DNA of 24,451 nt from a virus. Both the position numbers and the translations under genes were made by a program. The notes under the pieces were generated by a model. It searched no databases. It saw only the letters and a list, made by a program, of their open reading frames with translations, and was not told where the DNA came from. Location: positions 1 to 24,451 of IMG/VR virus record IMGVR_UViG_3300025684_000066; one strand, written 5' to 3'. How positions within the stretch are numbered: position 1 is the first letter of the stretch; each line of letters starts with the position of its first letter. This document shows, piece by piece, positions 1-24,451 of this stretch.

Positions 1-19
1 ACCCCAGAAGGAGTCACTT

Positions 20-253
20 GTGACCGAACTTACAGATAAAGTAGTAACCGAAGACACCGCTCCAACTTTAACGGTTGGCGATAAAACTTATGTGGTCGCT
101 GATCTTAGCAACGAAGTCAAAGAGATGCTGTCACTTCACGAGCAAGCTATGCAAATGGCCATCGGCGCTAAGCGGCAAGCTGTTATTCATGACCTTGCTG
201 TATCGAACATCGCCTCGTTGATTGAAAAGAAGCTCGCAGAAACCGACGAATGA
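20..253 (+). CDS. small conserved phage protein, DUF6447-like
   Basis: A 77-residue protein with a GTG start at 20, chosen because an AAGGAG Shine-Dalgarno lies about six bases upstream. The segment around residues 17-36 (VGDKTYVVADLSNEVKEML) resembles the 'DGKxYxxxxLSxEAKxxL' opening of DUF6447-type phage proteins. The rest is predicted helical with charged residues, possibly a short coiled coil. The function is unknown. It is the first gene of the tail block and is followed seven bases later by the large virion protein, so co-transcription with the structural genes is likely. The family assignment is from memory of the motif and is tentative; the reading frame itself is secure from its ribosome site and tight packing. 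Confidence 0.7.
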   Translation: MTELTDKVVTEDTAPTLTVGDKTYVVADLSNEVKEMLSLHEQAMQMAIGAKRQAVIHDLAVSNIASLIEKKLAETDE

Positions 254-260
254 GGTACGC

Positions 261-1964
261 ATGGCCTATTTCAAAAGGGATAGATTTAGCGGGATAGCGC
301 CGGGGGTCTCTCCCCGCCTTCTTGCCGAGCAGTTTGGGCAAATAGCCGAGAACGTCGACCTGGAGTCAGGCCGACTAGTTGCGACTAAAACTAACTCCGA
401 TGTTTACACCCTACAGAACACACAGCGCAGATCGATATATCTCTATCGAGACGTGACCTGGCTGGAATGGAGTGAAGACGGGGTTAGTGTTGTGCCTGGA
501 CCTATCCCTGGTGACAGTACTGACCGCCTGTATTTTACAGGCGACGACTACCCTCGAGTAGGCTACGTTTCCAGTTTAGTGCAGGGTAGCTCGGGCTACC
601 CGGTTAACTCTTACCGGCTCGGGGTTCCCGCTCCATCTGGCGCTCCTACAACTACTGTGAATGGCGAAGCGGATGAAACCGCAACACCAAACGACGTGAG
701 TTATGTTTATACTCTTGTCACAGAGTTAGGAGAAGAAGGCCCACCAAGCAGCCCAAGCGCTGTTATTGAGCTGACTGATAATCAGTCGGTGACCGTAGGC
801 TTACCAGGCTCTCAGCAGCCTTCGGGCAATTATTTGTTTGGTACGGGCGCGTTGAAGCGCATATATCGGTCTAATACTGGTAGCACAAACACTACCTTTC
901 AGTTTGTTGGACAAGTCCCGTACACCTCGGTCGTTTTTACGGACACGGTTGACGCGGCGGCTTTAGGTGAAGTTCTACCAAGCGACACTTGGGTTGGCCC
1001 GCCCGATGACAACCTGACGCTGTACCCTGATGGCCCATTGAAAGGCCTGATCCCTCTCGCACAAGGCGTGATGGCAGGTTTTACAGGTAAGCGTTTCTGT
1101 CTCAGCGAGCCTTTTCTACCGCACGCTTGGCCCGTGCAATATAGAATCACAACAGAAGAAGACATCGTCGCGATAGCTAGCACCGCAAATGGTGTGGCAG
1201 CGCTTACCGATGGTCAGCCCTACTTTATTACTGGCACCGATCCGTCAGCCATGACCGCGATCCGTATAGACTTAGCGCAAGCCTGTGTCAACATACACAG
1301 CGTCGTGGATATGGGTAGCTATGTCCTGTATGCAGGCCCAGACGGTTTATGTGCCGTGGAAGGCGCTTCGGGGTCCGTGGTCTCAAGCGGCCTCATCTCA
1401 GCCAAGCAATGGAACTCTACTTTTAACCCAACAACTATTCGCGCGTTTAGGCATGAAGGAACGTATGTAGCGTTCCATTCAACCGGAGGCTGGGTTTACG
1501 ACCCTCGGGGCGAAGAGAACGCGTTGACCACTTTGTCTATTTCCGCTGAGGTACGCGGCGGGTACATGAACCCGAAAGACGGTGAGCTTTACGTGATAGT
1601 TGGCAACAAGATTCAGAAATACCGCGGTGGTACAGCAAACAAGACCGCGATTTTTAAGAGCAAGAAGTTCGTTACCCCCGCTCCAGTGTCGATGGGCTGG
1701 GTATCTGTCCACGCCAATGAGTACCCAGTCACTGTAAAAGTCTGGGGAGATGGTGTTCTTGTTTCTCATTATGTACTTAGTAAATCTAATGGAACATATA
1801 CACAGACAACTACTGTGCCTAGCGGCATTATCAACGGCACACTGCGCGAACCAATAATGCGCATGCCTGCTGTCGTAGCGCAAGAGTGGGAGATTCAGGT
1901 CGAAGGGACGGACATTAATGAGTTCTGTCTTGCTCAATCGATGGAGGAAATTCGAGCCTTATGA
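261..1964 (+). CDS. virion structural protein, probable tail/neck protein with Fn3-like and propeller-like strands
   Basis: A 567-residue protein. The frame is open from 222, but the start at 261 (MAYFKRDRFSG) is preferred because GAGGT lies just upstream and the earlier ATG overlaps the preceding gene. The N-terminus (GIAPGVSPRLL, then QIAENVDLESGRL) is of the kind found at the start of phage tail/neck proteins that recur in marine phages. Residues about 115-200 read as an Fn3-like beta domain (SYVYTLVTELGEEGPPS). The remainder is rich in short beta strands with Gly turns, compatible with a beta-propeller nozzle-like fold. It has no catalytic motif or signal peptide. Its TGA overlaps the ATG of the tail fibre gene, indicating translational coupling. 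The structural role is inferred from context and composition; the exact position in the virion is unknown. Confidence 0.7.
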   Translation: MAYFKRDRFSGIAPGVSPRLLAEQFGQIAENVDLESGRLVATKTNSDVYTLQNTQRRSIYLYRDVTWLEWSEDGVSVVPGPIPGDSTDRLYFTGDDYPRVGYVSSLVQGSSGYPVNSYRLGVPAPSGAPTTTVNGEADETATPNDVSYVYTLVTELGEEGPPSSPSAVIELTDNQSVTVGLPGSQQPSGNYLFGTGALKRIYRSNTGSTNTTFQFVGQVPYTSVVFTDTVDAAALGEVLPSDTWVGPPDDNLTLYPDGPLKGLIPLAQGVMAGFTGKRFCLSEPFLPHAWPVQYRITTEEDIVAIASTANGVAALTDGQPYFITGTDPSAMTAIRIDLAQACVNIHSVVDMGSYVLYAGPDGLCAVEGASGSVVSSGLISAKQWNSTFNPTTIRAFRHEGTYVAFHSTGGWVYDPRGEENALTTLSISAEVRGGYMNPKDGELYVIVGNKIQKYRGGTANKTAIFKSKKFVTPAPVSMGWVSVHANEYPVTVKVWGDGVLVSHYVLSKSNGTYTQTTTVPSGIINGTLREPIMRMPAVVAQEWEIQVEGTDINEFCLAQSMEEIRAL

Positions 1965-4900
1965 GACCGACTCCGACAAAAATTCCTGGGATACCTAAAC
2001 CTCCGTCAGATGTTTCTGCAGCACTAAGAAAATATTTAGAGAGCCTCAGCGAAGCCATGGAGATACGACTAGGACGCAGAGGCGACCCAGTTGATCGGGC
2101 TATTACGCTGCGCGAGTTGATCACGTCTGGGCTCGCAGTAGAATTAAAAGCTAGCCCCTTTGACCCAAACAACATTACTCGAGCCAATATTGGCCTGAGC
2201 GCTGACGACTTTGTTGTTGCTGATGTCCCTTTACCGCCGACAGGTTTTATTGCTAGCGCGGCTTACAGCCAGGTCAACCTACTTTGGGATATGCCACGTT
2301 ATACGGGGCATGCGCAGACAGAGATCTGGTCCCATACTGCAGATATTATTGGAGATGCGACGTTAGCCGCTGTTTCTGTTGGGCGCGGTACAATTGACCC
2401 GGTTGGTGGTGGGGTTTCACGCTACTACTGGGTAAGACACGTGAACCAAAATGGAGTTCACGGGCCTTTCAATAGCAGCAACGGTACTCTAGCGACGACC
2501 GCTACTAACCCTACGGCGATTTTGAATGAGTTGACGGGAGCTATCTCTGTCAGCCAGCTGTCTCAATCCCTTGCGAACCAGATTGACGGTTCTGGGTCTG
2601 CGGTAGATCTCGCGAACCTAGAGACCTTCGTTGGCTATGTCAGCAGCTACGACGTAGCGGCTGCTGGGAACCTGTTAAGCAGGCTTGGAAGCGTAGAGGT
2701 CAGCGCAGCAGGCCTTGTGACTACCTATGGAAATACCGCGGCATCTGCGTCTTCCGCCGCTGCGGCTAACACTGCTGCTGCAGAGGCTTTGGCCGCTAAA
2801 GTAGCAGCCCTTGCTGCTCAAACTGGGGCAGAAGCGGCAGAAGATATCGCAGTAATTGCGAGGACGGCAGCAATCACAGCTCAAAGCTCCGCAGAAGCAG
2901 CGTCTACAGCCTCTGTTGCAGCAAACTTACTAGCTCAAGCGGCCCAGACAGGAGCGGAAACCGCAGAAACTGGGGCGAGTACGGCTCTGGCAGACGCTTT
3001 GACTGCGAAAGTAGCGGCGATAGCTGCACAAGCTGGGGCAGAAACGGCAGAAGATAACGCGGAGATTGCAAAGACCGCTGCGCAAACTGCGAAAGCTGGG
3101 GCTGAAACAGCGCAGACAGCCGCCTCGAGCGCTGCAACAAGCGCTTCCGGGTCAGCTTCATCTGCAAACACCTCCGCTACGACCGCTGCAACCTCTGCGA
3201 ACAATGCAGGTAGCTCAGCCTCGGCGGCGGCAACAAGTGCTTCAACAGCAGCTACTTATGCTACCGATGCTGGCACTGCTTCTAGTGCAGCTAATACAGC
3301 TAAACTTGCTGCAGAAACTGCGCAGTCTGGTGCTGAAACCGCAGAAACTAACGCGGCTTCTTCTGCAACGACCGCGCTGGGTTCAGCTGCCTCCGCTGCG
3401 ACATCAGCTACTACCGCCGCGAACTCTGCAAACTCAGCGGGCGATAGCGCAACAGCTGCGGCGACAAGCGCCGCATCAGCCGCTACTTATGCTACTGATG
3501 CAGGTACGGCGTCTACTGCAGCTCAATCAAGTAGCCTTTCAGCTTCCTCGAGTTTAGCTGGGGCCCAAGCCGCCGCGTCTGACGCTGAAGACGCTCAAGC
3601 TAATGCAGGTGCATCGGCCTCTGCCGCTGCGACAAGCGCAACTACTGCTGCAACAAGCGCAACTACTGCTGGAACAAAAGCCGCGTTAGCTTCCCAGTCA
3701 GAGCTTGCCGCTGAGACTGCGGAGGCAAACGCAGTAACTGCTGCGACTTCTGCTGCGAACTCAGCTACCAACGCGGACTCCTCTGAAGCAAACGCCGCTA
3801 CCTCAGCCGTAAATGCCGCGCAATCTGAGAACCAGGCGTCAGGGGCAGCTAGTGCAGCTTCTACATCTGCGTCTCTTGCATCAACACGCGCAACAGCTGC
3901 AGGAACATCTGCTGGTGCTGCTGAAACTGCTAAAACCGCAGCGGAGACTGCACGGTCTGGTGCTGAGACGGCTGAAACAAATGCTGCTACGAGCGAGACA
4001 AATGCAGCTGGGTCTCAAGCTGCTGCAGCAAACAGTGCTACCGTTGCCGCGAACAGCGCGACTCAGTCAGGACAGTCAGCTACTGCAGCAGCTAACTCGG
4101 CGACTACTGCTTCAACTAAAGCGACAGATGCTAGTCAGGCGGCGGCAGTAGCGACTACGGCTAAATTAGCCGCAGAAACAGCTAAGAGCGGCGCTGAGAC
4201 GGCTGAAACAAATGCTGCCACGAGTGAGTCTAACGCAAATGGCAGCGCGTCAGCTGCAGGAGTATCCGCAACCCAAGCAGCGAATTCTGCAACACAGTCT
4301 GGTGCATCTGCCGGAGCGGCGGCAGGAAGTGCAAGTATTGCAAGTAGTAAAGCGACAGAGGCCAGCCAGTCGGCTGTTTCTGCTACAGAAGCTAAGAACC
4401 TTGCAGTGACTGCCAAGGCAGACGCCGAGTCTGCTCGTAACAACGCGGCTGCTAGTGAGTCAAATGCAAGTGGCAGTGCAGCAGCAGCAGGGGCATCTGA
4501 AACTAATGCTGCTAGCTCATCTAATACAGCGGGCCAGTCAGCGACAGCTGCAGCTAACTCTGCAAGTGCGGCTTTGGCGCAAGCTACTGCAGCGGGTGTA
4601 TCTGCGGCTTCTGCAACTTCTGCGAAAAATGCAGCAGCCACCTCTGAAAGTAACGCCGCTACCTATCAAAATAACGCTGCACAATCCGCTACTAACGCCA
4701 GTGGTTCAGCGTCAGCTGCAGCGAGCACCGTTAATGGTTTAACCGCTCGCCTAAACAATGCGGGCGGGACTGGCGTCACTGTTGAACAGGCATATAGCGC
4801 TTCCGCGTCCAGCATAGCGGGGTTGCAGGCACAGTACTCGGTCAAGATAGACAACAATGGGCATGTGTCAGGATTCGGGTTAAACAGCGTTGCCGTGGAC

Positions 4901-5302
4901 GGGGTTCCCGAATCGGCGTTCGTGATCCGCGCTGATAAGTTCGCGATTGTCGATCCTGCGTCCACGGCTAATGACTTAACGAACACCCCCTCTGCAGACG
5001 TAGTACCCTTCGGCGTTACAAACGGTGTTGTCTATATCAAAGCGGCAGCGATTCAAGACGCGTCGATCACGTCTGCGAAAATTGGCAGCGTTAATGCAGA
5101 CACGATTACTACGGGCACGCTCAACGTAGCTAATCTAATCGACGCGAACGCCATACAGGCGTCCCAGCTTAATCTCGTTGGTGTAGGCACATTAATCGAC
5201 TTAAAGAGCGCTGCGTCAGGTGGGCGAATGGAGATCCTTAGTGACAGCATCCACGTCTACGATTCAACAGGCGCTATACGTGTGAAGTTGGGAGCGCTTT
5301 AA
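1961..5302 (+). CDS. tail tip / tail fibre protein with J-like C-terminus and long Ala-Ser-Thr repeat shaft
   Basis: This 1113-residue protein is the likely host-recognition component. Its start overlaps the preceding stop as ATGA. Residues 1-80 form an N-terminal attachment region. Residues about 88-180 look like an Fn3 domain (PPTGFIASAAYSQVNLLWD). Residues about 250-925 are an extreme Ala/Ser/Thr/Asn/Glu repeat region resembling the phage fibre repeats of lambda Stf-type proteins, expected to form a trimeric coiled-coil shaft. Residues about 930-1010 (LNNAGGTGVTVEQAY, QYSVKIDNNGHVSGFGLNS, FVIRADKFAI) match the DUF1983-type C-terminal region of lambda tail tip protein J. The last 100 residues contain a stacked 'ITSAKIGSVNADTITTGTLN' strand repeat. 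Combining a J-like tail tip end with an Stf-like shaft in one polypeptide is the notable feature. Confidence 0.85.
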   Translation: MRPTPTKIPGIPKPPSDVSAALRKYLESLSEAMEIRLGRRGDPVDRAITLRELITSGLAVELKASPFDPNNITRANIGLSADDFVVADVPLPPTGFIASAAYSQVNLLWDMPRYTGHAQTEIWSHTADIIGDATLAAVSVGRGTIDPVGGGVSRYYWVRHVNQNGVHGPFNSSNGTLATTATNPTAILNELTGAISVSQLSQSLANQIDGSGSAVDLANLETFVGYVSSYDVAAAGNLLSRLGSVEVSAAGLVTTYGNTAASASSAAAANTAAAEALAAKVAALAAQTGAEAAEDIAVIARTAAITAQSSAEAASTASVAANLLAQAAQTGAETAETGASTALADALTAKVAAIAAQAGAETAEDNAEIAKTAAQTAKAGAETAQTAASSAATSASGSASSANTSATTAATSANNAGSSASAAATSASTAATYATDAGTASSAANTAKLAAETAQSGAETAETNAASSATTALGSAASAATSATTAANSANSAGDSATAAATSAASAATYATDAGTASTAAQSSSLSASSSLAGAQAAASDAEDAQANAGASASAAATSATTAATSATTAGTKAALASQSELAAETAEANAVTAATSAANSATNADSSEANAATSAVNAAQSENQASGAASAASTSASLASTRATAAGTSAGAAETAKTAAETARSGAETAETNAATSETNAAGSQAAAANSATVAANSATQSGQSATAAANSATTASTKATDASQAAAVATTAKLAAETAKSGAETAETNAATSESNANGSASAAGVSATQAANSATQSGASAGAAAGSASIASSKATEASQSAVSATEAKNLAVTAKADAESARNNAAASESNASGSAAAAGASETNAASSSNTAGQSATAAANSASAALAQATAAGVSAASATSAKNAAATSESNAATYQNNAAQSATNASGSASAAASTVNGLTARLNNAGGTGVTVEQAYSASASSIAGLQAQYSVKIDNNGHVSGFGLNSVAVDGVPESAFVIRADKFAIVDPASTANDLTNTPSADVVPFGVTNGVVYIKAAAIQDASITSAKIGSVNADTITTGTLNVANLIDANAIQASQLNLVGVGTLIDLKSAASGGRMEILSDSIHVYDSTGAIRVKLGAL
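3068..4735 (+). repeat. 77-residue (231-bp) super-repeat in the tail fibre shaft
   Basis: Within the fibre gene, units beginning with AK-LAAETAxSGAETAET or a close variant recur with an exact 231-bp period. Unit alanine codons fall at 3068, 3299 and (degenerate) 3530, and again at 3929, 4160, 4391 and 4622; a shorter-spaced copy begins near 3700. 'YATDAGTAS' recurs 231 bp apart near 3250 and 3482. The 26-bp stretch starting at 3962 recurs at 4193. 77 residues equals exactly eleven heptads, fitting a coiled coil that keeps register across units. Most copies agree at protein level while differing in codon choice, so the repeat is old and not a recent tandem slip. Confidence 0.75.
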
Positions 5303-5589
5303 TGGCTCATGGCATACGCGTTTGGACAAATGACTCTCCTCCAAGACTGCGCCTAGACACAGGAGACAGGCAAGTTATGCACTACGCGCAATACGCAGGC
5401 ACTGCTGGCGCTAGTCCAATCGTTATTAATGTTGGCGGGGGTTATAACATTACCAGTGGAGACTGGGGGGTAGATGTCACCCCCGTCAACGAAGACTTAA
5501 AGGTCATTTCTGCGAGCAATACACTTACGATCAGCGCTACTGCTGGAAGCATTCAGTTTCGCGTTAACGTATTTAAGTTGAACCAATAA
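5302..5589 (+). CDS. small tail-appendage protein
   Basis: A 95-residue beta-rich protein whose ATG overlaps the fibre gene stop by one base (TAATG). Its N-terminus, MAHGIRVWTNDSPPRLRLD, resembles that of the next gene (MAYGFRAYNNSGFTQVDE), so the two look like members of one short-tail-protein type. This 'MAxGxRxxN' opening is common in small phage proteins encoded just after tail fibres. The C-terminal half (NTLTISATAGSIQFRVNVFKL) is typical of an exposed beta strand. It is probably a tail tip decoration or receptor-binding accessory. That role is inferred from position; no family with known biochemistry is recognised. Confidence 0.7.
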   Translation: MAHGIRVWTNDSPPRLRLDTGDRQVMHYAQYAGTAGASPIVINVGGGYNITSGDWGVDVTPVNEDLKVISASNTLTISATAGSIQFRVNVFKLNQ

Positions 5590-6347
5590 TGGCTTACGGT
5601 TTTCGGGCGTATAACAACTCCGGGTTTACCCAGGTTGACGAGACTACCCAGGGGTTTCAGGTTCTAGCGACAGGTATCGTAGCAGCGACTGACGCGTACA
5701 CGCTAGGTTATGTTGAGATACCAGCAAGTTTTCCCGATGACATTATGGTGGTTGCAAAACCTTACAACCCCAACCCGTTACAGTCTGCGCGATTGATAGC
5801 CTACTTCTATGATGTAGTAGGCGGTAATGGCACTAGAACCCGGCGCGCCTATATGAATTATATTCCTGCGGGGGGTGCGCTTGCGACAGGCGCTTGTGAT
5901 TACGCAATCATTCAACGCTGTAGCTTATTTGATGATTCTGTGATCAGCGGGCAGACGCCGAAGAACTATGGGTTAAATGTCTATAGGTCTGATGGCACGC
6001 TAAGTTTTACAACTGAAAAACCAACGTTCCGCGTACGCGCTGCACGGCACCACGAAATTACTGCGACGAGTTCTGGCGCGGGGTATTGGTACGTTCCTGA
6101 ATCACCTGCGGATTTGCTTGATACATACGCGCTGGCGATGAACTACCGTCAATACAAATACAGGGTATTTGGGCCATCTGTTGATCGGCAGTACAGTGCG
6201 GAGTCGCGGGTCGCGTTTTGGAACTACCCGACAGGGCAGTTTGGTACAAGTATCCTTTACTCTGGCGGTGATGCCGGTAAAACCGCCTCTCTTGTAGAGA
6301 AAGTTTGGGAGGGCCATAGAACTGAAATGGTAGGATTTGTCGTATGA
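5589..6347 (+). CDS. tail-appendage protein, probable receptor-binding accessory
   Basis: A 252-residue beta-rich protein directly abutting the previous gene (stop and start share one base). The N-terminus (MAYGFRAYNNSGFTQVDE) resembles that of the 95-residue neighbour, followed by a unique aromatic-rich C-terminal region (YRQYKYRVFGPSVD, SRVAFWNYPTGQFG). Aromatic-rich C-termini of this kind are frequent in phage surface-binding proteins, but no carbohydrate-binding family is recognised. It has no signal peptide or membrane segment. It lies between the fibre and the tail assembly chaperone, the usual location of receptor-binding modules. The stop overlaps the next start (ATGA). Confidence 0.7.
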   Translation: MAYGFRAYNNSGFTQVDETTQGFQVLATGIVAATDAYTLGYVEIPASFPDDIMVVAKPYNPNPLQSARLIAYFYDVVGGNGTRTRRAYMNYIPAGGALATGACDYAIIQRCSLFDDSVISGQTPKNYGLNVYRSDGTLSFTTEKPTFRVRAARHHEITATSSGAGYWYVPESPADLLDTYALAMNYRQYKYRVFGPSVDRQYSAESRVAFWNYPTGQFGTSILYSGGDAGKTASLVEKVWEGHRTEMVGFVV

Positions 6348-6790
6348 TTAAATATGCTTTTGTTGGTCCAAATGGTGAGGTGCGCTCGATTGTGCACCCT
6401 TCAGATGACGCCCTTTTTCAAGAGGGCCAAGTAGTTGGCGACGACACTTTGCGCGCTTTTGACTACGCCGTACCGGATATGGCAGTGATGGAGGGCTGGT
6501 ATTGGCAAGACGGCTGGGTAAAAACCAAGCCTGAGAGGCCATCTATTTTTCATAAGTGGGAAAACTTTCAGTGGACCCTGGATACAGTAGATCTTGAGGC
6601 CGAAATTCGGGAGCTGCGCGACAGTAAACTGTTCCGCACCGACTGGACACAGTCTCCAGACAGCCCCCTGTCCGATGCCGCTAAAATAGAATGGGCGGCT
6701 TACCGCCAAGCCCTGCGCGATGTACCCGCAAATAACACCACAGTAACTTCACTAGACGAGGTGTCATGGCCGACCCCACCAGGGGGCTAA
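6344..6790 (+). CDS. phage tail assembly chaperone (Phage_tail_APC type)
   Basis: This 148-residue protein carries the characteristic C-terminal signature of the tail assembly chaperone family: RDSKLFRTDWTQSPDSPLSD followed by WAAYRQALRDVP (residues about 92-128). Proteins of this type assist folding or attachment of tail fibres and are normally encoded immediately after the fibre genes, as here. The N-terminal 60 residues (FVGPNGEVRSIVHPSDDAL) read as the usual variable domain. The start overlaps the upstream stop as ATGA, and the TAA stop is directly followed by the next ATG. The assignment is made on the DWTQ and YRQALRD motifs and is fairly secure. Confidence 0.85.
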   Translation: MIKYAFVGPNGEVRSIVHPSDDALFQEGQVVGDDTLRAFDYAVPDMAVMEGWYWQDGWVKTKPERPSIFHKWENFQWTLDTVDLEAEIRELRDSKLFRTDWTQSPDSPLSDAAKIEWAAYRQALRDVPANNTTVTSLDEVSWPTPPGG

Positions 6791-7282
6791 ATGATTGATC
6801 CTATAACTGCTGTTGCAATGGCTACAAGTGCTTTTAAGACTGTCCAGAAGATGGTGGCAATGGGCCGCGAGATCGAAGACACCCTAGGCCAAGTTGGCAA
6901 GTGGTATGGCGCTGTTAGTGACTTCAACGAAGCTAAGAGGCAAGCGGAGAATCCACCTATCTTCCGTAGGCTGGTAGCGTCTAAGTCAGTCGAGCAAGAA
7001 GCGCTAGAGATGTTTGCCCACGATAAGCGAATAAGGCAACAAGAGAAAGAACTGCGAGAGCTGCTGATGTACACCTACGGCCCTGACGCTTACCAAGAGC
7101 TTTTGGGTATGCGTAGGAAGATACGAGAGCAGCGCGAAAAGACGATTTATGCACAGGCCCGCCGCCGAAAGAATGCTTTCTGGGTAACTGTTCAGAGCGC
7201 TGCTCTGGTTCTGCTGTGTGGTGGGCTTTACAAAGTAAGCATGTTTTTATACTTAAACATTAACCAGACCAATATGTCTTAG
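6791..7282 (+). CDS. conserved phage protein with C-terminal membrane anchor
   Basis: A 163-residue protein opening with MIDPITAVAMATSAF, a type I recall as frequent in marine phage genomes just after tail genes. Residues 20-125 are helical and strongly charged (EKELRELLMYTYGPDAYQELL, then RRKIREQREKTIY), and residues about 131-155 form one hydrophobic segment after an Arg/Lys-rich stretch. The topology suggests a large cytoplasmic domain with a C-terminal anchor. Its function is unknown; a role in lysis or membrane interaction is possible from position but unproven. It starts directly after the preceding TAA and ends in TAG, which shows TAG works as a stop codon in this genome. Confidence 0.75.
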   Translation: MIDPITAVAMATSAFKTVQKMVAMGREIEDTLGQVGKWYGAVSDFNEAKRQAENPPIFRRLVASKSVEQEALEMFAHDKRIRQQEKELRELLMYTYGPDAYQELLGMRRKIREQREKTIYAQARRRKNAFWVTVQSAALVLLCGGLYKVSMFLYLNINQTNMS

Positions 7283-7291
7283 GAGACTGTT

Positions 7292-7387
7292 ATGCACAAT
7301 GGTAAAGGTAAGCAGTGTGTCTTGAACCAACCAGCCAAAAAGAAGAAGCCCACTAAGACTAAAGGTAAAAAGAAAAATGGCTACTGA
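7292..7387 (+). CDS. 31-residue Lys-rich peptide
   Basis: A very small ORF preceded by AGGAGA seven bases before the ATG, which is a strong ribosome site. The product opens MHNGKGKQCVLNQPAKKKK and is about 40 percent lysine, with one cysteine. A nucleic-acid-binding role or simple charge-mediated association is conceivable, but nothing identifies a function. It sits nine bases after the membrane-anchored protein gene, and its 3' end overlaps the start of the next tiny ORF by 11 bases. The reading frame is supported by the ribosome site and gene packing only. Confidence 0.5.
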   Translation: MHNGKGKQCVLNQPAKKKKPTKTKGKKKNGY

Positions 7388-7520
7388 GCGCGACTATAAA
7401 GAGGCGTATCGTTTCTCCTAGTTATACCAGAAGCGGTATGGCCCAGATAACAAAGATACATTTCCGCTGCTCGCTGCTCGCTACTATAATGCCGCCTCAA
7501 CCAACCAGAGGCACATATGA
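7377..7520 (+). pseudogene. 47-codon small gene interrupted by an in-frame amber codon
   Basis: Reading from the ATG at 7377 gives MATERDYKEAYRFS, then TAG at 7419-7421, then in the same frame a further 32 residues (LYQKRYGPDNKDTFPLLAAR and on) ending at TGA 7518-7520. The region after the TAG is protein-like and reaches exactly to the ATGA overlap with the next ORF, as expected of one intact coupled gene. A single C-to-T change in CAG would explain the amber. Options are a nonsense mutation, host amber suppression, or a true 14-residue peptide. The genome elsewhere uses TAG as a stop, so general recoding is unlikely. Confidence 0.45.
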
Positions 7521-7582
7521 TTCTTTACATGATCGGCTTTATCTTAGTAACCCTTGGCGCTATCGCTCAGCAAGACCTGTAG
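7517..7582 (+). CDS. 21-residue hydrophobic single-span peptide
   Basis: The product opens MILYMIGFILVTLGAIAQ and ends in QDL, so it is one transmembrane segment and little else. AGAGG lies six bases before the ATG, and the ATG overlaps the upstream TGA. It ends in TAG. Its size is that of known phage micro-membrane proteins, some of which act in lysis or superinfection exclusion, but no homology is claimed. It is the last plus-strand gene before the attachment region. Confidence 0.45.
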   Translation: MILYMIGFILVTLGAIAQQDL

Positions 7583-7583
7583 G

Positions 7584-7598
7584 TGTGACACTGTCACA
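7584..7598. repeat. 15-bp inverted repeat TGTGACA-C-TGTCACA
   Basis: A perfect 7-bp inverted repeat around one central base. Each arm contains the hexamer GTCACA (one in each orientation), which also occurs twice beside the integrase start. It could be an integrase arm-type or directionality-factor site, or a regulator binding site. No T-tract follows, so it is not a terminator. Confidence 0.5.
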
Positions 7599-7728
7599 AC
7601 CTAAAGAGAACTAAAACAAATTAAATAGTATTATCAATAAGTTACGAGCTTCTAGCGCAGACGGCCTAGTAGATCTAAATATAGGTTAAGTCATTGAAAT
7701 AGAAACAAAAGTAGCAATGCGGGGCACA

Positions 7729-7748
7729 GAATCCCTCTCTCTCCGCCA
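7729..7748 (+). other. putative attP core, identical in form to a tRNA-Ser 3' end
   Basis: The 20 bases GAATCCCTCTCTCTCCGCCA have the layout of the end of a bacterial tRNA-Ser: T-stem 3' strand, acceptor 3' strand TCTCTCC, discriminator G and encoded CCA. The sequence upstream (GGGGCACA) does not pair to make a T-arm, so no complete tRNA is present. Tyrosine integrases commonly use tRNA 3' ends as attB, with the identity block carried in attP next to int, as seen here. The match was made by eye against general knowledge of tRNA-Ser. Confidence 0.65.
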
Positions 7749-7761
7749 TACATTTAAGTGC

Positions 7762-7789
7762 TTGTTTTACAAAGAAAAAGCGATATCAT
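7762..7789 (+). promoter_or_regulatory. predicted sigma70 promoter for the integrase
   Basis: TTGTTT, a 16-bp spacer and TATCAT lie about 33 bases before the integrase ATG. The -10 differs from TATAAT at one position and the -35 matches four of six. It is the only reasonable promoter-like pair in the gap. No experimental support. Confidence 0.4.
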
Positions 7790-7799
7790 AAAGGCTCCA

Positions 7800-7816
7800 G
7801 TCACAGCAGGGTCACA
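7800..7816 (+). repeat. two GTCACA direct repeats, 11-bp phased, before the integrase start
   Basis: GTCACA occurs at 7800-7805 and 7811-7816, about one helical turn apart, just before the integrase ATG at 7822. Together with the inverted pair at 7584-7598 they bracket the attP-like core, as arm-type integrase sites do in lambda-like attP regions. They could also autoregulate int, since they overlap its leader. Confidence 0.45.
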
Positions 7817-7821
7817 ATGAT

Positions 7822-8820
7822 ATGGCAACCGTACGGAAACGCGGCAACAAGTACCAGGCTCAGGTACGCGTCAAAGGGCACACACCTCAATCAAAATCCT
7901 TCCTAACTAAAGCAGCCGCCGACGCATGGTGTAGGCGCATAGAGTCGAGCATGGACAACGGTTCGTGGATCGATACTCGCGAATCACGGTCCGTGCTCAT
8001 CGAGAATATAGTGGACGATCTGGTCTACTCTTACGAGCGGTTCGGTCTCGAAGTGGCAGGCCCGAAGCTCGGGCAGCTAAACCAAATCAAAGAATACTTC
8101 CACGGGACTTCCCTGCATGACATGACTGTAGACGACGTTTTAACCTTTGCGGCGTATAGGAAGGAAACTGTTTGTGCAAGCACACTGCAGACGCAGATGT
8201 ATTATTTGAAGCAAGCGATTGAAAATAGCAGGATAAAAACTGAACAGCCCGTAGTAGATATAGCGATCGACGAGCTGAAGAAGAAGAAAATTATTATGGG
8301 GAGTCAGCGCCGTGACCGCCGCCTGGAAGAAGGTGAGTATGACGCGTTGATGGATGAGGCTGGCGGACACTGGATAGGGCTAACAATCGACTTAGCGATT
8401 GAATCAGGGATGCGGCAGGGAGAAATCCATGCTCTGAAATGGTCTGACATCGACGAAAAGAAAGGCGTAATCAGGCTACTGCGCAAGGACAAGCACGCTG
8501 AGACAGGACAAACAAAGAGCGTAATTCCCCTTTTAAAGGGCGTGAGAGAGGCGCTCCTACGTGCACAGAATGTGTTTGGGCAAGGCCCGAACCTTATCCC
8601 TGCAAAGCGTGCAGCAAGCATTTCGGACAAGTTTGCCAAGATGACTAAGAAGCTGGGGATTGAAGACTTGCGCTTCCATGATTTACGGCACGAAGCGATT
8701 AGTCGAATGTTTGAACGCGGTATGAGGGTAGAGCAAGTGAGGGTGGTATCAGGCCACCGCACACTTGATCAGTTGAGCAGGTACATTAACTTGCGTGCGG
8801 AAGATTTAGCAGGCTTGTAA
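7822..8820 (+). CDS. int: tyrosine recombinase, phage integrase
   Basis: A 332-residue site-specific recombinase expected to insert the phage DNA at a host tRNA-Ser and, with an excisionase, remove it. Residues 1-45 form an AP2-like arm-binding region (VRKRGNKYQAQVRVKG), residues about 55-145 the core-binding SAM-like domain, and residues about 165-325 the catalytic domain. The catalytic set is visible: R198 (SGMRQGEI), H286 and R289 (HDLRHEA), H312 (GHRT) and the nucleophile Y321, with a candidate lysine in the 222-232 hairpin. Length is normal and no key residue is missing. It is the only plus-strand gene right of the tail block and converges with the xis-like gene, overlapping it by 35 bases. 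Confidence 0.95.
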   Translation: MATVRKRGNKYQAQVRVKGHTPQSKSFLTKAAADAWCRRIESSMDNGSWIDTRESRSVLIENIVDDLVYSYERFGLEVAGPKLGQLNQIKEYFHGTSLHDMTVDDVLTFAAYRKETVCASTLQTQMYYLKQAIENSRIKTEQPVVDIAIDELKKKKIIMGSQRRDRRLEEGEYDALMDEAGGHWIGLTIDLAIESGMRQGEIHALKWSDIDEKKGVIRLLRKDKHAETGQTKSVIPLLKGVREALLRAQNVFGQGPNLIPAKRAASISDKFAKMTKKLGIEDLRFHDLRHEAISRMFERGMRVEQVRVVSGHRTLDQLSRYINLRAEDLAGL

Positions 8821-8998
8821 GGTAGGCGGCAACTCCTAAAGTTGGGAATAAGTATTTTTTCCCACGTTTGATGTGAGGGATATCAAGCATCCCTCGGTAA
8901 GTTTGTTGGTAGATTGTTTGTTTTTTAACTTTTAACAGTAAGGCCAGTTCTTCTAAGTCCATGAAAGGGCCGTATTTTTCTAATAGAAGTGTTTCCAA
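8786..8998 (-). CDS. small HTH protein, AlpA/excisionase-like
   Basis: A 70-residue protein with a MerR/HTH_17-type winged-helix pattern: MDLEELALLLKVKKQTIYQ, a turn, then HIKRGKKYLFPTLGVAAYL. This is the usual form of recombination directionality factors and AlpA-like regulators. Its position tail-to-tail with the integrase supports an excisionase role. The longest frame uses a TTG start at 8998; an ATG at 8962 is possible, though it would trim the N-terminus, and neither has a strong ribosome site. Two operator-like repeats lie just upstream (9032-9068), so its expression is probably controlled by the phage repressor. Confidence 0.7.
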   Translation of the reverse strand: METLLLEKYGPFMDLEELALLLKVKKQTIYQQTYRGMLDIPHIKRGKKYLFPTLGVAAYLTSLLNLPHAS

Positions 8999-9031
8999 TT
9001 CCGGTTTGTCCTTAACCTACCGATCGTTTTA

Positions 9032-9068
9032 TAATAGTAATGCTATTATTGGAATAGTAAAGCTTTAT
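9032..9068 (-). promoter_or_regulatory. two tandem operator-like repeats upstream of the xis-like gene
   Basis: TAATAGT-AAT-GCTATTA at 9032-9048 is a 17-bp 7-3-7 inverted repeat that fits the consensus shared with other early promoters of the window. GAATAGT-AAA-GCTTTAT at 9052-9068 is a weaker second copy (10 of 14 arm positions), 20 bp away, overlapping the stop of the XRE gene. On the minus strand TATTAT/TATAAA elements within the first site could serve as a -10 for the xis-like gene. Confidence 0.55.
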
Positions 9069-9635
9069 TTAGGAATATGTTACTGACACAACCGACCAGA
9101 GGTGCGAGATTTTTGCGGCTGGGGGCACGTCGTTTGGTAAATAAAACTTGATCGTTTTTTGTGCTTTTAATCGGGCAGCAAACATTTTTGGCTCGCGCAT
9201 ATTAGCGGGTTTAGTTAGGCGGACGTAGCAGCTCATAGCTGGGCACGGTGATTCAAAGGTGTCCCTGTATGCTGCGGAAGTGTGTGGGACTTCAATTAGA
9301 AAAGACTCATCGTCTGATCTGCTGAAGATTACTTTATCGATTGGCGTGGTCATGTCATTAGCAGACCATTTGACATTTTTTCGCGTTATGCTTGGCAGAC
9401 TCTCTTCTATATTAGGGTCAATGTCTCTAGGATCTACATCTAAGAAGTTGGCTAGCTTTATGATGGCTGGGGCTCGCATCTCAGTGATCCCAGATAGGTA
9501 ATGGCTTATTGCACCTTGGGTCCAGCCAAGTTCTTTGGCAGCGGTTACTTGGGTGAATCGCATCTCTAGACGTTTTTTATTCCAGATCTTGCGGAGATTT
9601 TTTACTATTGTTGGAAATTCGTCTCTTGTGTTCAT
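9069..9635 (-). CDS. XRE-family transcriptional regulator, candidate phage repressor
   Basis: A 188-residue protein. Residues about 26-66 form a lambda-repressor-like helix-turn-helix (TQVTAAKELGWTQGAISHYL, then APAIIKLANFLDVDP). The C-terminal half is beta-rich but shows no clear Ser/Lys dyad of an S24/LexA peptidase, so self-cleavage is not supported. AGGAGG seven bases upstream defines the ATG at 9635. The gene overlaps the end of the VRR-NUC gene by 59 bases and points the same way as the replication genes, which is unusual for a CI-type repressor. It is the only HTH regulator of this type in the window and the best candidate to bind the 17-bp repeats. A Cro-like or late regulator is the alternative. 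Confidence 0.85.
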   Translation of the reverse strand: MNTRDEFPTIVKNLRKIWNKKRLEMRFTQVTAAKELGWTQGAISHYLSGITEMRAPAIIKLANFLDVDPRDIDPNIEESLPSITRKNVKWSANDMTTPIDKVIFSRSDDESFLIEVPHTSAAYRDTFESPCPAMSCYVRLTKPANMREPKMFAARLKAQKTIKFYLPNDVPPAAKISHLWSVVSVTYS

Positions 9636-10032
9636 ACACGTCTCCTCCTGAGTGTGTTACAGCTTGAATCCAGTGGGCTACGTCCTTTCTAGAAACACTT
9701 TGTTCTATATACTTAGATTTACATATATTAGTAGAAAAGTCATCTACTATTATTATGGCCGTGTCAGCAACACCCAGCACCAACGCTACATTTGTCGAGG
9801 GTTTCATCCGCTCTAGCCACGAACATTGGAGCGCGGACAACGAGTGACGGATCACGGTGTCGTCTCGTGCAGGCAGGGTTTTGACGTACTTATACTCAAC
9901 AAACAGTAGGCCTGCCGGGCCTGCATACATAGCGTCAGGCACCCCTCCCGTATACGTGTCGTGGATTTTCCACTTGTACACATCAGGGTGCAGCGCGTTG
10001 TGTATGGACTTGATGAAGCCATGTTCGTTCAT
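9577..10032 (-). CDS. VRR-NUC-like PD-(D/E)XK nuclease
   Basis: A 151-residue protein with the compact VRR-NUC nuclease core: GGVPD at residues 29-33 (catalytic D33), then FVEYK with E46 and K48 forming the E-x-K motif, and a conserved glutamine in SLSALQCSWLERM (Q69). Small phage VRR-NUC proteins act on branched or flapped DNA during recombination and packaging. The C-terminal 40 residues are extra and overlap the start of the XRE gene. The ribosome site is weak. A 90-base gap separates it from the SSB-like gene, and it probably shares a transcript with that gene and the SNF2 helicase. Confidence 0.8.
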   Translation of the reverse strand: MNEHGFIKSIHNALHPDVYKWKIHDTYTGGVPDAMYAGPAGLLFVEYKYVKTLPARDDTVIRHSLSALQCSWLERMKPSTNVALVLGVADTAIIIVDDFSTNICKSKYIEQSVSRKDVAHWIQAVTHSGGDVYEHKRRISNNSKKSPQDLE

Positions 10033-10122
10033 ATAGCTAAGTGATCCGTTGTGACCGACGGTGGATCAAGCCGTCAAGGGGCAAGGCGCTTTATCAGTGC
10101 GCTGCTGGTCGAGAGGATTTAG

Positions 10123-10818
10123 TTACTGGTACTTTTCGTATAAGGCTTCTGCGGCGTTGTAGTCTTCTTCCATCGCCCAACCTACCCAAGACACTTCGCA
10201 GTTCATGAAGGCTTTACCCATCTTGTTCTCGGTTGAAATGCCAGACACCTTCCACAAACCTGCAAACCGATCACCGCCGCGCATACCGATCTGAGAGTTC
10301 CAGTTCTTGGATACGCGGAGCTTAGATGATGCGAAGTCCATGATGCACGGTGTACGGTCAAGCTCACCTGTCTCAGGGTTCTTGAGCAGAATAACGTGAG
10401 CGTGAGTCTCGTTGATGTCGTACTCAGATGGTTTGTCTTGTTCGTTAACTCTGTCTTGAGCTTCTTGCATAGAATCGAAAGCACCGAGGTAGCCGCCGCC
10501 TGCATCTAACTGACGCCATACGACAAATTCAGTTTTGAAGGTTAAGCTAATGGCATAGAGATCGCTGCCGTAATTCTGGTTAGTTAGAGTGTTGACGAAG
10601 TGTCCTGGCTCACAGCCCTCTACGTAATTGGCGTGGTGCTTGTCAACTTCGTTGGACATCTTTTGGAGAAGCTTAACGCGCGGTATTGCTACGTTAGATC
10701 CTACATTCTCGTTGCCGCGGCCAACACCTTGTACTGCTTTGAGGTGCGACGGAAGCGTGTCAGAAGATGAAACTAATGGAGATACTTGTGTTGATACTGC
10801 TTTTGCTGTTGCTGGCAT
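10123..10818 (-). CDS. probable single-stranded DNA-binding/replication accessory protein
   Basis: A 231-residue soluble protein with a disordered Ser/Thr-rich N-terminus, then a conserved-looking core (NVAIPRVKLLQKMSNEVDKH, GHFVNTLTNQNYG, VVWRQLDAGGGYLGAF). Proteins of this appearance occur in phage replication clusters, where they are often labelled single-strand binding proteins. Strand-rich C-terminal half and gene position agree with that, but the acidic C-terminal tail typical of SSBs is only weakly present (AMEEDYNAAEALYEKYQ). AGGA lies upstream of the ATG. The role is inferred from neighbours and family resemblance. Confidence 0.6.
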   Translation of the reverse strand: MPATAKAVSTQVSPLVSSSDTLPSHLKAVQGVGRGNENVGSNVAIPRVKLLQKMSNEVDKHHANYVEGCEPGHFVNTLTNQNYGSDLYAISLTFKTEFVVWRQLDAGGGYLGAFDSMQEAQDRVNEQDKPSEYDINETHAHVILLKNPETGELDRTPCIMDFASSKLRVSKNWNSQIGMRGGDRFAGLWKVSGISTENKMGKAFMNCEVSWVGWAMEEDYNAAEALYEKYQ

Positions 10819-10848
10819 AATATTATCCTATTGATTATTGATTCATGT

Positions 10849-11214
10849 TTATAGAGATCTAAAGTTAATGCGTCGTATTTCACGGGCCTGCAAACCAGGT
10901 ACTTCTTCGCCAAGCTTTAGAAGTTCTTTGTAAGCAGTCGACGATACCCGTCGTTGCAAGAGACTGAAGTCTTGGTTACTAATGATGTGCGCATATAACG
11001 CATCCCAGTCAGTAACGTCGGGTACAGTATCTTGGTTAATGGACACACTGGCTTTGTCATTAGCGGTACGTGACAAACCCTGCTCATCCAATTTGGTGAG
11101 GAGTTGATAATCAAGATCATCTTTTTCTTTGTTCAACTCTTTGAGCTCAGTGTTAAGACTGGCAATGCCGTCTTTCACTTTAGCCCTGGCTTCGATTAGT
11201 TCATTAATATTCAT
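10849..11214 (-). CDS. conserved phage protein with N-terminal coiled coil
   Basis: A 121-residue protein preceded by AAAGGAA. Residues 1-45 are a predicted coiled coil (ARAKVKDGIASLNTELKELN, EKDDLDYQLLTKLDE). The C-terminal half contains DWDALYAHIISNQDFSLLQR and a basic end, a layout common in small proteins paired with phage SSB or recombination genes. It lies nine bases after the SNF2 gene and 30 bases before the SSB-like gene, so it is part of the same operon. The function is unknown; a DNA-replication or recombination accessory role is suggested by context only. Confidence 0.65.
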   Translation of the reverse strand: MNINELIEARAKVKDGIASLNTELKELNKEKDDLDYQLLTKLDEQGLSRTANDKASVSINQDTVPDVTDWDALYAHIISNQDFSLLQRRVSSTAYKELLKLGEEVPGLQAREIRRINFRSL

Positions 11215-11223
11215 AAGGTTCCT

Positions 11224-12570
11224 TTAGGCTGCTTGGTTTAGTTTGTTTAGAATTTGTAGTAGGTCTTCCATTCGTTTTAGTTTGTTATTTAATTTTTCGT
11301 ACACGTCCGGTTCCCAGGTGTTACGCGCGGCAATCTGAATTATTTCAGTACGTTGGGTTTGGCCAGCGCGGTAGATACGTCGGTTGAACTGCTGGTAATG
11401 CTCAGCGTTGTAGGTTGGCGAGGCCCAGATGACAGCTGTCGCTTTTGTCATTGTCAGCCCGTGTCCTGCTGACTGCGGGTGACAGAACACAACCTGGAGT
11501 TGCCCGGCTTGCATTCGATCTACGACATCTTTGCGGTGGTGTGCTGGAGTATCGCCATCGATGACGCCATACCTGATACCCATAGCGTCAGCCATAGCAG
11601 TCAAGTGGTTCTTTTCATGCTTCCAATTGAACGCAACTAAGCTGTGCTTACGCTCAGACACTAGTTGCATTACTAGCTCATAGCGCTCGGGGTGGACGCT
11701 CTGTACTGCGCCGTGTTCGTCGTAGATCGCACCCGTACATAGTTGCAAGAGCTTCTTAACTTTTGCACCTGCGTGTACTGCGTTGATTGTAGCTGTGCCG
11801 GTGTAAAGGACGTTGTCTTCTGCAAGCGAGACGTATTGCTTCATGATCTTTGGAGGGAGCTGGACTTGTAATGTGCTAACAGTCTGCTCGGGCATCGTAA
11901 GGCATTCTTCGAGCGCGTAACGTACGTTGATATCGCTTATTAAGGAGGCAACAATTTCCTCTGCGTTGTCTTTGTCGACCCACTCGTTGGCGAAGCCGTT
12001 GAATCTTGCTGTGCAGACAGCGGCCCGGAAGCTGTAGAACCTATGCCCTAAGCGCTCGCCGTCATCAACAAGCAGCGTTGGGTGCCAGATGTCTAGAATT
12101 GTATTGCTGTTTGGCGTACCGGACATAGCGATGCGGTACTCGAAGCGGTCAACTAGCTTTTTAATCGCTTTGCTACGCTGGCTGCTTTGGTTTTTATACG
12201 CTGTGAATTCGTCAATAACTAATGTGTCGAATCGATTGAGCTTAGTTTGGTTTTTGAGCAGCCACTTAACTGCGTCGTGGTTAGTGATGACAATGTCTTC
12301 GTCACCTGAGAATGCTTTCTCCCGGTTCTTGGCGTACGCAACGGCGTACGTTAACTGCGGGGTAAACTTCTCTATGTCATCAGCCCATGAGGCTTCGAGG
12401 ATGGACAACGGTGCGAGAACTAAGGTTCGCGATCCACGCTTAGTGATGGCGTCAAGGACTGACCGGGTTTTCCCTGTGCCAGGATCGGATGTAATTAGGC
12501 ATCGTGGGTTTTTTAGTATGTGCGCTGTAGTTGCGCTTTGATGCTCGAATGGTTTTAACATATACATCAC
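11224..12570 (-). CDS. SNF2/Swi2-type superfamily 2 helicase
   Basis: A 448-residue SF2 ATPase with all helicase motifs: Walker A DPGTGKT (residues 29-35), motif Ia VLAPLSIL, motif II DEFT at 120-123 (variant of DEAH), motif III MSGTP (149-153), motif V SAGHGLTMT and motif VI QFNRRIYRAGQ. It is the typical compact phage version of SNF2, used to remodel protein-DNA complexes or help fork progression. The N-terminus has closely spaced ATGs (12570, 12567, 12561), so the exact start is uncertain. A promoter with an overlapping 17-bp operator lies just upstream, making it the first gene of the unit running to the xis-like gene. Confidence 0.9.
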   Translation of the reverse strand: MMYMLKPFEHQSATTAHILKNPRCLITSDPGTGKTRSVLDAITKRGSRTLVLAPLSILEASWADDIEKFTPQLTYAVAYAKNREKAFSGDEDIVITNHDAVKWLLKNQTKLNRFDTLVIDEFTAYKNQSSQRSKAIKKLVDRFEYRIAMSGTPNSNTILDIWHPTLLVDDGERLGHRFYSFRAAVCTARFNGFANEWVDKDNAEEIVASLISDINVRYALEECLTMPEQTVSTLQVQLPPKIMKQYVSLAEDNVLYTGTATINAVHAGAKVKKLLQLCTGAIYDEHGAVQSVHPERYELVMQLVSERKHSLVAFNWKHEKNHLTAMADAMGIRYGVIDGDTPAHHRKDVVDRMQAGQLQVVFCHPQSAGHGLTMTKATAVIWASPTYNAEHYQQFNRRIYRAGQTQRTEIIQIAARNTWEPDVYEKLNNKLKRMEDLLQILNKLNQAA

Positions 12571-12586
12571 TCATTGATGGTTTAGA

Positions 12587-12615
12587 ATATTAGCACAGCT
12601 AATACTAGTGTTCAA
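12587..12615 (-). promoter_or_regulatory. promoter with perfect 17-bp operator upstream of the SNF2 gene
   Basis: TATTAGC-ACA-GCTAATA at 12588-12604 is a perfect 7-3-7 inverted repeat in the only gap between the GP88-like and SNF2 genes. On the minus strand TTGAAC (12610-12615), a 17-bp spacer and TAATAT (12587-12592) give a moderate sigma70-like promoter whose -10 and spacer are covered by the repeat. A protein bound here would block polymerase. Confidence 0.65.
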
Positions 12616-13291
12616 GAAAAACGACTGGCTTTTCGCTAGTCCAGCAGTACCCGCAGGTTGCACAGGAGTCTGTTTTGCCAACTTGTTCGGGACACATAAT
12701 GCCGCCAAATTCTGCCGCGCTTGTGCCTACATGCGCGCTGAATTGCGTATCAGAGTCATCAGAGAACCGGATACGGAAGCGGGTATCGGCATACTTGTTT
12801 ATGTTGCTGATCATCGAACCTAGAGGCGATGTGTATGCGTGGTGGGTGTAGCCAAATACGTTTAGGTTCTCAAACTCATGCAACCATCTCTGCCACTGGG
12901 CGATGTAGATACCGTCATAAAAATCACCTAGTACATGCAGTCTAACTACGAATCCTTCTGGGTGCTTGTCGTTTAAAGACGACAACTGGCACTCTAGGTC
13001 CGAGATGAAGTTAGGGTCTGTATGGTCAAAGCGATGAGCGAAAGGCATATTGTCGCCATAACAATTGTCCCACTGGGCGCAATCGTCGGGGCAGGTAGCG
13101 CGTTCTTCAAGTGACAGGCTGTACATTGTCATGCCTTGCCACATCTTAACGGTGACTTTATCTCCTAGCTTTTTGTTTTGTTTGCCTCTCTTTAACATGT
13201 TGAGGCTTGATGGCTTGACGCCTTTTATGTACCTCGTCTGTGGCGGGCGCAGATTTCTTACTGGGATTAGGTTCTCGGCTAATGATGTCAT
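12605..13291 (-). CDS. GP88-like Cys-rich phage protein
   Basis: A 228-residue protein. The core (KLGDKVTVKMWQGMTMYSLS, then LEERATCPDDC and CYGDNMPFAHR) is a recognisable phage family, resembling Pfam 'Gene product 88'. Two cysteine clusters are visible: C67, C71, C77 near the centre and C200, C210, C213, C216 at the C-terminus, spaced as for metal or Fe-S binding. The biochemical function is unknown; the C-x3-C-x5-C triplet is reminiscent of, but not identical to, radical-SAM loops. AGGAGA precedes the ATG at 13291, supporting this start. It ends just before the SNF2 promoter. Confidence 0.75.
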   Translation of the reverse strand: MTSLAENLIPVRNLRPPQTRYIKGVKPSSLNMLKRGKQNKKLGDKVTVKMWQGMTMYSLSLEERATCPDDCAQWDNCYGDNMPFAHRFDHTDPNFISDLECQLSSLNDKHPEGFVVRLHVLGDFYDGIYIAQWQRWLHEFENLNVFGYTHHAYTSPLGSMISNINKYADTRFRIRFSDDSDTQFSAHVGTSAAEFGGIMCPEQVGKTDSCATCGYCWTSEKPVVFLEH

Positions 13292-13311
13292 CTAGAATCT
13301 CCTGTCGTAAG

Positions 13312-13512
13312 TTAGCGGCTGTGGTTTGATCGCACTGAGTCATGATCTTGATTTCCGATTTCTTCAAACGGTGTGTACTCCACGTCTCCGCTTCGGTTGG
13401 ATCGGTTACGAGCTTGTACTCGACTAGACTCCCACTTCTTTTGTAGAATGCTTGCATTGATTAGATCCTTGACTGGTTGTGCAAAAAGGGATTTGTATTC
13501 ATCATTTGTCAT
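13312..13512 (-). CDS. small soluble protein of unknown function
   Basis: A 66-residue protein opening MTNDEYKSLFAQPVKDLI, hydrophilic and Arg/Asn-rich towards its end. Its ATG lies inside the end of the upstream 50-residue membrane protein gene (11-base overlap), continuing the coupled chain, with an AGAGG-like ribosome site. It stops 20 bases before the GP88-like start. A competing frame (13158-13457) overlaps both this gene and the GP88-like gene, so the call is tentative. No family recognised. Confidence 0.45.
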   Translation of the reverse strand: MTNDEYKSLFAQPVKDLINASILQKKWESSRVQARNRSNRSGDVEYTPFEEIGNQDHDSVRSNHSR

Positions 13513-13654
13513 ACTTTTTTGCCTCTTTTTTACGTGCTTTGAATTCTGCTTCTTCGTCTTGGATAAGATGAATTAGCCAGGCTGCTTTGAATGCTAAGGC
13601 GGTTAAGACAACAGCGAGCAGTGTTACTAGGGCATTTAATATTTCGCTTATCAT
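13502..13654 (-). CDS. 50-residue single-span membrane protein with charged tail
   Basis: The product opens MISEILNALVTLLAVVLTAL: one transmembrane helix (residues about 5-30), followed by a highly charged helical tail (DEEAEFKARKKEAKKYDK). GGAGG lies nine bases upstream. Its ATG overlaps the stop of the 96-residue membrane protein (ATGA) and its end overlaps the next start. One helix plus a charged coil resembles small phage membrane accessory or lysis-related proteins, but no family is recognised. Confidence 0.6.
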   Translation of the reverse strand: MISEILNALVTLLAVVLTALAFKAAWLIHLIQDEEAEFKARKKEAKKYDK

Positions 13655-13941
13655 GGGTCAACCTCCACCCACCGAAAAGATCGGTAGGGAAATTTTTTGG
13701 TTTTAACGAACATGAGTTGTTCGCGAGTCATGGTGCGTTTCATGATGAGTAGCGTGATGGATATGGCGAGGCCGCCGACCATTGCAGCCATCATGCCGCC
13801 AAATGTCCCTGCGAACAGGAACATAAGGAGGCCAGTACATGCGACATCGAGCGGGATATCAAAAGAGATAGCTCGGCGCACACCAAATTTAAAGATCAGG
13901 AACAGGAGACCTGCTGCTGAAAGTAGCCCTGCTGTAATCAT
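13651..13941 (-). CDS. 96-residue polytopic membrane protein
   Basis: A hydrophobic protein with a first span at residues 2-20 (ITAGLLSAAGLLFLIF) and one long or two short spans between about 31 and 68 (CTGLLMFLFAGTFGGMM, VGGLAISITLLIM). A basic C-terminal tail follows (KTKKFPYRSFRWVEVDP). AGGAG is correctly placed before the ATG at 13941. The three-span layout with a short charged tail is holin-like in general form, but no holin family is identified and no endolysin is nearby. It is in the middle of a five-gene overlapping cassette. Confidence 0.65.
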   Translation of the reverse strand: MITAGLLSAAGLLFLIFKFGVRRAISFDIPLDVACTGLLMFLFAGTFGGMMAAMVGGLAISITLLIMKRTMTREQLMFVKTKKFPYRSFRWVEVDP

Positions 13942-14014
13942 AGATGACTCCTAATAATGTGATTATGATTAGTGCGATTTCTGCGGCGTTTAGTAGTACT
14001 GCAAGTAATGTCAT
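13889..14014 (-). CDS. 41-residue putative membrane peptide
   Basis: The product opens MTLLAVLLNAAEIALIIITL: one hydrophobic span (residues about 2-24) and a short Ser/Arg-rich tail. The ATG overlaps the upstream stop (ATGA), and the 3' end overlaps the next membrane gene by 53 bases. The long overlap lowers confidence, although coupling and hydrophobic pattern agree with the neighbours. Confidence 0.4.
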   Translation of the reverse strand: MTLLAVLLNAAEIALIIITLLGVIYDYSRATFSSRSPVPDL

Positions 14015-14163
14015 TCGTTTGTCCTGAGATGAAAGTACGCAACAGTGCATACAACAGCGACTAGTACAAATACGTACAAGCCGACTGCTAGCATCTGCGC
14101 GAAGATTGTGAGTAAAGCGGCTACTGCGATTGCATAGCCAAAGCGTATAAGTAACTTTTTCAT
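14011..14163 (-). CDS. 50-residue two-span membrane protein
   Basis: The product opens MKKLLIRFGYAIAVAALLTI, with two hydrophobic spans (residues about 8-24 and 28-44) and a short end HLRTNE. The frame is open further upstream to 14256, but that extension would run through the terminator at 14215-14247, so the ATG at 14163 is chosen; AGAGAG lies upstream. It is the first gene after the terminator and begins the cassette of tiny overlapping membrane proteins. The function is unknown. Confidence 0.55.
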   Translation of the reverse strand: MKKLLIRFGYAIAVAALLTIFAQMLAVGLYVFVLVAVVCTVAYFHLRTNE

Positions 14164-14214
14164 AGGGATTCTCTCTTCACGATTCATGAGGATCATTTGA
14201 ATTCCGATCGGGAA

Positions 14215-14247
14215 TAAAAAAGCCCTAATACATACAGTCATTAGGGC
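14215..14247 (-). terminator. rho-independent terminator after the Cas4-like nuclease gene
   Basis: On the minus strand a perfect 8-bp stem GCCCTAAT / ATTAGGGC with a 10-base loop is followed directly by TTTTTT. It lies 30 bases past the end of the nuclease gene, separating it from the membrane-protein cassette. Read-through would be needed for that cassette unless it has its own promoter. Confidence 0.8.
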
Positions 14248-14276
14248 AAGGGGCACTTCAGGGAGGAATACAGTGT

Positions 14277-15026
14277 TTAATCAACACCCCACGTGCATTC
14301 AGGGTTATCGCCCTTGCGGAACGAACACCATCTGCACGCGTCTTTACTAGGCGTCGGAGCAAATTCTGTTTCGGTTGTCATTTTAATAGCACGCCTGTGA
14401 TATGCAGGGGCAAATAGCATTGCTTGGGCGCGCGTGTATTGTTTTTTAGTTGTTTCGCCGTGGTCTAAGTACCAGAACTCTGTTTGTACAAATTGCACGT
14501 TTGGGTATCTGAAGAAGGTAGCTATGGCATACAAGAGGCCTTGTTGGCCATGTGACACTTCGTTGCCGAATTTCTTGCCTGTTTTATAGTCGATTACACG
14601 GGCAGATGTTTCATCTTCTTGTACGAGAGCATCAAGTTTGATACGTGCCCAGGTTTCTTTTTGCATCCATCCGACTGTTGCCCAGTCGAGGTCGAAACCC
14701 CACTCCCCTTCAAGTTCTACTTTCGCGTCGATATAAAGTTCACGCAATTCTTCAAACTGGCTTTTAAACTTATGAAGAGACTCGTGCATTTCGCCCAGTG
14801 TGCCGTTGACGTAGTCTTCAGCGTATTGGTGGATTTGCGTACCTCTGTCTGCAGCTGGACCGCTAGGTTCTTTGACGCCTTTAACACGGCTGATATACGT
14901 GCGGTAAGGACAGTCTTCATATACTTTAAGCGCTGAGTAGCTCCAGGCTCTAACATCACCTAATACCTCTGGCTTTTCAAATTCGGGAAGGTCTTGCGCA
15001 CTCTTGTCCTGAGTTAGCTTGATCAT
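14277..15026 (-). CDS. Cas4/RecB-like PD-(D/E)XK exonuclease with Fe-S cluster
   Basis: A 249-residue nuclease. Motifs in order: WSYSALKVYEDCPYR (first Fe-S cysteine C39), the RGTQIHQ motif with H66, LDAL with D132, VIDYKTGK with D146 and K148 of the D-x-K motif, and QQGLLYA. The C-terminus carries C231, C234 and C244 (CRWCSFRKGDNPEC), completing a four-cysteine iron-sulfur staple as in Cas4, AddB and Dna2. Such phage enzymes process DNA ends for recombination or degrade host DNA. AGGA precedes the ATG. It has its own promoter and operator (15060-15093) and is followed by a terminator, so it may be a single-gene unit. Confidence 0.9.
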   Translation of the reverse strand: MIKLTQDKSAQDLPEFEKPEVLGDVRAWSYSALKVYEDCPYRTYISRVKGVKEPSGPAADRGTQIHQYAEDYVNGTLGEMHESLHKFKSQFEELRELYIDAKVELEGEWGFDLDWATVGWMQKETWARIKLDALVQEDETSARVIDYKTGKKFGNEVSHGQQGLLYAIATFFRYPNVQFVQTEFWYLDHGETTKKQYTRAQAMLFAPAYHRRAIKMTTETEFAPTPSKDACRWCSFRKGDNPECTWGVD

Positions 15027-15059
15027 TTTTAATCCTAAGTATTTGTATTATTTTGAGAG

Positions 15060-15093
15060 TATTAGTATAACTAATAGTTTTACTTTATGGCAA
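15060..15093 (-). promoter_or_regulatory. strong promoter with perfect 17-bp operator upstream of the nuclease gene
   Basis: On the minus strand TTGCCA (15088-15093), an 18-bp spacer and TATACT (15064-15069) form a good sigma70-type promoter, each box one mismatch from consensus. The -10 lies inside the perfect 7-3-7 repeat TATTAGT-ATA-ACTAATA at 15060-15076. The -35 is within the end of the primase gene. This is the clearest case of a repressible promoter in the window. Confidence 0.75.
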
Positions 15094-17581
15094 CTAACAA
15101 TCGGCGATCTTTATCGTCAAAGTACTTGTCAGTAAGTTCAGTTAGCTGTTCGTCATCGATGCGCCACTCAACAATTACGCCGCGCGTTGGGTTATCGTGG
15201 CGATTAGCGTTATGCAATCTTCTACGCTCGCGTCTCAGTCCGTTACGTTCTGCGCGTTTGATGAACTCACGTTGTGATATACGGTCGTCAGTGAGTACGC
15301 CATACACAACACGCAAGTGCTCCATAGGTATTATTGAGTACTCAGTTTGCGATTCTGCAATCCACTGCTTAACAAAACGTTGTGCGGTAGTAATCTCTTG
15401 TCCTTGAAGCACGTTAGTAAGACTGATGTCTAAGATATCCGTAAGGAACGATAGCTTGCCGTGGCGTACGGCTGCGAAGAACTCTTCCATAACAGACATG
15501 GTCACTTGAGCCATTTGCGCTTTAGCGTTGTTAGCGATAGGCGTATGTACTAGCTGTTTATTAACTTTGTAATTACGTAGTAGCGCAGCAAATTTGTGTA
15601 ACTCTTTGCTGATGTCATCGATGCCGTCGATAACTTCTGGGTACACATGCTCTAGTTTTTGTTCTTGTCTCGGAGCGATGTTGTATCGCCTGTCCCCCTC
15701 CTCGATTTTCACGGCATCTATACGGTTGGTGAGGAAGATAAAATTTGTGTAGTTAGGCATTTCAACCTGGTTAGAACGCATTGCGCGGATGGTCATCGTG
15801 TTTTCTGTAATAGCGTTCTTGAGTTTGTCAGCAATTTTTACAGTGCCTGCGTTAGCTGAAGCCATGTGAAACTCATCAACTACCAGGAACAGCGCTTGTC
15901 TCATGTACAAGTTGAACTGCTCTTCGATATTTTGTAATGCGCGCATTGGTACGTGCTCGTTACCGAACAGTGGTCTGAGTACTTTGGTGTAGAAGATACC
16001 TTTACCTGTGCCAGGGACGCCTTGTAGCACCCAGGCAGTCATTGCTTTACGCTTGGTTTGGAAGATATATGCCAACCAGTTGGTGAAGTGCTCAACCTCG
16101 AGGTTTTGTCCCCCCAAGATGTGAGTCATCAGCTTGTAGATCAGTGGGCATGAGTCAGCGATCTTAGCTGCGTCACCCATGCTTAGCGGTTCGTGCTCAC
16201 GGTTTGATAGCATGTATTCCGTTTTGCGGAACATGTTGATGTGGTATGGCACTTTAGTCAGGTTGACGCCTGCATCATTAGACGCAGGGTCGAAGATTAC
16301 TCTTGCGTCAGGGATGTAATCTGGCTTCGAGCGGCCATGTGACCGCATGAATCCTTCAATGCTTGCTGAAGAGCACGGCATGAGCGGGAACTCGTCACTG
16401 AATTGGTTAAGGTTAGGGTCAAACACACCGTTGTAGTAGGTGTCTGTATAAAAATCACGCATTGCTACTGGGAAACAGGCGCGGCCTTCTTTTGCCATCT
16501 CTTCCTGATAGACATCAAAAAGTGATTTATAAAAGTCAGGGTCAGCTTGTTCGATAGACCAGATTGGCTCGCCCTTGAAGTTGTACATGTACGTTGGGTC
16601 TTCAAGCTTGAAGTAGTAAGCATTACTGTCGCCGCCGTTTACGTTACATCTTATATACGGGGGGTTTGTATCGTCAGTAATCTGTATCGACATTCGGTCT
16701 GGATTAGTCAGGATTTCTTCTGACTTGTTGTCTACCGTGGCTATAGTTAGCCGTTCTTTTTTTGCGCTGAAGCCTCTAGCTACGCGCAGTCTGTTTTTAT
16801 GTTCGTTGCTTTTTTGGTGAACAACTTCGGGGCTAATGTTGTTCATCAAACCTGCGAGATCCAGGGTGTCTGATAAGCCAGAAACACGCACGATCCGCTC
16901 AGCAGGGGAACTGAACGGATCGTGGGTTCCATCTTCAAAGGTAGGAGGAGCAATGAAGATTAGTTTTGAATTGTCAGCTACGCTTACATCTAGTGTGTGC
17001 TTGAGTGAATGGCCATTTGATGACAGCTCTAGCTGAGATGAGAATAGGTTGGATTCAAAGTTGGCGGCTTGCAGCCAAAGCTTGACAGCTTTTGCAGGCA
17101 TAGCGTGTTTTAACAACATAAATATATGTAACGATACTTTGTCACCTTTCAGGCCAAGGCTTGCAGACGCTTGTGCGATGAAGCTGCAGTCTTGTACTTG
17201 AGGCGGGAGTTCACGCAGTACTGTTTTGGCAAGGGTGCCGACACATTTGCTTGTGAAAACCTTTGGGTTAGTGTGTCCAGGTAACGTAATGCCATCAATA
17301 TCTAAGACGAGTAGATTGGAATACCCAATACGATCAGTTTTACCTGCTCGCGATTCGTTTTGTATGGGGCGTTTTAAGTTACCTTTAAGTAAACAGTGAC
17401 CTAGGTCACTATGGTCTCGAATGAGGCGTTCAAGCATTACGAGTCCCGTCCCATCAATGGGGAGTGAGTGTTCGTGAGATGTAACGCTTTTAACGTGGGG
17501 GTACGGGGTGAATCCGTTTTTAGGACAGTGTCGTTTGCTTAGCCGCTGTCCATTGGCGGCTTCTAGAAATGTAAGTTGCAT
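15080..17581 (-). CDS. primase-polymerase / SF3-type helicase fusion
   Basis: An 833-residue replication protein. Residues about 85-215 form an archaeo-eukaryotic primase (AEP) domain: LVLDIDG with D94 and D96, the S-x-H motif at S150/H152 (KVSLHIF) and LDVSV with D198. Residues about 505-645 form the helicase: Walker A GVPGTGKG (521-528), Walker B LFLVVDE (564-570), sensor FIFLTNR (614-620) and an arginine finger near R631/R632. The arrangement matches DUF5906-type proteins such as the NrS-1 phage polymerase. It would prime and unwind for the family A polymerase. The C-terminal about 190 residues are unassigned. GGAGGAG precedes the ATG at 17581. It lies downstream of the CsrA-like and polymerase genes. 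Confidence 0.9.
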   Translation of the reverse strand: MQLTFLEAANGQRLSKRHCPKNGFTPYPHVKSVTSHEHSLPIDGTGLVMLERLIRDHSDLGHCLLKGNLKRPIQNESRAGKTDRIGYSNLLVLDIDGITLPGHTNPKVFTSKCVGTLAKTVLRELPPQVQDCSFIAQASASLGLKGDKVSLHIFMLLKHAMPAKAVKLWLQAANFESNLFSSQLELSSNGHSLKHTLDVSVADNSKLIFIAPPTFEDGTHDPFSSPAERIVRVSGLSDTLDLAGLMNNISPEVVHQKSNEHKNRLRVARGFSAKKERLTIATVDNKSEEILTNPDRMSIQITDDTNPPYIRCNVNGGDSNAYYFKLEDPTYMYNFKGEPIWSIEQADPDFYKSLFDVYQEEMAKEGRACFPVAMRDFYTDTYYNGVFDPNLNQFSDEFPLMPCSSASIEGFMRSHGRSKPDYIPDARVIFDPASNDAGVNLTKVPYHINMFRKTEYMLSNREHEPLSMGDAAKIADSCPLIYKLMTHILGGQNLEVEHFTNWLAYIFQTKRKAMTAWVLQGVPGTGKGIFYTKVLRPLFGNEHVPMRALQNIEEQFNLYMRQALFLVVDEFHMASANAGTVKIADKLKNAITENTMTIRAMRSNQVEMPNYTNFIFLTNRIDAVKIEEGDRRYNIAPRQEQKLEHVYPEVIDGIDDISKELHKFAALLRNYKVNKQLVHTPIANNAKAQMAQVTMSVMEEFFAAVRHGKLSFLTDILDISLTNVLQGQEITTAQRFVKQWIAESQTEYSIIPMEHLRVVYGVLTDDRISQREFIKRAERNGLRRERRRLHNANRHDNPTRGVIVEWRIDDEQLTELTDKYFDDKDRRLLVAIK

Positions 17582-17618
17582 GGCTCCTCCTACAGAGCTA
17601 ACAATACTAGCACGCGTT

Positions 17619-17635
17619 AAATACCAGCGCTAATA
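17619..17635 (-). promoter_or_regulatory. weak operator-like repeat upstream of the primase gene
   Basis: AAATACC-AGC-GCTAATA matches the 17-bp consensus at 12 of 14 arm positions, with one perfect arm, in the short gap between the CsrA-like and primase genes. No convincing -35/-10 pair accompanies it. Chance matches of similar quality exist in coding DNA, so this site is tentative. Confidence 0.3.
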
Positions 17636-17824
17636 TTATTTAGTGAGGAGAGCGTTTTTGTCGAAGACTTCCTGTCTGTCAATCTTGATATTTAAGTCAG
17701 CTTCGAATGTTAGCCGAACTTGATTTCTGTCAACCTTTGAGAGTTTTACTTTCGCCAGAACGCCGTCGTCATTGTGAATTATGACTTGTCCGTCTAATTT
17801 TAGTGTTAGTACTAACCTAGACAC
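17636..17824 (-). CDS. CsrA-like RNA-binding regulator
   Basis: A 62-residue protein with the CsrA/RsmA pattern: LVLTLKLDGQVIIHND at the N-terminus, NQVRLTFEA in the centre and IKIDRQEVFD at the end, aligning with E. coli CsrA LILTRR, NQVRIGV and VSVHREEIY. The key arginine equivalent to R44 is present (R50), as is the Leu of the first strand (L6), but the R6-equivalent is Leu. CsrA dimers bind GGA in mRNA leaders and block or stabilise translation. It lies three bases after the polymerase stop and 54 bases before the primase start, inside the replication operon. It could tune phage or host mRNAs; the target is unknown. Confidence 0.75.
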   Translation of the reverse strand: MSRLVLTLKLDGQVIIHNDDGVLAKVKLSKVDRNQVRLTFEADLNIKIDRQEVFDKNALLTK

Positions 17825-17827
17825 TGT

Positions 17828-19630
17828 TTATTTGCTGTAGTTAACGTCATACCCGCCTTCGGCATCTAATGGGAGATCGCGCGCCCATGAAGGCGGCGTG
17901 CACATGTGTGCAATTAGTTTTGCCATTGTAGCATCTGGATTAATATCATTGCTAATTAAAACAATCTCATCGTGCACAGTTAGGACAACATCTGCGTCTA
18001 ATGATTTGTCTGCTTGTATGCGAAGTATGGCGTCAGTAACGATAATCCTAGAGAGTGCTTGTACTACGTTTTCTGTGATGCGCCCGCCCCAGGTAGACTC
18101 AGTAGTGCGTGAGTCGTACGTAAGCTTGCCCCCTTCATAGCAAAGGTTGTTGTAATGAAGGGCTAAGCCGTTGGGCAGGTAAATCTTCTTATCGTGAAAA
18201 AACAACCCGTGCCAGTCTTCGGTGTAAGATGGATTAATAGTATTAGCAAGTTTGAGTTCGAGCTTTTTCCAAAGCATTTGTACACCGGGGTATGTATTGC
18301 GGTATGTATTTACTACCTCGTACGCCTCGTCTGTGGTGAACTTCATGGCTGGCCCCATCGCACCAGCTTCTAGCGTTGCTTGGAACTTTGGCGCGCCCAT
18401 GCCGTAGCCTAGACCGAGCACCGCTGTCTTGCCCACGAACCGTTCGGTTGGGTCGTCGTGCTTGTTAATAGGTCTGCGGTAGATCTTTGTTGCTAGGTTG
18501 CTATAGATGTCATCTCCATTCCTAAACTGCTCGAGAAGCTCGTCTTCGTCAGCTAGCCATGCAAGCATGCGCGCCTCGATGTTAGATAAGTCAGCAACGA
18601 AGACTAACTTACCCGGTGGGGCACACAACGCTTTGCGCAGTGGTGAATTACGCGGCATGTTCTGCATGTTAATTTTTTCTGTACCACCGAAGCGCCCGGT
18701 GTGCGCTGCGTAATAACGCAGGGGTACTGAAATGGTGCCGTCATCGTGCGTTGCATCAATGAAGCGCTGAGCTCGGGTCTCGTTGATGCGGCTCTTTACC
18801 GCAGTCCGTGCATCCCAGATATGCTGGTGTTCAGGGTACATCTTCTGCATCTGGGTGAACGCTTTGTCGTTCTTGCCCAGTGCAGGGATGTTTTTACCTG
18901 TGCTAGGGCTAACTTTGGTAGGTGGTACAATGCCCATATTGATGATGTAGTCATTAAACTGTTGGTTAGAGCTGAGAACCTTGCGGGCTATACCACTAGC
19001 GGCTATTGCGTCTTCGCTGCTTTTCATCTCTTGGTCACGAAACGCGATTAACGCTTCACGGTTCACGATCAGCTTTGGTTCACAGAACATGCGGCAGGTG
19101 ATGTCAATTAGCTCGAGCTCTTTAAGTGGCATCTTGTTGATCATCGCTCTGTAGAGCGCGTAGGTTAAATCTACGTCTTGTATACAGTAGCCAGCGAGCG
19201 CCTCTTCCGTCTCCGGGTCGAGGTCATAGATACCTTTTGCATTGATGAGCTCTTCACCTTTGCGCATTGTCTCGTCGTCTGGGAATTGACGTATCGCGCA
19301 GTCTTTGAGCCTGGCCGACTGGCCAGGAGCTAAGGCTCGCGCCATAGCGGCTGTATCTACATAGAATTTTGGTGTGACGCCGTAGTACCTGGTTAAAATA
19401 TAACCATCAAATGGTGTGTTGTGGCAAACAAGCGTTGCCTCTGACCAATCTATAGCTTGAATAGCTTCTTCCGCTTCGTCTTCTCCGTACCATTGTGTTT
19501 CATCATGATCGATCTTGATGCCTACGCCCCACACTTTAAATTTCTCGTGGCGTACGTAATCCATCGTAGTAAGTTTGGTAAGAGACACTTTGGTGTCGAA
19601 GTATGTCTCAAAGTCGAGAGTGACTAGCAT
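17828..19630 (-). CDS. family A DNA polymerase with 3'-5' exonuclease
   Basis: A 600-residue replicative polymerase. The exonuclease domain has DFE at residues 6-8, the N71/D75 motif (CHNTPFDG) and Y148/D152 (YCIQD). The polymerase domain has motif A DLSNIEAR with D347, motif B RFVGKTAVLGLGYG (R397, K401, L405, Y409) and motif C VHDE with D554. No 5'-3' exonuclease domain is present, as usual for phage enzymes. L405 aligns with E. coli Pol I Phe762, a position discussed for marine phages in relation to replication fidelity and lifestyle. Its ATG overlaps the preceding stop by one base, so it is coupled to the 67-residue gene upstream. Confidence 0.95.
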   Translation of the reverse strand: MLVTLDFETYFDTKVSLTKLTTMDYVRHEKFKVWGVGIKIDHDETQWYGEDEAEEAIQAIDWSEATLVCHNTPFDGYILTRYYGVTPKFYVDTAAMARALAPGQSARLKDCAIRQFPDDETMRKGEELINAKGIYDLDPETEEALAGYCIQDVDLTYALYRAMINKMPLKELELIDITCRMFCEPKLIVNREALIAFRDQEMKSSEDAIAASGIARKVLSSNQQFNDYIINMGIVPPTKVSPSTGKNIPALGKNDKAFTQMQKMYPEHQHIWDARTAVKSRINETRAQRFIDATHDDGTISVPLRYYAAHTGRFGGTEKINMQNMPRNSPLRKALCAPPGKLVFVADLSNIEARMLAWLADEDELLEQFRNGDDIYSNLATKIYRRPINKHDDPTERFVGKTAVLGLGYGMGAPKFQATLEAGAMGPAMKFTTDEAYEVVNTYRNTYPGVQMLWKKLELKLANTINPSYTEDWHGLFFHDKKIYLPNGLALHYNNLCYEGGKLTYDSRTTESTWGGRITENVVQALSRIIVTDAILRIQADKSLDADVVLTVHDEIVLISNDINPDATMAKLIAHMCTPPSWARDLPLDAEGGYDVNYSK

Positions 19631-19833
19631 TAGAACGGCTGCTCCGAGTGTGCGTCATCACACGCGTATTGCGCGTAGATTTCGTTTTCTATGTGTTTGA
19701 AGCTAGATCTGAGCTCATTGTATGCTTCTGGCATCCGGGTTTTGATCCACACGGCAGTGTATATGTGGAACTCTGGGTCTACGCCGTCAGCTGCTAAGCT
19801 AGGTAGGTTTTGAAAAAACTCTTTTGTTTTCAT
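19630..19833 (-). CDS. small conserved-looking protein before the polymerase
   Basis: A 67-residue hydrophilic protein opening MKTKEFFQNLPSLAADGVDP. The frame extends upstream to 19935, but the ATG at 19833 is preferred because GGAGGG lies directly before it and the upstream part reads as an out-of-frame shadow of the neighbouring gene. The stop overlaps the polymerase start (TAATG). Amphipathic helices and an aromatic centre (EFHIYTAVWIKTRMPEAYNE) suggest a compact fold; no family is recognised. Confidence 0.55.
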   Translation of the reverse strand: MKTKEFFQNLPSLAADGVDPEFHIYTAVWIKTRMPEAYNELRSSFKHIENEIYAQYACDDAHSEQPF

Positions 19834-20023
19834 GGCACCCTCCAGGGTGAAAGATTTCGAGGACTGCAAAGCCGCACCATTTATCGCGGCTGTACTGGTC
19901 GTCTGTAAGAACAAATAAGAGGCTTTTGTCATCACAGACGATGTAGGCTGTTTTGTTAAGGGAGTGCTGTATGAAGTGTCCTTCGGCTACTGCTGCGTCT
20001 ACGTCAGTAAACGGCGTGGTCAT
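19799..20023 (-). CDS. small protein of unknown function
   Basis: A 74-residue protein opening MTTPFTDVDAAVAEGHFIQ, with a predicted alpha/beta pattern (KTAYIVCDDKSLLFVLTDDQ) and a His/Gly/Cys-containing end. It begins inside the end of the DUF3310 gene (4-base overlap) and its 3' end overlaps the next start by 35 bases. Packing and an intact frame support it; no function can be assigned. Confidence 0.55.
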   Translation of the reverse strand: MTTPFTDVDAAVAEGHFIQHSLNKTAYIVCDDKSLLFVLTDDQYSRDKWCGFAVLEIFHPGGCHENKRVFSKPT

Positions 20024-20325
20024 TTGCCTGCTCTAACTTCTTCAGCGATTAACCGATCTAAGTACCAGCGGGCTTTTCGAAGGTCTTCTACAGGTTTCTT
20101 TTTGTAGCGATATCTGTGAAGGTATTTTTTGATTGACCCTTCAAGGTAGTGGGAGAACCCGTCGCCAAGGCTGTCCGCTAGGTAATCAATACATTCGATT
20201 GACCCGTTGTTGTAGTGCGCGGGGCTATTAACGAGGTCTTCTTTAGGGGGCATGTCATATGGGTCGACATATTTTGCTGTGACTTTGTTCCAGTCTTGTG
20301 GTGTAGCAGTATCTATACTCATCAT
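20020..20325 (-). CDS. DUF3310 phage protein
   Basis: A 101-residue protein containing the DUF3310 signature: VNSPAHYNNGSIECIDYLAD (residues 32-51), then FSHYLEGSIKKYLHRY and EDLRKARWYLDRLI. DUF3310 is widespread in phage replication clusters and is also present in the T7 gp1.7 nucleotide kinase family; whether this short version is enzymatic is unknown. AGGAG lies six bases before the ATG pair at 20325/20322. It is the first gene after an operator pair and likely leads the transcript carrying polymerase, CsrA-like and primase genes. Confidence 0.85.
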   Translation of the reverse strand: MMSIDTATPQDWNKVTAKYVDPYDMPPKEDLVNSPAHYNNGSIECIDYLADSLGDGFSHYLEGSIKKYLHRYRYKKKPVEDLRKARWYLDRLIAEEVRAGK

Positions 20326-20345
20326 ACTCTCCTAGTAAGAGCGAA

Positions 20346-20380
20346 ATAGTATCAACGCTAATATATTAGTACAACACATA
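20346..20380 (-). promoter_or_regulatory. abutting operator pair and weak promoter upstream of the DUF3310 gene
   Basis: TAGTATC-AAC-GCTAATA (20347-20363) and TATTAGT-ACA-ACACATA (20364-20380) each match the 17-bp consensus at 12 of 14 arm positions and abut exactly. Their facing arms make the perfect 12-bp palindrome CTAATATATTAG at 20358-20369. On the minus strand TTGTAC (20369-20374) and TACTAT (20346-20351), 17 bp apart, are a weak promoter candidate. Confidence 0.5.
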
Positions 20381-20383
20381 TAT

Positions 20384-20626
20384 TTATTTTTCTGGGTAAA
20401 GAGTCTCTTCGACCATCCTGTCGTACTCTGCGTCTGCTTCACTGGGGACGTATGGTTTGTACACTCCTTTCCCTTCGAAAAAGTCGCTAGCGTCATTGTA
20501 CGGATCGTCGGTAATGCTACACGGCATACGGCTCATGGTTTTTTGTCCTTTTTTATTAAAGATTTTGTCAAAGTTGTCGTCAAATGACTGTTTGTTTGTG
20601 GGGCGCTGTTTACTACCTTTACTCAC
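20384..20626 (-). CDS. small conserved phage protein (SKGSKQRP type)
   Basis: An 80-residue product with a GTG start at 20626. This start is preferred over an ATG at 20701 because GGAG is well placed before it and because the opening SKGSKQRPTNKQSFDDNFDK resembles the start of a small phage protein family (GKGDxQRPxxxxxFDxNxDxIF). The C-terminal part is acidic and Tyr/Pro-rich. A further in-frame ATG with AGGA inside (MSRMPCSITDD) could give a shorter product. The function is unknown. Confidence 0.6.
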   Translation of the reverse strand: MSKGSKQRPTNKQSFDDNFDKIFNKKGQKTMSRMPCSITDDPYNDASDFFEGKGVYKPYVPSEADAEYDRMVEETLYPEK

Positions 20627-20684
20627 GGTACTTTCTCCACGGTTTGTTATGTCGATCAATTGCAGTTTTTTCGACACATGTGTT

Positions 20685-21086
20685 TTATGCGTCGATGCCA
20701 AAGTGTTTAACCCTCAGCTTTTGTAATTCCTGCTCCCAATCTTGTGGCTTTTTTCGATCATGTAAATACTGAAGGTCGCTAAGCATGTAAGTTGTTGCTG
20801 GCTTTAGATCAATACCAGACTTTATTAACGCTTCTTCAAGTAGCGTTTGGCGATCTTCTTCCTTTTCATCTGCCCACATAGCTATGCCTTCTAAACCTTT
20901 ATTGTAAGCCTCGTCTTTAATTAAACAGCCTACGGCGCAGCTCAGACCGCCTGTTCCTCTATAGGCGCACATGTATGTAGTACCAGTCGGAAATACGTTT
21001 AATTCAGACTGCTTTCTAATAGACTTCACACCTTGCGCCAACAAATGCGCTTCTACTTTGTTAAATACTTCTAGCATATTCATCAT
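20685..21086 (-). CDS. conserved phage protein with a CAVGCLI motif
   Basis: A 133-residue protein with FNKVEAHLLAQGVKS near the N-terminus and the motif CAYRGTGGLSCAVGCLI (residues about 39-56), a pattern seen in hypothetical proteins of many phages. Cysteines at the motif could bind metal, but there are too few in pairs to be sure. Three ATGs cluster at 21086, 21083 and 21077, so the start is uncertain. It overlaps the upstream coiled-coil gene by 26 bases. The function is unknown. Confidence 0.65.
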   Translation of the reverse strand: MMNMLEVFNKVEAHLLAQGVKSIRKQSELNVFPTGTTYMCAYRGTGGLSCAVGCLIKDEAYNKGLEGIAMWADEKEEDRQTLLEEALIKSGIDLKPATTYMLSDLQYLHDRKKPQDWEQELQKLRVKHFGIDA

Positions 21087-21411
21087 TATTTACCACGGTG
21101 TTAGAGTCGGAGGATGCAACGTAGATACGTAAGCGCCCACGTGATGCGAGTTCGTGAACCCTGCGGTCGACGATTGTGGTTAAGTCTTTGACCAATTGAG
21201 AACGGTCGCTTGCTGCGGCTGTGTCTTCTAGCGCGCTGATACGGTCTTCGTGGTCAGAGTAATACTCGATCTGCGACTCAAGCTCTTCGATCTTTGATTC
21301 GAGCTCCGCGGTACGATCGTCTTCGGTCAGCATAGCTTCTAAACGGCAGTCGACGCGCTCATCGAGAAATTTCTTAAATTCAAACAAAAAGTCTGCGTCA
21401 GGCATGTTCAT
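21061..21411 (-). CDS. coiled-coil protein of unknown function
   Basis: A 116-residue acidic protein whose residues about 28-65 form a coiled coil (DRTAELESKIEELESQIEYY). The C-terminal part is strand-like (GRLRIYVASSDSNTVVNND). A GGGAG ribosome site precedes the ATG. Its start overlaps the end of the gene upstream by 14 bases. No family is recognised; a structural or scaffold role in the accessory region is possible. Confidence 0.6.
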   Translation of the reverse strand: MNMPDADFLFEFKKFLDERVDCRLEAMLTEDDRTAELESKIEELESQIEYYSDHEDRISALEDTAAASDRSQLVKDLTTIVDRRVHELASRGRLRIYVASSDSNTVVNNDEYARSI

Positions 21412-21592
21412 TAGTTTTTCTCCCTTCTGGGTTGGTTAGTTTCGCTGCTAAGTTCCATGCCATGTAGGCAGAAGTGAACGCGGCTACTCTTTCGCTGCCG
21501 TTAAAATTAGCAATATAAGCGTCAAGCTCTGCTAGGTTTTCGGGGGTGTGGACGATGCCCACGGGTTGAAGTAGAACGGTTGTGTCAGACAT
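21398..21592 (-). CDS. small accessory protein
   Basis: A 64-residue protein opening MSDTTVLLQPVGIVHTPENL, followed by a helical half (ELDAYIANFNGSERVAAFTS). GAGG lies about nine bases upstream of the ATG. It is one of a run of short genes with small gaps or overlaps, probably on one transcript from the promoter at 23400-23428. The function is unknown. Confidence 0.55.
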   Translation of the reverse strand: MSDTTVLLQPVGIVHTPENLAELDAYIANFNGSERVAAFTSAYMAWNLAAKLTNPEGRKTNEHA

Positions 21593-21596
21593 TGGT

Positions 21597-21785
21597 TTAT
21601 TCCTCAGCTAGAGCTTTCATTTCGTCTTTGTCGGTTTCAACGAGATATCCATTCAAAATGTCTGGATGTATAAACATCAGCAGCTCTGAAAGTGCAGTTA
21701 TGTCATTTGTTTGTAAGTCCATAAATATAGATGCGATTGCAGAGTCAACTAAGTTGCTTGAGTGTTCGTAGGTTTTTTGATTCAT
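21597..21785 (-). CDS. small acidic helical protein
   Basis: A 62-residue protein with acidic and hydrophobic residues in amphipathic spacing (NLVDSAIASIFMDLQTNDIT, LLMFIHPDILNGYL). AGAGGA precedes the ATG, which overlaps the upstream stop as ATGA. Small acidic phage proteins can act as inhibitors of host enzymes, but nothing specific supports that here. Confidence 0.55.
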   Translation of the reverse strand: MNQKTYEHSSNLVDSAIASIFMDLQTNDITALSELLMFIHPDILNGYLVETDKDEMKALAEE

Positions 21786-21916
21786 GATTTATCCTCTAAC
21801 AGTATTTTTTTAAGTTCGGGGATTGTTAATCCGGTTTCACATGACAAATCTAAAAGAGTCATGTTTAGGTTGCGATCGTAATACTCACATATTTCTTCGG
21901 GAGTCATTTCGTTCAT
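21782..21916 (-). CDS. 44-residue HTH-like small phage protein
   Basis: The product opens MNEMTPEEICEYYDRNLNMT and continues LLDLSCETGLTIPELKKILL. The second part reads as a short helix-turn-helix-like unit, and the whole resembles small phage proteins of the form 'MTPExIxxxYxxNxxLTLxxLxxxxGxxxxELKxLL'. GGAG is located nine bases upstream. The stop overlaps the next ATG. A DNA-binding role is possible but unproven. Confidence 0.6.
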   Translation of the reverse strand: MNEMTPEEICEYYDRNLNMTLLDLSCETGLTIPELKKILLEDKS

Positions 21917-21918
21917 GG

Positions 21919-22272
21919 TTAGTACTCCGATGGCAACATATGTGTATGTGCGCCAAGTTCGTTGCGTACAGACCAGATCTTTATCTCTGGTTCAGGGAAG
22001 TCGGTGAACGGCACTTTCCACCTGCTTAGTGGTACGTCGTCCCCGTTGGTCATTGTTATGGTCGCGCTGTCGTCTTCATGCACAATCATTGTGGTTTGTG
22101 CCCAGTCTGCGTTGTGTTTGTCTAGGTGGGCTTGTATGGAGTCAAACAGCCAATAAGCACCGGCTGTTTCGGCTACATAGAGCGCGCCTTCAGTCATGAC
22201 GCTATTTGTTAAGGGTGACCAGCGGGTAAAAGTCGCGCTGCCATAAAATTCATCAAGTTGTAGTGCTGACAT
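21919..22272 (-). CDS. DUF6876 family protein
   Basis: A 117-residue protein that I recognise as DUF6876 from its pattern: FYGSATFTRWSPL, then TEGALYVAETAGAYWLFDSI (AGAYWL at residues 37-42) and the C-terminal FTDFPEPEIKIW. The family is widespread in phages and mobile elements, and its function is unknown. AAGGA is correctly spaced before the ATG. It stops two bases before the start of the HTH-like gene downstream, within the small-gene train. Confidence 0.8.
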   Translation of the reverse strand: MSALQLDEFYGSATFTRWSPLTNSVMTEGALYVAETAGAYWLFDSIQAHLDKHNADWAQTTMIVHEDDSATITMTNGDDVPLSRWKVPFTDFPEPEIKIWSVRNELGAHTHMLPSEY

Positions 22273-22288
22273 AAGTTTTTCCTTTTAT

Positions 22289-22621
22289 TTAGTTGTTTTT
22301 TGCGAACAGTAATTGTTCAGTGGGCGTTAAACACTCTAGGTGCACTTTCCAGGCTCCGTCATCAAACTCGTGCCGGTCAGTGTTTTCACCGTAGACTTGG
22401 TATACACCGATGTCTTCGTCTAACCCGATAGGCTTAGGGCACCTGTCGCATTCCATTTGCATGCATTTGGCGCACGCGTATCCGTCACGGTACTCAGTTG
22501 TACCGTCTGGCAACTCGTGGTTGTGGCCTGCTGGTATCCGGTTTACGAAATTTCCTGAACCGAAATAAGTTGGTTGCTCGCAGTACACGCAAGCGTATGG
22601 CGAATTGTTGTATTTATTCAT
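22289..22621 (-). CDS. Cys-rich, zinc-ribbon-like protein
   Basis: A 110-residue protein with paired cysteines C11-x2-C14, C50-x2-C53 and C58-x2-C61, a later C97, and histidines between them, consistent with one or two zinc-binding knuckles. No catalytic motif is visible. The ATG overlaps the stop of the upstream 58-residue gene and has no ribosome site of its own, so translation is probably coupled. Its function is unknown; an adaptor or nucleic-acid-binding role is the simplest guess. Confidence 0.6.
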   Translation of the reverse strand: MNKYNNSPYACVYCEQPTYFGSGNFVNRIPAGHNHELPDGTTEYRDGYACAKCMQMECDRCPKPIGLDEDIGVYQVYGENTDRHEFDDGAWKVHLECLTPTEQLLFAKNN

Positions 22622-22794
22622 GAGTGTGTGTATCCATCAGGTTCGATGCCTAGCCACATGCCAGACCAGTGAACGAGTACGGCGCAATCAAAAGTGGCGC
22701 ATACTGTTCTGCGGAATGCTAAGTAGCTTTTGCCCTGGTTGTTTCTTGTCCAGACACGTTTTAGGGAGGTTTGTTGTGCTTTGCTAAGTTTCAT
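22618..22794 (-). CDS. 58-residue conserved phage protein (GMWLGIEPDGYTHS end)
   Basis: The product opens MKLSKAQQTSLKRVWTRN and ends GMWLGIEPDGYTHS. Both ends match a small protein recalled from many phages, with the same 'KAQQxxLKRV' opening and 'MWLGIEPDGYTHS' end. Its length suits that family. The function is unknown. The leader GAGGAGCGTGAACC directly before the ATG is one of four similar ribosome sites here. Its start overlaps the upstream stop and its stop overlaps the next start. Confidence 0.75.
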   Translation of the reverse strand: MKLSKAQQTSLKRVWTRNNQGKSYLAFRRTVCATFDCAVLVHWSGMWLGIEPDGYTHS

Positions 22795-22916
22795 GGTTCA
22801 CGCTCCTCGTTTTTTCTATTAAATGACTTGTCTTTTTCTAAGAGGTACATTCCGTATATAAACAATCCGACTATTCCGATTACTGGAGTAATGTAGATTG
22901 CGTCTAATAAACTCAT
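22791..22916 (-). CDS. 41-residue single-span membrane protein
   Basis: The product opens MSLLDAIYITPVIGIVGLFI, with one hydrophobic span (residues about 7-26) and a charged tail (LEKDKSFNRKNEEREP). GAGGAGCGTGAATC precedes the ATG. Its last codons coincide with the ribosome site of the next gene, so the tail NEEREP is partly dictated by that leader. The function is unknown. Confidence 0.6.
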   Translation of the reverse strand: MSLLDAIYITPVIGIVGLFIYGMYLLEKDKSFNRKNEEREP

Positions 22917-22932
22917 GATTCACGCTCCTCGT

Positions 22933-23151
22933 TTATAGGATGTAATGGGTAGTTGTTTTATCGAAGGTCTTCATTTCTTGTCGGATGGACATGGTCCGAT
23001 CTAGCATTTTTTTGCGTGAAATCGGTCTAGGGTTACCGTTGTTAGCCATACGATTCACAGCGTCGAGTTTTGATCTAGCGCGGATGCGGTGTTCAACCTC
23101 ATGTATTTCTGTGCATGTTATGACGTACGTGTGTAGTTGATCGCGACTCAT
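22933..23151 (-). CDS. 72-residue basic protein of unknown function
   Basis: The protein opens MSRDQLHTYVITCTEIHEVE and continues with HRIRARSKLDAVNRM, an alternating strand then helix reminiscent of small phage proteins with a beta-beta-alpha fold. The C-terminal half is basic. GAAGAGCGTGAGAC before the ATG is a variant of the shared leader. Its ATG overlaps the upstream stop (ATGA). No function can be assigned. Confidence 0.6.
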   Translation of the reverse strand: MSRDQLHTYVITCTEIHEVEHRIRARSKLDAVNRMANNGNPRPISRKKMLDRTMSIRQEMKTFDKTTTHYIL

Positions 23152-23330
23152 GTCTCACGCTCTTCTGGGTAGTTCAGGTTAACTAGGTACTGGTCTTCGC
23201 CTACCTGGTCGACGAATCCACTTAGTAGTGCTTGTTCTAGTAGTTCGTCAGCGTTTTTTTCGAAGTTAAAGCTAGGGGCTTGGCTCAGGTACAGCTCTTT
23301 TTTGGTTATGATTTGTGGTTCGTTGTTCAT
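23148..23330 (-). CDS. 60-residue acidic protein, first gene of the small-gene train
   Basis: The product opens MNNEPQIITKKELYLSQAPS and includes LLEQALLSGFVDQVGEDQYL. The leader GAGGAGCGCGAACC precedes the ATG. It lies directly downstream of the promoter/operator complex at 23386-23428, so it is probably the first product of that transcript. Its C-terminus YPEERET overlaps the ribosome site of the next gene. The function is unknown. Confidence 0.6.
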   Translation of the reverse strand: MNNEPQIITKKELYLSQAPSFNFEKNADELLEQALLSGFVDQVGEDQYLVNLNYPEERET

Positions 23331-23385
23331 GGTTCGCGCTCCTCGTGAGTGGGTGACCTCCGTCTTGGTGGTCAGTGGTTTGGGG

Positions 23386-23428
23386 TAATAGTGCAGCTAA
23401 TAATAGATACGCTAATATCGCTAGTCAA
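23386..23428 (-). promoter_or_regulatory. strong promoter with two overlapping operators
   Basis: On the minus strand TTGACT (23423-23428), a 17-bp spacer and TATTAT (23400-23405) give a near-consensus sigma70 promoter. Two 17-bp repeats cover the spacer, the -10 and the start region: TAATAGT-GCA-GCTAATA (23386-23402, 14 of 14 arm positions) and TAATAGA-TAC-GCTAATA (23401-23417, 13 of 14). They are offset by 15 bp. This would be the main repressible promoter for the small-gene train. Confidence 0.75.
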
Positions 23429-23450
23429 ATTTCGTCCCTATGGCGGACAT

Positions 23451-23486
23451 AAAAAAACCCACCCGACCACAAGGATCGGATGGGTG
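23451..23486 (-). terminator. rho-independent terminator after the 228-residue gene
   Basis: On the minus strand ACCCATCCGATCC pairs with GGTCGGGTGGGT (one bulge, one G-T pair) around a 4-base loop and is followed by seven T. It lies just past the stop at 23505, isolating that gene from the promoter downstream. Confidence 0.8.
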
Positions 23487-23504
23487 TAGGGGGAATCCTA
23501 CGTA

Positions 23505-24191
23505 TTAAGCAGCTTTCTTTTTAGCTGCTTTGGGTTTCTGCTTAGCACCAAATACGTGCGTTGATGCATGCTCACGTTTTTTGGCTTTCGCTTGCGCGCC
23601 AAACTCTAAGGACTTCTCTGCTAACACTGACAACATGTCATTGAAGTCCATGATCATGTGAGTGTGCTCGTAAACTTGCTGCTCTTCATCGACGCACTCT
23701 TTCTCTGCAAAGAGGAACAGTGGATCGAGGTCTGTCATGTAGTTCATCTCACTGCACATCCACGAGTGGAGCTCATTGAGGATCTGGAAATCATCCATGA
23801 GGGTTACTTCGACATCTCTCAGTGCTGCGGACTCGATGTTGCCTGCCTGCTCTGCAACTGACTGCGAGAAATCCAAACCATTTGCCATATCGCGTTGCTT
23901 GCCAGAGTTGGCTACCTTGCGGGCTGCCCAACAGCAGTTGTTCATGACCTGCTGCACGAAAGACAACATGTGCTCTGGCTTCTCAGACATCTCTGGTATT
24001 GGAGTACCTGCCCGCACTGCTTCTAGGCGTGATGCCTGGCGTTTCTCGGCAAGATCTAGCATGACGTTTGCGATGCGGTTCGCGGCTAGCGGTGCGTGGT
24101 TCGCGTCGACCAAGTTGGCAATAGTGCCGGTGCGGTTCTTGCTGCTAGACATGTTAGTGATTACGGTGTCGATAAAAGTTACATTGTTCAT
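23505..24191 (-). CDS. 228-residue helical protein with Lys/Ala-rich tail, unknown function
   Basis: A soluble protein with GGAGG placed before its ATG. The N-terminal half contains NRTGTIANLVDANHAPLAAN and a helix NVMLDLAEKRQASRLEAV. The middle is acidic and Met/Trp-rich (DDFQILNELHSWMCSEMNYM). The tail KPKAAKKKAA is basic and histone-like, suggesting contact with DNA or RNA. No known family is recognised. It sits between two terminators and so is probably transcribed separately from its neighbours, or receives read-through from the right. Its size and position make it one of the more conspicuous unassigned genes of the window. Confidence 0.7.
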   Translation of the reverse strand: MNNVTFIDTVITNMSSSKNRTGTIANLVDANHAPLAANRIANVMLDLAEKRQASRLEAVRAGTPIPEMSEKPEHMLSFVQQVMNNCCWAARKVANSGKQRDMANGLDFSQSVAEQAGNIESAALRDVEVTLMDDFQILNELHSWMCSEMNYMTDLDPLFLFAEKECVDEEQQVYEHTHMIMDFNDMLSVLAEKSLEFGAQAKAKKREHASTHVFGAKQKPKAAKKKAA

Positions 24192-24238
24192 AGCGTCCTC
24201 CAGGACAAAAAGTGCTTAGACCGAATAGCCCAAGTCAT

Positions 24239-24278
24239 AAAGAAAACCGACCGATAACCATGTAATGGTTATCGAATC
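24239..24278 (-). terminator. rho-independent terminator after the 34-residue membrane peptide
   Basis: A perfect 10-bp stem CGATAACCAT / ATGGTTATCG with a 3-base loop, extended by an outer CCG/CGG pairing, is followed on the minus strand by TTTTCTTT. It lies about 25 bases downstream of the micro-ORF stop and 48 bases before the next gene start. Confidence 0.8.
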
Positions 24279-24302
24279 GGCTTGGTATCACTGCGGTTTG
24301 GT

Positions 24303-24407
24303 TTAGTTCTGAACTAGAACTACTAAGATCGTGAGTAGTACTGCTGCAACTGGGATTAACACCGCTGTTGCGACTACAACTGCTGCTACTTCTAATACAG
24401 TTTTCAT
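24303..24407 (-). CDS. 34-residue single-span membrane peptide
   Basis: The product opens MKTVLEVAAVVVATAVLIPV and continues with Val/Leu/Ala-rich residues to VLVQN, so nearly the whole chain is one or two membrane spans. GAGGAGG lies eight bases before the ATG, an excellent ribosome site, and a terminator follows. This strong signal pair supports a real gene despite its size. The overlapping longer frame at 24235-24432 is low-complexity serine and lacks such a site. The function is unknown. Confidence 0.6.
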   Translation of the reverse strand: MKTVLEVAAVVVATAVLIPVAAVLLTILVVLVQN

Positions 24408-24451
24408 TAGTGACCTCCTCGCGGTTTAACAAAGTCGAATGGATTGTAGTT

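Follow-up and report, generated by a model that had tools for sequence, protein, structure and literature searches.

The window, by which we mean the whole stretch of 24,451 nucleotides of viral DNA analysed here, changes character around a 20-bp block that precedes an integrase gene (Table 1). To the left of it lie virion and tail genes, encoding a phrog_511 protein, a tail fibre and a tail fibre assembly protein. To the right, int is followed by early genes on the opposite strand, which encode an HTH_17 protein, an HTH_3 regulator, a helicase, an exonuclease, a primase-like protein and DNA polymerase A. As regards a temperate life, genes for a regulator, an integrase and an HTH_17 protein are present. 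The integrase has the R...HxxR...H...Y catalytic domain of the tyrosine recombinase family, with residues R198, H286-x-x-R289, H312 and Y321 invariant across 16 aligned sequences. We consider the HTH_17 protein a candidate excisionase or directionality factor and the HTH_3 regulator a candidate immunity repressor. Its identity to the counterparts in relatives is often only 33–56%, where the flanking helicase and Pam3-gp34-like proteins often reach about 70–88%; such divergence is what a diversifying immunity repressor would show.

Two further features of the left side may be mentioned. The tail fibre (1961–5302, + strand; 1113 aa) contains a long low-complexity repeat region rich in Ala, Ser and Thr, and a small lysine-rich ORF (7292–7387, + strand; MHNGKGKQCVLNQPAKKKKPTKTKGKKKNGY) lies beside the tail genes, towards attP, with a similar counterpart (MHKGKKCYVNAPPGKKVGAKKPKKKGY) in the relative L346 discussed below.

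Table 1. Genes and predicted recombination elements around the block (window coordinates)
Feature	Position	Strand	Support or remark
Virion protein phrog_511	222..1964	+	E=4.1e-139; left of attP
Candidate integrase arm-type site TAACTTATTGAT, P arm, inverted	7633..7644	-	position conserved relative to core
Candidate arm-type site TAAGTCATTGAA, P arm, direct	7687..7698	+	conserved motif
Left core-type arm GGGGCACAGA (predicted)	7721..7730	+	imperfect inverted copy of right arm, 7/10
Predicted attP core, identity block with host tRNA-Ser 3′ end (G57–CCA76)	7729..7748	+	64/64 host copies, 37/37 viral loci
Inferred 7-bp overlap (strand-exchange) region ATCCCTC	7731..7737	+	invariant in 43/43 direct-oriented attP sites
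Right core-type arm TCTCTCCGCC (predicted), common to host acceptor stem	7738..7747	+	
Candidate arm-type site TAAGTGCTTGTT, P′ arm	7755..7766	+	conserved motif
Tyrosine integrase, 332 aa	7822..8820	+	Pfam PF00589 E=4.8e-20; phrog_1 E=2.8e-37
HTH_17 protein, 70 aa, 3′ end overlaps int	8786..8998	-	PF12728 E=6.6e-9; adjoins int in nearly all relatives
HTH_3 regulator	9069..9635	-	profile matches

A tRNA-Ser 3′ end upstream of int

The block (GAATCCCTCTCTCTCCGCCA; surrounding sequence 7721–7766, GGGGCACAGAATCCCTCTCTCTCCGCCATACATTTAAGTGCTTG) matches letter for letter the 3′ end of a bacterial tRNA-Ser, from G57 in the T-loop to the CCA. In tRNA numbering it comprises G57 A58 A59 T60, the T-stem strand CCCTC (61–65), the acceptor strand TCTCTCC (66–72), G73 and CCA. 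The original prediction had proposed an attP core with this very layout beside a tyrosine integrase, and the presence of the tRNA-Ser 3′ end was confirmed. All 64 host loci containing the 20-mer that we fetched are exact tRNA-Ser 3′ ends, with the anticodons GCT (30), GGA (24), CGA (8) and TGA (2), and in 63 of them GAGGGTTC directly precedes the 20-mer. The tRNA-Ser reading of the block is firm. Since no complete tRNA was found in the whole window and an Rfam scan of it gave zero hits, the block is a 3′ fragment only. As an exact fragment extending to CCA, located beside int and without a full tRNA, it has the composition of an attP site of the tRNA 3′-end (T-loop/J) class; the limitation of the tRNA identity to 20 bp counts against the attP reading.

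The 20-mer occurs once in the window, even with up to 3 mismatches allowed (0.00 copies expected by chance), and is absent from 100 dinucleotide shuffles of the window. A comparison of positions 6500–9500 with annotated phages by DNA similarity gave no match. Scanning IMG/VR with the integrase yielded 37 viral loci with integrases 41–100% identical to that of the window. All 37 carry the block, with few changes at most, about 90–110 bp before int and within an otherwise variable spacer. In a maximum-likelihood tree, whose long branches make the deep order unsure, the window falls into a clade of 30 sampled rows with a direct core, and L130 alone among them has a changed core. The best integrase among the matches listed from the genome collection is 35% identical, with no close integrase found, and the closest among the phage records listed, Marinobacter phage PS6, has one that is ≤33% identical. 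This phage family is known only by distant isolates (integrase 33%, polymerase 35%).

An intergenic position, which is all that speaks for it, would also suit a chance resemblance, a promoter, a terminator or a tRNA-mimic element in place of an att site. We give this explanation practically no weight in view of the chance expectation of 0.00, the conservation of arms, spacing and integrase neighbour, and a junction found at the block in L346; for the family it is refuted by the comparison of L346 with L154 presented below.

The exact 20-mer is present in 218 of the 369 Gammaproteobacteria genomes sampled (59%) and in 52 of 289 sampled Alphaproteobacteria genomes (18%), as against 0 matches for a reversed control pattern in the 658 proteobacterial genomes. 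The idea that the target predicts the host attB is therefore not supported in any strict sense, since proteobacterial tRNA-Ser genes of four anticodon types end in this generic 20-mer. Because it is so common across genomes and anticodons, it places the host within a broad proteobacterial range and no lower. Virion protein searches in Pseudomonadales genomes returned identities of 28–46%, too low for naming a host. This weak resolution agrees with the caution of Mizuno et al. (PMC3861242), for whom att matches alone allow broad phylum- or class-level assignment only.

Anatomy of the predicted attP site

Aligning 36 attP regions of the clade to which the window belongs shows invariance at positions −1 to +6 (A followed by ATCCCTC) and at most of +9 to +17, with variable flanks. 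The invariant heptamer probably corresponds to the overlap region, where strand exchange is predicted. It is bordered by two sequences in inverted orientation. Over 43 sites, the left arm matches the inverted right arm at a mean of 6.0 out of 10 positions, compared to 2.4 for other 10-mers of the same region. Relatives whose core is inverted show up to 10 of 10 matching arm positions around a 7-bp spacer; in L141 and L143 the overlap separates the two halves of a perfect 10-bp palindrome, GGCGGAGAGA-GAGGGAT-TCTCTCCGCC. Core sites of tyrosine recombinases are usually built in this way. At the sequence level, the region thus resembles a bipartite attP of the Lambda type, in which inverted core arms surround an overlap of 6–8 bp.

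A motif, TAA[GC][TC]nn[TC]TG[ATC][TA], recurs in many members at offsets of −98 (inverted), −44 (+) and +24 (+) from the overlap, and we read its three copies in the window as candidate arm-type Int sites. There are 127 copies in 70 upstream regions as against 5.5 ± 2.7 in random windows from the same loci, a post hoc count, given that these sequences also served to define the motif by eye. For this reason the fixed spacing of the motif weighs more than its copy number.

Taken as a whole, we estimate at about 93% the probability that 7729–7748 is the core of a complete attP site of a temperate-type phage, whose integrase recombines it with a host tRNA-Ser gene. Direct support comes from the sequence match, its conservation, the tRNA identity, the arm positions and an integrated relative. 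The integrase would bind the imperfectly inverted core arms on either side of ATCCCTC, with the arm-type sites at 7633 (inverted), 7687 and 7755 shaping the Int complex. The attP site would then recombine with the identical sequence at the T-loop/T-stem of the host tRNA-Ser gene, the phage copy of the tRNA 3′ end replacing that of the host so that the tRNA gene stays intact. As a consequence, int should come to lie just downstream of the tRNA and the displaced host 3′ end should mark the far end of the prophage. The HTH_17 protein may take part in the reverse reaction, and lysogeny may occur in nature. The contig itself would represent the unintegrated state, be it circular, replicating or packaged.

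Unintegrated and integrated forms

Integration necessarily puts the remainder of the tRNA gene or host DNA on one side of the core. Phage genes occupy both sides in the window and in its near relatives, in the same order throughout. Two of the sampled loci, L027 and L038, belong to opposite ends of a single 61,091-bp contig, each end with its own int. The repeat shared by these ends is about 3.3 kb long, and joining the contig over it gives a circle of about 57.7 kb which includes attP; the phage size of about 58 kb is taken from this one relative. Searches for integrated forms of the window's clade were negative with a left-junction pattern in viral contigs and with a genome pattern in 369 Gammaproteobacteria genomes. 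A P-arm pattern retrieved 18 contigs, all of them known attP sites and none (0) an attR.

The contig therefore shows the attP form, as proposed, with small caveats. The additional claim that it must come from virion or circular DNA is likely and not forced, because the junction within a tandem double prophage or an extrachromosomal prophage also reads as attP. Indeed, the contig alone would look the same if it were the inner junction of such a tandem or a plasmid-like prophage, a phage-flanked attP being expected there as well. We nevertheless think either origin very improbable. Tandem prophages should also have left outer junctions among the clade relatives, all of which are attP and none attL or attR, and a survey of part of the genes revealed none for partition or plasmid functions.

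Use of the site is best illustrated by a more distant relative. A complete-T-arm pattern gave at least 120 matches in viral contigs, and 72 of the 120 listed contain a full tRNA-Ser according to ARAGORN. Among these listed matches with a full tRNA-Ser, L346 is the sole contig with virion genes of this phage type (tail fibre assembly, tail fibre and phrog_511). In this 7.7-kb contig (1–7739), an intact tRNA-Ser(GGA) at about 186–275 and phage DNA are joined at the core. Over 1.3 kb, this phage DNA shares 80% identity with the P arm of the unintegrated L154, and the homology stops at the core. Judged from this comparison, L346 is a direct case of integration at the block. It holds one junction only. 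Both L346 and L154 are among the phages with a core inverted relative to int, where the tail side takes the place of int next to the tRNA; L346 thus supports the target and the junction but not the polarity predicted for the window. The 185 bp of host DNA upstream of the L346 tRNA could identify the host if matched.

The predicted order of tRNA, core and int is supported by distant integrase relatives in genomes (26–35% identical), most of which are preceded on the same strand, at a distance of 80–300 bp, by an intact tRNA of one kind or another. An example is Microvirga (L069), where a tRNA-Ser(CGA) lies upstream. Two other loci considered as relatives integrated at tRNA-Ser, L204 and L206, were dropped since a tRNA-Arg(acg) lies between tRNA-Ser and integrase (L287, L272).

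It might still be asked whether the site is much used. The attP could be vestigial or little used in a phage that is in practice lytic, with integration a rare dead end. No prophage of the window's clade was found in genomes, the 18 of 18 attP contigs with the P-arm pattern would fit, and T7-like cyanophages are reported to integrate at tRNA-Leu without lysogeny (PMC8776855). This scenario seems unlikely to us, albeit less so than a tandem or extrachromosomal origin, since the HTH_3 regulator and the HTH_17 protein are conserved near int, as are the catalytic residues, the core and the arm sites; moreover, L346 is an integrated relative, and the hosts of the window's clade may be unsampled. 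A functional attP remains our preferred reading.

Core orientation and comparison with known systems

The least expected part of the family is the change in orientation of the site. In L138, L140–L144, L147, L148 and L154 the core is inverted relative to int and forms the near-perfect palindrome GGCGGAGAGA-GAGGGAT-TCTCTCCGCC; integration of these phages would bring the tail side, in place of int, up against the tRNA. L138, L140–L143, L147 and L148 form a separate inverted-core clade in the tree. In a second group (L037, L136, L139, L145, L146, L151 and L155) the whole core-int-HTH_17 cassette is reversed with respect to the virion and replication genes when set beside the window, and L037, L136, L145 and L146 make up another, cassette-inverted clade. 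Within one family with the same tRNA-Ser target, the core may thus have been turned more than once and by two routes, inversion of the 20-bp core or of the entire core-int-HTH cassette. With a near-perfect palindrome, a single integrase could act in either polarity; the orientation of the prophage and the gene adjacent to the tRNA would then change and the target stay the same. We would put the odds of this scenario at about even.

In L152/L153 and L157–L161 (CCCCCTAGGGGACGCCA; GATTCCGACCCGAGCCTCCA), the 3′ ends of other tRNAs replace that of tRNA-Ser, which reads as target switching. Related prophages at other sites had been named in the original prediction as one finding that would speak against it; in a partial check of this, the related phage L346 proved to be integrated at tRNA-Ser, and 3′ ends of different tRNAs were seen in other relatives.

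It is textbook knowledge that phages and islands integrate at the T-loop/T-stem of tRNA genes and that the attP fragment restores the gene; the mechanism proposed here is ordinary and well supported, with nothing new in it. What the site offers for this uncultured family, which has no close isolate, is an exact place of integration whose 7-base overlap is invariant; one relative makes use of it. A second point is how little short tRNA matches can tell about the host, since over half of the sampled Gammaproteobacteria contain these 20 bases. Finally, a family with one target and a flipped core or cassette is a convenient set for studying changes in integrase polarity and target.

The Islander database holds 1836 islands of the J/T class (PMC4383910). 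Tyrosine integrases that target tDNA with a T-loop/J crossover (PMC4383910, which cites Williams 2002) share with the system predicted here the gene-restoring 3′ fragment, the T-loop/T-stem crossover and the adjacent int; here, in contrast, the family is uncultured, with an integrase ≤33% identical to listed phage records (best Marinobacter phage PS6). The same inference from an integrase and a partial tRNA was made for metagenomic marine phages by Mizuno et al. 2013 (PMC3861242), whose matches covered 39–46 bp of tRNA-Leu or 43 bp of tRNA-Val and were narrower, as against 20 bp shared by hundreds of species here. More distant kinship is seen with Pseudomonas phages KPP25 and phiR18 and Aeromonas phage phiA008, which were compared by their DNA polymerase and DUF5906 primase-like protein (29–35% identical). 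The T7-like cyanophages P-SSP7 and S-TIP37 (PMC8776855) likewise combine int with an attP matching a host tRNA gene, and their integration was shown experimentally; their target is tRNA-Leu with attP downstream of int, whereas in the phages described here it is tRNA-Ser, with attP upstream.
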